In this document: piece after piece, positions 1 through 64,000 of the stretch
Layout of the letters: every line of letters begins with the position of its first letter
How positions within the stretch are numbered: the stretch's first letter is position 1
The notes under the pieces: generated by a model
Told to the model about the DNA's origin: nothing
The model's input: the letters and a program-made list of their open reading frames with translations, nothing else
Databases searched by the model: none
Made by a program: the position numbers and the translations under genes
Origin: Oleiphilus sp.
Lineage (GTDB): Bacteria > Pseudomonadota > Gammaproteobacteria > Pseudomonadales > Oleiphilaceae
Direction: 5' to 3'
Length of the DNA: 64,000 bases
Assembly (NCBI GenBank): GCA_006212045.1
Contig: PZPK01000012.1
Coordinates: forward strand, 1-64,000

Positions 1-2
1 CC

Positions 3-242
3 AAAAAGTCAGAACCCAAAAAGTCAGAACCCAAAAAGTCAGAACCCAAAAAGTCAGAACCCAAAAAGTCAGAACCCAAAAAGTCAGAACCCAAGAAGTC
101 AGAACCCAAGAAGTCGGAACCCAAAAAGTCAGAACCCAAAAAGTCAGAACCCAAAAAGTCAGAACCCAATAAGTCAGAACCCAAAAAGTCAGAACCTAAA
201 AAGGCAGAACCTAAAAAGGCAGAACCTAAAAAGGCAGAATCC
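3..242 (+). repeat. 15-bp in-frame tandem repeat (at least 16 units)
   Basis: Units of AAAAAGTCAGAACCC repeat head to tail from the window edge. Thirteen encode KKSEP-type pentapeptides (one begins NK through an AAT codon), and the last three carry GCA instead of TCA (KKAEP/KKAES). The near-identity at the DNA level, with only single-base variants, indicates recent copy-number expansion. Every unit is 5 codons, so copy-number changes alter the length of the TonB-like spacer without breaking the frame. The array continues leftwards out of view. Confidence 0.95.
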
Positions 243-854
243 AGGCAAGCGCCAAAAAATCAGCAAGCCAAACCAGCGCAGGGATCCCCGGGAGGCGGCA
301 TAAAAAATGGTGAGCAACCAGCCAAAGCTCCCAAATCCCGGAAGGCTGAGAAATTACCTTCCAGGGAAAAAAGCCCTGAACCTGATGAAGACGTCAATAG
401 TCTCGCCTATTGGACCAAAAAATGGGGCAGCGCAACGCAACTCGATGAGCGGAAACTAAGAAGAACCATTGTATATTCTGAAGGTAATAACAGGGTTTTT
501 GCAGAGCGAGAGAAAAAAGCAAAAAGACTCGAAGCGGGCTTAAGCCCCTACGAAAAAACGATTTTCAATCAGGATCTGCTGCGCGCAGCGAATCACATTA
601 TCAAGCACATACAAATGCCCGATATTGCTCACCCTGGCAGGGCATTTAGAGGAGAGATCCGGTTTCTCCTGGACAAAAATGGTTATATTACCAAGATGAA
701 TTTCAGACGCTCTGGTATCGGGCCTCTGGATGACGCGATGAAAAAAGCGGTTGAAGATGCGCAACCAATCCCTCTTCCGACAGATCCCAAAATACTCGAA
801 GTGTTCATGGTTAAGCCCAAAATCTTCTATTATGATGAGAGAGACCTACCGTAA
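3..854 (+). CDS. TonB C-terminal-like protein with KKSEP repeats, 5' end outside window
   Basis: An open frame runs from the window edge to the TAA at 852-854. Its visible N-terminal part is at least 16 copies of a Lys-Lys-Ser/Ala-Glu-Pro pentapeptide, followed by a Pro/Lys/Gln-rich linker (about codons 80-125) and a folded C-terminal part of about 110 residues. The last part (IIKHIQMPDIAHPG, then GEIRFLLDKNGYI, then DDAMKKAVEDAQPIPLP) has the layout of a TonB/TolA C-terminal domain: a strand with a D-x-x-G-x-I turn, a helix, and a Pro pair. TonB-like proteins couple the inner-membrane proton motive force to outer-membrane receptors, and a stiff Lys/Pro-rich spacer across the periplasm is usual. 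The membrane anchor must lie upstream of the window. A second TonB-like gene follows 41 bp downstream. Whether this is a true energy transducer or a TolA-like structural protein cannot be decided. Confidence 0.75.
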   Translation, partial: KKSEPKKSEPKKSEPKKSEPKKSEPKKSEPKKSEPKKSEPKKSEPKKSEPKKSEPNKSEPKKSEPKKAEPKKAEPKKAESRQAPKNQQAKPAQGSPGGGIKNGEQPAKAPKSRKAEKLPSREKSPEPDEDVNSLAYWTKKWGSATQLDERKLRRTIVYSEGNNRVFAEREKKAKRLEAGLSPYEKTIFNQDLLRAANHIIKHIQMPDIAHPGRAFRGEIRFLLDKNGYITKMNFRRSGIGPLDDAMKKAVEDAQPIPLPTDPKILEVFMVKPKIFYYDERDLP

Positions 855-895
855 ACCCGGGATACCAGCAAGGATGCGCTTCGACAGGCAGTTTT

Positions 896-2113
896 GTGAT
901 CGACAAGCGACAAACTCAAAAACGCTATGCCCTGTTGCTATTGCTGAGTCTTTTGATTCACCTTGGCGCTTACATGGGCTATCTGCTCGGGCGGGTTCCG
1001 ATGGAGCTACCCGCGCCTGAGCAGCGTGTTGTCGTGCAGTTGTCTTTGCCTTCTGATCCGGTGATCGAAACAATCCCCGAGCCAGCCAGGGAACAAACAC
1101 CAAAGGAACCTCTTCCTGAAGAACCCATGCCGGAGGAGCAAAGGCAGGAAGACGTGCCAAAAGAGGAAACGCATGCGCCCGTTGATAATTCGGATCGCTT
1201 TGCTTCGGATAATCAAGAAGATCGATCGGCCACCGAAATAGTTGCTCGAGAGCGTCGTACGGAACCGGCAGTAAAGCCTCTGGCGCCGACAATCCCGCAA
1301 AGCGAGAGTAGCAAAGAGGTTCCGGAAAAAACGGCTTTGTCTGATGCTTCCGCGGAAAGACCCGCTTCTGACGGTGTGGAGCCACTTGCGTCCGAAAAAA
1401 ATATCGTTGCAGGGGACAAAAGTACTGCGGAGGACGGTTCTGGTCCTGATACAATTCGGGAGGTACTCAGCTCCATCAGCGGGAATAGGCTGTTGCAGCG
1501 CGCGGCTGAAGATTCTGGAATCGATGAAGAGGGTTCCGGTACACAACCGGGCGATGCGCATGGTTTGGCAACAAAACCGGATGAAGAAGTGCCCGATGTC
1601 CTGGCTGCGCTCTCCATACCTGCGGAGCCGTTTGATACAGATCTGTCGGAGCCGGCGCTGGATATTCCTGCTGACTTTCTCAATCGTAACGGCAATCTTG
1701 AGCTATTGAGCGATCAGCACTTGCGTGAGGCAGATGTACCCCATCCTTTCAGCGAAGAAAAAAGCAAAGAGCTGGAGTTGGCGAACAAGTATCTGGAAAA
1801 AATGAACAAGCAGGTACGCAAGCGCTGGATCAACCCCTACAAAGGCGGGCGCTTGTATCGGGGAATTATTAAAGTTGAGCTGGATGTCGATGGTAGTCTT
1901 GAGGATGTATATGTTTATAGGTCCAGTGGTTTGGAAAGCCTGGATGCATCCGTTATCGAAGCAATCAAGTCAGTACCGAGATTTCTTGTGCCTGAGAACG
2001 CAACCATCGCCGCGCGCTACTATACGCGCATGAGTTTTCATTACAGTTCAATAGAGGCAAAAACAGAACTGTTGCCTTTCGAACTTGAGCTGGCCAAAAA
2101 AGAAGATAGTTAA
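896..2113 (+). CDS. TonB-like protein (N-terminal anchor, acidic/proline spacer, TonB C-terminal domain)
   Basis: The 405-residue product starts at a GTG (896); no in-frame ATG lies closer to the membrane segment. Residues 10-30 (YALLLLLSLLIHLGAYMGYL) form one membrane anchor with a cytoplasmic basic N-terminus, as in TonB/TolA. Residues 40-290 are a long low-complexity spacer rich in Glu, Pro and Ser. The last 110 residues (MNKQVRKRWINP, then GIIKVELDVDGSL, then LDASVIEAIKSVP) match the TonB C-terminal fold. It probably works in the periplasm with ExbB/ExbD- or TolQ/R-type partners, none of which is visible here. The stop codon overlaps the rsmC start as TAATG, so the two genes are translationally coupled. 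The pairing with a second TonB-like gene immediately upstream suggests paired or specialised transducers. Confidence 0.8.
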   Translation: MIDKRQTQKRYALLLLLSLLIHLGAYMGYLLGRVPMELPAPEQRVVVQLSLPSDPVIETIPEPAREQTPKEPLPEEPMPEEQRQEDVPKEETHAPVDNSDRFASDNQEDRSATEIVARERRTEPAVKPLAPTIPQSESSKEVPEKTALSDASAERPASDGVEPLASEKNIVAGDKSTAEDGSGPDTIREVLSSISGNRLLQRAAEDSGIDEEGSGTQPGDAHGLATKPDEEVPDVLAALSIPAEPFDTDLSEPALDIPADFLNRNGNLELLSDQHLREADVPHPFSEEKSKELELANKYLEKMNKQVRKRWINPYKGGRLYRGIIKVELDVDGSLEDVYVYRSSGLESLDASVIEAIKSVPRFLVPENATIAARYYTRMSFHYSSIEAKTELLPFELELAKKEDS

Positions 2114-3141
2114 TGCAATTAAGTTCTCTCATCATTGAACGCAATCAACAGGAATTTGCGGCTTTCACATCATTGTTAGTTGTTAATCCTCCCGCCCAGG
2201 ACTCTCTGGAAGCACTGGCCCCGGCGCGCGTCGTGACACACGACTATCGTGTTGCGCAAAGTCTTCGTACTCAACTGCAGGAGCGACTGTGCTGCGGACT
2301 GCAAACACATGCTGATCAGAGTCATGATGCGGCCCTGGTGTTCATGCCGAAGTCCAAAGGCGAGCTGTCACTGCTGTTGGCGTTCGTGAATAGCCTTATC
2401 AGTTCGGGCGCTCCTGTTTATCTGGTAGGGGAAAAGAAACAGGGCATTGCCAGCGGCGCCAAACGTCTTGCAGAACTCGGGGAGCAGACGTTCAAGGTCG
2501 ATTCTGCAAAGCACTGTCAACTTTGGTGCACGCGCACATCGCCTGAAAAAGGGCCGGTATCGTTTCAGCTTCAGGACTGGTTTGAGCAATATACCGTGTC
2601 GATTGGTCAAGAGGATTATCACTTTGCGAGCATCCCCGGCGTGTTCAGTTATGAACGTCTGGATGAAGGCAGTGCCATGCTGATTGACAGCATGATAGAA
2701 GCGCCAGCCAAGCGTATACAGGGCCGCACACTGGACTTTGGTTGCGGATCCGGCCCGATCGGGATTGTGGCCAAAAAGCGCAATCCCGACATTGCACTGG
2801 AGATGGTGGATATCAACTGGCTGGCACTGGAATGTGCCAAACGCAGCTGCGCTCTGAATGGGGTCGAAGCGAGCGTTTATGCAAGCGATGGTTGGTCGGA
2901 TATAGACGGCCGCTTTGATACGGTATTAAGCAATCCGCCCTTTCATTCCGGTGTGGCGACAGAGTATCAGACAACGGAACACTTTATTCGGGGGGCCTAC
3001 GATCATATGAATCGTTATGCCAGCCTGATGCTGGTAGCAAATGCTTTCCTGAAGTATCCCGGTTCGATCGAGTCGCGATTCGGTCGTTGCGATACTCTGA
3101 ACGAAAGCAGTCGGTTCAAGGTCTATACTACTTTTCGCTGA
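2113..3141 (+). CDS. rsmC: 16S rRNA (guanine(1207)-N2)-methyltransferase RsmC
   Basis: The 342-residue product has the length of E. coli RsmC (343) and its two-part structure: a degenerate N-terminal methyltransferase-like half and a C-terminal active half. The SAM-binding loop reads [10 protein letters not shown] (about residues 209-218), and the substrate-amino-group motif NPPFH (about residue 275) is the N-P-P-F/Y signature of N2-guanine and N6-adenine methylases. RsmC methylates G1207 of 16S rRNA in the 30S subunit. RlmG (23S G1835) is the close paralogue and cannot be excluded fully. The start codon overlaps the preceding stop (TAATG). Confidence 0.88.
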
Positions 3142-3158
3142 GCGACCAGGGGGCAAGC

Positions 3159-3797
3159 ATGTTTTCCTATTTCAAACACAAGAATATCGAAATGCCGCGC
3201 AAGGAAGATACGCTTCCGGGGCGTGAACAGGCGATGGAACTGAGCGGTACCCACTATGTTAACGGGCATTCCATCCTGCCGCCGTTTCCAGAAGGTTGCC
3301 GTGAGCTGGTGGTGGGGCTTGGCTGTTTCTGGGGGGCGGAAAAGGCGTTCTGGTCGCTTGACGGTGTCTACTGCACTGTGGTGGGTTACGCTGGCGGTTA
3401 TACACCTAATCCAAGTTACGAAGAAGTCTGTTCCGGCATGACAGGTCATAATGAGGTCGTGCGTATTATTTATGACCCGGAAGTTATTTCCTTGTCAGCC
3501 CTCTTAGAGGTGTTCTGGGAAGCGCATGATCCAACACAGGGCATGCGTCAGGGGAATGACCGGGGCACGCAGTATCGTTCCGGGATTTATCTGGATTCAG
3601 AAGGTGAGTTGGCGCTATGTGAGCAGAGTCGGTCGCATTACCAGTCCTGTCTGAACGCGGCGGGTTTTGGTGAGATCACCACTGAAATCAAACGGCTTGA
3701 GGCTTTTTATTATGCTGAGGAATATCATCAGCAGTATCTTGCAAAGAACCCGGGCGGGTACTGTGGTCTGGGTGGCACTGGCGTCTGTTTGAAATAG
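3159..3797 (+). CDS. msrA: Peptide-methionine (S)-S-oxide reductase MsrA
   Basis: MsrA reduces the S-epimer of methionine sulfoxide in proteins, using thioredoxin. The catalytic motif GCFWGAE is present (Cys at about residue 52), as are [27 protein letters not shown] and the C-terminal [11 protein letters not shown] with two resolving cysteines. The 212-residue length and near-collinear sequence match the long, E. coli-type MsrA. I chose the ATG at 3159 because an AGGGGG ribosome-binding site lies 6-10 bases upstream; an in-frame start at 3087 would overlap the end of rsmC. The gene follows rsmC by 17 bp and may share its transcript. Confidence 0.95.
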
Positions 3798-3840
3798 CCT
3801 GCAAGCGCGACCCAAAGCGGGCAGCAGATAAAAGACAGAC

Positions 3841-3867
3841 AAAAAAAAGCCCTTGGGGTCCAAGGGC
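3841..3867 (-). terminator. Rho-independent terminator pointing leftwards
   Basis: Arms GCCCTTGG (3849-3856) and CCAAGGGC (3860-3867) pair perfectly around a 3-base loop. Eight A residues at 3841-3848 become a T tract on the minus strand, while the plus strand has no T tract after the hairpin. It would therefore end leftward transcription, yet no convincing minus-strand gene lies to its right before urtA. It may terminate an unannotated small RNA, or protect msrA from antisense reads. Confidence 0.6.
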
Positions 3868-4043
3868 AAAGTCCACTCTAGCTTACTTGCTAGCGATTAA
3901 AACCTGAAAAATAAACGCTTATCCAATCCTGTGAAGCACATTTTCAGTAGGATGAAACAAGTCTATGAGCAAAATTTAGAGTATTCATGCTAAAAACAAC
4001 TTGCCTAACGCAGTTGCTCAGGATTTATCTCGATCGCTTCAAT

Positions 4044-4070
4044 CAATAGCTGCAATAGCTGCAATAGCGG
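4044..4070. repeat. Three 9-bp tandem repeats (CAATAGCTG)
   Basis: CAATAGCTG occurs twice in a row, followed by CAATAGCGG, inside the 556-bp gap between msrA and urtA. The repeat lies about 90 bp upstream of the NtrC-like dyad. No gene is supported here. Its role is unknown and it may be simple replication slippage. Confidence 0.6.
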
Positions 4071-4160
4071 CAACTCAGTCGCAATATCCAAGTCTGCATA
4101 CATTTCTATTTCGTCAGCATTTTCTGGTTTGGCACTGTTACGGGGCGAACTGGCTATTTG

Positions 4161-4189
4161 TGCACCACTGCAAGCCTCAATGTGGTGCG
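4161..4189. promoter_or_regulatory. NtrC-like dyad upstream of urtA
   Basis: GCACCA (4162-4167) and TGGTGC (4183-4188) form an inverted repeat of the classic NtrC half-sites. The spacer is 15 bp instead of the canonical 5, i.e. longer by one helical turn. The dyad sits about 90-115 bp upstream of the predicted sigma-54 transcription start, the usual place for an enhancer. The spacing makes NtrC binding a hypothesis rather than a firm call. Confidence 0.4.
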
Positions 4190-4250
4190 AAAGCTGTGTG
4201 ATTCGTAGTTCAAAGTGCATAAGGCATTGAAATATATAGGATAAAAAAAT

Positions 4251-4266
4251 TGGCCTGAAGCTTGCT
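4251..4266 (+). promoter_or_regulatory. Sigma-54 (RpoN) promoter for the urt operon
   Basis: TGGCCTGAAGCTTGCT matches the sigma-54 consensus TGGCACG-N4-TTGCW with the essential GG (4252-4253) and GC (4264-4265) separated by exactly 10 bases. Transcription would start near 4277, about 77 bases before the urtA ATG. Nitrogen-controlled sigma-54 promoters in front of urea uptake genes fit known NtrC regulons. A 6-bp inverted repeat, CATGCT/AGCATG (4276-4291), lies at the predicted start of the leader. Confidence 0.55.
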
Positions 4267-4353
4267 GATACCAAGCATGCTATTAAGCATGAGGTTGTTT
4301 TCTGATGTATGGAGGCACCTGAATCATCATATTCTCATAGGGGAGATATAATA

Positions 4354-5649
4354 ATGCAGAAAATGAAGACAAAGATCGCGAGTATTGCAGCAGCGGGTCT
4401 GCTGTCACTGGGCGCTTCAAGCACTTGGGCTGCAGACGATACAATCAAGGTGGGAATCCTGCACTCGTTGTCAGGAACGATGGCGATTTCCGAAACAACT
4501 CTGAAAGACACAATGTTGATGCTCATTGAAGAGCAGAACAAGAAGGGTGGGCTTCTTGGCAAGCAACTCGAGCCGGTTGTGGTGGATCCTGCTTCAAATT
4601 GGCCACTGTTTGCGGAAAAAGCACGTGAATTGATTGAGAAAGAAAAGGTTGCCTCTGTATTCGGGTGTTGGACTTCGGTATCACGTAAGTCGGTATTGCC
4701 GGTTTTTGAAGAGCTAAACAGCATTCTTTTCTATCCGGTTCAGTACGAAGGTGAAGAGTCCTCCAAGAACGTGTTCTACACCGGTGCGGCACCCAATACT
4801 CAGGCGATACCGGCCGTCGATTATCTGATGGATGAAGTGGGCGTAAAACGCTGGGTATTGGCGGGTACTGATTACGTCTATCCTCGCACCACAAACAAAA
4901 TCCTCGAAGCATACCTGAAAGATAAAGGCGTCGCGGCTGAGGATATCATGATCAACTACACGCCCTTCGGTCATTCTGATTGGCAAAGCATCGTCTCTGA
5001 CGTCAAAAAATTCGGTTCCGCGGGTAAGAAAACAGCGGTCGTTTCGACGATTAATGGTGACGCCAATGTTCCATTCTACAAAGAGCTGGGTAACCAGGGG
5101 ATTTCAGCCGAAGATATTCCAGTCGTAGCGTTCTCTGTAGGTGAAGAGGAATTGGCCGGACTGGATACCGGCCCATTGGTTGGCCATCTTGCTGCCTGGA
5201 ACTACTTCATGAGCGTCGAAAACGATGCTAACGAAGAGTTTATTGATGCGTGGCAAACGTTCATCAAGGATGAAGACCGTGTGACCAACGATCCAATGGA
5301 AGCGCACTATATTGGTTTCAATATGTGGGTGAAGGCGGTTGAAGCGGCCGGCACAACAGATTCCGAAGCGGTTCAGGAAGCCCTGATCGGTATTTCTGTA
5401 CCAAACCTTTCCGGTGGCTATTCCGCAATGATGCCTAACCATCACATCACCAAGCCGGTGTTGATTGGTGAAATCCAGGACGATGGCCAGTTCCAGATTG
5501 TCTCCCAGACAGCCGGACTGGTACCGGGCGATGCATGGTCTGACTTCCTGCCGGGTTCCAAAGACGTTATTGCCGACTGGAGAGCACCTCTGTCTTGCGG
5601 TAATTACAATGTTAAAACAGGCAAGTGTTCAGGTCAGAATTACGAATAA
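4354..5649 (+). CDS. urtA: Urea ABC transporter, substrate-binding protein UrtA
   Basis: UrtA is the periplasmic receptor that delivers urea (or short amides) to the UrtBC permease. The 431-residue protein starts with a Sec signal peptide (MQKMKTKIAS through STWA, cleavage before ADD) and continues with the type I Leu/Ile/Val-like binding fold (IKVGILHSLSGTMAISE, FGCWTSVSRKSVLP, FYPVQYEG). These motifs are typical of UrtA/AmiC-like proteins. The ATG at 4354 has an AGGGGAGA ribosome-binding site about 8 bases upstream; an in-frame start at 4309 would put 15 extra residues before the signal peptide. It leads the urtABCDE-ureDABCEFG block behind a sigma-54-like promoter and is separated from urtB by a strong hairpin. 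Confidence 0.95.
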   Translation: MQKMKTKIASIAAAGLLSLGASSTWAADDTIKVGILHSLSGTMAISETTLKDTMLMLIEEQNKKGGLLGKQLEPVVVDPASNWPLFAEKARELIEKEKVASVFGCWTSVSRKSVLPVFEELNSILFYPVQYEGEESSKNVFYTGAAPNTQAIPAVDYLMDEVGVKRWVLAGTDYVYPRTTNKILEAYLKDKGVAAEDIMINYTPFGHSDWQSIVSDVKKFGSAGKKTAVVSTINGDANVPFYKELGNQGISAEDIPVVAFSVGEEELAGLDTGPLVGHLAAWNYFMSVENDANEEFIDAWQTFIKDEDRVTNDPMEAHYIGFNMWVKAVEAAGTTDSEAVQEALIGISVPNLSGGYSAMMPNHHITKPVLIGEIQDDGQFQIVSQTAGLVPGDAWSDFLPGSKDVIADWRAPLSCGNYNVKTGKCSGQNYE

Positions 5650-5665
5650 GCTCACCTGATTGCCA

Positions 5666-5701
5666 GGCTGGATACGGCAGGTTGATACGCCGTACCCAGC
5701 C
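5666..5701 (+). terminator. Intercistronic hairpin between urtA and urtB
   Basis: GGCTGGATACGGC (5666-5678) pairs with GCCGTACCCAGCC (5689-5701) at 12 of 13 positions around a 10-base loop, 17 bases past the urtA stop. No T tract follows. It therefore more likely stabilises the urtA mRNA end or partly attenuates transcription, giving more binding protein than permease. That is common in ABC transporter operons. Confidence 0.55.
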
Positions 5702-5837
5702 GCTCTCAACACTTCTTTAAGCCCTGATAAACACCATAAGGGCAAATAAAAATATTGCCAGGGATTGCCGGAAATCATCAGATGGCCGTTAGTCCAACTC
5801 GGGCGAAACATGCGACAACTAAGGGACAAGTGCTTCA

Positions 5838-7454
5838 ATGACAATTCCTGCTAGAAGGTTTTTGCCAGGCATCGTACTTATGCTGCTGATGCTGGCTAAT
5901 GCCAAACTCTGGGCTGCTGCCGAGGAAGACTTTGCACGTGGTTTGGAGCTGATCAATTCTTCTAAGCTCTCTCAGGTCAAGCAGGGCGTTGATCGCCTGA
6001 TTGCTTCCAGTGACCCACGCGCCAGAATTTATCTCAACGCCATGCTTGATAGTAACCTGTATAGGCACACCAAAGAGAAACGTCTAGTGATGCTGGTCAG
6101 TCGCGACGGCTCGAAAGTCATTGTGGCGGACGTGAACGACGCTTCCAAAACGGAAGAACTGAAAAAGCGGCGTGTCAAGCGGGTACCGATTAATAATCGC
6201 TTGAGAGGTGATATCAAAGCCTATCTTGCCAGCAAAGATCTGAGCGATGAATCCAGCTCTGTCAGAAAAGCGGCTGTCCAGCGCCTATTGGGCGACATCG
6301 GAGAACTGGAGCTCGGCTTGTTCAAACAACGCCTGGAGGTCGAAACCAACCCGGACGTCAAATACTTGCTGGAGAGCGGTATCGCGCTAGATAAACTGGC
6401 GAATGGTGAGCGCTTTGAGCAGTTGGCAGCTATTGAGCTACTCGGTGAAAGCCTGGAACCACCGGTTCGTAATAGTCTTAACCAAATGGCAGAAAGTGGG
6501 CCGGAAGAATTGCAGGCGCTGGCAGCGAAGGCGCTCGCAAAAATCGATGATAAAGTGGCATTTTATGCCTTCCTCGAAAAAGTGTTCTTTGGTCTCAGTC
6601 TGGGCTCGGTGCTGGTGTTAGCTGCGATTGGCCTTGCCATCACATTTGGCGTCATGGGCTGTATCAATATGGCGCATGGCGAATTGATTATGATCGGCGC
6701 CTACACCACTTACGTGATTCAATTAATGATGCCCAACGCCATCGGCGCATCGTTGATTGTTGCAGTGCCCGCCGCGTTCCTCGTTTCGGGTCTGGTCGGT
6801 ATCCTGATCGAAAGAGGTGTGATTCAGTTTTTGAAAGGGCGCCCCCTGGAAACGCTGTTAGCGACCTTCGGCGTCAGTCTGGTGCTCCAGCAATTGGTTC
6901 GATCGATTTTTTCCCCGCTCAACCGAAGTGTCGAAACGCCCGAATGGATGAGTGGTGCGCTCGATATCAATCCGGTTTTTGCCATTACCTACAATCGCCT
7001 CTATATCATTTTCTTCTGTTTGGCAGTGTTTGCCCTGCTTTTCTTTGTGCTGCGTAAAACGGTTCTGGGCCTTCAGGTCAGGGCCGTCTCGCAGAACCGA
7101 AACATGGCCCGGGCGATGGGAGTCCGGTCAGAGTGGGTGGATGCACTGACATTCGGTTTGGGTTCCGGCATTGCCGGGGTAGCGGGTGTCGCGCTCAGTC
7201 AGCTTACAAACGTCGGCCCGAATCTGGGGCAGTCCTATATTATCGATTCCTTTATGGTCGTGGTGTTTGGTGGCGTAGGTAATCTATGGGGCACGCTTGT
7301 TGCCGGAATGTCTCTGGGTATTGCCAATAAAATGCTGGAACCTGTTTCCGGCGCCGTGCTTGCCAAAATTCTTGTTCTTGTATTCATCATTCTCTTCATC
7401 CAGAAAAGGCCGCGAGGGTTATTCCCTCAGAAAGGCCGGGCTGCGGAGGATTAA
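5838..7454 (+). CDS. urtB: Urea ABC transporter, permease UrtB
   Basis: UrtB is one of the two LivH-type inner-membrane permeases of the urea transporter. The 538-residue protein has a signal-like N-terminus (residues 1-28, ending LWAAAEED), then about 220 residues of a soluble, helical periplasmic extension with HEAT-like repeats, peculiar to proteobacterial UrtB. The LivH-like membrane domain runs from about residue 250 to the end, with MGCINMAHGELIMIGAY and a GVGNLWGT region. The start ATG at 5838 is preceded by a weak AAGGGA about 12 bases upstream. urtC follows 2 bp after the stop. Confidence 0.95.
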   Translation: MTIPARRFLPGIVLMLLMLANAKLWAAAEEDFARGLELINSSKLSQVKQGVDRLIASSDPRARIYLNAMLDSNLYRHTKEKRLVMLVSRDGSKVIVADVNDASKTEELKKRRVKRVPINNRLRGDIKAYLASKDLSDESSSVRKAAVQRLLGDIGELELGLFKQRLEVETNPDVKYLLESGIALDKLANGERFEQLAAIELLGESLEPPVRNSLNQMAESGPEELQALAAKALAKIDDKVAFYAFLEKVFFGLSLGSVLVLAAIGLAITFGVMGCINMAHGELIMIGAYTTYVIQLMMPNAIGASLIVAVPAAFLVSGLVGILIERGVIQFLKGRPLETLLATFGVSLVLQQLVRSIFSPLNRSVETPEWMSGALDINPVFAITYNRLYIIFFCLAVFALLFFVLRKTVLGLQVRAVSQNRNMARAMGVRSEWVDALTFGLGSGIAGVAGVALSQLTNVGPNLGQSYIIDSFMVVVFGGVGNLWGTLVAGMSLGIANKMLEPVSGAVLAKILVLVFIILFIQKRPRGLFPQKGRAAED

Positions 7455-7456
7455 TT

Positions 7457-8548
7457 ATGTCGACATCTACAATGAATCCTGTATTTGACAAACAAACCAA
7501 TGTTTTTCTATCCGTGCTGAGCGTCATTTCGGTACTGGTCATCGCCTGTAATCAACTGTTCCCGGCAGATAGCGCCCTGCATATCCCGACTTATACGGTC
7601 ACCTTGCTTGGTAAGTATCTGTGCTATGCATTGCTCGCCGTTGCGATCGATCTGATCTGGGGGTATATGGGCATCCTAAGTTTGGGCCATGGCGCATTTT
7701 TCGCCTTGGGCGGTTATGCCATGGGTATGTATCTGATGCGCCAGATTGGCGAGCGTGGTGTCTATGGCGACCCATTGCTGCCGGACTTTATGGTGTTTCT
7801 TAACTGGTCCGAACTGCCCTGGTTCTGGCACGGCTTTGATATGTTCTGGTTCGCAGCACTGATGGTCGTGCTTGTACCGGGTGTGCTGGCATTTGTATTC
7901 GGCTGGCTGACATTTCGGTCCCGGGTCACGGGAGTGTATCTCTCGATCATCACACAGGCGCTGACCTACGCTCTGATGCTGGCTTTTTACCGCAATGAGA
8001 TGGGGTTTGGCGGCAACAATGGCCTGACTGACTTTAAAGACCTGCTGGGATTTGATCTGCAATCGGATGCCACCCGTCTATGGCTGTTTCTGCTTTCCGC
8101 CATTGCCTTGGGGCTGGGTTATATCGCCTGTCGCTTCATCGTAGCCTCAAAGCTCGGGCGAGTGTCCCTGGCGATTCGGGATGCCGAATCCCGCACGCGT
8201 TTTATCGGTTACAAGGTCGAAAATGTAAAACTCTGGGTGTTTACCTTCTCGGCCATGCTGGCCGGTATCGCCGGTGCACTCTATGTGCCGCAGGTCGGGA
8301 TCATTAATCCGAATGAATTTTCACCATTGAATTCGATCGAGATGGTGGTCTGGGTCGCATTAGGGGGCCGTGCAACCTTGTACGGTGCTGTGGTCGGTGC
8401 GATTGTCGTGAACTATGCCAAAACCTATTTTACAGGGGCACTTCCCGAAGTCTGGTTATTCGCGCTGGGTGGCCTGTTTGTGGTGACGACGATATTCCTG
8501 CCAAAGGGAATTGCCGGCCTGCTCAAAAAGAAGGAGGCGCGCGCATGA
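7457..8548 (+). CDS. urtC: Urea ABC transporter, permease UrtC
   Basis: This 363-residue polytopic protein is the LivM-type partner of UrtB. It shows the conserved YMGILSLGHGAFFALGGYAMG block (about residues 70-90), LSIITQALTYALMLAFYRNEMGFGG, and AIRDAESRTRFIGY in the cytoplasmic coupling loop that contacts the ATPases. The N-terminal part has a long first periplasmic region usual for UrtC. The stop overlaps the urtD start (ATGA at 8545), indicating translational coupling. Confidence 0.95.
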   Translation: MSTSTMNPVFDKQTNVFLSVLSVISVLVIACNQLFPADSALHIPTYTVTLLGKYLCYALLAVAIDLIWGYMGILSLGHGAFFALGGYAMGMYLMRQIGERGVYGDPLLPDFMVFLNWSELPWFWHGFDMFWFAALMVVLVPGVLAFVFGWLTFRSRVTGVYLSIITQALTYALMLAFYRNEMGFGGNNGLTDFKDLLGFDLQSDATRLWLFLLSAIALGLGYIACRFIVASKLGRVSLAIRDAESRTRFIGYKVENVKLWVFTFSAMLAGIAGALYVPQVGIINPNEFSPLNSIEMVVWVALGGRATLYGAVVGAIVVNYAKTYFTGALPEVWLFALGGLFVVTTIFLPKGIAGLLKKKEARA

Positions 8549-9381
8549 GTAATGTGATCAGCAATTACATCGATGCCGTGCGAGATCGTGAGCATGTATT
8601 CGATGCGGTCGCGCCGCAGATCAATCCTAACCTCGATGTACGGAAGGGCTGTATTCTTTATATGGAAGATGTCAGCGTCAGTTTTGATGGCTTTAAGGCG
8701 ATCAATAACCTCAATCTCTACATAGATGAAGGAGAGCTGCGCTGTATCATCGGGCCAAATGGCGCCGGTAAAACCACCATGATGGATATCATCACCGGGA
8801 AGACGACACCGGACACCGGCACGGTCTACTTCGGGCAGAAAATTAACCTGCTGCAGATGAGTGAACCCGAAATTGCACAGGCCGGCATTGGGCGCAAGTT
8901 TCAGAAACCGACCGTGTTTGAGGATCAAAGCGTTTTTGCCAATCTTGAGCTTTCCATGGCGTGTGACAAGCGTGTCCTGCAAACCCTGTTTGCCAAGCTA
9001 AGTGCTGAGCAATTGCAGCACATAGAAGAAACTCTGGAGTTGGTCGGCCTGAAGGACCAGCGCTTTCTGAGAGCAGGTGCGCTGTCACATGGTCAAAAGC
9101 AATGGCTTGAAATCGGGATGTTGATTATGCAACGCCCGCAGTTATTGTTGGTAGATGAACCGGTGGCCGGAATGACACACCAGGAAATGGATCGAACCGC
9201 AGAATTACTGATTTCGCTCGAAGGTCGCCATTCCGTTGTGGTGGTGGAGCATGACATGGATTTTGTGCGCTCAATTGCACGTAAGGTCACTGTTTTGCAT
9301 CAGGGCAGTGTGTTGGCAGAGGGCAGCATGGATGACGTGCAGAATAATGCACGCGTCAAAGAAGTTTATCTGGGAGAGTAG
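8545..9381 (+). CDS. urtD: Urea ABC transporter, ATP-binding protein UrtD
   Basis: The 278-residue LivG-type ATPase powers UrtBC. Motifs in order are Walker A GPNGAGKTT (about residue 73), the Q-loop region FQKPTVFED, the signature LSHGQKQWLEIGM, Walker B LLLVDEPVAGM and the switch His in VVEHDMDFV. The VDEPVAGM variant and the roughly 35-residue N-terminal extension before the first strand are usual in UrtD. The start overlaps urtC by 4 bases. Confidence 0.95.
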   Translation: MSNVISNYIDAVRDREHVFDAVAPQINPNLDVRKGCILYMEDVSVSFDGFKAINNLNLYIDEGELRCIIGPNGAGKTTMMDIITGKTTPDTGTVYFGQKINLLQMSEPEIAQAGIGRKFQKPTVFEDQSVFANLELSMACDKRVLQTLFAKLSAEQLQHIEETLELVGLKDQRFLRAGALSHGQKQWLEIGMLIMQRPQLLLVDEPVAGMTHQEMDRTAELLISLEGRHSVVVVEHDMDFVRSIARKVTVLHQGSVLAEGSMDDVQNNARVKEVYLGE

Positions 9382-9391
9382 CGAGCGAGAT

Positions 9392-10087
9392 ATGTTAAAA
9401 ATAGAAGGACTCAATCAATTCTACGGCGAAAGCCACACTCTCTGGGACCTGGATATAGAGATAGAGCAGGGCAAATGCACTTGCCTGATGGGAAGAAATG
9501 GTGTTGGGAAAACAACCTTGCTCTCCTGCATTATGGGTCTGCTCCAACCCGCTTCCGGCAACATTAGCTTCAAGGGCGCGCCCTTGCTGAAGGTTAGCGC
9601 AGAGCGCCGTGCCCCGATGGGGATTGGCTACGTACCGCAGGGGCGGCAGATTTTTCCCCTGTTGACGGTCGAAGAAAATCTGCAGATCGGGCTTCCTGTC
9701 AGGCGGGACAAGAAGAAGCATATTCCGGAACAGGTCTATGAGCTGTTTCCCGTACTCAAGGACATGCGACTCCGGCGTGGCGGGGATTTGTCGGGTGGAC
9801 AGCAGCAGCAACTTGCGATCGGAAGGGCTCTGGTCATCGATCCGGAATTGCTGATACTGGATGAACCCACCGAAGGTATTCAGCCAAATATCGTGGCGGA
9901 AATTGGTGACATCATTCGTAAACTGAATAAAGATATCGGGTTGACTGTACTGCTGGTGGAACAGAAACTGCCTTTTGTCAGGAGAACGTCCGACAAATTC
10001 ATTATTATGGATCGGGGGCGTTCAGTCGCCAAGGGATCGCTGGACGAGCTTAGCGCAGAACTGGTTCAGGAATACCTGACTGTTTGA
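9392..10087 (+). CDS. urtE: Urea ABC transporter, ATP-binding protein UrtE
   Basis: The 231-residue LivF-type ATPase is the second nucleotide-binding subunit. It contains Walker A GRNGVGKTT, VPQGRQIFPLLTVEENL, the signature LSGGQQQQLAIGRAL, Walker B LLILDEPTEGIQ and LLVEQKLPFV. The open frame extends upstream over urtD, but the ATG at 9392 (MLKIEGLNQFYG), 11 bp after the urtD stop with GAGCGAGA upstream, gives the normal family length. It closes the transporter half of the cluster; ureD begins 73 bp further on. Confidence 0.95.
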   Translation: MLKIEGLNQFYGESHTLWDLDIEIEQGKCTCLMGRNGVGKTTLLSCIMGLLQPASGNISFKGAPLLKVSAERRAPMGIGYVPQGRQIFPLLTVEENLQIGLPVRRDKKKHIPEQVYELFPVLKDMRLRRGGDLSGGQQQQLAIGRALVIDPELLILDEPTEGIQPNIVAEIGDIIRKLNKDIGLTVLLVEQKLPFVRRTSDKFIIMDRGRSVAKGSLDELSAELVQEYLTV

Positions 10088-10160
10088 TGGTGCGCTTTTC
10101 ATATGACAAACCCTTCGGCGCTTGCAACCGTAAGGGCATTTACCCGGACACTTAATAATA

Positions 10161-11045
10161 ATGAATGCCATCGCACAAGGCGTATCAGATCAGATCGGTT
10201 ATGGTCAGGACCGGAACTGGCATGCACGCATCAAGCTGGAGTTTGCCGCAAGGCACAAACGAACAGCATTAACCGACATGGAATTCAATGGGCCGCTGAG
10301 GGTTCAGCGTCCTTTCTATCCTGAAGCGGATACCTGCCATACCTATCTCCTGCATCCGCCCGGCGGAATGGTCAGTGGCGACACCGTAGACATCACAATA
10401 CGCACCGGGCCGCAGTCGCATGCTCTGATTACCACACCGTCTGCCGGTAAGGTCTACAAAGCCGATTCTGCCGGATTGAAGCAGAAGCAGAAGCTCGACA
10501 TCAGGGTGCGGGATTCGATCTGCGAATGGCTGCCACAGGAAACGATTCTGTTCAACGGAGCCAAGGCGCAATTCGATGCGCAGGTGCGTGTTGAGGGCAG
10601 TGGCCACTTTACCGGTTGGGAAATGTTGGCATTGGGCCGAGCGGCCGGTGATCAGCCGTTCGAACGAGGCTTGCTGTCACAGAAGATGAGTATCCTCCTG
10701 AATGGCAATCATCTGGTTTGGGAGGCGTTCAGGCTTGATTCAGAATTGTCGATGCTGAACAGCCGCGTCGGCTTGAACGGCTTCAGTCATTTCGGCAATC
10801 TTTATTGGGTCGGCTCTGACATCCATCAGCATCGAACAGCACTGGATGCAGCACTGACAACCTTGCCTTCTGCTGCGCAGCAGAACCTGCTCGTTGTCGC
10901 TTCGCACAAGCCTGATCTGCTTGTCGTTAGAGGGCTCAGCGATTGCGCGGAAAAACTAAGAAATTCATTTATTCAGATATGGGCTCAAATGCGACCGGTC
11001 ACCATTGGAAAACCGGCCTGCTTACCACGAATTTGGGCGACATAA
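10161..11045 (+). CDS. ureD: Urease accessory protein UreD (UreH)
   Basis: UreD forms the UreD-UreF-UreG complex that inserts nickel into apo-urease in the cytoplasm. The 294-residue protein has the family blocks LEFAARHKRTALTDMEFNGPL, QRPFYPE, HPPGGMVSGD, TTPSAGKVYKAD and EWLPQETILFNGA. It opens the urease cluster in the standard order D-A-B-C-E-F-G. No clear ribosome-binding site is seen at 10161. An in-frame GTG or ATG a few codons downstream is possible, but conservation begins close to the N-terminus. Confidence 0.95.
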   Translation: MNAIAQGVSDQIGYGQDRNWHARIKLEFAARHKRTALTDMEFNGPLRVQRPFYPEADTCHTYLLHPPGGMVSGDTVDITIRTGPQSHALITTPSAGKVYKADSAGLKQKQKLDIRVRDSICEWLPQETILFNGAKAQFDAQVRVEGSGHFTGWEMLALGRAAGDQPFERGLLSQKMSILLNGNHLVWEAFRLDSELSMLNSRVGLNGFSHFGNLYWVGSDIHQHRTALDAALTTLPSAAQQNLLVVASHKPDLLVVRGLSDCAEKLRNSFIQIWAQMRPVTIGKPACLPRIWAT

Positions 11046-11057
11046 GGGGAAATAGTC

Positions 11058-11360
11058 ATGGAGTTAAGTCCAAGAGAGAAAGATAAACTGTTGCTGTTTA
11101 CGGCGGCCTTGCTTGCCGAGCGTCGCAAAGCCAAAGGCATCAAACTGAATTATCCGGAGTCCATCGCATTGATTTCTGCAGAAATCATGGAGGGTGCGCG
11201 TGAGGGAAAAACTGTGGCTGAACTGATGAGCGCCGGTCGCAAGGTGCTTTCTCGTGAGGATGTGATGGATGGCATCGCCGAAATGATTCCGGAAGTGCAG
11301 GTCGAAGCGACGTTTCCGGACGGGACAAAGCTTGTGACCGTGCACGATCCGATCGTATGA
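11058..11360 (+). CDS. ureA: Urease subunit gamma UreA
   Basis: The 100-residue protein is the small structural subunit of the (UreABC)3 enzyme, starting with the invariant [16 protein letters not shown] and containing [19 protein letters not shown] and [19 protein letters not shown]. The full length equals the family norm. GGGGAAA precedes the ATG by about 8 bases. It lies 12 bp after ureD. Confidence 0.97.
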
Positions 11361-11408
11361 GCCAAACATCGAGATCACGTCAGTGTCCAGAAAATCGAGG
11401 AGCATAGT

Positions 11409-11720
11409 ATGAAACCAGGTGAGTATCAGATTCAGCCGGGCGACATTGAACTTAACTCAGGGCGGGAGAGTATTTCCGTACAGGTGGCCAACACCGGAGA
11501 TCGGCCGATTCAGGTCGGTTCCCATTACCATTTTTTTGAGACCAACCCGGCTCTTGATTTTGACCGGGCGCTGACACGGGGTTACCGGCTCAATATTGCG
11601 GCTGGAACGGCCATTCGGTTTGAACCGGGGCAAACACGCAGCGTAGAGCTGGTAAAGTATGCGGGTGACCGAAAGGTTTACGGCTTTCGAGCTGAAGTCA
11701 TGGGTGCGCTGGACCCTTAG
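11409..11720 (+). CDS. ureB: Urease subunit beta UreB
   Basis: UreB (103 residues) caps the active-site domain of UreC. It shows [44 protein letters not shown] and [17 protein letters not shown], all family hallmarks. It is a separate gene, as in most proteobacteria, not fused to ureA as in Helicobacter. GAGGAG lies 8 bases before the ATG. Confidence 0.97.
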
Positions 11721-11737
11721 TTTAAGGAGAATACAAG

Positions 11738-13444
11738 ATGGCTAAAATTAGTCGCGAAGCCTATGCCAACATGTTCGGGCCGACCCGGGGTGACCGCGTT
11801 CGTCTCGGCGATACCGATCTATGGATTGAAGTGGAAGCAGATCACACGGTCTATGGTGATGAGGTCAAATTTGGCGGCGGTAAAGTGATCCGGGACGGCA
11901 TGGGACAAAGTCAGTCTTTGGGCAGTGATGTCGTGGATACGGTCATTACCAATGCACTGATTCTGGATCATTGGGGGATCGTCAAAGCCGATGTGGGGAT
12001 CAAGGAAGGTCGCATTGCAGCGATCGGCAAGGCCGGTAATCCTGATACTCAGGAAGGTGTTGATATTGTCATTGGTCCCGGGACCGAAGTGATTGCCTGT
12101 GAGGGGCAGATCCTCACGGCTGGCTGCATTGACGCGCATATACATTTTATTTGCCCCCAACAGGTCGAAGAAGCACTGATGTCCGGTACCACGACGATGC
12201 TGGGAGGCGGCACCGGACCGGCGACGGGCACCAATGCCACGACCTGTACGCCAGGCGCGTGGAATATCGGCAAGATGCTGCAGGCGACCGACAGCTTGCC
12301 AATGAACTTCGGTTTTCTGGGCAAGGGTAATGCAAGTCTGCCGGAGCCTTTGGAAGAACAGATCCGTGCCGGAGCCTTCGGACTTAAGCTGCATGAGGAC
12401 TGGGGAACAACGCCGGCTTCCATAGACAACTGTTTAAGTGTGGCTGAAAAATACGATGTTCAGGTCGCCATTCACACCGACACGCTGAACGAATCCGGGT
12501 TTGTCGAGGACACCATTGCCGCTTTCAAAGGGCGCGGCATACATACCTACCATACCGAGGGAGCGGGTGGAGGGCATGCACCCGATATTATCAAGGCCTG
12601 CGGGCATCCCAATGTGTTGCCTTCATCGACGAATCCAACCCGCCCCTACACCGTAAATACGGTCGATGAACATCTTGATATGTTGATGGTTTGCCACCAT
12701 CTTGACCCCGACATTCCCGAGGACGTTGCCTTCGCCGATTCGCGCATACGCAAGGAGACTATCGCAGCGGAGGATATCCTGCATGACCTTGGGGCGTTTT
12801 CGATGATTGCGTCGGACTCTCAGGCCATGGGCCGCGTTGGAGAAGTAATCTGTCGTACTTGGCAAACCGCGCACAAGATGAAAGTCCAACGCGGACTGTT
12901 GCCGGAAGATGAATCGCTGGGTTGCGATAATTTCAGGGCCAAACGTTATATCGCGAAGTACACCATCAACCCGGCCATTACGCATGGTATAGCAGACTAT
13001 GTCGGGTCAGTGGAGGTCGGAAAAATGGCCGACCTGGTTCTGTGGAAGCCTGCCTTTTTTGGCACCAAGCCTTCCCTTATTCTCAAGTCCGGTTTTATTG
13101 CAGCGGCACCAATGGGTGATCCGAATGCCTCCATTCCGACACCCCAACCTGTGCATTATCGCGAAATGTTTGGCGCGATGGGCTCAGCTGTGAACAAAAC
13201 TTCGGCCACCTTCGTGAGTCAGGTGGCTGCGGATTCCGGGCTCGCTGAGTCGCTTGGCTTGCAACGCCAGATTCTACCTTGCCGTGGGGTTCGTTCGGTG
13301 ACCAAAAAAGATATGCTACTGAATGATTATATGCCGGATGTGGAGGTCGACCCGCAAACCTACGAGGTGCGCGCCGATGGTGTTTTGTTGAGTTGTGAGC
13401 CGGCCGAAGTACTTCCGCTTGCCCAGCGCTACTTTCTGTTTTAG
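11738..13444 (+). CDS. ureC: Urease subunit alpha UreC (catalytic)
   Basis: The 568-residue catalytic subunit hydrolyses urea to ammonia and carbamate at a dinickel centre. All key residues are visible: the HIH pair in [13 protein letters not shown], the carbamylated Lys in [12 protein letters not shown], the His ligand in [11 protein letters not shown], the flap Cys-His in [13 protein letters not shown] and the bridging Asp in [10 protein letters not shown]. Length and start ([26 protein letters not shown]) match the family. AAGGAG sits 7 bases upstream of the ATG. It appears fully functional. Confidence 0.98.
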
Positions 13445-13468
13445 GGCGCGAATCGATGTGGGGATTAC

Positions 13469-13924
13469 ATGCAAAAAATTGAAGTGAATCATGGTCAGAC
13501 GACTGATCGGGGTTTGAGTGCTGACACTCTGGTGATGCGTTATGAGCAGCGTTCCAAGGGGCGTATCAAATTACGCAGTGAACAGGGGACAGAAGTAGGG
13601 CTATTCCTGGAACGAGGAAAAGTACTGCGCGACGGGGATGTACTGGAATCCACTGAGGGACTTTTTTTCAGGGTGAAGGCCCGGGAAGAGCCGCTTATCC
13701 GAGGGGTATGTGACAACTGGGAGCTGTTTGCGCGCTGTTGCTATCACCTTGGCAATCGACACGTGCCGGTGCAGATCGGGCATAAGGAACTTTGGATTCA
13801 GGCGGACCATATACTGAGCGACATGCTGTCTCAGTTGGGCATGGATGTCAGCACCTGCGAGGCTTCGTTCAGCCCTGAGCAAGGTGCCTATGCTGGCGGA
13901 CATGGACATCATCATGAGCACTGA
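13469..13924 (+). CDS. ureE: Urease accessory protein UreE (nickel metallochaperone)
   Basis: UreE (151 residues) carries nickel to the UreDFG-apourease complex. The N-terminal peptide-binding domain and C-terminal metal-binding domain (GNRHVPVQIG with the conserved His, then DHILSDML) are recognisable. The C-terminus ends in a short His-rich tail (GGHGHHHEH) suited to nickel storage, modest compared with Klebsiella. The tail codons overlap the ureF start by 11 bases. Confidence 0.95.
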   Translation: MQKIEVNHGQTTDRGLSADTLVMRYEQRSKGRIKLRSEQGTEVGLFLERGKVLRDGDVLESTEGLFFRVKAREEPLIRGVCDNWELFARCCYHLGNRHVPVQIGHKELWIQADHILSDMLSQLGMDVSTCEASFSPEQGAYAGGHGHHHEH

Positions 13925-14600
13925 TACGCGCAGTCTGCTTTCGCTGCTGTATCTTACGAGCCCTGCGCTGCCTATTGGCGCATTTGCCTATTCCCAAGGG
14001 CTTGAAAAGGCGATCGAGCTGGATTGGGTGAGCGACCGCCTGACGCTGGAAGTATGGTGTCACGACGCGCTGACACAGGGTTTATCGCAACTCGATGTGC
14101 CGCTGGTACTCCTCATGCAGGATGCGCTTGAATTACAGCGGGAGGATGAGGTCCAGAAGCTGAACCAGCGCGTGTTTGCATGCAGGGAAAGCCTCGAACT
14201 CTATGAGGAAGAGAAGCATCTCGGGGCCAGCCTGACCCGTTTGTTTCGGACCCAAACACTAGATCAGCGGCTGAAATTTCCGTTCAAGCAGCCGGAAAAC
14301 CCCTCGTTTCTCTGGGCATTTGCCATCTCGGCACTTGCACTCGAAATGGATCGAACACAGACACAGATCAGCTTTCTATGGTCCTGGTTGGAAAACCAGG
14401 TGGCAGTCGCCTGCAAGGCGATTCCTCTGGGACAAACAGATGCGCAGAAAACCCTGCTCAGCTTAAAGGCCGTATTGCCGGGTTGTCTGATAGCAGAGCC
14501 TGCAGGTCTCAAGGTTGATGATCTCTATGGTTCCTTGCCAGGGCAGGTGCTTTGCAGTGCGCTTCACGAAGCGCAGTATTCAAGATTATTCAGGAGTTAA
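13914..14600 (+). CDS. ureF: Urease accessory protein UreF
   Basis: UreF (228 residues, all-helical) bridges UreD and UreG and gates GTP hydrolysis. Family blocks are [31 protein letters not shown] and [15 protein letters not shown]. The ATG at 13914 ([14 protein letters not shown]) fits the family start; an in-frame ATG at 13845 would lie deep inside ureE and add residues without counterpart. It overlaps the ureE 3' end. Confidence 0.93.
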
Positions 14601-14601
14601 T

Positions 14602-15207
14602 ATGTCAACGAAATGTTTGCGTGTCGGGATTGGCGGGCCGGTCGGTTCCGGGAAAACAGCCTTATTGAAAAACCTCTGTTTCGCGTTGCGGGATCGCTAC
14701 AATATGGCGGTGGTCACCAATGATATCTACACCCGAGAGGATGCGCAGTTTTTGTTGCGTCATGAAGCGCTGTCGGAGGACCGTATTCTCGGGGTCGAAA
14801 CCGGAGGATGTCCACACACGGCCATTCGGGAAGATGCATCGATGAATCTGGCCGCCATCGACACCTTGCAGGAACGCCACCCGGGCCTGGAGCTGGTGTT
14901 TGTCGAAAGCGGCGGAGACAACCTGAGTGCAACGTTTAGTCCGGAATTGTCCGATTTGACGCTTTACGTCATAGACGTTTGTGCCGGAGATAAAATACCC
15001 AGAAAGGGTGGTCCCGGTATTACTAAATCGGACCTGCTGATTATCAATAAGATTGATCTGGCAGAGTACGTCAATGCGTCTTTGGAAGTCATGGATAAGG
15101 ATGCCAGTAAGATGCGAGGCGAGAAACCTTTTATCTTCACCAATATGGCAACTGGCGAGGGTGTTGCAGATATTATCGGCTTCATTGAGCGTGAGGGAAT
15201 GCTCTAG
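14602..15207 (+). CDS. ureG: Urease accessory protein UreG (GTPase)
   Basis: UreG is the SIMIBI-class GTPase that drives nickel delivery. The 201-residue protein has the P-loop [23 protein letters not shown], the nickel-binding Cys-Pro-His in [30 protein letters not shown] and the NKIDLA guanine-specificity motif. The ATG at 14602 starts one base after the ureF stop with CAGGAG upstream. It ends the urease cluster; no nickel permease gene follows. Confidence 0.97.
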
Positions 15208-15288
15208 CCTGGCAGGGTGATTTGAAACTGTGTGTTGCGTCACAATTCTCTTTTGCCAATGACACTGTGAATGGTTAAATGTAAGGGA

Positions 15289-15307
15289 TTGTGATAATTT
15301 GTCACAA
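15289..15307. promoter_or_regulatory. Inverted repeat resembling a CRP/Vfr site
   Basis: TTGTGA (15289-15294) and TCACAA (15302-15307) form a dyad about 65 bp upstream of the next gene. The half-sites are those of CRP/Vfr, but the spacer between TGTGA and TCACA is 7 bases rather than 6, so binding is doubtful. It remains a candidate operator for the gene at 15370. Confidence 0.3.
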
Positions 15308-15369
15308 GATTTTAAACAAGCCGATTGCACGGGCGTATGCTGTGCCTGAAAACGGATAACAAAAACGAT

Positions 15370-16500
15370 ATGACGATTCACCGAACGCCACATTTGCTGC
15401 GAAGTGCCTCCTCCTTGGGTTTGGCTGCGTCTTTGTTTCTGTTTTCTATGCCCCTGTTAGCTGAGCTCAAGCCTTTGGACGCCGCGTCCATGTCCCAGAT
15501 AACCGGCCGTGCCGGTCTTACGATTGATATCGAATCCGAAGTGACAATCGCCGAGATGGAATACGTCGATGCGGGCTCAATGTACTGGCGCGATATGCGT
15601 GTAGGTGGTATCGGTGGCGGTCGAACAGATAATATTCGGGCCAGAGTCGATATTACTGACGGTGCAGAAACCTTGTTAACCGGTTTTGCAGATGCCGCCT
15701 GGCTTGCCAGCCTTGGCTATCTGGATGCTTCCGAGACAGATGTGGCTTGGGCAATTGCCGAGTATGATGACGGCAACGGCAGCTTTGGTAAGCAGCATGG
15801 TGATGGTGATTTGTTGATTCATGTCAGCTCGATTGACTACGGACTGGATATTTTGACTGGGCCTGTGGCAGGGCAGGAAGCGGCCAATCTGAACGCCTTC
15901 AAGCACGCTGTCGACATCCATTTCGAAACCGGCTCGCTCGGGATTCAATCCTCTGATAACCTCGTCGAAACGGATCTGAGCCGAAACTTTTCCATCGAAG
16001 CTTACCTGGGTTACCTCGACATCCTGATTGTAAACAGAGGGAATGGTTTCAGTCCTACCGGCAACGATGCCGATGGTCAGCCTGAAAATGTGCGTATGCA
16101 GGACTCCTATATGGGGATCGACCTGAAATTCCGCGTCGACGATCTGGATATTGATGGTACTAACATCGCGCATAACACCTTTATTCCTCGCGATGTCACG
16201 ACGCCAGGTTTGACCCTGCGAGATATGCGAATTCACAATGAGCGAGGCGGTGATACGCTAGGCAGCTTTGGCTTCGCCAGTTTCGAAACCAAACTCGCAG
16301 CCGTGACTGATGTCTATCACTACATGGAGTCGCGTGGAAATGTCGAAACGGTCGATGGTCATGCGATTTATGACATTAACGTGAAAATGGATTGGGATCT
16401 GCCTCATATTTCTTTTGGCGATACTGGTCAATCTATCGGTGAAGTTTACTTTACCGACTTCCACATCAAAGATACCTCCCTGGTCATCTCAGCGAACTAA
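15370..16500 (+). CDS. Secreted DUF6160/FilA-like protein
   Basis: The 376-residue product has a clear signal peptide (MTIHRTP start, hydrophobic LGLAASLFLFSMPLLA, cleavage before ELK). The mature N-terminus, LKPLDAASMSQITGRAGLTIDIE, is the hallmark of a family of exported beta-rich proteins (DUF6160, including FilA-type putative filament or pilus assembly proteins); the family name is from memory. The rest is Asp/Gly-rich beta sequence with few cysteines and no catalytic motif. I chose the ATG at 15370 because the upstream in-frame ATG (15325) adds 15 residues in front of the signal peptide. Its function here is unknown; surface or outer-membrane location is inferred. Confidence 0.65.
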   Translation: MTIHRTPHLLRSASSLGLAASLFLFSMPLLAELKPLDAASMSQITGRAGLTIDIESEVTIAEMEYVDAGSMYWRDMRVGGIGGGRTDNIRARVDITDGAETLLTGFADAAWLASLGYLDASETDVAWAIAEYDDGNGSFGKQHGDGDLLIHVSSIDYGLDILTGPVAGQEAANLNAFKHAVDIHFETGSLGIQSSDNLVETDLSRNFSIEAYLGYLDILIVNRGNGFSPTGNDADGQPENVRMQDSYMGIDLKFRVDDLDIDGTNIAHNTFIPRDVTTPGLTLRDMRIHNERGGDTLGSFGFASFETKLAAVTDVYHYMESRGNVETVDGHAIYDINVKMDWDLPHISFGDTGQSIGEVYFTDFHIKDTSLVISAN

Positions 16501-16562
16501 CGCTAACTGTCGCCGCATCGTTATTGCTGCACCGCGAACCAGCGTTCACTCTGCTCCTGTTT

Positions 16563-17198
16563 TTAGTTCCCTTCTTGTTTTTGTTTTGACAGTATCCGTG
16601 TCACGGTATCAACGATGGTATGAGTTTGTGGATCGATTTCCAGATTTACCAAATCGCCCGTTTTTGCGGTGCCGAAGGTCGTCACAGTCAGCGTTTCCGG
16701 AATTAGGTGCACAACAAAAGTTTCTTGATTTACTTCTCCGACCGTTAAACTGCAGCCATTCAAGCCGATGAAGCCCTTGTTCAGCAAGTAAGGGTGCAGA
16801 TCCTTCGGGGCTTCAAGTTCGATGCTGACATTATTTTCTGACTTTAGAATGTTCCGTATTCTGACCGCTTTGATCACGTGGCCGGACATGAGATGGCCCC
16901 CAATTTCATCCCCGATGCGAGCGGCGCGTTCAAAATTTACCTCGTCACCAATTGCCAATGCAGAAAGGTTTGTCACATCAAGGGTTTCGCGAATCACATC
17001 AAAGCACGCAGTGGCGTTTGGCAGATCGAAGTCGGTCACCGTCAGGCAGACGCCATTCAACGCGATACTGGCGCCTTGTGCGATGTCTTCAAGTGAACCT
17101 GCTGGAAACTGTATTCTGAGTGAGCAAAAGCGGTCAGCTTTATTGTGGCTCGACATCGCTAACACTCGGGCGGTACCTTGTACTATGCCTGTGAACAT
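16563..17198 (-). CDS. ribE: Riboflavin synthase (alpha-chain type)
   Basis: The enzyme joins two molecules of 6,7-dimethyl-8-ribityllumazine to give riboflavin. The 211-residue protein is an internal duplication of two lumazine-binding halves: MFTGIVQGTARV with ASIALNGVCLTV in the first, and GGHLMSGHV with FIGLNGCSLTVGEV in the second. This is the usual layout and length (E. coli RibC has 213). It stands alone, away from other rib genes, and is convergent with the DUF6160 gene. The last residues are Lys/Gln-rich and not conserved. Confidence 0.92.
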   Translation of the reverse strand: MFTGIVQGTARVLAMSSHNKADRFCSLRIQFPAGSLEDIAQGASIALNGVCLTVTDFDLPNATACFDVIRETLDVTNLSALAIGDEVNFERAARIGDEIGGHLMSGHVIKAVRIRNILKSENNVSIELEAPKDLHPYLLNKGFIGLNGCSLTVGEVNQETFVVHLIPETLTVTTFGTAKTGDLVNLEIDPQTHTIVDTVTRILSKQKQEGN

Positions 17199-17341
17199 AA
17201 TGCTTTATCTCCTTTAGCGCCGACATTTTACAGAAGCGCGAATGATCCTGACAGTGGGTAGGCGGGGCAATCGCGTAATAAAGCTTTTGTGTTTGCGACC
17301 GATAACAGGAGTATCAATGAGAAGGATATTAATCATTCACC

Positions 17342-18361
17342 ATGGCCAGTAACAAGCCGCAACCAGATCAAGTGCGTACGGCAATCAAAACGCGGCCGAC
17401 TCTGGATACTCGCTCAGGTCAGCAGGGCGCCCCAGAAGACGGAGGGGATTCCCGAGCGGGCTTGCCTGCCCATAATGACAAAGTGGGCAATGCCGCAGCC
17501 CTTGAGAGCATCAGTAGCACTGAAGACAGGCATCAGGCTGCCCGGCAGGCGCGCAGGAAACTGGTCGACAGGCGCGCGGGTGACGAAGACCCTCAATATC
17601 CCGGAATCAATCGGCGTTCCGACCAGGATCGGCGTAACAGGCAAGGCAACAAAGCTTCAGAGAGCAGGGATAAGTCGCCAACTCGCCAGGAGATGAAGGT
17701 GCAGCAGCACCGAAAGAAAAAGTTACTGGCCGGATGTGAGCCAGTCATGGGGCTTAATTACGATACTCTGGCAATGGATGATTATCCGTCAAATGAAGTG
17801 GTCGCCAGAGCGCGTAAAGACAGGGATCAGTGGATTGCGATATGCAGCCTGTTCGGAAGTATCTTTCTTTTTGGTTTTACCGGCATCGTACCGGCACTTA
17901 TTGCGGGGATTTCCTGTGGCGTAGCGATGCTGGCCTTTGTGTTGGCTTTTTCACCCTTGCGCTCTCGTTTTTTTGATGAACCCTCATTGCAGGAGTTGCT
18001 TGAAACAAGAAAGCGCATTGAGTTCAGGGCACTGAACCATATTCGATTTCTTGAAGGAGATGACGGCCTCGCCTGGAGATGCGAGAAAATGGGCAAATAT
18101 AATTCCAATCTGAACAGAAAGTTGTTCAGGGGCTTGATACTGTTTTCAAGAAGTCGCGATCTAATGGATGTTATTCGAAACCGGAAACAGATCCGGCTTT
18201 ATCTTTTGTTCATGATTGAAGCGCAAAAAGCGTACAAGCGACTTCAGCGTGATTACCTCGAGAACCATTTCAAACACCTTGATCAAGGTTGGGACGATAC
18301 GCTTTCAGAGGCTGAGGTTAGCCAAGTCGAGCGTGACGATCGTGATACGCCGGCGGCCTAA
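17342..18361 (+). CDS. Membrane protein of unknown function with basic/polar N-terminal half
   Basis: I do not recognise this 339-residue protein. Residues 1-130 are highly polar and basic, probably disordered, with the Arg-rich pattern RRSDQDRRNRQ. Residues 160-205 form two closely spaced membrane segments (WIAICSLFGSIFLFGFTGIV and GISCGVAMLAFVLAF). Residues 210-325 are a predicted soluble, helical, charged region. The hairpin topology leaves both ends on the same side, probably the cytoplasm. It stands between divergent ribE and psrA. Its codon use looks like that of its neighbours. Confidence 0.6.
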   Translation: MASNKPQPDQVRTAIKTRPTLDTRSGQQGAPEDGGDSRAGLPAHNDKVGNAAALESISSTEDRHQAARQARRKLVDRRAGDEDPQYPGINRRSDQDRRNRQGNKASESRDKSPTRQEMKVQQHRKKKLLAGCEPVMGLNYDTLAMDDYPSNEVVARARKDRDQWIAICSLFGSIFLFGFTGIVPALIAGISCGVAMLAFVLAFSPLRSRFFDEPSLQELLETRKRIEFRALNHIRFLEGDDGLAWRCEKMGKYNSNLNRKLFRGLILFSRSRDLMDVIRNRKQIRLYLLFMIEAQKAYKRLQRDYLENHFKHLDQGWDDTLSEAEVSQVERDDRDTPAA

Positions 18362-18504
18362 CATATCTTAAACAGGAGGTGCATCAGTGTTCTCGATAAC
18401 CTTAAGGGGTCGTTGAGATTGGTGTTTGGAGTAGAGAGTTCTGAGTTTTATCGGGCCCGTGTTACGAAATACCTGATGTCTCATGCTTGACAGGGTGTGA
18501 CATC

Positions 18505-18529
18505 AAACGTATGTTTTAAACATACGTTT
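18505..18529. promoter_or_regulatory. Perfect palindromic operator upstream of psrA
   Basis: Arms AAACGTATGTTT and AAACATACGTTT are exact reverse complements around one central T. PsrA of Pseudomonas binds dyads built of AAAC and GTTT half-sites and represses its own gene, and this site lies 20 bp before the psrA ATG. Autorepression relieved by long-chain acyl-CoA is the likely function. Confidence 0.75.
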
Positions 18530-18549
18530 AGAATAGTTTTACTAATTTT

Positions 18550-19203
18550 ATGGCCCACACTGAAACCGTTGACAGAATTCTCGATGCGGCCGAGATTCTA
18601 TTCGCAGAGAGGGGGTTTTCGGAAACCTCTCTTCGCATGATCACCAGCAAAGCAAAAGTTAATCTTGCCGCAGTCAATTATCATTTTGGTTCCAAGAACG
18701 CGCTGATTCAAGCCGTGTTTTCGAGATTTTTGGACCCGCTCAGCCGTTTAATGGAGCAGGGCCTGAAGGAAAATGGCTGGGACCGTGAAGTTTGTGCTGC
18801 CCCTAACCTGGAAGACATCATTCGTTTGTACGTCAGAGGTTTGTTGAAGATTCCAACAAGTCACGAAAATGGTGTGTCGATATTTATGCGCCTGATGGGG
18901 CTCGCTTACACCCAGTCGCAAGGCCATTTGCGGAAATATCTGGAATCTGAGTATGCCCGGATTTTCCGCCTGTTTATGCAGCTGGTTAAAAAGAGTACAC
19001 CGGAATTGTCCAAGCAGGAGCGCTTCTGGCGCTTTCAGTTTACGCTGGGTTCAATAGCATTTACCATGTCGAGTATTCAGCCGCTGACGGAAATACTTGA
19101 GAACAGCGCCGATGCCAAGGCAAATCCCGAGGCTGTCGTTGATTATCTGGTGCCTTATCTGCTTGGTGGTCTCAAAGCGACGCCGATTGATGCGGTCACC
19201 TAG
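18550..19203 (+). CDS. psrA: TetR-family fatty-acid-responsive regulator PsrA
   Basis: The 217-residue protein has the TetR HTH near its N-terminus (ILFAERGFSETSLRMITSKAKVNLAAVNYHFGSK is the HTH span, residues 16-49). Its sequence follows Pseudomonas PsrA closely: TVDRILDAAE, ALIQAVFSRFLDP, ISIFMRL-like and LAYTQSQGHLRKYLE blocks. In Pseudomonas PsrA senses long-chain fatty acids, represses beta-oxidation genes and itself, and activates rpoS. The adjacent palindrome at 18505-18529 and the conserved neighbour nagZ support the assignment. There is no clear ribosome-binding site at the ATG. Confidence 0.88.
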   Translation: MAHTETVDRILDAAEILFAERGFSETSLRMITSKAKVNLAAVNYHFGSKNALIQAVFSRFLDPLSRLMEQGLKENGWDREVCAAPNLEDIIRLYVRGLLKIPTSHENGVSIFMRLMGLAYTQSQGHLRKYLESEYARIFRLFMQLVKKSTPELSKQERFWRFQFTLGSIAFTMSSIQPLTEILENSADAKANPEAVVDYLVPYLLGGLKATPIDAVT

Positions 19204-19292
19204 ATATCAGTATATGGGGCTGCATTCATTGATGGCCGGCTTGCACACTCAAATGACTGAAGGCTAGTCGATAACTTGCCTATGCAATCTCA

Positions 19293-19775
19293 ATGACCAG
19301 TTGCCGTATAGATATATCAATATCGAAGCAAACGTTAGCGCACCGTTCTGACGCCGGAACCCGGACTTATTCTGTTTCCACCGCTGCAAATGGCACCGGT
19401 CAGAAGATGGGTAGTGAATGTACTCCGCTTGGCAAGCATGTCGTGCGTGCCTGTATAGGACGCGGTTGCGCCCGCGACAGCGTCTTTGTTGGTCGTCGTT
19501 TTACAGGTGAAATTTACCAGCCCTCGCTTGCCCTACAGTATCCGGAGCGGGACTGGATCCTCTCGCGCATACTCTGGTTGTCCGGGGTCGAAAAGGGCTT
19601 CAATCGTTTAGGTCAGGTCGACAGCATGCGGCGCTATATTTACATTCATGGCACTCCGGATTCGGAACCAATGGGTGTACCTGCTTCCCATGGCTGTATC
19701 CGTATGACGAATGATGCCGTGATCGAACTATTCGACATCACGCCGCCGGGCACGCTCGTAAACATTTTCCTTTAA
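19293..19775 (+). CDS. YkuD-domain L,D-peptidase without signal peptide (candidate cytoplasmic L,D-carboxypeptidase)
   Basis: The 160-residue protein is almost only a YkuD catalytic domain. The signature is complete: His in YIYIHGTPDSEPMG and the nucleophile in ASHGCIRM. Family members are usually exported L,D-transpeptidases, but here there is no signal peptide or membrane segment at the N-terminus (MTSCRIDISISKQTL). It lies between psrA and nagZ, 27 bp before nagZ, a cytoplasmic muropeptide-recycling gene. This suggests an LdcV/ElsL-type cytoplasmic L,D-carboxypeptidase that trims recycled tetrapeptides to tripeptides. The fold is certain; the reaction is inferred. Confidence 0.85.
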   Translation: MTSCRIDISISKQTLAHRSDAGTRTYSVSTAANGTGQKMGSECTPLGKHVVRACIGRGCARDSVFVGRRFTGEIYQPSLALQYPERDWILSRILWLSGVEKGFNRLGQVDSMRRYIYIHGTPDSEPMGVPASHGCIRMTNDAVIELFDITPPGTLVNIFL

Positions 19776-19801
19776 TTCTCTTTTTCTATAAAGACAGATA
19801 T

Positions 19802-20851
19802 ATGGCACAAGAAGTGACAGCGCTAAACGAAGACCCGATCGGTCCACTCATGTTGGATATTGAGGGAACAGAGCTTTCCCCGCAAGACATAGATCGTTTG
19901 CAGTACCCTTGTGTTGGCGGCGTCATTCTGTTCAGCCGCAACTACCGGGATACCCGCCAGTTGCGTGAGCTTGTAGGGGCATTGCGTTCGACCCGGCCGG
20001 AACTATTGATTGCAGTTGATCACGAAGGCGGACGCGTACAAAGATTCAAAGAGGGGTTTACGGGTATCCCTCCCATGGCAATGCTTGGGGCCTATTTTAA
20101 GCAAGCTGGAGCGCCTGCATTGGCGCTGGCACGAGACATCGGCTGGCTATTAGCGGCCGAGCTGCGTGCCTACGATATCGATTTCAGCTTTACGCCAGTG
20201 CTTGATCGTGATCATGGCGTCTCAGAGGTCATCGGAGATCGCGCATTCTCAAGTAAGCCGGAGATTATTGTGAAGCTTGCGGAGGCCTTGATGAAGGGAA
20301 TGGAGGACGCTGGCATGGCGGCTACCGGTAAGCATTTTCCCGGTCATGGTGCCGTCGTGGCAGACTCGCATCTTGCTTTGCCTGTCGATGAGCGCTCTTA
20401 TGATGAAATAGCGCGTGAAGATCTGTGTGTGTTCAATGCTCTGATTTCAGCTGGTATCCCTGCGCTGATGCCAGCGCATGTCGTCTATTCAGAGGTTGAT
20501 GACGCTCCGGCAGGCTTCTCAAGGGTTTGGATGCAGGACATTTTGCGTCAGAAGCTGGGATTCAAAGGTGTCATTTTTAGTGATGATCTGGGGATGGCCG
20601 GCGCTGAATTTGCAGGTGGTTTTGCCGACAGGGCGAAGGCCGCGCTGCTAGCCGGGTGCGATATGGTGCTGGTTTGCAACGACCCTAGCGGTGCGCAGGA
20701 AGTTGCCGGGTTTTTTGAACGAGAGGGGTGGCAATCTTCGACAAGATTGCAGGCGATGCGCGGTCGGTCCGGGCCGCTGTCGCATGAAGCCTTAGAGGAG
20801 ACGCCACGCTGGCAAAACACCGTAGCACACATTAAATCGCTTCTGACATAA
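19802..20851 (+). CDS. nagZ: Beta-N-acetylhexosaminidase NagZ
   Basis: NagZ removes the GlcNAc from GlcNAc-1,6-anhydroMurNAc-peptides during cytoplasmic cell-wall recycling. The 349-residue glycoside hydrolase family 3 protein shows GPLMLDIEGTELS, VDHEGGRVQRFKEGFT, GKHFPGHGAVVADSHLALP (with the catalytic His) and the nucleophile Asp in VIFSDDLGMAGA. Length and start match the bacterial family. It has no signal peptide, as expected, and probably shares a transcript with the YkuD gene upstream. Confidence 0.95.
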   Translation: MAQEVTALNEDPIGPLMLDIEGTELSPQDIDRLQYPCVGGVILFSRNYRDTRQLRELVGALRSTRPELLIAVDHEGGRVQRFKEGFTGIPPMAMLGAYFKQAGAPALALARDIGWLLAAELRAYDIDFSFTPVLDRDHGVSEVIGDRAFSSKPEIIVKLAEALMKGMEDAGMAATGKHFPGHGAVVADSHLALPVDERSYDEIAREDLCVFNALISAGIPALMPAHVVYSEVDDAPAGFSRVWMQDILRQKLGFKGVIFSDDLGMAGAEFAGGFADRAKAALLAGCDMVLVCNDPSGAQEVAGFFEREGWQSSTRLQAMRGRSGPLSHEALEETPRWQNTVAHIKSLLT

Positions 20852-20892
20852 GATATGATGACTAAAAAAGTTTGGGGAACGGGTATCTTGCA

Positions 20893-22035
20893 ATGGAACT
20901 AAAAGAACTGAGGCATTGGCTGGCAGAGATCGGCATCGAAGATTCTGCCTATCAGAACGTGTTCGAGATATTTATTATCGTGCTGGCGACTGCGTTAGTC
21001 AGTTTTATCGCCAAGCGCATAATAGCGCGCCTTGAGCTGCAGTTTGAAAAATCCCGAAACCTGTGGGATGACAATTTGCTGCATGCCGCGAGCAAACCCG
21101 TGTCACTGGCTATCTGGATTCTGGGTCTGTCCTTTGCGGCTTATGCAGCCCGCGATTATTCTGATACAGATATTTTTTCGATCATTGAACCGGTGCAGCG
21201 CATCGGTGTGATTGTGTGTTTGACCTGGTTTATCGTTGGCTTCATTTCAGGGGCCGAACATATCCTCATTGATCCTGAAAGGGTTCGCGAGCCAATGGAT
21301 GAGACCACCGTCTCGGCCATTGGGAAGTTATTGCGCGCTTCTGTCATTATCACTTCCGTCCTGGTGGCCCTGCAGACTCTGGGGTACAGCATCAGCGGGG
21401 TGCTGGCATTTGGCGGTATCGGCGGGATAGCGGTCGGTTTTGCCGCCAAGGATTTGCTTGCCAACTTTTTTGGTGGCCTGATGATTTACCTCGACCGCCC
21501 ATTTAAAGTGGGTGACTGGGTTCGTTCTCCGGACCAGGAAATAGAGGGGACGGTTGAAAAAATCGGTTGGCGTCTAACCACCATACGCACGTTCGATAAA
21601 AGACCGCTCTATGTTCCGAATTCCGTCTTTACCAGTATTTCGGTCCAAAACCCCTCACGCATGAGCCACAGGCGCATTTTCGAGACAGTTGGTCTGCGAT
21701 ACGACGACGCAGCGCAACTTGAAAATATTATTGCAAGAGTCAAATCCATGCTGCAGGCGCATCAGGATCTGGATACAGAACAGACCTTGATCGTGAATTT
21801 TGACGCGTTCGGCGCTTCATCGTTGGACTTCTTTATCTATACGTTTACCAGGACGACCAATTGGATCGAGTATCATGAGGTCAAGCAGGATGTGTTATTC
21901 AGGGTTATGAAGATCATCGAGGAAGAAGGGGCTGAAGTGGCATTCCCAACCTCTACGGTACATTTGTTCAAGGAAGGCGGAAAACCGGAGGTTGCGTTAA
22001 GCTCCTTGCCCGAAAAGGCGCCGGATGCCGGATGA
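20893..22035 (+). CDS. Small-conductance mechanosensitive channel (MscS family)
   Basis: The 380-residue protein has four hydrophobic segments (about residues 20-40, 70-90, 105-125 and 150-180), followed by the MscS pore and beta domain: GGIGGIAVGFAAKDLLANFFGGLMI, then DRPFKVGDWV and VEKIGWRLTTIRTFDKRPLYVPN. It would gate under membrane tension in hypo-osmotic shock. I chose the ATG at 20893 because an upstream in-frame TTG (20872) lacks support. The gene follows nagZ by about 40 bp and converges with the HD-GYP gene. Confidence 0.88.
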   Translation: MELKELRHWLAEIGIEDSAYQNVFEIFIIVLATALVSFIAKRIIARLELQFEKSRNLWDDNLLHAASKPVSLAIWILGLSFAAYAARDYSDTDIFSIIEPVQRIGVIVCLTWFIVGFISGAEHILIDPERVREPMDETTVSAIGKLLRASVIITSVLVALQTLGYSISGVLAFGGIGGIAVGFAAKDLLANFFGGLMIYLDRPFKVGDWVRSPDQEIEGTVEKIGWRLTTIRTFDKRPLYVPNSVFTSISVQNPSRMSHRRIFETVGLRYDDAAQLENIIARVKSMLQAHQDLDTEQTLIVNFDAFGASSLDFFIYTFTRTTNWIEYHEVKQDVLFRVMKIIEEEGAEVAFPTSTVHLFKEGGKPEVALSSLPEKAPDAG

Positions 22036-22046
22036 ATCTCCGGCTA

Positions 22047-23300
22047 TTAGGACTCGGCCAGCTCGAGGTCCAGCTCCTCAGGCGCAAACTCTTCGACGGA
22101 AATGCGGTACTTTCGCGGATCTTCGTAACCTGTAATCTTGACCTTATCCAGACATGACCTCAGATTCAACATTTGAGGAATCAGAAACTTATCGGTTTTC
22201 AGATTGTAAATCAGTCTTACCAGGGGGCGTAAGGGCGCTTCCGGATTCTGGGCAATGACTACGGCTAATGTGGCATTGCTGAGCTTCACCAGGCTACCTG
22301 TCGGATAGATTCCGAGGCATTTAATGAACTGGTGTACCAGTTCTTCGTCAAGCGTCTTTCCTGCTTCGTCCAGCAATGATTTCATGCCAAAGCCGGAAGG
22401 GATAGCGTCTTTGTGTCGGCGATTGTTGGTGAGGGCGTCATAGGTGTCGACGATGGCAAACATCTTGCCGTAGATCGAAATTTCCTCGACAGTCTTACCT
22501 GCTGGATAACCAGAGCCATCGATTCGTTCATGATGCTCTCTGATAATGTTGCCGACGATCTCGGAATCAAGGCTTTCTTCAGGTAGCAATTGTGTCCCGA
22601 TGCTGACATGCTTTTTCACTTCGCGATATTGCGTTTCTGTTAGTGGTCCGTCATGCGCAAAGTGCTCCGGGTCAATGCGCATTTGCCCAATATCATGCAG
22701 TAGGGCACCCGTAATGCACTGTTCAATTTCCAATAAAGGCATATTGCGAGCGTGACAAAAGATTCCCATCAGCACTGCGGTATTGACCGAGTGCTCGTAG
22801 ACGTAGTCGTCAATATGTCGCATTTTTCCAAGCCAGGTGAGGGCGTCTTTATTGCGTAATACTGACCGACAGATGGCTTGAGACGCCTGCTCGAAGTACT
22901 CGGTATTGAGGAAATGGCCATGTTTGATAGCCGCTTCTGACTGGCTGATGATTCTGACAGATGTCTCGAATATCGCTCTGGCAGTCCGCCACTCGAGCTT
23001 TAGTTCCTGATAGTGCACCGAGGTTTTCAGCGCCAACAGGGATAGGCTGGCATCTAGTGAGGCATCAAAGTGGGTCTGCGAAAACAACGAGTCTGTGGAG
23101 GATTGCTCTGATGCAACATCAAGGCCCTTGGAGGTATCGATAATCACCGCATCAACTCCGATGTCCTTGAATTTTTGAATAATCCGCGCGTCACGGATCA
23201 TGCCTCTTTTTTTTCGCGGCATGCTGGACGCCGAATCTTCAGGGATCTCGGCGACAAACATATCGACGGAAAGTTGGTCGATCTGTATTTTTCTTAACAC
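22047..23300 (-). CDS. HD-GYP domain protein (DUF3391 N-terminus), c-di-GMP phosphodiesterase
   Basis: The 417-residue protein starts at a GTG. Residues 1-130 match the DUF3391 region that often precedes HD-GYP (LRKIQIDQLSVDMFVAEIPEDS). The HD-GYP domain follows: YEHSVNTAVLMG, the HD pair in LLHDIGQMRIDPEHF, REHHERIDGSGYPAG with a proper GYP, and the regulator-binding region. All metal ligands seem present, so hydrolysis of c-di-GMP is likely. It is cytoplasmic and adds to the other c-di-GMP proteins at 29800 and 47268. Confidence 0.9.
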   Translation of the reverse strand: MLRKIQIDQLSVDMFVAEIPEDSASSMPRKKRGMIRDARIIQKFKDIGVDAVIIDTSKGLDVASEQSSTDSLFSQTHFDASLDASLSLLALKTSVHYQELKLEWRTARAIFETSVRIISQSEAAIKHGHFLNTEYFEQASQAICRSVLRNKDALTWLGKMRHIDDYVYEHSVNTAVLMGIFCHARNMPLLEIEQCITGALLHDIGQMRIDPEHFAHDGPLTETQYREVKKHVSIGTQLLPEESLDSEIVGNIIREHHERIDGSGYPAGKTVEEISIYGKMFAIVDTYDALTNNRRHKDAIPSGFGMKSLLDEAGKTLDEELVHQFIKCLGIYPTGSLVKLSNATLAVVIAQNPEAPLRPLVRLIYNLKTDKFLIPQMLNLRSCLDKVKITGYEDPRKYRISVEEFAPEELDLELAES

Positions 23301-23415
23301 GGTAGACTCGGTTTTATTGATTTCCAGAATAAAAGATTAAATTTATACTTATATTTTCAGCCTAGCGTGAATAACGCATTTTTCTAATTTTATTTTATTG
23401 AAGGAAGCCCCTGAT

Positions 23416-24144
23416 TTGATTGGTATTATTGGTGGCACCGGATTGAGCGCGTTTCTTGATGCCAATCTGCTAAGAACCGAAGAGTTCGAATCCCGGTTCG
23501 GAGCGCCCAGTTCCGAAGTTAGTATTTGTCAGCTGCATGGCCGGGATTTCGCGTTTTTACCGCGTCATGGTCATCCGCATCGTGTGCCCCCGCACAAGAT
23601 CAATTATCGGGCAAATCTTGATGTCCTGGTGCGGTCGGGAGTAACCGAACTGATCGCTGTGAATGCCGTAGGCGGTATTTGTGGAGGGCTGGGACCGGCA
23701 CAGATAGCCATACCGGATCAAATACTGGATTACACCTATGGCCGTGAACATACCATCTATGATGATGGCTCGGCTTTGGATCATGTTGATTTCAGCTTTC
23801 CGTATTCCGGCAAGGTGCGCGAGAATTTAGCGTCGGCCGCGTCCAGAGCAAATATTTCAGTTCTTACGAGTGCCGTCTATGCAGCAACCCAAGGCCCCAG
23901 GCTGGAAACGGCTGCGGAGATCAGCAAAATAAGACGAGATGGTGCGGACATGGTGGGCATGACAGGCATGCCAGAGGCAGCGCTTGCGCGCGAGATGGGC
24001 GTGGAGTACGCCTGTATCGCCTTGTCGGTGAATTGGGCGGCCGGTTTGACGGATGAACTGATCACCATGCACGATATCGAGGAGGCGCTGGCGGCAGGCA
24101 TGAAGGATGTGAAAAAAATTCTTGCCTGTTACATCCAAGGTTAA
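23416..24144 (+). CDS. S-methyl-5'-thioinosine phosphorylase (MTAP/PNP family)
   Basis: The enzyme splits the nucleoside made from the polyamine by-product methylthioadenosine, salvaging methionine and purine. Motifs are IGIIGGTGLSAF (phosphate loop), ARHGHPHR-like PRHGHPHRVPPHKINYRAN, NAVGGI, TQGPRLETAAEI and DMVGMTGMPEAALARE, very like Pseudomonas PA3004, a thioinosine-specific enzyme. No ATG start exists. TTG at 23416 has AAGGAAG 8 bases upstream and gives the family N-terminus; TTG at 23398 lacks a ribosome-binding site. Substrate preference (MTI versus MTA) is inferred from kinship and synteny. Confidence 0.85.
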   Translation: MIGIIGGTGLSAFLDANLLRTEEFESRFGAPSSEVSICQLHGRDFAFLPRHGHPHRVPPHKINYRANLDVLVRSGVTELIAVNAVGGICGGLGPAQIAIPDQILDYTYGREHTIYDDGSALDHVDFSFPYSGKVRENLASAASRANISVLTSAVYAATQGPRLETAAEISKIRRDGADMVGMTGMPEAALAREMGVEYACIALSVNWAAGLTDELITMHDIEEALAAGMKDVKKILACYIQG

Positions 24145-24170
24145 TGGCCTTTCTGTTATCCACTTGGAAC

Positions 24171-24974
24171 TCAGAGAGGCGCATACTCAAGTGAAAATGG
24201 CGATTCAATCTTTCTGATTGTCGCGATCACACCCAATGCCGGATGATCTACATAATGACGCTCGCCGTCCTTTATGCGGCGTGAGTCCTGTAACTGTACT
24301 CGCTCCACTGCGAGCCATGAGCGTTTGTTCGCCAACACGGGGTCATCTTGATTTGCCTGGTTCTCATTCAACGGCAATAGCAATTGGTCAAGTCTGATCC
24401 CGCCTGTTTGTCGCACCCAATTAAACCAGTCTATCTCCGGAAACCATTGTTTCCGGAACAGGCTGACATCTATGTCAAAGTGCAGGTATCGCTCGCGCCT
24501 TATGGTGACCGTTCCATTCAGATGCCAGCCATTCTCCAGGCCCTGATCAATCATCATAGGCAGGCTTTGGCTGTCGTTTCCGAGAGCTTGTTGCCAGGCC
24601 CGAAAATGCAATACATCTGTTCGTCGATCCCTGGCCAGACGTTGATGCGCGTCAGAAAGTTCGGTCTCTTCCCGGTTAACTGGGGCGAGATGATTATCCA
24701 CCAGTGCATTTCGTGATTGGAAGTAAGGCTGCGGAAAATAGTACTGGTAACGCCTGTTGTCTTCGGGGGTTCGATAGTGAAAGTGAGGAAGTGACTCGTA
24801 ACGCAGTTCGTGGCGGTCACCGGTTTTGTGTTCAAACAGAACATATTCTATTTGATACCAGTCTTGCGTTTCCGCGAGATTCTCATCTTCCTGTGCCTGA
24901 GCATTGAAAATAGCAAGACAGAAAAAAATCAAAACGGTTAGTCTTGGTTGGGCTAAACAGGTGTTTGACAGCAT
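24171..24974 (-). CDS. csiV: CsiV-like periplasmic protein
   Basis: The product (267 residues from the ATG at 24974) has a signal peptide (LTVLIFFCLAIFNAQA, cleavage before QEDEN). The mature protein begins WYQIEYVLFEHK and contains RRERYLHFDIDVSLFRK and HPALGVIATIRKIE, matching the CsiV family. Vibrio CsiV binds peptidoglycan and is needed for cell-shape integrity under D-amino-acid stress. The same gene follows mfd in Pseudomonas, as here (50 bp gap on the minus strand). An upstream ATG at 25043 would add 23 residues before the signal peptide. The gene name is transferred from Vibrio and function may differ. Confidence 0.7.
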   Translation of the reverse strand: MLSNTCLAQPRLTVLIFFCLAIFNAQAQEDENLAETQDWYQIEYVLFEHKTGDRHELRYESLPHFHYRTPEDNRRYQYYFPQPYFQSRNALVDNHLAPVNREETELSDAHQRLARDRRTDVLHFRAWQQALGNDSQSLPMMIDQGLENGWHLNGTVTIRRERYLHFDIDVSLFRKQWFPEIDWFNWVRQTGGIRLDQLLLPLNENQANQDDPVLANKRSWLAVERVQLQDSRRIKDGERHYVDHPALGVIATIRKIESPFSLEYAPL

Positions 24975-25092
24975 GGTTAGAGCAATCTTGTTGCCTTGCA
25001 GGTAATTTGCACGAAATAGACCATTGCGCGGGCGGTGGGACATTTTAGCGCTACACGACCCGACAACGACCTCGATGAAAGCGGGTATTTAT

Positions 25093-28000
25093 TCATGATG
25101 CGCCCAGCTTTTCAAGCACTTGTTCAATTTCCTCAAACAGCGCCTCTGCATTTTCGGCCTTGTGTGAGAACTTGAGTTTACTGGCACCTTCCAGTTGGTA
25201 AAGATCTGGACGGGACTGAACCAACTGTACAATAGACAGCGGTTCGATTGCAGTGTTATTGGAAAACTCAAGTTTGCCACTTTTGGCCCCGGCCTCTAGC
25301 TTGGCAATACCGGACGCGTTGAGACGGAGTTTAAGCGCCGTCTGGCGGAAAAGGAACTTGCATGACTCCGGGAGCAAACCAAAGCGGTCGATCATTTCAA
25401 CCTGAAGATCCTTGAGTTCAGCGGGTTTAGCCGCACTGGCGATACGTTTGTATAGCATCAGGCGCGTATGCACATCGGGGACATAGTCGTCGGGAATAAT
25501 AGTGGACAGCGGCAGATTTACTTCAGCGCCATGGACATCCGATTCCAGGTCTACCTCTTTACCGGACCTTAAGGATTCTACGGCCTTTTCCAGTAATTCC
25601 ATGTACAGGCTAAAACCAACGCTTTGTATTTGTCCGCTTTGCTCCTCTCCCAGCAACTCTCCCGCTCCGCGTATTTCGAGGTCATGCGTTGCAAGCATGA
25701 AGCCCGCACCCAGATCCTGAGACGCAGTGATTGCTTCAAGACGTTTTTCAGCATCTTTGCTGAGCGCTTTTGCCGGTGGTGTGAGTAAATAGGCGTAAGC
25801 CTGATGATGCGACCTGCCGACTCGCCCGCGCAGCTGGTGCAATTGAGCGAGGCCAAATTTATCTGCACGATCGATAATGATGGTATTGGCATTTGGTATA
25901 TCAATGCCGGTTTCAATAATCGTGGAACACACCAGTATATTAAAACGCAGGTGGTAGAAGTCGGACATTGCCTGCTCCAGTTCGCGTTCGCGCATCTGTC
26001 CATGGGCAAAACCGATTCGGGCTTCGGGCACGAGGTCCTGCAGGTAACGGACTTCTTTTTCGATATTCTTTACGTCATTGAACAGATAGTAGACTTGGCC
26101 TCCCCGCAGCACCTCACGTAATACCGATTCCCGGATCAGACCGTCTTCACGCTCGCGCACAAAGGTTTTCACAGAGAGGCGCTTGGCCGGTGGTGTGGCA
26201 ATGATGGACAGGTCACGAATCCCGCCCATGGCCATATTCAGGGTTCTGGGAATTGGCGTTGCCGTCATGGTGAGTATGTCAACTTCTGCGCGTAGTGCTT
26301 TCAGCCGTTCTTTCTGCTGTACGCCAAAGCGGTGTTCTTCATCGATAATCAGCAGTCCCAGATTCTTGAACGTGACGTCACCCTGAATCAATTTATGCGT
26401 GCCAACAACGATATCAGTTTTACCACTGGCTATTTTATTCAAGGTTTCCTGCTGGTTCTTTGATGAATTGAAGCGTGACAGCACTTCAATCGAAACAGCG
26501 GTTTCAGCAAACCGGTCCACCAGGGACTCGTAATGCTGCTGTGCCAGCAAAGTGGTTGGCACCAGTATCGCCACTTGCTTACCGGAAAAAGTCGCCATAA
26601 AGGCGGCTCGCATCGCAACCTCGGTTTTTCCGAACCCGACATCGCCGCAAACCAGACGGTCCATCGGTTGCGGGCGCACCATGTCCTGAATAACCGCATT
26701 GATCGCATTGCGCTGGTCTGGTGTTTCCTCGAAAGGAAACCTGGCGCAGAACGCGCGATAGGTTTCGCCCGGGTGCTCATATTGAAAGCCTTCTCGGGCC
26801 TCTCTTTTGGCATACACTTCGAGCAGTTCAGCAGCCGTGTCCCGCACCTTGGCCATGGCCTTTTGCTTGGCGATTGACCATTTTTCTGTGCCCAGCTTGT
26901 GCATGGGAGCGAGGGCTTCGTCTGTGCCGCTGTAGCGGGATATCAAATCCAGTGATGAGACGGGCACATAAAGTTTTGCCTGTTCGGCATATTCCAGCAT
27001 CAGAAATTCGTTAGAACGGCCATCCACTTCGATCGTTTCCAGTCCCCGATAACGGCCTACGCCATGATCAATGTGCACCACAGGGGAACCTATTTGCAGC
27101 TCAGTCAGGTTCTTGACCACCATGTCGCTGGTGGTTGCGGCCTGCTTCCTTCTCGGGCTGTGCGTAACGCGCATGCCGAACAGTTCGGTCTCTGTAATGA
27201 CCTGCAATTTGGCATCCGACGCGATAAAGCCATCCGCAGGTGCGCCAACGGCAATACACAGTGGTTCACTGCCTTCCAGAAAATCCTGCCAGGAATCAAT
27301 ACTGTGACTGGTCAGCTGGTGCGCATTGAACAGGTCCGACATGACCTCGCGACGACCGGCACTCTCGGCAATGATCAGCGTTCGGTAATCCTGCGTAGCA
27401 AGATGAGATTTCAGGTTTCCCAGCGGGTCACTGGCCCGGTCGTCGACGGCGACTTGCGGCAGGTTCTGGCAGTTGGCAGATAATTCATGAGTCCTGGATT
27501 TTGCTTCGGTGTCCGGCTCGTTTGCCATTGCAATGGACAGTCGCGGAAAGTCTTTGATTTTCGAAAACAGGGCTTCGGCTCGAAGAAAGAGTTCATCCGG
27601 CGCCAGCAAGGGGCGCTGAATATCATGGCGTCTGTCTTCATAGCGCAAACTGATTTCTTTCAGAATGTGCGCACAACGGTCGGGAGTATTATCCTGCAAC
27701 AGGATCAGGGTGTCGGTCGGCAGATAATCAAACAGACTTGCCATATGCTCAAAGAACAGTGGGCTGTAAAATTCCAGACCATGGGGTTTGATGCCATCTT
27801 TGATATCTCTCAGTACCGGAGAGTCTGCGGCAGAATTCGGAAAGCGCTCCAGCCAGCGATTGCGGAATGCAAGACGGTTGCTGTCGTCCCAAGGGAATTC
27901 GTTGGCAGGCAGTATCGACAGGGCGTCAAGCTTTTTGCGTGATCGCTGCGTTTCCGGGTCGAAGGTTCTGATGCTGTCGATTTCGTCATCGAACAGTTCA

Positions 28001-28560
28001 ATCCGTACAGGCTCCTGTGAACCCATCGGGAAAATATCGAAGATTGCTCCGCGCGTCGTATATTCGCCATGTTGATAGACCGTATCAACCTGTCTGTAGC
28101 CGACGCGTTCCAGCTGTGAACGATAGGATAGTACATCCAGTGTCTGTCCGGTACTGAGTGAAAAGCTGTTCTGCAACAGAAAATCAGCCGGTGGCAGCTT
28201 TTGAAGCAGTGTAGCGAGCGAAACAACGAGAATGCCGCGTTTCAGGCCAGGTAATTTCCCAAGGATTTCGAGTCGACCGGAAATAATATCTTCATGGGGG
28301 GAAAATACATCATAGGGCAGGACCTCCCAGTCGGAAAAGACGTGGATCGGGAGTTCACAGTGCCGGGCATAGAATGCCAGCGCATGTTCCAGAGCATGTA
28401 CCTGCTGAGAGTCATTCGCGACGACCAGACTCAGGCCATTTCTTGCATTCGCGAGCTCTGTTATAGCCAGAGGTAAGGCTCCGGCTGTCAGGCCATGCAG
28501 GGAGCGTTGATCATTCGGTTGCGCGGGAAGCGCTTGTGCAGGCAAGGAAAGTACAGACAT
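25093..28560 (-). CDS. mfd: Transcription-repair coupling factor Mfd
   Basis: Mfd displaces RNA polymerase stalled at DNA lesions and recruits UvrA. The 1155-residue protein has the full layout: UvrB-like N-terminal domains (about 1-350), an RNAP-interacting domain (about 490-560, GSPVVHIDHGVGRYRGLE), helicase domain with CGDVGFGKTEVAMRAAF (about 635-655), IIDEEHRFGVQQKE, TATPIPRTL, the TRG region (QLRGRVGRSHHQAYAYLL) and a C-terminal UvrA-masking domain. Length equals E. coli Mfd (1148) within a few residues. csiV follows downstream on the same strand. Confidence 0.97.
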   Translation of the reverse strand: MSVLSLPAQALPAQPNDQRSLHGLTAGALPLAITELANARNGLSLVVANDSQQVHALEHALAFYARHCELPIHVFSDWEVLPYDVFSPHEDIISGRLEILGKLPGLKRGILVVSLATLLQKLPPADFLLQNSFSLSTGQTLDVLSYRSQLERVGYRQVDTVYQHGEYTTRGAIFDIFPMGSQEPVRIELFDDEIDSIRTFDPETQRSRKKLDALSILPANEFPWDDSNRLAFRNRWLERFPNSAADSPVLRDIKDGIKPHGLEFYSPLFFEHMASLFDYLPTDTLILLQDNTPDRCAHILKEISLRYEDRRHDIQRPLLAPDELFLRAEALFSKIKDFPRLSIAMANEPDTEAKSRTHELSANCQNLPQVAVDDRASDPLGNLKSHLATQDYRTLIIAESAGRREVMSDLFNAHQLTSHSIDSWQDFLEGSEPLCIAVGAPADGFIASDAKLQVITETELFGMRVTHSPRRKQAATTSDMVVKNLTELQIGSPVVHIDHGVGRYRGLETIEVDGRSNEFLMLEYAEQAKLYVPVSSLDLISRYSGTDEALAPMHKLGTEKWSIAKQKAMAKVRDTAAELLEVYAKREAREGFQYEHPGETYRAFCARFPFEETPDQRNAINAVIQDMVRPQPMDRLVCGDVGFGKTEVAMRAAFMATFSGKQVAILVPTTLLAQQHYESLVDRFAETAVSIEVLSRFNSSKNQQETLNKIASGKTDIVVGTHKLIQGDVTFKNLGLLIIDEEHRFGVQQKERLKALRAEVDILTMTATPIPRTLNMAMGGIRDLSIIATPPAKRLSVKTFVREREDGLIRESVLREVLRGGQVYYLFNDVKNIEKEVRYLQDLVPEARIGFAHGQMRERELEQAMSDFYHLRFNILVCSTIIETGIDIPNANTIIIDRADKFGLAQLHQLRGRVGRSHHQAYAYLLTPPAKALSKDAEKRLEAITASQDLGAGFMLATHDLEIRGAGELLGEEQSGQIQSVGFSLYMELLEKAVESLRSGKEVDLESDVHGAEVNLPLSTIIPDDYVPDVHTRLMLYKRIASAAKPAELKDLQVEMIDRFGLLPESCKFLFRQTALKLRLNASGIAKLEAGAKSGKLEFSNNTAIEPLSIVQLVQSRPDLYQLEGASKLKFSHKAENAEALFEEIEQVLEKLGAS

Positions 28561-28798
28561 GGTTGGCTAGGGCTGGTCACTTGGCTTTGATCTATGAATG
28601 GCAGTCCGGGACGAGCAGCCCCGATGCATCGGTCGCGCATCATACCTTTTGGCCCGGTTTTCATCTAGTCCAATTCGAAGGTCTGACTGGCTTTTTCAGG
28701 TCGAGGCGACTCCGCGACAGCTTAAGGCATCAGGTGCTCGCTGAACACATAAAAACGCCGGTAGCTGCGCTCCAGCGGCAGACTGGATTAGGAGGATC

Positions 28799-29554
28799 CT
28801 ATACCAGATAGTTTGTTTTCAGATAGGCTAGGATTTTTTCCGACTCAAACAGACGCGCGCCGGTATTCGGATCGACCAGATAAGGCACTTGTACATTGCC
28901 GTGCTGTCTGAAGAATGCTTCGCGTTTCGAGCCCGGGAGTGGTTGATAGGGCTTTAGGGTAAAACGCGCCTTGGCGGGCCCCATATCAGGCCACTGTTGC
29001 TTGCCCAGATTGATCAGGTGATAGGGGAGCTCCAATTCACAAAGCAGCTCCCTGACCGGCCTGCTGTATGGGCTGGATTCGAAACTGTACAGCGTAAGAG
29101 GCTGTTCTGCCAAGCGCGCCGATCGCGCCTTGCACCCGGACTGGAACCTGACCATGCTTGCCAGTCTGGAAAGTCCGAGATTGTAGGCGCGGGTCGAGGG
29201 CGCAGGCACTTGACCGCTGGCGTGATATTCAAGGTACAGGTGCTGCAGTATCGCGGTTATACCGACCATGTTAGTTTCAGTATTGCTGTCATACAGCCTC
29301 GGCAAGCGGCTGCTACCAGACTCTCGTTTCAGTTGACGAATATTGCGGCCATTGAGCGGGCAAGGCATGATCAGTGCATCCAGGTTGAGGGCAGTCAGCG
29401 CTTCGCGTACGATCCGGCACTCCGGATCACCTTCGCGATCGAACAGAATCAGATCCTTGTTGGCTACCGGTGATTTCTTGCTGCTCGAAGTTCCTTGCCA
29501 CAATCTCAGTGTCGAACTTAGCGTGGATAAAGCAATGTTGAGTGGGTGTTGCAT
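28799..29554 (-). CDS. Protein with two glutathione S-transferase N-terminal (thioredoxin-like) domains
   Basis: The 251-residue protein is a duplication: residues 33-110 (DLILFDREGDPECRIVREAL, PRLYDSNTE) and residues 155-250 (LTLYSFESSPYSRPVRELL, VPYLVDPNTGARLFESEKI) are each a GST-N/glutaredoxin-like fold. The all-helical GST C-terminal domain is missing. The usual CPxC redox motif is DPEC in the first half and SPYS in the second, so classical glutaredoxin chemistry is unlikely. AAGGA lies 6 bases before the ATG. It is transcribed divergently from the GGDEF gene. Its substrate is unknown. Confidence 0.8.
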   Translation of the reverse strand: MQHPLNIALSTLSSTLRLWQGTSSSKKSPVANKDLILFDREGDPECRIVREALTALNLDALIMPCPLNGRNIRQLKRESGSSRLPRLYDSNTETNMVGITAILQHLYLEYHASGQVPAPSTRAYNLGLSRLASMVRFQSGCKARSARLAEQPLTLYSFESSPYSRPVRELLCELELPYHLINLGKQQWPDMGPAKARFTLKPYQPLPGSKREAFFRQHGNVQVPYLVDPNTGARLFESEKILAYLKTNYLV

Positions 29555-29799
29555 GTAAATCCTTGAGGCCTGTTTGCCAAAAGCAGGGGATTGTGAAGTC
29601 CTGACTAACTATTTTGCAGTTTTTCTACTATATACATAGTGCTAAAGCAAAAATTCTTGTCTGTCCATTGCGACATGAATCAAGTGGAAATCATTGGAAA
29701 CATAACGGAATTGCCAAGCCAAAACTGCAGTTGTGTGTTTTAAATATCCGGTCTAAAGCCCATGGCCCGAACGAATTTCTGTCTATCTGTAAAAATGGA

Positions 29800-30870
29800 A
29801 TGCCCGTGAGCCCGAAAAAATCTGCCGCATCAGCGTTGGAAGAGGAAGCCTATCAGCAAGAGCTGCGAGAAAGTATCAGGTGGCTGAAACTAACCGTAAC
29901 CAAAATTCAGCAATTGGGAATCGCAGCGAATCCCGAAAATTATGCCATCTGGTATACCTATTATTCCGGTGCCAAACCCGAACTGAAGCAGGCTTTGGAT
30001 AGGCGTTTAAATAGCAAGTTGCCGTTTACACCGGAGCTTTGCCATCAGTTTTTTAGCCAGTATTTTGTTGAAGGGCCTGAGCAACAGTTGGCACAAATTC
30101 GCAAAGCGCTTCGTACCATGATTTCAAACCTTTCTGCGGAGATCAATGAGCTGGACTCCGGCTTGAGCAGTTACGACGCGTTTTTAACCGGTTGTGAATT
30201 AGAGCTCGGCAAGGACCCCGAAGTCAGCAATCTGACCGTGATGATCCAGAATCTGCTTTTGCAAACCAAAAACTGCCGATCGCAGAACAGTCAGGCACTG
30301 AAGAAGGTCGGTTTGCTCAACAGGGAAGTACAAGTCCTTCAAAAATCGATGCAGGAAATCAGTGACGACGCGCTCGAAGACCCTCTCACGGGATTGGGAA
30401 GTATTCGTGGATTTGAGCAGGAACTGGCAAATAGCCTTGCTGAATGCGCGAAGGAAGGAAGCCCTTTGGTACTGCTGATGTTGGCTGTGGACAAGTTTAG
30501 TGACATAAACGAGCTGCATGGGCATCTGGTTGGCGATCGCGTTCTGCGTTTTATATCGATTGCGATAAGAAAAACAGTTAAAGGAAAGGACTACGTCGCG
30601 CGATGCGGCGTCTACCAGTTCGCCGTGATCCTGCAGAACACTTCCGCAGAGGGCGGGCTTGTCGTGGCCCAGAGTATTCTAAAGAACGTCGCGTCGACCA
30701 AATTGACTGTTAACCGTGAAGGTGAAAGCCTGGGAAAAGTCACACTGTCTGCCGGTGTTTGCCTGGCACAGAAGAATGAAACTGCTTCGGCCTTGACCAA
30801 TCGCACTGAAGCGTGCTTAAAACAGGCAAAAGCCAGAGACTGTAATCAAATTGCTAGTGACCAGGATTAG
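29800..30870 (+). CDS. Degenerate GGDEF-domain protein
   Basis: The 356-residue protein has a helical N-terminal region (residues 15-180, including NPENYAIWYTYYSGAKPEL, common in GGDEF proteins of this type) and a C-terminal GGDEF fold starting DPLTGLGSIRGFEQEL. The signature is lost: RCGVYQFAVIL stands where RxGGDEFaiil is expected, and the first metal-binding Asp is Ala (LAVDKFSDIN). Cyclase activity is therefore unlikely; it may be a c-di-GMP effector or scaffold. I chose the ATG at 29800 because the open frame upstream (from 29614) has no family-like sequence. Confidence 0.8.
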   Translation: MPVSPKKSAASALEEEAYQQELRESIRWLKLTVTKIQQLGIAANPENYAIWYTYYSGAKPELKQALDRRLNSKLPFTPELCHQFFSQYFVEGPEQQLAQIRKALRTMISNLSAEINELDSGLSSYDAFLTGCELELGKDPEVSNLTVMIQNLLLQTKNCRSQNSQALKKVGLLNREVQVLQKSMQEISDDALEDPLTGLGSIRGFEQELANSLAECAKEGSPLVLLMLAVDKFSDINELHGHLVGDRVLRFISIAIRKTVKGKDYVARCGVYQFAVILQNTSAEGGLVVAQSILKNVASTKLTVNREGESLGKVTLSAGVCLAQKNETASALTNRTEACLKQAKARDCNQIASDQD

Positions 30871-30911
30871 AGCGCCACGCCATCCTGTTCATCCAACTAA
30901 GTGAGGGATCT

Positions 30912-33900
30912 ATGACCGCTTCATTCAGCTCCAGCCACGAAGAGCTACTCGACTCCGTTTACCAGCGACTTCTCAGCGAGTTTCCGGTGTCTCACCATCA
31001 TCACTTGAAACACCTGATAACCGGGATGTTCGGTCAGGCGTCGATGCGGGATCTGTCCCGGTATGATTTACCGAACCTGGCAGGCATGGTTGTCACCTTG
31101 TGGCGCACATTGCATAACCGCTCAGGTGAAGGTTCGGATGTGAGTGTGATCAACCCGAATGTCGAAGAACATGAATGGCAGAGCCCGCACACTATTGTCA
31201 CGATATTACACGACGATATTCCTTTTGTGATCGATACTGCGCGTTTGTGTCTGAACGCGCGTGGCATGAACATTCACGCGGTGTTTCACGCCACGTTCAA
31301 GGTAGAGCGGGATGGCAAGGGTGTCTTTAAGGGCTTTTCAGACAAGGGTAAAAGTGAGCTTCTGCTGTCGATTGAAATGGATAGAACTTCCAGTTCCCGG
31401 CAACGCAAGGAAATTTCCGGCGCAATGGAGAAAGTGCTGGGGGATGTCGTTCACGTTGTGAAGGACTTCCCGGCCATGGTCGAAAAATCCAACGAGGTGA
31501 TCAAGGATCTCGATGGCGGGAAATACCCCTTTGACAAGGCGTCCCTTAAAGAAGCCCAGGTGTTCATGAAATGGATGGCTGATAACCACTTTACCTTTCT
31601 TGCCTACGATGAATACGAGGTGAGAGATAATCAGGTGATTACGGTTGATTCGTCAAAGCTCGGATTGTTCAAAACCAAATCAAGACAGCAGCATGAAAAC
31701 CTCGACGAGATGACGGAAGAGCGAAGAGAGCACGTGTTCCGTAAGGAACTACTGGTGTTTACCAAATCCAGCCGTCGCTCCACCGTGCACCGATCAGCCT
31801 ATTCCGACTATGTTCTGGTCAAGCGTTTTAACGCCAAAGGGGAGGTGATTGGCGGGCGAAGGTTTATGGGCTTGTATACCTCTTCGGTTTACAACCAGAC
31901 GCCTGAAGATATCCCTGTCGTCCGGCGCAAGATTGCGATGGTGCTGAAGCAAAGCGGGTTCGAAGGAGGCTCACACTCCTACAAGGAGCTCAGCGGCATT
32001 CTGCATAATTTTCCGCGTGATGAACTGATCCAGAGTGATGTCGCGACGCTATTGAACACATGTCTGGGTGTACTGGCCATTAATGAGCGTAAGCAGGTGC
32101 GCCTGTTTCTGCGAAAAGACGCCTATGGCAATTTCTTAACGGCACTGGTGTACATGCCGAGGGATATATTTAACACGCAGGTGCGTATAAAGGTGCACGA
32201 CATGTTGTCCGAATTCTTCGACGCAGAAGGCTCGGACTTTACAACCTTTTTCAGTGAATCCGTGCTGGCCCGCACGCGTTATGTGTTTAAACTTTCAAAT
32301 TCGCTTGAAGAACTGCCTCCCCCGGAATTACTTGAGAAACGTATTGTTCAGCTCGCCAGGCGCTGGACTGATGAACTACAGCTGGCCTTGAGCGAAAGTT
32401 TTGGTGAAGAACAGGGGATTGCCCTGTTTCGCAGCTATGAGCAGGCCTTCCCATCCGGATATACCGAACAGTACAGCGCCCGTGTTGCAGTAGCTGATAT
32501 TCAAAGAATTGAGCAACTCTACAATTCGAAGCAGGAAAAACTGTCGCTCAGCTTTTTCAAAAGTATGGAACCGACAGAAAGTGTCCTGAAACTTAAAATA
32601 TTCAATCAGGGTGATGCTTTATTGCTCTCGGATCTGATTCCGGTTCTGGAGCACCTGGGGCTGAAGGTTGTGGATGAGTTTCCGTTTGAAATCCAGCACC
32701 CCAAATATGGCTGTACCTGGATTTACGACTTCAATCTGATTTATGAGCCAGACCCGGATCTCAATCCGAGTGAGTACCGCGAGGATTTTTCGGATGCCTT
32801 CCTGAATATCTGGAATGGCCATGCCGAGAACGACAAGTTCAACCACCTTATTCTGGGTACAGAGCTGAATTGGCGCGAAGTTGCGATGCTTCGGGCTTAT
32901 GCAAAATATATGAAGCAAACGCGTTTCGGGATCAGTTTTGACTACATCGCGCAGACTTTGATTGCCTACAAAAACATTACAGAATTTCTCGCATCGATAT
33001 TCGCCAATCGGTTCAAGCCGGGCGTCAAAACTAAAAGAATGAGCACGGATGCGATGATGGAAGAGGTCGAACGGCTGCTCGAAGAAGTCCAGAATATCAA
33101 TGAAGACAGAATTCTCAGACGATATGCCGAACTTATATGTGCGACCGTGCGGACCAACTTTTATCAGATGGAAAAAATACGTCGAGGCAAGGGTGCACAG
33201 GCGGCTTCAAACCAGATAAAAGACTATATCAGTTTTAAACTCGACCCCTCGTGCATCAGCAATATTCCGCTACCTAAACCCAAATTTGAAATTTTTGTCT
33301 ATTCTCCGCGTGTTGAAGGTGTACATTTGCGGGGTGGCGCTGTTTCGCGTGGTGGTTTGCGCTGGTCAGACAGAATTGAGGATTTTCGCACCGAAGTGCT
33401 GGGCCTGGTGAAGGCGCAGCAGGTCAAGAATGCGGTGATTGTACCGGTTGGCGCCAAAGGGGGGTTTGTTGCCAAACGTTTGCCTGCCCCGTCTGATCGG
33501 GAAGCATTCATGGCCGAGGGGATCCGCTGCTACAAAACCTTCATTAGAGGCCTGCTGGATGTCACAGATAATCTTGTCGACAACAAAGTAGTGCCGCCCC
33601 AATCGGTCGTCAGATATGACGATGACGATCCTTATCTGGTTGTCGCGGCAGATAAGGGAACTGCCAGCTTTTCTGACATCGCCAACGAAGTGGCTGTCGG
33701 ATATGGTTTTTGGCTGGGTGATGCCTTTGCATCTGGCGGCTCCAATGGCTATGACCATAAAAAAATGGGTATCACCGCGCGCGGAGCCTGGGTCAGTGTG
33801 CAACGACATTTCCGTGAGCTGGGTGTCAATGTACAAACCGATCCGATTACGGTTGTGGGTATTGGTGACATGTCGGGAGATGTGTTCGGCAACGGTCTGT

Positions 33901-35759
33901 TGCTGTCGAAAACCGTGCAGTTGGTAGGTGCGTTTAACCATATGAATATTTTTGTAGATCCGCACCCGGATCCGTCGGCAAGTTTTGACGAAAGGATGCG
34001 CTTGTTCAAGCTGCCCCGCTCAAGCTGGACCGATTACGATGCCAGCCTTATTTCCAAGGGAGGCGGTATTTTTAATCGCAGCTCCAAGTCAATTCCGATC
34101 AGCAAAGAGATGAAAGAAGTCTTTGGTATCAAGGAATCCAAACTGACGCCTAACGAATTGATTTCGGCCATGCTTAAGTCGCCGGTTGATCTCCTCTGGA
34201 ACGGTGGTATCGGGACTTATGTCAAGGCAAGGAGTGAAACTGATGCAGATATTGGCGATAAGGCCAATGATGCCGTTCGGGTCAATGGTGCTGAACTGCG
34301 TTGCAAGGTAATCGGCGAAGGTGGAAATCTGGGTTTCAGTCAGCTTGGGCGTACCGAATTCAGTCTCAGGGGAGGACGTTGTTTTACTGATTTTATCGAC
34401 AATGCCGGCGGCGTGGATTGCTCGGATCATGAAGTCAATATGAAGGTACTGCTCGATGATCTGGTGACGAACGGCGATATGACCGTCAAGCAGCGCAATC
34501 AGACCCTCGAAAAGCTCACCGACGATGTCGCTCAGCTGGTGCTCGATAATAACTACCGACAAACGCAGTCTCTTGGTGTGGCCTATACCGAGTCATTCAA
34601 GCGTGTTGAAGAGTACCGCCGCTTGATCAATTCACTTGAAGCGCAGGGTAAACTGAACCGGGAGTTGGAGCTATTGCCTGCCGACGACGAAATATCCGAA
34701 CGAAAATCGAATGAACAGGGATTAACGCGCCCCGAACTATCGGTGTTGATTTCCTATGTGAAGGGCGACCTGAAGGAGTTGTTGGCTTGCGAGGAACTGG
34801 TGGACGACAGCTTTGTCGCCAGAATCGTGGAACAGGAATTCCCTGCGGCCATGCTTAAAAAATTCTCCAAAGCAATGCACAGTCATCGCTTGCGTAAGGA
34901 AATCATCGCGACCCTGGTTGCCAATGATATGGTGAATTACCTGGGGATTTCGGTCTTCAATCGCCTGCACGAAAGCACGGGGGCTTCCGCAATAGAAGCG
35001 GCCAAAGCCTATATCGCATCACGTGAGATATTCGGGTTGCATGCCTTGTGGGCCGAAATCGAGGCGCTGGATTACAAAATTCCGGCGGAGCTTCAGTCCA
35101 AAATGATGCTTCGAACTCAGCGCATGGTGCGTCGCGGAACACGTTGGCTGATAAAAAACTACCGCACCGGTATTGATATCGAGGCATCTATCAAGCTGTT
35201 TCGGGATGCGCTGGAAAATCTTCGAGGCGAATTAGGGACGATCCTTCCGGAGAAACCGCGTAATCATTGGCAAAAAGACGCTAAGCAAATGATGGATGAA
35301 GGCGTTCCGAAAGCGCTGGCTGAAAAGGTAGCGGCATCTGAAATGCTTTATATTTCACTCGGCATCATCGCGATAGCCCAAACCAAGAATCAAAACCCGA
35401 TCGAGGTCGCGCACGGGTATTTCCGAGTTGGCGAGGCGCTGGGGCTGGAGTCTTTTGCCAGACAGGTTAATTCACTCAACGTCAATTCACACTGGCAGGC
35501 TTTGGCGCGTGAATCTTACCGGGACGACTTGGAATGGCAGCAGCGCCGGATTACCCAGGGACTGTTTGTGAATATGGACAAAAAAGCAAAACTGGACCAG
35601 GTGATCGATACCTGGCTGAACGAGAACCGTATTCTGGTCGATAGATGGCTCAAGATGTTGAGCGAGATCCGTGCGGCCAGCGAACCGGAATTCAGCATGT
35701 ACAGTGTCGCCATCAGGGAGCTACTGGACCTGTCCCAGGCAACCATGCCGGAATTCTAA
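30912..35759 (+). CDS. gdhB: NAD-specific glutamate dehydrogenase, 180-kDa class
   Basis: The 1615-residue enzyme interconverts glutamate and 2-oxoglutarate plus ammonia with NAD, mainly in the catabolic direction. It has the class's long N-terminal ACT-like regulatory part (about 1-680), the catalytic core with GGLRWSDRIEDFRTEVLGL and VPVGAKGGFVAK (about 810-860), VGIGDMSGDVFGNGLLLS in the Rossmann part (about 980), and a long C-terminal helical region. P. aeruginosa GdhB has nearly the same length. The ATG follows GAGGGA at 7 bases. Its stop overlaps by 4 bases the stop of the convergent gene. Confidence 0.95.
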   Translation: MTASFSSSHEELLDSVYQRLLSEFPVSHHHHLKHLITGMFGQASMRDLSRYDLPNLAGMVVTLWRTLHNRSGEGSDVSVINPNVEEHEWQSPHTIVTILHDDIPFVIDTARLCLNARGMNIHAVFHATFKVERDGKGVFKGFSDKGKSELLLSIEMDRTSSSRQRKEISGAMEKVLGDVVHVVKDFPAMVEKSNEVIKDLDGGKYPFDKASLKEAQVFMKWMADNHFTFLAYDEYEVRDNQVITVDSSKLGLFKTKSRQQHENLDEMTEERREHVFRKELLVFTKSSRRSTVHRSAYSDYVLVKRFNAKGEVIGGRRFMGLYTSSVYNQTPEDIPVVRRKIAMVLKQSGFEGGSHSYKELSGILHNFPRDELIQSDVATLLNTCLGVLAINERKQVRLFLRKDAYGNFLTALVYMPRDIFNTQVRIKVHDMLSEFFDAEGSDFTTFFSESVLARTRYVFKLSNSLEELPPPELLEKRIVQLARRWTDELQLALSESFGEEQGIALFRSYEQAFPSGYTEQYSARVAVADIQRIEQLYNSKQEKLSLSFFKSMEPTESVLKLKIFNQGDALLLSDLIPVLEHLGLKVVDEFPFEIQHPKYGCTWIYDFNLIYEPDPDLNPSEYREDFSDAFLNIWNGHAENDKFNHLILGTELNWREVAMLRAYAKYMKQTRFGISFDYIAQTLIAYKNITEFLASIFANRFKPGVKTKRMSTDAMMEEVERLLEEVQNINEDRILRRYAELICATVRTNFYQMEKIRRGKGAQAASNQIKDYISFKLDPSCISNIPLPKPKFEIFVYSPRVEGVHLRGGAVSRGGLRWSDRIEDFRTEVLGLVKAQQVKNAVIVPVGAKGGFVAKRLPAPSDREAFMAEGIRCYKTFIRGLLDVTDNLVDNKVVPPQSVVRYDDDDPYLVVAADKGTASFSDIANEVAVGYGFWLGDAFASGGSNGYDHKKMGITARGAWVSVQRHFRELGVNVQTDPITVVGIGDMSGDVFGNGLLLSKTVQLVGAFNHMNIFVDPHPDPSASFDERMRLFKLPRSSWTDYDASLISKGGGIFNRSSKSIPISKEMKEVFGIKESKLTPNELISAMLKSPVDLLWNGGIGTYVKARSETDADIGDKANDAVRVNGAELRCKVIGEGGNLGFSQLGRTEFSLRGGRCFTDFIDNAGGVDCSDHEVNMKVLLDDLVTNGDMTVKQRNQTLEKLTDDVAQLVLDNNYRQTQSLGVAYTESFKRVEEYRRLINSLEAQGKLNRELELLPADDEISERKSNEQGLTRPELSVLISYVKGDLKELLACEELVDDSFVARIVEQEFPAAMLKKFSKAMHSHRLRKEIIATLVANDMVNYLGISVFNRLHESTGASAIEAAKAYIASREIFGLHALWAEIEALDYKIPAELQSKMMLRTQRMVRRGTRWLIKNYRTGIDIEASIKLFRDALENLRGELGTILPEKPRNHWQKDAKQMMDEGVPKALAEKVAASEMLYISLGIIAIAQTKNQNPIEVAHGYFRVGEALGLESFARQVNSLNVNSHWQALARESYRDDLEWQQRRITQGLFVNMDKKAKLDQVIDTWLNENRILVDRWLKMLSEIRAASEPEFSMYSVAIRELLDLSQATMPEF

Positions 35760-36589
35760 GTCTGGTCCAACAGGTATATGCGGTTAAGTCGCACGTTATC
35801 GCATACTGCGATATTGGGCTTTAACCGCATGCACTGGGCAATACTGATATCGTTGAGTCCTTGCAAGCTTTCAGCGACGGCATTGTTGGCTTTGTCCTTC
35901 TTCAGAAAAGCATACATGGTCTCGAAGCGCTGGTGAAAAGATAAGCCCTTGCGCTGTATGTCATGAAACAGATAGTGGAACTTGGTATAGCTCATGGTGA
36001 CCCCACCAAGCCCAATGCGCAACATCCCTTCTAAGTAACGCACATAGTTTTCCTGCAGGTAGCGCAGCACGTCAGTTTGATTGTTCGGCTCTCCATGGAA
36101 GGCAGCAAGACCAAGCCGGTTGTCAGCGTCTAATGCGTCACGGCCCAATACACGGTTGTTACGATTGCCGATCAGGCGGTACACCCCGTGACGGCATGAA
36201 ATGGTTGTGGATTCGTAGGCGCATCCAGTCATTTCGGGTGAGGACAGCTCAGCACCAGGGTCAATTGTTTTGTCTTTGGCGACAATCCGTACCGCCTTTA
36301 CTTGCCGCCGTTCTATATGCTGATTGGCACTTACCGGTTGCAGTGGAATCCTAAGTTTTTTGGCATCCCGTTTGATTAGAAGGTACTGGGTGAGTGCTGC
36401 ATTGTTTTTGAAATCGATAAAGTCAGGCAGTTGTCTGCCTTCGCCGCGTGCCTTGATTTCACAATATGCGAGTTCATAGTGGTTTTGAGCATGCTGAAAA
36501 CAGTCGATGCTTGAGCTGTACGAGGGTTTAATTAAAAAGCAGCACAGTAGTGCCACTAAATAGTGTCGGCTTTGTATTGAGATCATCAT
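35756..36589 (-). CDS. Exported protein of unknown function
   Basis: I do not recognise this protein. From the ATG at 36589 it has 277 residues, beginning with a signal peptide (SRHYLVALLCCFLIKPSYSS). The mature part has six or more cysteines (IDCFQHAQNHYELAYCEIKA, GCAYESTTISCRHGVY, IAQCMRLKPNIAVCDN), which suggests disulfides in the periplasm, and a tyrosine-rich central region. An in-frame ATG at 36634 would add 15 polar residues before the signal. It is convergent with gdhB and overlaps it by 4 bases. Confidence 0.65.
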   Translation of the reverse strand: MMISIQSRHYLVALLCCFLIKPSYSSSIDCFQHAQNHYELAYCEIKARGEGRQLPDFIDFKNNAALTQYLLIKRDAKKLRIPLQPVSANQHIERRQVKAVRIVAKDKTIDPGAELSSPEMTGCAYESTTISCRHGVYRLIGNRNNRVLGRDALDADNRLGLAAFHGEPNNQTDVLRYLQENYVRYLEGMLRIGLGGVTMSYTKFHYLFHDIQRKGLSFHQRFETMYAFLKKDKANNAVAESLQGLNDISIAQCMRLKPNIAVCDNVRLNRIYLLDQT

Positions 36590-36720
36590 CGCGTACGTGT
36601 TCGAGGTGCGGCACTTTTGACCAACATTGCGCAAAAGACTTCAGCCTCAGAGGGGTTGCTTTGATACGAGAGTATATTCCTTTTGCTATCCTTCGCACAT
36701 ATCTGAAGCCCATCAGGAGC

Positions 36721-36746
36721 GAGGCGCACATGAGTATCTGCGCCTC
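36721..36746 (-). terminator. Hairpin after nhaA
   Basis: GAGGCGCA (36721-36728) and TGCGCCTC (36739-36746) pair perfectly around a 10-base loop, 15 bases beyond the nhaA stop. There is no T tract on either strand. It may mark the 3' end of the nhaA mRNA, or act as a processing or anti-exonuclease hairpin. Confidence 0.4.
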
Positions 36747-36760
36747 TGCATACTAATTAG

Positions 36761-37981
36761 TTAGGAGTACGATGAGGTGCTAGTGGACGGTCGCAACTCT
36801 CGCGTGCAGGCTGAGGTGACGGGCTTTCGTGATTTTGTAAGTACCATCACAGCGGTAATTGCGGACAGTAGAGAGCCAAGCAGAACGCCTATCTTGACGC
36901 TGTGCATATAGCTCACGTCCTGATTTTCGAATGCCAGTGTTCCGATAAACAGACTCATTGTAAAGCCGATACCGCAGAGCAATGAAACGCCATAAAACTC
37001 TCGCCAGTTCGCCCCTTCCGGGAGTTTTGCAATGCCGGCTTTTACAGCCAGCCAGCAGCTGCCGAAAATCCCCAACTGTTTACCGACAAAAAGACCCAGT
37101 GCGATTCCAAGAGTCACCGGGTCAAAAAGGTTTTTCATGGTGATGCCAGCGAAGCTGACACCGGCATTGGCGAAAGCAAAAAGGGGCAGAATAAGAAACG
37201 CCACCCATGGCTGTATTGAATGTTCCATCTGCTTCAGGAGCGGATCACCATATTCGTTGTTAAGTTTGAGCGGGATAAACCAGGCGATGGCGAAACCGGC
37301 CAGTGTCGCATGCACCCCGGACTTGAGCACCGCAGCCCAGACCACAAGGCCAACAAGAAGATACGCTGCGACATCCCTGACACCCATGCGATTCAGCAGC
37401 AAAAGTACAACAAGTCCGCCCAGTGCTACGGTGAGTGACAAGGCTGAAAGGTCGCTGGAATAAAACAGTGCAATGATAATTATGGCGCCGATGTCATCCA
37501 TGATCGCGACGGACAGTAAAAACAATTTCAGCGAAACCGGTAAATGCTTGCTGAATAGCGCAAATACGCCCAGTGCAAAAGCGATATCGGTTGCGGAGGG
37601 GATCGCCCAGCCATTGGAAGCGATGCCTTGGGGATTCAGATTGTAGTAAATCAAGGCTGGGATCGCGATACCGGCCACCGCTGCAATTCCTGGCAAAATG
37701 ACTTGCTGTGGTGATGATAAGCTTCCTTCGAATACTTCGCGTTTGACCTCAAGCCCGACAAGGAAAAAGAAAATTGCCATCAACCCATCATTTATCCATA
37801 GCAAAAGCGGTTTTGAGATTTCAAAACTATCGATCGTGACGCTCACGGGCACGCTGAGAAAACCATCGTAATACGGAAGTAATGTCGAGTTAGCCAGAAT
37901 CATTGCAAGCACTGCGGCGAACACAAGCAATACGCCTCCAGCGGCATCGTGTTGAATCATTGCCCGATATACTTTTGTCAC
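36761..37981 (-). CDS. nhaA: Na+/H+ antiporter NhaA
   Basis: NhaA expels Na+ or Li+ in exchange for protons at the inner membrane. The 406-residue protein has about 12 membrane segments. The ion-binding Asp pair is present in VAIMDDIGAIIIIALFY, and PSATDIAFALGVFALF matches the unwound TM4 region. The start is GTG at 37981, supported by GGGAGAAG 6 bases upstream; an ATG seven codons later has no such site. The C-terminus carries a short Ser/Arg-rich tail. nhaR lies upstream on the same strand, as in E. coli-type nha regulation, though in the order nhaR then nhaA. Confidence 0.95.
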   Translation of the reverse strand: MTKVYRAMIQHDAAGGVLLVFAAVLAMILANSTLLPYYDGFLSVPVSVTIDSFEISKPLLLWINDGLMAIFFFLVGLEVKREVFEGSLSSPQQVILPGIAAVAGIAIPALIYYNLNPQGIASNGWAIPSATDIAFALGVFALFSKHLPVSLKLFLLSVAIMDDIGAIIIIALFYSSDLSALSLTVALGGLVVLLLLNRMGVRDVAAYLLVGLVVWAAVLKSGVHATLAGFAIAWFIPLKLNNEYGDPLLKQMEHSIQPWVAFLILPLFAFANAGVSFAGITMKNLFDPVTLGIALGLFVGKQLGIFGSCWLAVKAGIAKLPEGANWREFYGVSLLCGIGFTMSLFIGTLAFENQDVSYMHSVKIGVLLGSLLSAITAVMVLTKSRKPVTSACTRELRPSTSTSSYS

Positions 37982-38171
37982 TGTGCGCTTCTCCCTGACC
38001 CGAGTTTAATTAGTCAGAGTAAGACTAAGTTCTTTTTATGGGACGTAAAAGACGATTATTTGGTGTGAATACATCGAATAAAACGAACTATAAAGAAATC
38101 AATACGGCATAAAGGGGGCTCACAAACAGGCTCCGCGTCTCCTGTTCGAAAGCTTTGCTGTTTGCATGTTT

Positions 38172-39077
38172 CTAATGACCGGAAAACTCCAGTTTTGCCG
38201 CCTGGGTTATGGCCACTACGGCTGGGTGTTTAAGCTTTCTTTCTGGTGAAATGACAAAAAACTGTTCGCGTACCTTGGGTAATTGGCCGATTAACGCGAC
38301 GTGATACATGGTTTTTATTTGATCTGCGATGGCAAAGGGTGCGGGGAAACAACCGATACCGGCTTCTCCGAAGGCTTTTAACAAGCCGCTATCGTCAAAC
38401 TCTGCGACAATATTGGGCCTGACTCCGATTTTATCGAACCAGTCATCGAGTTTACGGCGCAATGCACTGGTGTGTAATGGCATCAGAACGGGAATTTCTT
38501 CAAGTAATTGTGGAAAGGGTAGAGTTGCTTTCTCGAGTAGTTCCTCGCGGCCAAAGAAAGCAAGATGGCTCGCGCCCAGCTGATGGTTGTAGGCGCGCAC
38601 ATTCAGACCGGTTGGAATACTTCGGTCCGACAGAACCAGGTCCAGTTTGTGTATGGCTAAATCGCCGAGTAGGGATTCGAGGTTGTCTTCGCGACAACTC
38701 AGTCTGATGCTTTCGGAATGTTGTCCTAGTGCCGGTTCCAGTAGTTTATAGGCAATCAATTTTGCAATTGAATTGACCACGCCTACATTGAAAGTCGTCG
38801 GAGCGCCTGGCTCTTTTGACTGCACGCGGCGTGATAATTCTGCGCCCAGTAGAAAAATTTCATCGGCGTATTGTTTGACCATGCGGCCCGTATCCGTAAT
38901 GGTCAAGCCGCGTCCTGCGCGCTGAAAAAGGGGTTCGCCGATGGCGGCTTCCAGCATTTTCAACTGTCCGCTTATTGTTTGCGGTGTCAGGCTCAGGCTT
39001 TCCGAGGCTTTGGCAATGCTGCCTTCGTGCGCAACCGTCCAGAAATACAGTAGATGGTTGTAGTTTAAATGCCGCAC
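38172..39077 (-). CDS. nhaR: LysR-family regulator NhaR
   Basis: This 301-residue LysR protein begins MRHLNYNHLLYFWTVAHEGSIAKASE, very close to E. coli NhaR, with the HTH continuing as LTPQTISGQLKMLE. The C-terminal effector domain includes KLDLVLSDRSIP and EFDDSGLLKAFGEAGIG, also NhaR features. NhaR activates nhaA in response to Na+. The start is GTG at 39077 with GGAG 7 bases upstream. The 190-bp gap to nhaA would hold the regulated promoter. Confidence 0.9.
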   Translation of the reverse strand: MRHLNYNHLLYFWTVAHEGSIAKASESLSLTPQTISGQLKMLEAAIGEPLFQRAGRGLTITDTGRMVKQYADEIFLLGAELSRRVQSKEPGAPTTFNVGVVNSIAKLIAYKLLEPALGQHSESIRLSCREDNLESLLGDLAIHKLDLVLSDRSIPTGLNVRAYNHQLGASHLAFFGREELLEKATLPFPQLLEEIPVLMPLHTSALRRKLDDWFDKIGVRPNIVAEFDDSGLLKAFGEAGIGCFPAPFAIADQIKTMYHVALIGQLPKVREQFFVISPERKLKHPAVVAITQAAKLEFSGH

Positions 39078-39392
39078 TGTTTTACTCCAATGTTCAAATA
39101 AACCTGTTGGAATTGACTATCGTTGTCGCCGATAAAAGCCATTACTGTAACGCATGAAAGGGGCGGGCGCCCAGCGCTCAAAGAAGTAATTGCTGCATGG
39201 ATGCTGAAAAGGAAGGTGGTCGTAACTGGAGCGGTATTTATCGAAAAATAGCTTTTACACTAGTTTTCAGTGTTGCTATCGTAGCACGCCGTTTCGGGTC
39301 TATACTTTTTAATGACCGAGCGGTTTTAAAGACTTAACGTATCTTCTGCCGGTTTAATCTAGCCAGCCCAACCATTGGGAGGAGCCAGTCAC
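39078..39392. other. Divergent intergenic region, nhaR / EF-hand gene
   Basis: This 315-bp stretch separates two divergent genes and should contain both promoters. A TATACT box at 39301-39306 could be a -10 element for the rightward gene, but no convincing -35 box precedes it. No open frame or RNA gene is supported. Confidence 0.4.
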
Positions 39393-39998
39393 ATGAACAC
39401 ATCACGATACCGCCAGCCTATACTCGCTGGTCTGCTTGCGTTTGGACTCGCAGGGTCCTTAAGCGCGGAAAGCCAGGAAGAAGAATTCGAACCTTTCAGC
39501 TTTCTCGGGCCAGAACCTTTCGAAATCTGTTTTGATGAGCATTACTATGATGAGAATTTTACCGCTGACCAGGCCTATGCGCGTGCGCAATGTTTCGCGG
39601 GACTCATGAATGGCGATTCCGCTTCAGAGTCGGGCTCGGCCGCTTTGAGCTCAGATAAGTTGCTCTTGCTTATGCAGTATACCGACAGCTGGTTGCTGGC
39701 GGCTGCCAATAAAGGTCACAGTGCTGCGGGGAAGCAGCTGGGGATGCACAGAATCGCCCTCAACAGAATCGATGGACAGTTGACCTTTGAAGACCAACAA
39801 CAATTGGCCTCGGAAGTTCAGTTTGAAAGCTTTGATACCGATGACAGCGGAGCACTGAATAAATGGGAAGCCATCGATCATGCCGACTTGTATGCGACCT
39901 TTGACAGTAAAGATCTGGATAGCGACGGCATCGTCAGCAAAGAAGAGTTTATGATCTTTTATGGTGAGGCTACCGCGGCGAGACCTGTCGGCGAGTAA
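39393..39998 (+). CDS. Exported EF-hand protein
   Basis: The 201-residue protein (ATG at 39393, GGGAGGAG upstream) has a signal peptide (ILAGLLAFGLAGSLSAES). The middle part is unfamiliar, with two cysteines (FEICFDEHYY and ARAQCFAGL). The C-terminal 70 residues carry two EF-hand loops: FDTDDSGALNKWEA and DLDSDGIVSKEEF, with Asp/Ser/Glu ligands at proper spacing, so Ca2+ binding in the periplasm is likely. An in-frame TTG at 39375 overlaps the ribosome-binding site and is not the start. Its biological role is unknown. Confidence 0.8.
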   Translation: MNTSRYRQPILAGLLAFGLAGSLSAESQEEEFEPFSFLGPEPFEICFDEHYYDENFTADQAYARAQCFAGLMNGDSASESGSAALSSDKLLLLMQYTDSWLLAAANKGHSAAGKQLGMHRIALNRIDGQLTFEDQQQLASEVQFESFDTDDSGALNKWEAIDHADLYATFDSKDLDSDGIVSKEEFMIFYGEATAARPVGE

Positions 39999-40307
39999 GC
40001 CTTCCTGTTCTGATACCAGTGAGTGCATTCGGTACGATCAGTGTCTGAATGCACATCAGATTGAAGCCCAGTAAAAGAGTCGTTAATGCGTGGTGCCTGT
40101 CGTGCTGATCATCACGTTCATCTCCCTGTTTTTGTCTTCTCTCCTACCTTAGAGTGTGGCTAATCCCCGATTGTTCACTGCTGTGTCTGTCCACATGGAT
40201 GGACATGGATGCCTTTTTTTGGTGAGTCGCACCATATACATTGTCAGTTCGCTGGAGATCTCGTTTTTAACGAGTCCCAAGGTAAGCAAATTTCGGAAGG
40301 GGGTGCC
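39999..40307. other. Intergenic region before the LysE-type gene
   Basis: The 309-bp gap has no supported gene. The frame of the next gene is open back to 40209, but the translated extra segment is polar and unlike the family. A small direct repeat, CATGGATG-like (40193-40212), is the only pattern noticed. Confidence 0.4.
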
Positions 40308-40964
40308 GTGGAATTCACAACATGGCTGATTTATGTCAGTGTTATTGGGGTATTGATTCTCAGTCCGGGCCCGTCCGCCTTGCTGTGTTTGTCTGATGGT
40401 CTGAACTATGGCCGCTTGCATGCGACACCGACGGTTTTAGGTGGAGCAACTGCAGCACTTTGCCTAATGCTTGTTTCCATCGTTGGCCTGGGCGCGGTAT
40501 TGGTCGCTTCAGACCAGTTGTTTTACGGTTTAAAGTTGGCGGGAGCTGGTTACCTGTGTTGGTTGGGCTCTCGGGCCCTGTTGGTGCATAAGCATACCGG
40601 TGTGGTCGATCAAATGGATTCGTCTCCACTGGAAATCCAGAACCAGCTTGAGGCGCCGTGGTTTGCACGTTTTTGGAAAGGCTTTCTGGTAGGTATCAGC
40701 AACCCCAAGGATTTATTGTTTTTTATCGCGCTGTTTCCCGGATTTATCGAACCGATGCGGCCACTGGGGGAACAATATATCGCGTTGGCACTGACCTGGT
40801 TTCTGATAGACTGTGGTGCAATGCTGATGTATGCCGGCTTGGGGGCAAATCTTGCGCCCTGGATGTCTAGAGCGTCCAATATGGTCAAGCTTCAAAAAGG
40901 GCTTGGAGTTGCATTTATTGGGCTCGGGGTCGGCCTGGCGATTACTGCAGAAGCAGGAGATTAG
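40308..40964 (+). CDS. LysE/RhtB-family amino acid exporter
   Basis: The 218-residue inner-membrane protein has about six segments and the family's N-terminal signature LILSPGPSALLCLSDGLNYGR, plus LKLAGAGYLCWLGSRALL and FWKGFLVGISNPKDLLFFIALFPGF. Such proteins export amino acids or their analogues. I chose GTG at 40308 (VEFTTWLIYVSVIG) because GGAAGGGGG lies 5-13 bases upstream and the N-terminus then fits the family. The substrate cannot be predicted. Confidence 0.88.
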   Translation: MEFTTWLIYVSVIGVLILSPGPSALLCLSDGLNYGRLHATPTVLGGATAALCLMLVSIVGLGAVLVASDQLFYGLKLAGAGYLCWLGSRALLVHKHTGVVDQMDSSPLEIQNQLEAPWFARFWKGFLVGISNPKDLLFFIALFPGFIEPMRPLGEQYIALALTWFLIDCGAMLMYAGLGANLAPWMSRASNMVKLQKGLGVAFIGLGVGLAITAEAGD

Positions 40965-41023
40965 ATTAAAAAAAGCTAAGGCCTACAAAATAATTTCAAG
41001 CAGAGATAAGAGAGGGCTTAAGT

Positions 41024-41410
41024 ATGATCGATGACAATGACGTTGCCACGTTAAACAATATGGATTGCGAAGAACGTTATGACTACAGCATTTCTCAGGT
41101 GGCCGTAGAAAGGGAGATCTGGATTCTGGTCAACTCCCATCAGGAGTTCCTTAAGCTGTTTGTTGAGGATGGTGAGTTCGAGTATCTCCCGGTGTGGCCA
41201 AATGCCTCTTTAGCCCTAAGCTATGCGGCGCAGGATGGTGAACTAAAACCCAAGTGTATTGCCCTGCCTGAATTTCAAAAGAAATGGATACCGGGTTTGT
41301 GTCGTGACGGACTGGATATTGGCGTGTTTCCTGGCAAGGACCAAACTGTATGGTTGCTGGAGCCTGAGGAGTTTCAGCGCGATTTGACCGAACAGTTGTC
41401 CAATTTCTGA
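41024..41410 (+). CDS. DUF2750 family protein
   Basis: The 128-residue acidic cytoplasmic protein shows the DUF2750 pattern: ERYDYSISQVAVEREIWILVN near the start, LPVWPNASLALSYA in the middle and FQRDLTEQL at the end. The family is widespread in gammaproteobacteria and has no known function. GAGAGAGGG lies about 10 bases before the ATG. It stands alone between the exporter and pykA. Confidence 0.8.
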   Translation: MIDDNDVATLNNMDCEERYDYSISQVAVEREIWILVNSHQEFLKLFVEDGEFEYLPVWPNASLALSYAAQDGELKPKCIALPEFQKKWIPGLCRDGLDIGVFPGKDQTVWLLEPEEFQRDLTEQLSNF

Positions 41411-41613
41411 GCGTACCTTGCGCAAGGCTGGGGCCTGAGCCGTTAGCGCTATCGCATTAAAGAATTGCTAGTTTAACGCATTTCTTAAAACACCGAAAAA
41501 GTAGGGCATGTCACCTACTTTGAAGCTAAGCTTTCAGTTACTGTTCTGTTTCGCCGCAATCGCGCGAATTCAGCTTACGCTTCGGCCTACTTATCAAACA
41601 CAAGGGAATCGCT

Positions 41614-43050
41614 ATGCTCAGGCGCACCAAAATTGTCACAACACTTGGACCTGCGACTGACAAAGAAGGGCGGTTGAAAGCGCTTCTGCAGGCTGGTGCA
41701 AATGTTGTACGGCTTAATTTCTCCCATGGCAGCGCAGAGGATCACCAAAAGCGCGCTTCTCAAGTGCGGCAGTTGGCCAAAGAGCTCGGGATGCATATAG
41801 CCATCCTGGGAGACCTGCAAGGCCCCAAGATCAGAACCTCAACGTTTGAACACGGTGCTGTCGAGCTGATTGTTGGCCAGGCCTTTGTTCTGGATAGTGA
41901 AATGCCAGAGGGTGCGGGAAATCTTGATGGCGTTGGCCTCGACTATAAGGCCTTACCACAGGATGTTGAGCCGGATGATGTCCTGCTCCTGGATGATGGT
42001 CGGGTTCAGTTAAAGGTCATCAGTATCGAGAAAAGCCGGGTGGTGACTGAGGTCACTGTAGGAGGCAAACTCTCCAACAACAAAGGCATAAATAAGAAAG
42101 GCGGAGGTTTGTCTGCGGCTGCGCTTACAGAGAAAGACAAGCAGGATATGCACACCGCTGCCGCTATCGGGGTGGATTATCTGGCAATCTCCTTTCCGCG
42201 CAACGGGGAAGATATGCGCTATGCCAGAAAACTTGCTACTGAGGCCGGACTCCAGGCAAAACTGGTTGCCAAGGTCGAACGAGCGGAAACTGTTGCAACG
42301 GATGAGTCCATTGACGAAATAATCGAGGCCTCGGACGCGATTATGGTTGCGCGTGGCGATCTCGGGGTTGAGATCGGAGATTCAGAGTTGGTTGGCGTCC
42401 AGAAAAGGCTCATTCAAAGGGCCCGACGCCTGGATCGGGTCGTCATTACCGCGACCCAGATGATGGAGTCGATGATACATGCACCAATGCCGACCAGGGC
42501 AGAAGTCATGGACGTTGCGAATGCCGTGTTGGATGGTACTGACGCGGTCATGCTTTCGGGCGAAACCGCGGCAGGAAGCTATCCTGTGGAAACGGTCTGC
42601 TCAATGGCTGAAGTGTGCTGCGGAGCCGAGCGCCAGAGTAATGTGAACCGCGTGAATTACCGGGTCGCAAAGAAGTTCGAGACCATTTCGGAAACTGTGG
42701 CAAAAGCTACGATGTTTGCTGCGAATCATATGGAAAATATGAAGGCGATTATCGCATTGACCGAAACTGGCAGCACGCCATTGCAGATGTCCCGGATCAG
42801 TTCAGGCCTGCCAATTTTTGCGATGTCCCGGCAGCAGGATGCGCTGACCCGGGTAGCGCTTTATCGAGGGGTCTATCCGGTGTTTTTCGACTTTACACAC
42901 GACAATATCATCACGGTTGCTCATGCAGCGATGAATTGCCTGAAGCAGGAAGGCTATCTCGAAACAGGAGACCTGATTATTCTGACGCATGGCGACGAAC
43001 TGGACCTGACCGGTCATACCAATACCTTCAAAATCCTGGTCGTGTCCTAA
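41614..43050 (+). CDS. pykA: Pyruvate kinase, PykA (type II) class
   Basis: The enzyme makes pyruvate and ATP from phosphoenolpyruvate. The 478-residue protein is close to E. coli PykA throughout: [95 protein letters not shown] (listed as two adjoining signature blocks) and [16 protein letters not shown]. Active-site Lys, Mg ligands and the C-terminal allosteric domain are all present. About 200 bp of non-coding sequence precedes it; the ATG at 41614 has a weak AAGGGAA 5-11 bases upstream. Confidence 0.95.
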
Positions 43051-43121
43051 GCTTTTCTGCCCCAATACCCTCATCGCATTTATGCAAAATGAGTCTGATT
43101 GACCCTGTAATGAAGTGCAAA

Positions 43122-43916
43122 TTAGAAAGAGTGAGAAATCTGTTTGTCTTGCTTGGTCGTGTATTTATCGATGATCGTTTGAAGTTCGGAGTTGCTTTTC
43201 ATGTCTTCTAACGCAGCGTTGAAGCGTTTGACAAACGCAGCAAACGACTTGTTAAACATCAGTCTATATCCAACCGCGGCAATGGCATTGTTGGAGGCCA
43301 CCAATTGACCTTCCCACTGATTTTCATTGATTAGCCAATAACCCACCAGCTCATCCACAATCGCGGCATCAAAGCGCCCTTTGGACATGATGAGATTGTT
43401 GAGCATCTGCTCTTCATAGGCATCGTCGTGGCGATATATAAGACCGTTGGCAAAATACTTTTCCAGGGGTTCGTATCGGTAACCAACATGGGTGCGCAAT
43501 CGGGTGCCCACCAGCTCTTCAATGCGCTCAAACTGCAGGGGTTTACTGGCAGGCGAGAACAGGACATCGCGAATAGAAATAATCGGGTCCGTAAACAGGA
43601 AACGCTCGGCCTCCATCGTCCACTCAATGGCACGAGGCGTAGCGTCGAGCAGCCCCTGTTCAATCATCATATCAACGCGTTTTCTGGGAATCTCGAGATA
43701 TTCAACGTGATATCCTGTCGCGCTTGCCACTTTTTCCAGTACATCGACCATGATTCCATTGATTGCCCCATCCTGTTCCAGAATTGTATAAGGGGGGTAG
43801 GCTTTGACGCCGATGTTAAAACGGATTTCCTGTGCAGTGGTCGAAACTGACAGGGTGGTTAAGACCAGAAGGACGATAATGTGCAAATGATTATGTCTAA
43901 TATGAGAAAGGGTCAT
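43122..43916 (-). CDS. Periplasmic solute-binding protein, family 3
   Basis: The 264-residue protein has a signal peptide (LHIIVLLVLTTLSVSTTAQ) and a type II amino-acid-binding fold: FNIGVKAYPPYTILEQDGAINGI is the start of the domain and MVDVLEKVASATGYHVEY its first helix. RDVLFSPASKP and DAAIVDELVGYWLI follow later. The family's Arg that holds the ligand carboxylate is not obvious. There are no transporter genes beside it, so it may act as a stand-alone sensor input or with a distant permease. It converges on pykA. Confidence 0.8.
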   Translation of the reverse strand: MTLSHIRHNHLHIIVLLVLTTLSVSTTAQEIRFNIGVKAYPPYTILEQDGAINGIMVDVLEKVASATGYHVEYLEIPRKRVDMMIEQGLLDATPRAIEWTMEAERFLFTDPIISIRDVLFSPASKPLQFERIEELVGTRLRTHVGYRYEPLEKYFANGLIYRHDDAYEEQMLNNLIMSKGRFDAAIVDELVGYWLINENQWEGQLVASNNAIAAVGYRLMFNKSFAAFVKRFNAALEDMKSNSELQTIIDKYTTKQDKQISHSF

Positions 43917-44446
43917 TTATTATTCTCTAAGCATTAATTCAGGCCTGCTATCACTGTCGTTAATGCCGACATGAAGCCAAATATTAAGACCTTGATGCAT
44001 CTGTTGTTATTTTCAGGCTCGAAAGAGTCGAGAGACGAAAAAGCGAGCACAGGTTCAATATTAGCACACTGTTTTCCACAGCCGCATCAAATGCCTGACT
44101 TTTTGGTCAAAAATATGAAAGGGTTCTGCGTGCCGGTGCATGCAGAGATCATGGCGAGTTATTGTGTGTAATATCGAGGTTATATTAAACCGGGTGATAA
44201 GAATGAACGCATATAACGCGCCGTTGAAAGTGTTGACCGATTAGTAAGATTTGTTACATATTTTTGCTTAAGTGTACTTCAAGGCGGTCCCGGCTATTCA
44301 TTTTCGCGTGTATGTCTATACTTATTCTGGGTTCCAACCTTAATTCCCAGTCCTTTGTCGTACTGTTTCTTAAAGGATACTCAAAGTCAGTATTGATGTT
44401 TACCTAGGAAGCTAACTCTGGCTTAGCCAGAAAACTGAATGGAGAA
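43917..44446. other. Long intergenic region before the GTPase operon
   Basis: About 530 bp lie between the divergent solute-binding-protein gene and the four-gene GTPase operon. A 66-codon frame at 43971-44171 shows no family-like sequence. The stretch is A+T-rich near 44200-44330. It must hold the operon promoter, but I see no convincing consensus boxes. A short perfect dyad at 44417-44431 is listed separately. Confidence 0.45.
44417..44431. promoter_or_regulatory. Perfect 7+1+7 inverted repeat before the GTPase operon
   Basis: TCTGGCT and AGCCAGA flank a single T, ending 15 bases before the ATG at 44447. It could be an operator or a small hairpin near the ribosome-binding site (GGAGA at 44441, only one base from the ATG). 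A role in translational control is speculative. Confidence 0.35.
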
Positions 44447-44998
44447 ATGGGCACAGCATCGAAAACCAATAAAAAGACAGAAAAAAGCACCGCAGCAGAC
44501 CCAGCTATAGACCCGGCCTCCCAACTACATGAAATACAGAAGTTGTTGTTTGGGCGGCAAATTGAACAATTGGAAACGGCCATCGCCGAGCTCAAGTCAG
44601 AAACACAGAAACATCTTGGCCAGATGGAAAAGCAGTACAAGGACAGCCTGGAGAAGCAACGTAAAGTGCACAATGCGCAGTTGTCTGAAATAGCCCAGAA
44701 ACTGGAAGAAGACAGCGCTGGACATTCCAACCGGGAAGCACTCCTGGAAGACGAGTTGGATGCTCTTCGTAAGTCGCTGGACCAATTGGGATCACAGACC
44801 GAAGCTGCGCATGATGCCCTCGAAAAACAGATGCTGTCAGAAAGTCAGCACATACATGAAGAGCTCAATGAGAAACATAAACAGGTGCTGGAACAGCTTA
44901 AAACCGGTACCGAACAACTTGGGGATCAAAAACTTGATCGGGCCGTGCTGGCTGAACTTCTGACCAGTATTGCGCATAAGATCCACCCACAAGCCTGA
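44447..44998 (+). CDS. Coiled-coil protein of the small-GTPase operon
   Basis: I do not recognise a named family. The 183-residue, highly charged soluble protein has a polar N-terminus (1-26), the segment QLHEIQKLLFGRQIEQLETAI (27-47), a long coiled coil from about 35 to 160 rich in Glu, Gln, Lys and Leu, and a C-terminal helix LDRAVLAELLTSIAHKI. The QKLLFGRQIEQ motif resembles RKLLLGPEYEQ near the start of the next gene's product, so both may dock on one partner. No membrane segment or cysteine is present. The next gene begins 23 bp downstream, the first of a four-gene unit. Confidence 0.7.
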   Translation: MGTASKTNKKTEKSTAADPAIDPASQLHEIQKLLFGRQIEQLETAIAELKSETQKHLGQMEKQYKDSLEKQRKVHNAQLSEIAQKLEEDSAGHSNREALLEDELDALRKSLDQLGSQTEAAHDALEKQMLSESQHIHEELNEKHKQVLEQLKTGTEQLGDQKLDRAVLAELLTSIAHKIHPQA

Positions 44999-45021
44999 GG
45001 GCCGCGCAGGACAGCAAGGAT

Positions 45022-46689
45022 ATGACAGGGATCTCCGCAAAAGAGCCTTCCGGCTTGACCGTCGACCAGATCGACAATGCGCCTGATAATGAGTACATCA
45101 GGCTACGCAAGTTATTGCTGGGGCCGGAGTACGAGCAGGCAATCAAAGACTACATCAGTCGACAGAGTGATGCTGAACGTGTTGCTGCGGTATTGTCACA
45201 GGCCATCGAAGCCGCAAGCTCTCGAGATACGGCACTGGGTAAAGCGCTCGCCCCGGTGCTCAACAAGGCTATTCATGAATCTATTAGCCGAAACCCTTCA
45301 CAAATTACCACCGTAATGTCCCCAATCATGGGGCCCTCTATTCGTAAAGCTGTGGCGACGGCTCTCAGCGATATGGTTCAAAGCCTGAACAAGGTGCTTG
45401 AACAAAGCCTGAGTATCAGAGGATTGTTTTGGAGGATCAAAGCCTGGCGAGCCGGCGTTTCTTACGGCCGCTATGTGATGTCGCAAACCCTTAGGTTTGC
45501 CGTAGAGCAGGTGCTGCTGGTTCACAGGGAAACGGGGCTGCTGTTGCACTCTGTTGTCAGTGAAACAACGGATACCAAGGATCCGGAACTGGTATCCAGT
45601 ATGCTCACGGCGATCCAGGATTTTGTTGCGGATTCATTTGATACAGCCTCCGGTGCCGATTTGGACAAGGTGCAGGTGGGAGATCTGACCTTGCACCTTA
45701 TCTCCGGTGGCAATTCAGTTTTGGCGTTCGCGACACGAGGAACGATAGGTCCCGCTGCGATGGAGCAGATCATTGGTCATTATGAAACACTACAGCAAGA
45801 GTTTACCGAAGAAATAGCCGGGTTTTCAGGAAATCGTGACGCATTTAACGGTGCAGAAGATCATCTGAAGTCTTGTCTGCTATCTGAACAGCTGGTACCC
45901 AAAACAAGCAGGCAACAACGACCCTGGCTGGCGATTGCTGTACTTTTTATGTTGGGGCTGGCGCTTGTTTATAATGGCTATCTAGGTACTCTGCGCACCT
46001 TGGAGTATGAACGGATTGTCGAAGCCTTGTCATCCCAGGGCGATTACATGCTGATCAGCCATCGCATCGAGGACGAGCACATCACCGCGCAAATGTTGCG
46101 TTCCGTCAGTGGAATACCTCCCGAACAGTTAATACGAAATATTGAACCGGCCTTTTACGATCTTCAGCTGGATGTGCGGGCGCTTACCTTTGGCGAAATT
46201 GATGTGGATAAGCTGAACGCTTTGGAGTTGCCCACCCCTGCACCTGAGCCGACGTTGCTTGAAAAGTTCAATGCGCTTGCCGGTCTAATCCAGAGTCAGA
46301 GTCTGTATTTTGAAAAAGGCACGGCGAATCTGTCCGGCCAAAGTATCGAAACCTTTCAAACGCTGGTATCGAAACTCAAGAATGTGTCCGAAATTGCTGA
46401 AGTTTTAAAGCCGGGCCAGTTGCAGATAATGGTGCAGGGCTATTCTGATAGGGTGGGGTCACGAATCAATAATTTGGCGCTGAGCAAAGAGCGCGCAGAA
46501 CACGTGCGTGATATGCTGATCTCCAATGGTCTGTCCGCTGACACGGTCATTGCCTGGGGGCTTGGGTACAGGGATTTAGGAGTCGAGGACCTAGAGTGGC
46601 AGCGCCGGGTCGCCATACAAGTGCTTCTGCCAGGTGTGTCGATTAATCTGTCCAATTCGAATGCGTCAAAGCTGGGAATGCAACGATAA
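45022..46689 (+). CDS. Single-pass protein: cytoplasmic sensor-like domain, TM, periplasmic OmpA domain
   Basis: The 555-residue protein is cytoplasmic from 1 to about 300. It begins with RLRKLLLGPEYEQAIKDYI, continues with amphipathic helices, and at about 160-262 has a roadblock/longin-like pattern (VLLVHRETGLLLHSVV, DPELVSSMLTAIQDFVADSF, LTLHLISGGNSVLAFATRG). One membrane helix follows (PWLAIAVLFMLGLALVYNGY, about 301-320). The periplasmic part has a BON-like segment (330-390) and an OmpA peptidoglycan-binding domain (440-540) with GYSDRVGSRINNLALSKERAEHV, retaining the Asp and Arg that bind diaminopimelate. The stop overlaps the GTPase start (TAATG). It probably anchors the module to the cell wall. 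The longin-like reading is inference. Confidence 0.8.
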   Translation: MTGISAKEPSGLTVDQIDNAPDNEYIRLRKLLLGPEYEQAIKDYISRQSDAERVAAVLSQAIEAASSRDTALGKALAPVLNKAIHESISRNPSQITTVMSPIMGPSIRKAVATALSDMVQSLNKVLEQSLSIRGLFWRIKAWRAGVSYGRYVMSQTLRFAVEQVLLVHRETGLLLHSVVSETTDTKDPELVSSMLTAIQDFVADSFDTASGADLDKVQVGDLTLHLISGGNSVLAFATRGTIGPAAMEQIIGHYETLQQEFTEEIAGFSGNRDAFNGAEDHLKSCLLSEQLVPKTSRQQRPWLAIAVLFMLGLALVYNGYLGTLRTLEYERIVEALSSQGDYMLISHRIEDEHITAQMLRSVSGIPPEQLIRNIEPAFYDLQLDVRALTFGEIDVDKLNALELPTPAPEPTLLEKFNALAGLIQSQSLYFEKGTANLSGQSIETFQTLVSKLKNVSEIAEVLKPGQLQIMVQGYSDRVGSRINNLALSKERAEHVRDMLISNGLSADTVIAWGLGYRDLGVEDLEWQRRVAIQVLLPGVSINLSNSNASKLGMQR

Positions 46690-47192
46690 TGACGATGCCT
46701 CGGATCTCGAAAAAAGTGTGTATGGTAGGCCCATTTGCGGTGGGTAAAACCAGTCTTGTCAGGCGCTTTGTTGAGAGTATTTTTAGTGATAAATACCACA
46801 CTACGATCGGGGTAAAAATATCCAAGAAGGTGATCGATCTGGACGAGGCGCAAATGCAATTGATGTTATGGGACATCGAGGGCGTTGACGTGTTTACAGA
46901 TCTTAGGCCAAGCTATTTACGTGGGGCGGCCGGAGTCATGATTGCAGTGGATGGTACACGTCCCGCTACTTTCAAGCAGATTGACCGCCTGATAGAGCTC
47001 GTTAACCAGCAATTGCCTGATGTGCCGAAAGTTTTATTGGTGAACAAGTTTGACTTGAAATCGGAATGGAAGCTGGAAGAACAGGCGCTTGAAGAATATG
47101 CGTCCCGTGGAATTCCGGTTTTCCGTACCAGTGCCAAAACCGGCGAAGCCGTAGAAGAGGCCTTCGAAACGTTGGCAAAAAGCATAGTGTAA
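46689..47192 (+). CDS. Rab/Ras-like small GTPase
   Basis: The 167-residue protein is a stand-alone Ras-superfamily GTPase with all motifs: G1 GPFAVGKTSLV, G2 Thr in YHTTIGVKI, G3 WDIEG, G4 NKFD and G5 TSAK. The G3 loop has WDIEG instead of the WDTAGQ of Ras, so the catalytic Gln position is altered and intrinsic hydrolysis may be slow. There is no prenylation cysteine at the C-terminus. Prokaryotic relatives include MglA and poorly described groups. It is coupled to the OmpA-domain gene by TAATG overlap (an ATG two codons later is an alternative) and followed 75 bp on by a GGDEF-EAL gene. Confidence 0.88.
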   Translation: MTMPRISKKVCMVGPFAVGKTSLVRRFVESIFSDKYHTTIGVKISKKVIDLDEAQMQLMLWDIEGVDVFTDLRPSYLRGAAGVMIAVDGTRPATFKQIDRLIELVNQQLPDVPKVLLVNKFDLKSEWKLEEQALEEYASRGIPVFRTSAKTGEAVEEAFETLAKSIV

Positions 47193-47267
47193 GCCCGGGG
47201 CTGAGCAGCCGTGCCGAGGCACTAGTGATATGGTGAAGTTTAACGTAACTGCCGGGGGAAGTCGGCC

Positions 47268-49454
47268 ATGGCTCTATTACAAGGTGTGCTGGAAAGGCTA
47301 GGTGTCGTTGTTTTCGAACGCACTGACCAGGGCGATTTTAGGCTCTGTTCCCGGCCTCCTCGCTGGCTGAATGTGCTCACGCGACAGGTCGGTGCGGCTG
47401 AACTGGCGTCTGGCGAAACCATTAGTCTTGATACCCTTTGTGATGTATTTCCGGTCGTTGATAGCTTTATGCATGATGCCGCTGCAGTTTGGGCGCAGAA
47501 TGACAGCTTTGATTCAGGCCTGCGTTCCGGCCTCTGGACAGACATCGACGAAAACGCCAATGAATATAATCTCGAAGCACGCGCAATGCGTTTGGATGGT
47601 GCGGCAGTCCTGCTGATTGAAAATTTAAGCGATACTTTTTCAGACCGGCATCAGGTATACCAGAAAGCCAGAGATATCGCCCTGATTAACGAGAAGTTGG
47701 TATCAGAACTAAATTACCGTCAACGCAAGCTTCAATCAGAGATTGTCCGGCATTTGGCTTGTGAGTCGACCGTCAATGAGTTGCCGGAAGCCGTCGAGAG
47801 AAACACCTCTGCCGTATTGGTATGCCTGCCTGACGGGCACGTCGAGGTTTACAACAAGGCATTGATCGATATTTATGAGATGAAGGTGGAAGATCAGATC
47901 GTGCGTGCTTCCTTGCTCGACAAATGGATATCCGAAGCAGAGCAAAACTATCCCGAGATTCACCGGGTTCTTCGTTCGGGGGCGTACTGGGAAGGCGAGT
48001 TCAAAACCAAGGGGAGCAGGAACGAGGATAAATGGATACGCCTGAGTATCGGGCCTGTAAAAGATAGTGAAGGCAGCATTGCCCATTATGTTTGCGTTGC
48101 GAACGACCTGACTGATTATCAACGCAGCAGTGAAGACTGGCACCGGGTTGCTGAATATGATTTCAACACGCACCTGCCTAACCGTCGACAATTCTGGAAA
48201 CACATTAGCTCGGCGTTTGAAGCGAATGCCGGGGCTGAAGAAATGGTCGGTTTGCTTTACATCGATATCGACTATTTCAAGCGCATTAACGATGATTTTG
48301 GTCAGATGGCGGGCGACTTTCTGCTCAGCACAATTGCTTCGCGTATCTCGCGCAATATTAAATACCGGGATTTTGTAGCGCATCTGGGTGGTGATGAGTT
48401 TGCGATTGTGCTGAGGTTCCTGGATTCGGAAGAAGTGACCGCGAACCTGTCAGATCGGCTGCTAAACAGCATATCTGAACCTTTGTCTTTGGATGGGCAT
48501 CCGATTTCAGTGACCGCAAGTATTGGATGTGCGGTGGAACGGATCAAGGATACTGACCCTCGATCACTGTTACGAAAGGCGGATCTGGCAATGTATGCTG
48601 CCAAAGAGCTTGGTCGTTCCCAGGCACGAATGTACAGTAAAGCGATGGAAGACCATCTGCCTATGCGCAGGCAGCGTGAGCATGAACTCTCCGAAGCGAT
48701 CGAGCGCCAGCAGTTTGTACTCGAGTTTCAACCTCAGGTTGCCATCCGCAGTGAAAAGGGTGGCAATAAATGTCGCGGCAATGTTTTCCGTGTCGAAGCA
48801 TTGATTCGCTGGATGCATCCCGATAAAGGCATGATTGCTCCGAGTGGCTTTATCGCGATTGCCGAAGAATCCGGATCAATCGTGCATATTGGAAAGTGGG
48901 TGCTCAGTGAGGCATGCGAACAGGGCGTGCGGATGATGCGTGAAGGTGTCGATCTTAATATGGCCGTCAATATTTCTCCGAAACAACTACGGCATCCTGA
49001 CTTTTATAATTGCTTGACGACGGTGCTCGAATCTTCAGGTTTTCCTCCAGAGCGATTGGAACTTGAAATCACAGAAAGCAATTTTCTGAAGGAAATGGAG
49101 GCGATGATTGCTCTGCTTGGCAGGATTCGGGAGCGCGGAATCATGATTGCCCTGGATGATTTTGGTTCGGGCTTTTCTTCGCTCAATTATCTAAAACGCT
49201 TGCCGGTTAACTGCATCAAAATTGATCGCTCGTTTGTGCGAGACCTGCCAAACGATATAGAAAGCAAAGCGATCACTACATCGGTGATTCATCTGGCTCA
49301 TCAGCTGGATATGGAAGTCATTGCCGAAGGTGTAGAAACACGGCAGCAAATGGATTTTCTCAAAAAACAGCAGGTAGACTATATTCAGGGTTTCTATTTT
49401 CATCGACCAATGAGTGCCGACAAGATCCTTGCATTAATGCGCGAGGATTCCTAG
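47268..49454 (+). CDS. PAS-GGDEF-EAL protein, c-di-GMP turnover
   Basis: The 728-residue cytoplasmic protein has an N-terminal PAS-like region (1-125), a short coiled coil, a second PAS (about 185-290), a GGDEF domain and an EAL domain. The GGDEF motif is intact at 374-378 (HLGGDEFAIVL), with LYIDIDYFKRIND metal ligands. The inhibitory site reads KYRD instead of RxxD. The EAL motif is intact at 510-512 (FRVEALIRW), with LEITESNF, ALDDFGSGFSSL, KIDRSFV and EGVETRQQ. Both synthesis and hydrolysis are possible; PDE activity is likely. GGGGGAAG lies 8 bases before the ATG. Operon position suggests control by the GTPase. Confidence 0.92.
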   Translation: MALLQGVLERLGVVVFERTDQGDFRLCSRPPRWLNVLTRQVGAAELASGETISLDTLCDVFPVVDSFMHDAAAVWAQNDSFDSGLRSGLWTDIDENANEYNLEARAMRLDGAAVLLIENLSDTFSDRHQVYQKARDIALINEKLVSELNYRQRKLQSEIVRHLACESTVNELPEAVERNTSAVLVCLPDGHVEVYNKALIDIYEMKVEDQIVRASLLDKWISEAEQNYPEIHRVLRSGAYWEGEFKTKGSRNEDKWIRLSIGPVKDSEGSIAHYVCVANDLTDYQRSSEDWHRVAEYDFNTHLPNRRQFWKHISSAFEANAGAEEMVGLLYIDIDYFKRINDDFGQMAGDFLLSTIASRISRNIKYRDFVAHLGGDEFAIVLRFLDSEEVTANLSDRLLNSISEPLSLDGHPISVTASIGCAVERIKDTDPRSLLRKADLAMYAAKELGRSQARMYSKAMEDHLPMRRQREHELSEAIERQQFVLEFQPQVAIRSEKGGNKCRGNVFRVEALIRWMHPDKGMIAPSGFIAIAEESGSIVHIGKWVLSEACEQGVRMMREGVDLNMAVNISPKQLRHPDFYNCLTTVLESSGFPPERLELEITESNFLKEMEAMIALLGRIRERGIMIALDDFGSGFSSLNYLKRLPVNCIKIDRSFVRDLPNDIESKAITTSVIHLAHQLDMEVIAEGVETRQQMDFLKKQQVDYIQGFYFHRPMSADKILALMREDS

Positions 49455-49505
49455 CAGGAGGCGTTGGTCTGCCATGGCGCTGAATTCAGGTAAGTTCGCG
49501 CAGTC

Positions 49506-49558
49506 ATCATGTGTTAATCGGTAAAAAAAGCCGGCACTGTAAACACGGCACACATGAT
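49506..49558. terminator. Long inverted repeat between convergent operons
   Basis: ATCATGTGT (49506-49514) and ACACATGAT (49550-49558) are exact complements. Inside them GCCG and CGGC form a second small stem beside a run of seven A. The structure sits between the ends of the GGDEF-EAL gene and the leftward Mnh operon. It may serve as a shared transcription end, the A run acting as T tract for the leftward transcript. Confidence 0.4.
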
Positions 49559-49591
49559 ATAAAGCGCTTTAAACGCTCGCTGACCAGCCAC

Positions 49592-51106
49592 CTAACCGTC
49601 ACTATTTCCAATGGTAGAAACATCGGGTATCAGATTGATCAATGCGATCAGTGGCTCTGGATAGAAAAACATCACAATACAACCAAGCGAGGTCACGCCG
49701 ATCGCAATCAGACAGGGTAATGGCGCTTCTTTTGTTTGCGACCAGCTCCAGGCCTCTTGTGCTTCGTTTGAGCGATGGAAAAAAGCCTTGAAAGGGATGG
49801 GAAGCAAATAGGCGATATTCAGCAATGAGCTGATGATCAGGGTCGCGACAATCAGAAGCTTATCAGCGTCGAGCGCTCCCATGGCCAGGTGCCACTTACT
49901 CCATGTGCCCGCCATCGGTGGCAGCCCGATAATGCTGATTGCACCAATCGCAAAGGCTGCCATCGTTAATGGCATTTGACGCCCTAGTCCAGCCATATCG
50001 CTGATGTTCTTTTTGTGGCTGGCGACCATGATCGCCCCGGCACAAAAAAACAGGGTGATCTTGCCGGCAGCATGTGTGGCGATATGCAGCGCAGCGCCAG
50101 CGGCTGCGATGGACGAGGCGAGCAGGGCACCAACCACGATGTAACTGAGCTGGCTGACCGTTGAATAAGCTAGCCGTGCTTTGAGATTGTCCTTGGTCAT
50201 CGCGATGCAGGAAGAGATTAAAATCGTGGCAGCCCCGATATACAGCATGATATCTGTCGTTTCCAGATTCCTCAGTTCATCCAGCCCGAAGATATAAATA
50301 ACGACCTTAAGAATACTGAATACGCCTGCCTTTACTACCGCAACGGCATGCAGCAAGGCGCTGACCGGTGTCGGTGCAACCATCGCAGCAGGCAACCATC
50401 GGTGGAAAGGCATAATGGCGGCTTTACCGATGCCATAGCAGAATAGTACCAATAGAACCGCCAGTACGCCTTTATGTTCTGTCTCGGCAAAGATACCTCC
50501 CGGGCGAAAATCGAGTGTGCCGGTGAGGCTCCAGGTGCCGAGCACAGCAAGCAGTAAGAAGGCGATGGACGTGCTCAGTAAAATCCCGAGATAAATCCGG
50601 CCTCCCTTTTTCGCCGCATCGGTGCCGGCGTGTGTTACCAGAGGGTAGGTCGACAGTGTCAGTACTTCGTAGAAGATAAACAGTGTTAGCAGGTTGCCGG
50701 AAAAGCAGATGGCCATGACCGAACTGATTGCCAGGGCAAAGCAGCAAAAGAAACGGGTCTGGTTGACTTCATGATGCCCCCGCATATAGCCAATGGCGTA
50801 AATGCTGGTAATGATCCATAGAAAGCTGGCCACAAGCGCGAAGAGGACACCGAGCGGCTCGACATCAAAACTGATTCCGAGACCGGGAAACAGTTCGATC
50901 ACCTGCAGGTTTAAGGCAACACCCTGAAATACGAGGTCGGTGATAGCCAACACAATAGTAAACAGTATGACCGCAGTCGAGAGCGTGACAGTCTCTCTCA
51001 GATTAGGTGTTTTACCTGTTGCGACAACAAGCAGGGCGCCAATGAACGGCACCAGTATGGACAGTGCAATTAATTGTCCGGGTTCAAAGCCTTGCCAAAG
51101 ATTCAT
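49592..51106 (-). CDS. mnhD: Mrp/Mnh antiporter, second D-type subunit
   Basis: The 504-residue polytopic protein belongs to the proton-translocating NuoM/MrpD family. It has the membrane Glu in LFIFYEVLTLSTYPLV and the Lys/Pro region GIGKAAIMPFHRWLPAAM and LLHAVAVVKAGVFS. It is the last gene of the leftward mnh operon and overlaps the preceding D-type gene by 4 bases. Canonical Mrp complexes have one MrpD and one large MrpA; here this second D-like subunit may fill the place of the N-terminal half of MrpA. The symbol is approximate. Confidence 0.85.
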   Translation of the reverse strand: MNLWQGFEPGQLIALSILVPFIGALLVVATGKTPNLRETVTLSTAVILFTIVLAITDLVFQGVALNLQVIELFPGLGISFDVEPLGVLFALVASFLWIITSIYAIGYMRGHHEVNQTRFFCCFALAISSVMAICFSGNLLTLFIFYEVLTLSTYPLVTHAGTDAAKKGGRIYLGILLSTSIAFLLLAVLGTWSLTGTLDFRPGGIFAETEHKGVLAVLLVLFCYGIGKAAIMPFHRWLPAAMVAPTPVSALLHAVAVVKAGVFSILKVVIYIFGLDELRNLETTDIMLYIGAATILISSCIAMTKDNLKARLAYSTVSQLSYIVVGALLASSIAAAGAALHIATHAAGKITLFFCAGAIMVASHKKNISDMAGLGRQMPLTMAAFAIGAISIIGLPPMAGTWSKWHLAMGALDADKLLIVATLIISSLLNIAYLLPIPFKAFFHRSNEAQEAWSWSQTKEAPLPCLIAIGVTSLGCIVMFFYPEPLIALINLIPDVSTIGNSDG

Positions 51107-52608
51107 GGAGACACCTCCAGCACTTTACTGTTCTGGAACAACCATTCGGAAGCGCTGGACGCGGCTTCGGTTGTAATACTTGTTTCGATACCAAAGTAAA
51201 TATTGGCAATGACCAGCGACCACATCGGGATCAGCATAAGCCACGGCGCCTCCTTCACTTCAGCTGCACTGGCGTCGTCGGAAGCCGATTGAAAATAGGC
51301 TGCTTCCAGAACCCGCCCAATATAGATAACGGCCAATAACGAACCCGCCAATACCAGAAAAGCCAGTATCCAATGCTGTTGTTCCAAAGCTGCAGTCACC
51401 AGATACCATTTGCTGACAAACCCGACGGTCAAGGGCACCCCGATAATGCTGAGCCCTGCAATCGTAAAGGCAGCCATGGTCAGCGGCATCTGCTTACCGA
51501 GTCCTCTGAAAGCCTTAATGTCAACTGACCCGACACGATAAAAAACTGCGCCTACCGCCATGAACAGAGCGCCTTTCATCAGAGCATGATTGAAAATATG
51601 GATCAGGCCCGCCATTAAACCGGTGACGCTGACCAGGCTCACACCAAGGACCATATAGCCAATTTGCGCAACACTGCTGTAAGCGAGAACTGTTTTGACA
51701 TTGCTTTGCGCGGTTGCCATGTAAGAGCACTTGAAGATCGCGACGATGGCGAGCACCATCAGGATCAGATCCATGCCCATTTCGCGGAAGACATAATCGG
51801 CCCCGAAAATGGTAAAGATGAACCGAATCATCACATAGACTGCGACCTTGGTTGCGGTGCTGGCCAAAAAGGCCGTGACTGCTGAGGGGGCGTGTGTGTA
51901 GGCTGGCGGGAGCCATGCATGCAAGGGAAACAACGCGAGTTTGATGCTGACGCCAACCATAATGAAAGCCAGCCCGGTATTGATCGTGCGATTACCGTCA
52001 GCAAGATGGATGCGCTCGGCTAAATCCAGCATGTTCAGTGTGCCGGTTTTCATATACAGCATACCAACACCGATCAATATGAAGGTTGCACCGATGGTAC
52101 CCATCACCAGGTAGCGGAACGCGGCAGTCAAACAGCGCCGGTCTCTAGCCAGACTGACCAGTGTATAGGTCGCGAGTGACGATATTTCCAGAAATACAAA
52201 CAGGTTGAAGGCATCGCCGGTCACCAGAATTCCTGACAGACCTGCCAGGCAAAGCAAATGGGCCGTATAAAATAAAGGATGCTGGGCACTGTCGATCTCT
52301 TTTTCGATGCTGTTTTTGGAGTACACCAGCACCAGTGTGGACACGGCTGTAACTGCCAGCAACACAAATGCGTTGGCGGCATCAACGCGCATTTCTATGC
52401 CCCAGGGAGGAGGCCAGCCGCCCATGGCATAGCTCAGCGAACCTTCGGAGAGGGCGGCCAATAGCAGATGCCAGGATGCATAACAGGCCCAGGCACTAAT
52501 CAGGGTTGCAAAGCCCCAGGTTAACAGTGAACGGCCCAGAATCAGCGCGATAGGTGCCGCAATTAGGGGGATAATAATGGGAAGCGCAGCCAAGTGTTGT
52601 TCAAACAT
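51103..52608 (-). CDS. mnhD: Mrp/Mnh antiporter subunit D
   Basis: The 501-residue subunit is close to true MrpD. It carries the essential Glu in FNLFVFLEISSLATYTLV and the Lys residues in GVSIKLALFPLHAWLPPAYTHAPSAV (given as one loop-TM span, about 205-230) and ASTATKVAVYVMIRFIF. It would form one proton channel of the complex. ATGA overlaps join it to mnhC upstream and to the second D-like gene downstream, so the order C-D-D is translationally coupled. Confidence 0.92.
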   Translation of the reverse strand: MFEQHLAALPIIIPLIAAPIALILGRSLLTWGFATLISAWACYASWHLLLAALSEGSLSYAMGGWPPPWGIEMRVDAANAFVLLAVTAVSTLVLVYSKNSIEKEIDSAQHPLFYTAHLLCLAGLSGILVTGDAFNLFVFLEISSLATYTLVSLARDRRCLTAAFRYLVMGTIGATFILIGVGMLYMKTGTLNMLDLAERIHLADGNRTINTGLAFIMVGVSIKLALFPLHAWLPPAYTHAPSAVTAFLASTATKVAVYVMIRFIFTIFGADYVFREMGMDLILMVLAIVAIFKCSYMATAQSNVKTVLAYSSVAQIGYMVLGVSLVSVTGLMAGLIHIFNHALMKGALFMAVGAVFYRVGSVDIKAFRGLGKQMPLTMAAFTIAGLSIIGVPLTVGFVSKWYLVTAALEQQHWILAFLVLAGSLLAVIYIGRVLEAAYFQSASDDASAAEVKEAPWLMLIPMWSLVIANIYFGIETSITTEAASSASEWLFQNSKVLEVSP

Positions 52609-52964
52609 TAGATGGCATCGTCCTCGTTCTGAAATTCATTTTCCTCAACCGTGCCATAGGCGCGTTTGATCCTGACAATCAAAGAAAGCCCGACCGCAGT
52701 CGTGGCAACGCCAACCACAATGGCTGTCAGAATCAAGACATGAGGCAGCGGGTTGGAATATAGCGTGACACCTTCGGCAACAATCGGCGCAGTACCACCA
52801 CTAACCTTACCCATGGTGATATAAAGCATGAAGACGGAGGTTTGGAATATGTTGAGACCGACAATCTTCTTCACCAGATTGTTGGCCGAAATCACAATAT
52901 AAAAACCGGTCATCATGAGAAACACGACGATCCAGTAATTGTAATAGTCAATGATAAAACTCAC
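52608..52964 (-). CDS. mnhC: Mrp/Mnh antiporter subunit C
   Basis: The 118-residue protein has three membrane helices and follows NuoK/MrpC: YWIVVFLMMTGFYIVISANN, KKIVGLNIFQTSVFMLYI and PHVLILTAIVVGVATTAVGLSL. The conserved region between helices 1 and 2 (NLVKKIVGLNIFQTSVFML) is typical. Both ends overlap neighbouring genes by 1-4 bases. Confidence 0.93.
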   Translation of the reverse strand: MSFIIDYYNYWIVVFLMMTGFYIVISANNLVKKIVGLNIFQTSVFMLYITMGKVSGGTAPIVAEGVTLYSNPLPHVLILTAIVVGVATTAVGLSLIVRIKRAYGTVEENEFQNEDDAI

Positions 52965-53941
52965 TGGACGTTAGACCTCTCTGCCTGGCTCGCGAAGGCG
53001 TAAAAAATACTTAGCATCACTGCAAATACGGTAATACCCACGCCAAGCTCAATGATAATAATACCGTAGTGCTGGCCCGCGACGGGGTCTGAGGCGAGCG
53101 TATTGTAATCAAGGAAAAGACCGCCTTTGAACATGCTGTAAAGCCCAACGCTGGCATATAAGAGCACCCCGAAAGGTGCCAGCAGTTGCAGGAATTTTGG
53201 CCCGATCACCTGGAATGCGAGCGGCAAACCATAGACAAGGGCATAGAGAATGAAGGCCGCGGCGGCAATCACACCGGCCTGAAAGCCACCCCCGGGCCCA
53301 AAATCGCCGTGGAACTGGACATAAAGTGCAAACAGAACAACGAAGGGGATCAATAATTTTGCAACCACTCGAAGTACCTGGTGCTCTTTCAAACCGGATT
53401 CTGGTGTTTCGTCTTCACTTCGGCGTCTGATTCCCAGCAGTGACATTACTCCGATCGCTGCAGCAAATACCACCACAGTTTCGCCCAAAGTATCGAAGCC
53501 CCGATAGCTCGCCAGAACCGACGTCACCATATTGGGCAAGCCAACTTCTTTGGGTGATTGTTCGATATACCGCGGCGCTACATGCTCATGCACCGGATTG
53601 TCCGGATGGCCAAAAGGGGGCATGTCGAGCGTACCGTAAACCAAGGCAGCCCCTGTGACGACAACCACCAGGAAAGGCAGGAGGGAAGAGTGCTTGTTTT
53701 CCTTCTCCGTGCGCCCGGTCAGGGCTAGTGTGCCCAGCATCAGCACCGTTGATATGCCCGCACCGACAGATGCCTCAGTGAATGCCACATCGACAGCGTC
53801 AAGGCTGACAAAAATGAGCGCTGAAAGAAAACTGTAAATGCCGAAGAGCATAACGACAGCAAACAGGTCCTTCAGGAAAATAACCCGCAAGGCTGTGATA
53901 GCGAGCATGGCCAGTAATACCAGATCAATCAGTACAGCCAT
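52961..53941 (-). CDS. mnhB: Fused MbhD/MbhE-like (MnhA C-terminal) and MnhB subunit
   Basis: The 326-residue protein joins modules that are separate or differently fused elsewhere. Residues 1-75 are the DUF4040/MbhD part found at the C-terminus of MrpA (DAVDVAFTEASVGAGISTVL). Residues 80-180 match the MbhE-like part (VLASYRGFDTLGETVVVFAA). Residues 190-320 are MnhB (LYVQFHGDFGPGGGFQAGVI). The arrangement resembles archaeal-type Mrp/Mbh clusters more than the Bacillus MrpA-MrpB pair. It overlaps mnhG at its start and mnhC at its end. Confidence 0.88.
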   Translation of the reverse strand: MAVLIDLVLLAMLAITALRVIFLKDLFAVVMLFGIYSFLSALIFVSLDAVDVAFTEASVGAGISTVLMLGTLALTGRTEKENKHSSLLPFLVVVVTGAALVYGTLDMPPFGHPDNPVHEHVAPRYIEQSPKEVGLPNMVTSVLASYRGFDTLGETVVVFAAAIGVMSLLGIRRRSEDETPESGLKEHQVLRVVAKLLIPFVVLFALYVQFHGDFGPGGGFQAGVIAAAAFILYALVYGLPLAFQVIGPKFLQLLAPFGVLLYASVGLYSMFKGGLFLDYNTLASDPVAGQHYGIIIIELGVGITVFAVMLSIFYAFASQAERSNVQ

Positions 53942-54282
53942 TAGTGTTGATTCTCCTGCGTGTTGCTATTATCTGATGTTTTTCTCTCCGCCATGGACAG
54001 CAAACCGCCATGTCGGGCTGATTTTGCCAAGGCATGTGACGCAGTAGGGCTGGTTATCATCAGGAAGAAAAAGATAAAGATCAGTTTTGCTGTATTGAGG
54101 TCGAACGAAGTCTGGAGCAGGAGCCCGCTGATGATCAATATTGCTGCGATCGAGTCTGTGACACTGGCAGCGTGAACCCGTGTAAAAAAGTCCGGAAACT
54201 TGAACAGCCCGATGGCGCCACTCAAACCAAAAAATACGCCCGCAACAAGCAGAACGCTACTGATAATGTCTAATACAAACAT
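53941..54282 (-). CDS. mnhG: Mrp/Mnh antiporter subunit G
   Basis: The 113-residue subunit has three membrane helices and the signature GAIGLFKFPDFFTRVHAASVTDS typical of MrpG (span about residues 22-44), then KLIFIFFFLMITSPTASHALAKSA. A polar tail of about 25 residues follows. It overlaps the fused B gene by one base and follows mnhF by 22 bp. Confidence 0.93.
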   Translation of the reverse strand: MFVLDIISSVLLVAGVFFGLSGAIGLFKFPDFFTRVHAASVTDSIAAILIISGLLLQTSFDLNTAKLIFIFFFLMITSPTASHALAKSARHGGLLSMAERKTSDNSNTQENQH

Positions 54283-54304
54283 ATGCGATCGCTATTATGA
54301 ATTC

Positions 54305-54571
54305 TTATTCAATAGGGGCGGTGTATTCAAAGAATCTTAGTACCGCAACCATTCCGATAAAGTTGATCAAGGCGTAAACAATGGCGATGTCCAGAAAGTC
54401 CGGTCGTCCCATCAGAAAACCAACCGCTGCAATAAACAGAACTGTTTTGGTGCCAAACATGTTGACCCCCAGAATGCGGTCGTACACGGTTGGTGCAGTG
54501 CAGGCGCGTGCCAGAGCGAGCGCCATAACCACCAGGATAGCAATACAAACTGCAGCCAGTACGGTGCTCAT
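54305..54571 (-). CDS. mnhF: Mrp/Mnh antiporter subunit F
   Basis: The 88-residue subunit has three membrane helices and the MrpF blocks ARACTAPTVYDRILGVNMFGT and FLDIAIVYALINFIGMVAVLRFF (spans about 24-44 and 59-81). Its start overlaps the mnhE stop by 4 bases. Confidence 0.93.
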   Translation of the reverse strand: MSTVLAAVCIAILVVMALALARACTAPTVYDRILGVNMFGTKTVLFIAAVGFLMGRPDFLDIAIVYALINFIGMVAVLRFFEYTAPIE

Positions 54572-55044
54572 TTGTTCTCTCCCCAGATGCCGGTGATTTT
54601 TCTTTCCATGCTGCCTTGCTCCAACTCCTCGATTGAGGATTTCTGGAGTGCATGCACCGTGACACTATCTTCTTCGAGATCCACGCTCAGCGTTCCCGGA
54701 GTCAATGTAATGGAATTTGCATAGAGAACCCGGTTGCCAGCGGGAATGTTTTTAACCGGAATTTTTGCCAGAGCAGGTGAGACCTTGTCCGGGTTCCCCC
54801 AAACCAGCTTTGTTACGTGAGCACTGGAGCTGAATATCTGGCCCACCAGCCAGATGGTATAACGAAACATTCTATGCCCAGAGCGGACCTGTTTGGGAGC
54901 CTGATCCACATCATCCATACGTTTCAATACCACAAGCACGATCGCAACCGAAACCAGACCGAAAGCAAGCAGTAGTGGCTGAAAATAGCCGGACAGCAAA
55001 CACCAGAAAACAGAAAGTAGTACTGCCCATTTACCGATATGCAT
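54568..55044 (-). CDS. mnhE: Mrp/Mnh antiporter subunit E
   Basis: The 158-residue MrpE has two N-terminal membrane helices (WAVLLSVFWCLLSGYF and FGLVSVAIVLVVLKRM) and the conserved soluble part: ANSITLTPGTLSVDLEEDSVTVHAL (about 102-126, the family signature). It is the first gene of the leftward operon; its promoter must lie in 55045-55386. No clear ribosome-binding site is seen at the ATG. Confidence 0.92.
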   Translation of the reverse strand: MHIGKWAVLLSVFWCLLSGYFQPLLLAFGLVSVAIVLVVLKRMDDVDQAPKQVRSGHRMFRYTIWLVGQIFSSSAHVTKLVWGNPDKVSPALAKIPVKNIPAGNRVLYANSITLTPGTLSVDLEEDSVTVHALQKSSIEELEQGSMERKITGIWGENK

Positions 55045-55386
55045 AAGGAGAGTCTTTTTATTGGGTTCGAATTCAAAAAATTATAGCAGTAAAACAACCA
55101 CATACCAGCCGAAAAAAACAAACAGCCATAAAACATGTGTAAGCGGGTTGAATATTGAACAGTGCCGGCTTTGGAGGTGAGAAAAGCGTGACCAAAAAAA
55201 GGAAGGGCGCCTGCATCCGGTCAGATAAAAACCTGATACATCAGACAGGTACACAAAGGTGAGTCTGGACGCCTCCTCCAAAGAAATGGCAAGATATATG
55301 TGCTTGTACGCTTATCCTCAAGCGGCTGTTCTCGCTTTTTTGTACATCACTCTGATATTGACAATTAACTCGGGAGAGGCCGACGA
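55045..55386. other. Divergent intergenic region, mnh operon / gene at 55387
   Basis: The 342-bp gap should contain both promoters. It is A+T-rich in its left part. I see no gene, no strong dyad and no convincing -10/-35 pair. GGGAGAGG at the right end is the ribosome-binding site of the next gene. Confidence 0.4.
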
Positions 55387-56199
55387 ATGACTGGAAGCAA
55401 TGGTGACGGGAGCCCGCCTCCCAATTCCGACCACACAAGCAACAAATTAATCAAGAATATCGGTCTGGCAACAGCCGCCCTGGTTGGTATTGCCGCGATG
55501 ATTAACTCCGCAGGCGATGTTTTTGATGCCGTATCCGGCCTTCCTATTGGTGATTCAGAGCGAATATTCGAAAAGAAAAGCCACGAGCATTTTCGAGAGG
55601 CCCCAATCTTTGAACATGAAATCGAGATTCCGGCTGAAGGTTCAAAGAAATCGCTCGGTATTTACGTGTATTCAAATGCCGATATCTTCGTGAACTATTC
55701 CGGCGTAAAGCAATGGCTTCCGGCCGACCCCGAAAGTGTCGCTGTCACAGTGCCGCTCTTTTTCAGTGCTGCATATGCATGGGACCCAGTTGCAGAGATC
55801 GTTAGCGCTCCCAAGGCTATTCTCAAAAATCTGGAATTGGAAGAAGCCAAGTCACTCAGTGAGATTGAAAGTCGAAAAGAACAAAAAACCAATGAGCTGG
55901 ACGCGGTGATAGAGCGAGAATACTGGTTTGAGGAAATGAAAGACGACCACCCGAATTTTTTTCAGTCTTCTACCCAAAGCTATCAGTTCGAAGTAAAGGC
56001 GGTGCCTGGCTATAAAATCGTACAGTACACCATCGTGCCGGTGTCACATGCGAATGGCGAGGTGCTGATGCATCAGTTGAGTCCGAATGGTGATGCCATC
56101 GTGGTCAAACTGGAACTTAGCAGCGGTCCTAAAATCGACCAATGGCGAGGCTGGTTCAAGGGTAAAATCGTCACCAATCAAGAAGCAATTGCGGAGTAA
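55387..56199 (+). CDS. Membrane-anchored protein of unknown function
   Basis: I do not recognise this 270-residue protein. After a polar N-terminus (1-22) there is one hydrophobic segment (NIGLATAALVGIAAMINSAG, about 25-44), then a soluble part with beta-rich stretches (GIYVYSNADIFVNYSG, PLFFSAAYAWDP), a charged helix (about 145-185, ELEEAKSLSEIESRKEQ) and a final domain with YKIVQYTIVPVSHANGE. It probably spans the inner membrane once. The ATG has a good GGGAGAGG site. There is no functional clue from its neighbours. Confidence 0.6.
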   Translation: MTGSNGDGSPPPNSDHTSNKLIKNIGLATAALVGIAAMINSAGDVFDAVSGLPIGDSERIFEKKSHEHFREAPIFEHEIEIPAEGSKKSLGIYVYSNADIFVNYSGVKQWLPADPESVAVTVPLFFSAAYAWDPVAEIVSAPKAILKNLELEEAKSLSEIESRKEQKTNELDAVIEREYWFEEMKDDHPNFFQSSTQSYQFEVKAVPGYKIVQYTIVPVSHANGEVLMHQLSPNGDAIVVKLELSSGPKIDQWRGWFKGKIVTNQEAIAE

Positions 56200-56397
56200 G
56201 CAACACATCCGGGTAGTCTGTACCTTTGTCGCGAAAGCCGGGTTGAATGTGAAGGGATCTTGCATTTAGAGAAGGCCCCGATATTAGAATCTTCAGAGGC
56301 CTGTATCGCAAGATGCTGAGTCGATCTGAAATAAATGGATCAATCCCTTGGTTTTCCAAGTGTCCCGGTTCGCATTACGGCACGACAAATAGCGGGT

Positions 56398-56574
56398 TCA
56401 GTTTAGCTTTTTCTCGATTTCAAGGTAGCGTTTTACCGCATCCTCGGGGAACTTCAGGTCGCTGCCTTCTTTTACCGAAGGCAAAAGATTTTCTCGGGCG
56501 TAGCGTTTGATCGTGACTTCCGGTTTATCGAGTAGCTTGCTGACTTCGGTGAGGGATAATAATGTTGCGCTCAT
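56398..56574 (-). CDS. Small helix-turn-helix protein (MerR/excisionase-like)
   Basis: From the ATG at 56574 the product has 58 residues: MSATLLSLTEVSKLLDKPEV, TIKRYARENLLPSVKEG and FPEDAVKRYLEIEKKLN. This is the winged-helix pattern of MerR DNA-binding domains and excisionases (LTEVSKLL...VTIKRYARE...LLPSV). GGAG lies about 9 bases before this ATG. The frame is open to an ATG at 56658, which would add 28 residues with no family resemblance. Small stand-alone proteins of this type occur widely in gammaproteobacterial chromosomes; the target is unknown. Confidence 0.65.
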   Translation of the reverse strand: MSATLLSLTEVSKLLDKPEVTIKRYARENLLPSVKEGSDLKFPEDAVKRYLEIEKKLN

Positions 56575-57115
56575 TGTAACTAACTCCAGCTTGGCAATAG
56601 AGGGCGCGGCAGCCCCGTTTTCAGAAAATAAGGCTTTAGTATAGTCAGACTTTTCCATGCTGGCAGACGAGATTTGATAGAAAATGTCGCTGCTTTATAC
56701 ATTTAAGATCAGCGCTTTCTGGCGTGGAACGTAAAGCGTTTCTACTCAAATTTGAAGGGGCCCTATCAATCAGCACTGGCGGGTTGTCCGACACATAAAC
56801 TCCCCGTCACTGGCGTTCATGATGGGGGGGCAATCAAAGTGACAAAATCAGGGGGCTGAAGCATATAACGAGACAGCAGAAGCCCCACCCGGAATGACGA
56901 GGGCAATGCTGGAGTCACCCCCTAGTGCGCGATGGTGAATCTGGAACAAAACTTCCTGGCAGGCTTTGCTTGCGAGTTTCAGTGAGTCATTTGATTGGAG
57001 CGGGTTTACGCTATAATTTGCATACTTTCAAAAAAATAATCGTTAAACACAGTCTTAAGGGACCCGGTGTTTGTAGCGTCCGCTAATAAGACGGACCTTA
57101 ATCAAAAGGAATAGT
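56575..57115. other. Intergenic region before the SpoIIAA-like gene
   Basis: About 540 bp without a supported gene. The only features noticed are a run of seven G (56824-56830) and a promoter-like pair at 56991-57017, listed separately. Confidence 0.4.
56991..57017 (+). promoter_or_regulatory. Sigma-70-like promoter upstream of the SpoIIAA-like gene
   Basis: A perfect TATAAT (57012-57017) follows TTGATT (56991-56996) with a 15-bp spacer, two below the optimum. Transcription would begin near 57024, giving a leader of about 90 bases for the gene at 57116. Confidence 0.4.
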
Positions 57116-57496
57116 ATGTCGTTCGAAATAAAGTGGCTAGCCAAAGGATTAGTTGTTGAGTTCGAAGGTAATGTTACGATCGGCGATATCAACGCCATGA
57201 ACGAAGTGCTCTATAACGATGTGCGATTCGAATCCTGTTTGTATCAAATGTTTGATTTTATTTCGGCGGACCTGTCCGGGATCAAGATCGCTGAGCTAAC
57301 TGAAACCGCCAGGAATGATGCTGAAATGTCGCAGGAGTTTCCGACTCCCGCAGTGGCCATCGTTTCCGAGCAACCCGTTGGGGGAGCGCTCGCCTATCAC
57401 TATAAAATGCTCGCCGAAGCCCACGGAATGGTATGGGAGATCCAGATATTCCGCACTATGTCTGACGCCGAAAAGTGGTGCGAGAGGTTTGGGTGA
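57116..57496 (+). CDS. SpoIIAA-like (STAS-fold) protein
   Basis: The 126-residue soluble protein begins with two strands (FEIKWLAKGLVVEFEGNVTI) and continues with alternating helices and strands (MNEVLYNDVRFESCLYQMFDFI, ETARNDAEMSQEFPTPAVAIV, HGMVWEIQIFRTMSDAEKW), consistent with the SpoIIAA/UspA2-like fold of short bacterial STAS-related proteins. AAAAGGA lies 6-12 bases before the ATG. The exact family is uncertain and no role can be given. Confidence 0.6.
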   Translation: MSFEIKWLAKGLVVEFEGNVTIGDINAMNEVLYNDVRFESCLYQMFDFISADLSGIKIAELTETARNDAEMSQEFPTPAVAIVSEQPVGGALAYHYKMLAEAHGMVWEIQIFRTMSDAEKWCERFG

Positions 57497-57704
57497 GCAC
57501 ATAAAAGAGCGGATAAAAATAGGACGCTCGACAATTCAATGACCTAGACTCACTTTGCTATGGCAAAACGCCAATGTAAACATTAGCTTAATGTTGGCAA
57601 GCAAAGCTGTAAGCGAAAGTCCATAAACTGAATCTGACCCTGACATGCACACAGATCGAAATCGGTAACTGTCAGATCAGGTCTGAATTTTAGAATTGTC
57701 GGTG

Positions 57705-58739
57705 CTAGTTTTGTTCCAGTTTTTTCGCTTTTGCAAGTGCTTTGCTTGCTTCTTCGGTTTTACCTAACTGGCTCAGTGCCAAGGCTTCTCCATTGTAGGC
57801 AAGCGCACTTGGTTGCTCTTGTGCGAGCGTTTGATAGGTACTAGCAGCCTGCTCAAACTTACCCTGTTCCAGCAGTATCTTACCGAGCGTATCGGCAGCG
57901 GCAGCGTGTTTAGGGTTTTCCTTAACAGCTAGACGCAGGTTTTGTACTGCCTCATCAGCTTTCCCTTGTTGCCAAAGCACCGCACCCAGACCGGTATACA
58001 CTTTTGCATCCTGACGCGTTTTAAGTGCGGCTCGCAAGTGAGCTTCGGCATCGCGATAGTCATTTTGGCGCGCCAGATGCGTTGCCAGATTATAGTGCGA
58101 TGTCGCTGAATCAGGGTCCAGTTCCAGCGCTTGCCGATACGCTTCGACCGCATCTTCTGTCATGCCCTGAAGCTCTAGTACATAGCCCAAATCATTGTAG
58201 ATTGAGGCTTGCGGTTCGATTGCCAGAGATTCCCGATAGTGAATTTCGGCCAGCTCCAGCTCGCCCATGTCGATCGACGCCAGAGCCATATTGTTATGGG
58301 CCTTGTAGTGCTTGGGGTCGATGGCCAATGCTTTTTCGAGGGAGGCAACGGCTTCATTACTTTTGCCAAGCTGGAAGAGCGAGAAACCCATGGAGTTTAA
58401 TATCTCGACATTCTCTGGTTCGGCTTCCAGGCCTTTTTTATACGATTCAACCGCATCGGCATAGTTACCGGTGCGTTCATTGGCCATGCCTGCTCGCAAG
58501 AAAGAGTAGGCATCTAGAAATTGCTCATCGATTTGTGCAATCGTGTTTGCCGGCACCGGTACGAATTCAGGAATGTTCGCGGCGCGATCCTCGCCGGTAA
58601 ACCGGTCAAGGACTACAGGGGGCGTGGAATTACCGTCTTCATCAATATGCGTCAAGAACAACTGCGTATATGGCGTGTTCGCTTTTGATGAGAAGACCAG
58701 CCAGCGACTGTTAGAGGAGAAGCTGTGCCAGGAGTTCAT
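57705..58739 (-). CDS. TPR protein, remnant of a longer PD40-TPR gene (5' part missing)
   Basis: The 344-residue frame begins MNSWHSFSSNSRWLVFSSKAN and TPYTQLFLTHIDEDG, which is normally the last blade of a TolB/PD40 beta-propeller, not a protein start. About eight tetratricopeptide repeats follow (residues 78-344). The same frame stays open upstream of this ATG and still reads family-like for about ten codons (ARRLRANTDN), then turns into sequence antisense to the RidA-like gene. Thus the propeller and any export signal have been lost. It may still be translated, but as a fragment. It lies back to back with the RidA-like gene. Confidence 0.75.
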   Translation of the reverse strand: MNSWHSFSSNSRWLVFSSKANTPYTQLFLTHIDEDGNSTPPVVLDRFTGEDRAANIPEFVPVPANTIAQIDEQFLDAYSFLRAGMANERTGNYADAVESYKKGLEAEPENVEILNSMGFSLFQLGKSNEAVASLEKALAIDPKHYKAHNNMALASIDMGELELAEIHYRESLAIEPQASIYNDLGYVLELQGMTEDAVEAYRQALELDPDSATSHYNLATHLARQNDYRDAEAHLRAALKTRQDAKVYTGLGAVLWQQGKADEAVQNLRLAVKENPKHAAAADTLGKILLEQGKFEQAASTYQTLAQEQPSALAYNGEALALSQLGKTEEASKALAKAKKLEQN

Positions 58740-59877
58740 GTTGTCTGTATTGGCGCGCAGCCGACGTGCTTCGCACGCCGTGCTAACTGACAGTTCGTTG
58801 GTTACAGAAATTCCAGTGAAAGACTGTTCGATTTCAGTCCGACGTATTCCGGGACCGAATCAGACAGAGCTATTCTTTACCTGCAAGCCTTCCGGGTCCA
58901 GTTCCACCGCAGGTGAACAAACCAAAGATATTTACATCGCCATTAGGGACGCGCTTTTGGAGGAAGGCGGAGATCTCGGTTCAATCATTTCTGAAACGAT
59001 TTTTGTGCGCAATATGGCGAAGGACATTGAGTCCGTTCGATTGGGTAAGCAAAGCGTGATTGACGCGAGTGGAGGGCGGTCATTTGAGCCTGCAGTTACG
59101 GAAATTCAGCAACCGCCCCTGGGTCCAAGCTCTGAAGTCGAGGTGGCGATTCAGGCCATATTGCCCAAAAAAATGGAAATTAATAAACGTCAGGCTTGTG
59201 CGAGTACCGGCTGTACCTGTGGCCAATGCGAGTCTTCAAATGGCTTGTTGCTGCAAATGGGAACCGAACGTCGCTTGATGGCCGGTGGCCTTTGCGGCGC
59301 GGGCGAGAATGCCTACGAGCAAACCTGGAGTATGTTTGAGCTTGCTGAAAAACTGCTGCACGAAGCCGGAATGGAATTTACCGATGTCGTGCGCACCTGG
59401 ATTTACCTGCGCGAGATGGAAAGAGACTATTATCCCGGATTAAACAAGGCGCGGCGTGAGTTTTTCGATTCGCGCGGTATTGATCCTGTGCCTGCGAGTA
59501 CCGGGATTGAAGGTGGCATGGTTAGTCCTAAGCATGACATCTGCATGGGCTTTTATGCGGTCAAATCCGGCAAGTCATTAATGCGGACAGTGATGAAGAC
59601 TCCGACCTTGAATGAAGCTGGAGAATACGGTGCAGATTTTACGCGCGGCATGAAAATGACAGAAGCCAATAAAATTGCGCTGCATGTGTCAGGGACAGCA
59701 AGCATTGATGAGTCAGGCCGTACCGCACACGTTGACAACATTGATGCCCAGATCGACCGGATGATACTGAACATCAAAACCTTGCTTGAGAACCAGGGTG
59801 CAGGTTTCAAAGACGTTATGTACGCATATAAGGCTCCCCAACAATATAGGGAGCAGATTTTACATTTTTGTCCATAA
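58738..59877 (+). CDS. RidA-like protein, 3' end truncated by Tn3-family element
   Basis: The frame encodes two YjgF/RidA-related halves. The first is about 58800-59120 (DCSISVRRIPGPNQTELFFTC, YIAIRDALLEEGGDLGSI). The second is about 59270-59850 (RLMAGGLCGAGENAYEQTWSMF, FTDVVRTWIYLREMERDYYPGL). Between them lies a cysteine cluster, CASTGCTCGQC. RidA-fold proteins hydrolyse enamines or act in secondary pathways; the substrate is unknown. The reading frame ends in 9 codons that belong to the transposon end from 59849, so the C-terminus is lost. The start is uncertain: ATG 58738 lies in sequence from the neighbouring TPR gene, while TTG 58798 (VTEIPVKDC) fits the family better. Confidence 0.7.
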   Translation: MLSVLARSRRASHAVLTDSSLVTEIPVKDCSISVRRIPGPNQTELFFTCKPSGSSSTAGEQTKDIYIAIRDALLEEGGDLGSIISETIFVRNMAKDIESVRLGKQSVIDASGGRSFEPAVTEIQQPPLGPSSEVEVAIQAILPKKMEINKRQACASTGCTCGQCESSNGLLLQMGTERRLMAGGLCGAGENAYEQTWSMFELAEKLLHEAGMEFTDVVRTWIYLREMERDYYPGLNKARREFFDSRGIDPVPASTGIEGGMVSPKHDICMGFYAVKSGKSLMRTVMKTPTLNEAGEYGADFTRGMKMTEANKIALHVSGTASIDESGRTAHVDNIDAQIDRMILNIKTLLENQGAGFKDVMYAYKAPQQYREQILHFCP

Positions 59878-59886
59878 CGTGCTGTT
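59849..59886 (+). repeat. Probable left terminal inverted repeat of the Tn3-family element
   Basis: The stretch beginning GGGAGCAGATTTTACATT and running through CCATAACG lies just beyond the 3' end of tnpA and exactly where the RidA-like frame loses homology. Tn3-family ends are usually about 38 bp, start with GGG and sit close to the tnpA stop, all true here. The partner repeat was not found in the window, so the limits are provisional. Confidence 0.5.
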
Positions 59887-59911
59887 ATATAAAGAAAATA
59901 TCTCTAGGTTT

Positions 59912-62900
59912 TTATAGCTTGATAGATCTAATTTTATCCATATCAAAACGAGCATCATTAGATGCCTTCCTTCTGAAATCGTATTCGCCACGTAAATTAA
60001 CGTGCTTCCATGTTATCACTGAGCCCTGACTTATTGATTCAATGAGATCTCTTCTATCGTCAGGGTCTGACGTGTCAGCTACAAGGTCGGATAAATATAA
60101 ATAGTTCCAGAGTATGATTGAGTTCTGGAGAAGCAGCTTGCACGCCGTAGCAACTTCCTGGTCTGCTAGAACACCTTCTTGAAAGGCTTGGTCGTTGTCA
60201 AAGAATACCGCTCGAGAGAATCTATTCGAAAGCTCGACTCTATTGAGTTGCTTTTGTATTTGTTGTCTTAGATCTTCGTCATCGAAATAAGTCAGAATGA
60301 ACTGTGATTTAATAACCCTTCCAAACTCTTTAAGTGCTCGATACAAGGGGTGCTCCTTAGAGTATGAGCTTAATCGTTTAAACAGCTGTGAGGCAGTAGC
60401 TTGCTTCATCTTAATCGTTGCAATAAATCTTAAGATATCATCCCAGTGATCAAGTATTTGATTTTTGCTGACAGGACGACTTGGAAGTAGACGATATCCT
60501 TTGTCGTAAAAAGTTTTTCGCGCAGAAAAGCTATATATTTGCTGGTTCCCGATGTTGGCAAGTCTTGGTGCAAACGCTATCCCTAGAAAGTGCGACACAG
60601 CGAATATCTGCTCTGTATAACCATGTGTATCGGTTGAATGTACTTGCCTAAGATCCGTCACTTCATTTTGGAGTAAACCATCAATGACGTATGGTGCCTC
60701 ACGATCGGAAGCGCTGAAGACAGAGTTGTGGAATAACGACTGCTTTTCATCAATGAATGTATAAATTGTGACGCCCTTGTCTTTGCCGAAATATTTGTAG
60801 GAATGATTCGCGTGCAAGCAATCTACATCGACGTTTACCTTTCTACCATCACTCGATGAGTGGAGAACTTCCGGATCCTTTAGATAAGCACTGGATAATT
60901 TTAAATTGTGGATTGCATCTACGATGCGGTTATTAGCTTTTCTAATATTTTCTAAACTGAAAAACCAGTTAACTGTGTTGTGCAGCGTGTGCTCCTGTAT
61001 ACCAGCGGAAATACTCGCGAGTTTGCCTAAGCCAATATTACAGCCCTTTGCAAGAATACCAGCCATTAGAGTTTCTTCCTTTGGTTTCATCTTTACATTT
61101 TTAGGGCTCAGGTGCTTAAAGTCAGCAGTGAACTGGCATACCTGGTTTACTTCTTTAAGTAGTTGGAGAATTGGAATATATCCATCCTGGGATAGGGCAT
61201 CCGCAATAAATGATTCCTCTTGAAAGTCAGTTTTTGGCGTGCTCACTCTAGATACTCGGCCATCTTTAAAAGTGAGGGAGGTATTTATCCCGTCGGCTAA
61301 GTGCTTATTAACAACCTTGTATTTCTCGTGAAGGCCCAATTTTAAGCCCGCTAAATATGCTTCTCCGTCTATGTACTCAAGTAGATTGCACTCGCGCAAG
61401 ATCTGGTATTTTCGAGCCTCCCAATATTCTTTATCAATCATGTAGTCCTGAATGCTGCGGAAGCGATATGAGTAGGCTAAATTTAAGTCCCCGGATTTGA
61501 TTGCTTTAGAGATATAGATAAACAGCAGGCACTTATACAGAGGGATTGAAAAGTCATTACGCTCAACATTAGCTCGATCTTGCTTTGACAGAAACTTAAT
61601 AGGTGGAGATTTGCCGACATTGCCCTCTGACTCTTGAAAGTGATCTACTGCTTCTAATAAATCCTTTGCCTTGGAGGTACTATCAAAATTGAGAGCACGT
61701 ACGATAGGGGTCGCTTTAAGTTGAAGTCTTAAAGAAAGCGATTCGAGCAGTTGATAGTACGTATGATTTTTACTTTCTTTTCTCAGCTGATTATCCAGAT
61801 CTTCTAACAAACTATAATCAATTTCGTCGTTCTTTTGGTAATCAAAAACCAGCTCTTCTATCTTGTGATATTTTTCGTTGGGCGTTGCAGATACGCTTTC
61901 AACAATTGAGATAATTTCTTTTGCTAGCTTTGAAATAGATTTATGAGATTTGCTTAACTCGTGAATTGCCTTGTCTCGTTCTTCTTTGACAGATCGTTCG
62001 TGCTCAGCTTGTTTGCTTGAAGCTTTGTGCAACGTTGATGTCACCGACTTCATCAAAGCGTCTACTAGACTATCTTGCCGAGCGAAGTAGTGATGCTTAA
62101 CAAACCCCAGCAGGTGAAGATAAATATTTTCTTTATCTGTAAATTGCGTCAGTTGTTGAATATCGGCTTTGCGTACCCATTCAGCATAATACCTAGTCGC
62201 CTTGTCATTTATATTTAATTCGTCATAAACATCTGCAAGCTGATCAAACATATCTTTGAAAACGATCATGTTATTCACGTTTTGCTTAATATCTTTTGGC
62301 CGCATGGACTGATCAATGTTCTTATATGATGCTAGCGGGGTAGTTGTTCTGCTTCCGGCAGTTATGGGAGTTAATAGGGAGTCCAGTAATTCTGAATGAG
62401 CCGGTTTAATCGCCCTGCGAAGATTAGAAATTTGATTCTTCTCTGACTCGTTGAAAGCATCCGTGATTATTGTGTTTAATTCACTAAAGCTCGGAATGGC
62501 TACTTGGTGTTTCCAGCAAGCATCTGTAAGCGCGTCGAAAATGAATTTTGGTTGTTCTTTTTGAGCAGCAAAATTCAGCGCTAAACCTACTAGAGTTTCA
62601 GTCATACTACTGTCATAAGATTCCCAGTTCAGGAAATCCAGAATCTTGATTCTATGCCTGGTAACTAAAGATCCAGCGTAGCTAGTCAATGAAGTAGGGG
62701 GTTCAACGCTTAAAGTTTTAGCCACATGGTTGATATCGCGCTTTCCAAATTGGGCAGAATTGAAAAAGCGAGCTCGAGATCTGAAGTAACCAAGCTGCAA
62801 AATAAAGCCAATTCTGCTTTCGATCGGATGAATTCGAGTGATGCTTGATTTCAGTTCAGATGGAATCGAGAAGTAACGTTGACGATCTTCCTTGGAAAAT

Positions 62901-62959
62901 CTAGGAGGAGTGTCGAACAACAGTCTTTCTGCGTCGTTCAAAATATTGATAACTGGCAT
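59912..62959 (-). CDS. tnpA: Tn3-family transposase TnpA
   Basis: The 1015-residue protein catalyses replicative transposition. The N-terminus (LNDAERLLFDTPPRFSKEDR, then YFSIPSELKSSI and FILQLGYFRSRARFF) is the DUF4158-type DNA-binding region of Tn3 transposases. The catalytic DDE part is complete: Asp in SSSDGRKVNVDVD, Asp in HSTDTHGYTEQIF and Glu in RALKEFGRVIKSQFIL. Near the end, LLLQNSIILWNYLYLSDLV and ITWKHVNLRGEYDF are family hallmarks. The size is that of full-length TnpA. It is likely active. Confidence 0.95.
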   Translation of the reverse strand: MPVINILNDAERLLFDTPPRFSKEDRQRYFSIPSELKSSITRIHPIESRIGFILQLGYFRSRARFFNSAQFGKRDINHVAKTLSVEPPTSLTSYAGSLVTRHRIKILDFLNWESYDSSMTETLVGLALNFAAQKEQPKFIFDALTDACWKHQVAIPSFSELNTIITDAFNESEKNQISNLRRAIKPAHSELLDSLLTPITAGSRTTTPLASYKNIDQSMRPKDIKQNVNNMIVFKDMFDQLADVYDELNINDKATRYYAEWVRKADIQQLTQFTDKENIYLHLLGFVKHHYFARQDSLVDALMKSVTSTLHKASSKQAEHERSVKEERDKAIHELSKSHKSISKLAKEIISIVESVSATPNEKYHKIEELVFDYQKNDEIDYSLLEDLDNQLRKESKNHTYYQLLESLSLRLQLKATPIVRALNFDSTSKAKDLLEAVDHFQESEGNVGKSPPIKFLSKQDRANVERNDFSIPLYKCLLFIYISKAIKSGDLNLAYSYRFRSIQDYMIDKEYWEARKYQILRECNLLEYIDGEAYLAGLKLGLHEKYKVVNKHLADGINTSLTFKDGRVSRVSTPKTDFQEESFIADALSQDGYIPILQLLKEVNQVCQFTADFKHLSPKNVKMKPKEETLMAGILAKGCNIGLGKLASISAGIQEHTLHNTVNWFFSLENIRKANNRIVDAIHNLKLSSAYLKDPEVLHSSSDGRKVNVDVDCLHANHSYKYFGKDKGVTIYTFIDEKQSLFHNSVFSASDREAPYVIDGLLQNEVTDLRQVHSTDTHGYTEQIFAVSHFLGIAFAPRLANIGNQQIYSFSARKTFYDKGYRLLPSRPVSKNQILDHWDDILRFIATIKMKQATASQLFKRLSSYSKEHPLYRALKEFGRVIKSQFILTYFDDEDLRQQIQKQLNRVELSNRFSRAVFFDNDQAFQEGVLADQEVATACKLLLQNSIILWNYLYLSDLVADTSDPDDRRDLIESISQGSVITWKHVNLRGEYDFRRKASNDARFDMDKIRSIKL

Positions 62960-63050
62960 ATCACTACGCTCTTATTGTTATGGTGCGTAATTATTTATCG
63001 GTACTCAGCAAGAAAAGCTTAGTATCGGGTGAGCCAGCCCCATAAACAGC

Positions 63051-63071
63051 AAAACCGCACAAGGCGGTTTT
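63051..63071. terminator. Bidirectional terminator-like hairpin upstream of tnpA
   Basis: AAAACCGC (63051-63058) and GCGGTTTT (63064-63071) pair perfectly around ACAAG. The A/T flanks form a U tract on either strand. It lies about 90 bp before the tnpA start, so it may shield the transposase from outside transcription, as is common near transposon ends. The rest of 62960-63433 holds no supported gene. Confidence 0.6.
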
Positions 63072-63433
63072 AATGCGAGACGAAAGTTAGTAAGGCCTTG
63101 TCTCTGTATAGCGCCGCCCCCAGAAGCCGTGTTTAGAGTATGAAAGCGAGTGTGATATGTCAACGATTCACACAATTCACGTTTATCGGCTTTCATGAGT
63201 AAGCGGTCATTTAGATTTGGTTGAAATACATCGTAAACGACCACAAAAAGTTGATTGAGGGTTTGGCCTGATTTTTGACTTAAGCTGTTATTTACTAATA
63301 ATGATTCGCCAAAGATTGGCTTGGATTAGTCGATTTTAAGCATTGCTTTAAGCTAGGTTGTGTTTGTTCGTAGCTTTTGACTGAAATATGACTAGAATTA
63401 TAGAATTTAATAAAAATTACTGTCAAAAGTGTT

Positions 63434-64000
63434 ATGCAATCTAACCTCCTGTCTGTAACTTATTTCAATCATTTTGTTCGTTATGCGGAAGAGCAAAAAG
63501 TCGATTTAGCACCGTTTTGGAGAACATTAGATCATGATGGGAATGACCCTTTCATTACTTTGTCTACATTGAAACAGCTGGTTGTATTTTTGTGGAGTTC
63601 CGGTTGCCCAAAAAGTTTGGGGCTAGAGGTAGGGAAAAATATTAATCTTGCTAGTCACGGACACGTTGGCTACGGCCTGTCTCACATGAAGGATTTAGAA
63701 GAGAGTTTAGTGTTTTTATGTGAATATTATAAGGTGCGAGCCCAGATACTCCGCTTTAGACTTGAAGAAGATGATGAAAGCATTTTCCTGTGTATAGAAC
63801 CTACAGTTGAATGGGGAGAAATAAGGACTGTATTATACGAGACAATAGCTACCTTAGGGTATAACATAATTAAATTTGCGATCGGAAAAAAAGCAAAAGA
63901 TATCACGGTCGAAATGCCTTTCGAACAACCTTCCTGGTCTGTTCTTTATAGTGAATGTCTTTCTAATACAGTTAGTTATGGTCACGAAATACTAAGATTC
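63434..64000 (+). CDS. AraC-family regulator, N-terminal part (runs off window)
   Basis: The frame is open from ATG 63434 to the window edge (189 codons). The visible part matches the ligand-binding domain of OruR/ArgR-like AraC regulators (Arabinose_bd type): KSLGLEVGKNINLASHGHVG, YGLSHMKDLEESLVFLCEYY, then KVRAQILRFRLEEDDESIFL. The DNA-binding HTH domain should follow beyond the window. Base composition resembles the transposase, not the chromosomal core, so the gene may be carried by the Tn3-family element. Its effector is unknown. Confidence 0.8.
   Translation, partial: MQSNLLSVTYFNHFVRYAEEQKVDLAPFWRTLDHDGNDPFITLSTLKQLVVFLWSSGCPKSLGLEVGKNINLASHGHVGYGLSHMKDLEESLVFLCEYYKVRAQILRFRLEEDDESIFLCIEPTVEWGEIRTVLYETIATLGYNIIKFAIGKKAKDITVEMPFEQPSWSVLYSECLSNTVSYGHEILRF

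Follow-up and report, generated by a model that had tools for sequence, protein, structure and literature searches.

Four co-directional genes, read from the plus strand, make up the locus within the window, by which we mean the whole 64,000-nucleotide stretch of Oleiphilus sp. DNA that was analysed (Table 1). ORF calls give spacings of 23, -1 and 75 bp between them, as a sequence-only reading of this DNA had stated, and Pfam agrees with that reading on an OmpA domain in gene 2, a Ras-type GTPase in gene 3 and a GGDEF-EAL protein in gene 4. The gene set is isolated, with a solute-binding-protein gene divergent on its upstream side and antiporter genes convergent on its downstream side. Specifically, a solute-binding family 3 protein is encoded immediately upstream of gene 1 (43122-43916, minus strand), and two neighbouring Proton_antipo_M proteins, Mrp/complex-I-like antiporter subunits, are encoded downstream (49592-52608, minus strand). 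Farther away lie a Tn3-family transposase gene (59912-62959, minus strand; 1015 aa, DDE_Tnp_Tn3 1e-118), ~10 kb downstream of the module, and the gene of a large NAD-dependent glutamate dehydrogenase of the Bac_GDH type (30912-35759, plus strand; 1615 aa). A promoter and terminator scan of the module rose barely above shuffles, and a PHROGs scan matched the GTPase to no family and the OmpA part only weakly, to families of no assigned function.

Table 1. Genes, domains and motifs of the module, with their positions in the window
Feature	Position	Strand	Basis
Gene 1, coiled-coil protein predicted cytoplasmic, 183 aa	44447..44998	+	ORF call; homologue in 64/74 loci
N-terminal motif LHEIQKLLFG, gene 1 residues 27-36	44525..44554	+	strict pattern search
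Gene 2, one-pass membrane protein, longin-like cytoplasmic domain and periplasmic OmpA domain, 555 aa	45022..46689	+	ORF, Pfam, AF2
N-terminal motif IRLRKLLLG, gene 2 residues 26-34	45097..45123	+	strict pattern search
Predicted longin/roadblock-fold domain, gene 2 residues 158-291	45493..45894	+	AF2, Foldseek, VIA-align
Transmembrane helix, gene 2 residues 303-321	45928..45984	+	hydropathy
OmpA peptidoglycan-binding domain, gene 2 residues 429-520, with Asp476 and Arg491	46306..46581	+	Pfam
Gene 3, Group 1 Rup GTPase, 167 aa	46689..47192	+	Pfam, PDB sequence matches, alignment
G3 motif DIEGV, Val66 replacing the catalytic Gln of Ras-type GTPases	46872..46886	+	alignment
Gene 4, Q-PAS - PAS - GGDEF - EAL output protein, 728 aa	47268..49454	+	ORF, Pfam
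Type-A Q-PAS domain with exit helix, gene 4 residues 1-172	47268..47783	+	AF2 pLDDT 94; PAS/LOV matches
Gln132 and Arg135 on exit helix (QKAR), candidate in-trans catalytic residues	47661..47672	+	conservation in homologues

The gene-3 product matches the Ras family in Pfam at 7.5e-35 and, at 167 aa, is below 240 aa in length. Its best PDB sequence matches are Rab1A and Sec4, and by sequence it appears nearest to Rab, on the Rab/Ras side of the Ras superfamily, which upholds its earlier description as Rab-like. The same gene set was published by Wuichet & Søgaard-Andersen in 2014 (PMC4316618), who place it around the genes of "Group 1 Rup" GTPases, described as bacterial proteins that closely resemble Rab/Ran/Ras/Rho, and propose a signalling role for it. 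They also note that the G3 glutamine is missing and that the output protein carries an invariant glutamine, and they state that no Rup protein was characterised at the time of writing. The sequence-only reading had named no system with these genes and offered them as an undescribed one; because PMC4316618 describes the same set, this novelty claim does not hold, and the outline of the earlier interpretation stands. We conclude, with a probability of about 0.95, that the locus is a Group 1 Rup signalling module with a c-di-GMP output. A search of open-access literature citing or naming Rup found no experimental study of Rup proteins.

The G3 glutamine is missing from 85 of the 88 GTPases compared. 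The three that retain it (L052, L079 and L086) form one clade nested in the glutamine-less tree, which a fourth genome, L099, joins; together they are a small Desulfobacterota clade with a glutamine at G3 of a Rup-like GTPase. A Ser/Thr protein kinase gene follows the GTPase gene in L079 and L099, where the downstream side is visible. Near the GTPases of this clade, in what are incomplete assemblies, no gene 1, gene 2 or Q-PAS (the glutamine-bearing PAS domain of the output protein) was seen, and the gene-2 domain was absent from three of the genomes in a search with a profile that finds it in other genomes. That the only GTPases seen with a glutamine in cis form one clade without visible partners is a new observation, and it fits a PAS domain that supplies the glutamine to the other GTPases, the comparison being a single evolutionary event seen in incomplete assemblies.

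To survey the module, bacterial genomes were scanned with the GTPase alignment, giving 80 loci, many from MAGs, in Proteobacteria, Cyanobacteria, Acidobacteria, Bacteroidetes, Chloroflexi, Planctomycetes, Verrucomicrobia, Myxococcales and others. Partners were counted with iterated HMMs, and one copy of a duplicated contig was left out. Where at least 2.8 kb of upstream sequence was available, gene 1 was found in 64 and the gene-2 domain in 63 of 74 loci; where at least 1 kb was available downstream, 77 of 81 loci had a glutamine-bearing PAS domain. Among 321 evenly drawn gammaproteobacterial genomes, the GTPase and the gene-2 domain were each detected in 27 and were found together in 26 (hypergeometric P ~6e-36, relatedness ignored), so the gene set is not a product of chance. 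The two genes lie on the same contig no more than ~2 kb apart in 24 of these 26 genomes; of the remaining two pairs, one is near contig ends and one is on different contigs. Similarly, seven of 58 nearer relatives have both the GTPase and the gene-2 domain and the other 51 have neither; six of the seven carry the type-A PAS domain found in gene 4, and the seventh (L013) has a PAS of a second type, B, adjoining the GTPase. The sequence-only reading had expected the GTPase to keep company with both an OmpA and a GGDEF-EAL partner. The first expectation holds, as the OmpA-type partner is present in 26 of the 27 gammaproteobacterial genomes with the GTPase, whereas the GGDEF-EAL protein is mainly a feature of one gammaproteobacterial clade whose relatives have other outputs. 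Five loci (L026, L038, L061, L071 and L089) have the GTPase with Q-PAS genes only, the coiled-coil and longin/OmpA genes not being detected nearby, so a nearby longin protein is not a constant requirement; the minimal unit may be the GTPase plus Q-PAS.

In the gene-2 product, the OmpA domain is recognised by Pfam at 1.9e-13, and its Asp476 and Arg491, the Asp/Arg pair with which OmpA domains bind peptidoglycan, both lie within GYSDRVGSRINNLALSKERA. A single hydrophobic segment leaves ~300 residues on the cytoplasmic side, as had been read from the sequence. For this cytoplasmic part, Pfam, NCBIfam and PDB sequence searches gave nothing useful, so the only match came from fold comparison. In an AF2 model computed from 51 sequences, the first half of the region is helical and is followed, at residues 158-291, by a domain with the order beta-beta-alpha-beta-beta-beta-alpha plus C-terminal helices; the assignment derives from this one model, with a pLDDT of ~90 over most of the domain and a whole-construct pTM of 0.53. 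The best solved structures in Foldseek are longin/roadblock domains and related proteins (AP sigma, Ragulator, TRAPP, Fuzzy and MglB; E 1e-4 to 1e-3), and VIA-align, in matches spanning 106-133 residues, gave Z scores of 12.7 for the VAMP7 longin domain, 12.4 for TRAPP, 12.1 for Sec22b and Fuzzy, 10.7 for Mon1-Ccz1 and 10.4 for MglB. An hhalign profile alignment with 31 roadblock proteins ran the full length and kept register across 100 columns; its statistics were weak (P 0.013, controls 0.24-0.64; HH probability 3%), and an earlier roadblock profile of four sequences likewise matched weakly. We predict that this domain, formerly "unknown", adopts a longin/roadblock fold like those of Rab GEFs and MglB, an assignment that is new here. 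TRAPP and Mon1-Ccz1, both Rab GEFs, have this fold, as does the MglA-binding protein MglB, and it is typically on longin and roadblock domains that Rab and MglA GTPases undergo exchange or are switched off. Such domains may serve as GAPs, GEFs or scaffolds, and the fold alone does not give the function. None of the open-access papers on bacterial longin domains that were found ties them to the gene-2 family. In eight Granulosicoccaceae loci (L025, L056, L057, L062, L065, L066, L073 and L076) the longin protein stops after the transmembrane region and an OmpA domain was not detected; a stand-alone type-B PAS comes next, followed in most by a separate large PAS/GAF sensor-type gene and, in L025 and L056, by a receiver-type gene after that.

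Gene 1, for which Pfam returned only weak coiled-coil-like matches, has in common with gene 2 an LxxLRxLLxG stretch near the N-terminus of the product. A strict pattern for this stretch occurs in 84% of gene-1 proteins, 54% of gene-2 proteins and 1.4% of other ORFs, and an unanchored comparison of the two family profiles singles out the same stretch. The LRxLLxG motif, whose presence in both first proteins is new in this analysis, may act as a common docking or co-assembly element.

The output protein encoded by gene 4 is matched in Pfam by GGDEF (1.2e-38), EAL (8.4e-72) and PAS_9 (1.1e-8), and all of its active-site motifs are there (GGDEF; EALIRW, EITE, DDFG, KID and EGVE), so that by its motifs it qualifies as a putative bifunctional GGDEF-EAL enzyme. 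The PAS domain previously noted in this protein is present at residues 182-283, but the family-specific PAS is another one, which carried no prior annotation and occupies residues 1-120 plus an exit helix. In the AF2 model, residues 1-172 form a PAS domain followed by a long continuous exit helix, and comparison with solved LOV/PAS structures gave an E of 1e-4 and a best Z of 8.3, with most values ~7. On this helix, Gln132 is conserved in 62 of 64 gene-4 homologues and Arg135 in 59; we take Gln132 to be the published invariant glutamine of Group 1 Rup outputs. Type B, a second PAS-like family, carries a glutamine of its own at the matching place, invariant in 37 of 37 sequences, and comparison of the type-A and type-B profiles aligns the glutamine regions (E 1.3e-4, probability 54%). 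A type-B domain can make up a stand-alone protein by itself, at ~132 aa; elsewhere it is fused to cyclase or SpoIIE domains, or precedes type A in tandem. In Calothrix and related cyanobacteria (L030, L043, L047, L048, L063, L064, L070 and L088) a stand-alone type-B Q-PAS of ~133 aa lies between the GTPase and Q-PAS output genes, and in these loci it is a fifth component of the module. The location of the invariant glutamine on a PAS exit helix, and its recurrence in a second PAS family, are new here.

The enzymes joined to these PAS domains differ widely. Output classes were taken from Pfam counts, since regular expressions overcalled histidine kinases; many kinases are unlabelled on the GTPase tree. 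Across 51 non-redundant output proteins, Pfam finds HATPase_c in 21, HisKA in 18, GGDEF in 12, EAL in 11, an HD-GYP-type HD domain in 9, a nucleotidyl cyclase in 4 and SpoIIE in 1; in L046 there is a sigma54-type ATPase with a PAS-like N-terminus. At least 10 output changes are seen on the GTPase tree (41 labelled rows), and other phyla have the same module architecture with other outputs. The GTPases that accompany gammaproteobacterial EAL outputs fall into a single supported clade of 15 (SH-aLRT 96), and one separate case is found in a cyanobacterium. All 15 EAL outputs compared retain essentially intact catalytic motifs in the EAL domain, with ERVE for EGVE in L090, while GGDEF is degenerate in the Alteromonas and L090 outputs and the RxxD inhibitory site is missing from gammaproteobacterial EAL outputs. 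HD-GYP enzymes with intact motifs are encoded in 11 other loci. Given the intact EAL motifs, the several degenerate GGDEF domains and the HD-GYP enzymes, hydrolysis appears to be the better-conserved c-di-GMP output.

The sequence-only reading proposed a cell-wall-linked switch that passes an envelope signal through the GTPase to c-di-GMP. This agrees with a single module in which a wall-linked protein and a GTPase switch are combined with an output through c-di-GMP, and we infer a possible route for the signal. In outline, a wall-anchored longin protein would load the GTPase, which would act through Q-PAS on c-di-GMP turnover until the glutamine ends the signal, a scheme to which we give just under even odds. 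The OmpA protein would be attached to peptidoglycan. Its longin/roadblock-like domain, possibly together with the coiled-coil protein, would exchange the nucleotide of the GTPase in response to the state of the envelope; we lean slightly towards a GEF rather than a GAP for this domain. GTP-bound Rup would then bind the N-terminal PAS of gene 4 and alter GGDEF-EAL activity, most likely that of the EAL phosphodiesterase. Gln132, with Arg135, would supply in trans what the GTPase site lacks, making hydrolysis, and with it the duration of the signal, dependent on effector binding. We lean a little against a catalytic Gln132, and the residue could be structural.

If instead the longin/roadblock domain were a GAP of the MglB kind, it would turn the GTPase off from the wall side, and Q-PAS would be an effector only, with a structural glutamine. 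MglB, from the same superfamily and a match to the gene-2 domain, is both GAP and GEF for MglA, and the loci with the GTPase and Q-PAS and without the longin protein are as expected of an effector pair. However, MglA, the GTPase on which MglB acts, retains its own catalytic glutamine, whereas nearly all of the GTPases compared here lack theirs, and the conservation of a glutamine in two divergent PAS families, together with the clade that has it in cis and no visible partners, also speaks against this alternative, which we consider unlikely. The coiled coil, the wall anchor and the parallel with MglA polarity switches would also suit a positioning switch, one that brings the c-di-GMP enzyme to a pole or division site and leaves its catalytic rate unchanged, and the wide variation in output type is as expected of a generic recruiter; a continuous exit helix, however, joins the PAS to the enzyme, and PAS exit helices are the usual route for activity control, making such a switch improbable. 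That the genes are neighbours by chance or operon hitch-hiking, with no functional coupling, is hardly credible in view of their co-occurrence across phyla and in gammaproteobacterial genomes, and of the correlated divergence of the module parts (Mantel r 0.38-0.57, shared species history included; 0/500 permutations as high).

The loading scheme, in which the longin domain acts as exchange factor, has a bolder form: an operon-encoded bacterial Rab-longin pair in which the peptidoglycan-anchored longin domain is the exchange factor and effectors supply the missing catalytic glutamine in trans, a prokaryotic counterpart of Rab-TRAPP control. We regard this full version as doubtful; if true, a Rab-longin pair would drive c-di-GMP hydrolases, kinases and cyclases across many phyla. 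Of all the findings, the predicted longin fold most deserves a test. A longin-fold partner in the same operon would tie Group 1 Rup GTPases to the protein class that controls eukaryotic Rabs, and simple bacteria could then serve to test how the Rab-longin pairing arose. The module would, in addition, give the cell wall a switch-type input into c-di-GMP turnover.

Among known systems, the closest is the Group 1 Rup neighbourhood itself. As given in PMC4316618, it comprises the same four genes (a coiled coil; a conserved domain followed by a transmembrane segment and OmpA; a Rup without the G3 glutamine; and a DGC/PDE or histidine kinase with an N-terminal invariant glutamine), and the gene set described here does not differ from it. 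Beyond what the consulted passages of that paper describe go the longin-like fold, the PAS identity of the glutamine-bearing domain, the second Q-PAS family, the HD-GYP, cyclase and SpoIIE outputs, and the LRxLLxG motif. The MglA-MglB polarity module likewise pairs a small GTPase with a roadblock/longin-superfamily protein; however, the GTPase studied here is on the Rup/Rab side, its partner is membrane- and wall-anchored, and its output is an enzyme. An MglA/MglB system was rejected, as Pfam found no MglB/roadblock family protein (PF03259) in the host genome. Eukaryotic Rabs with longin-type GEFs (TRAPP, Mon1-Ccz1 and Fuzzy-Inturned) resemble the module in having a Rab-like GTPase and a partner with the longin fold predicted here (Z 10 to 12), but the module has no vesicle traffic, and its predicted longin domain, a candidate GEF, is part of a peptidoglycan-binding membrane protein. 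Finally, the actinobacterial conservons (CvnA-D) are also operons, of a membrane sensor, a roadblock protein, a protein of unknown function and a Ras-like GTPase, but differ in that their GTPases group with MglA in PMC4316618, their MglB-type protein is separate and their sensor is histidine-kinase-like.
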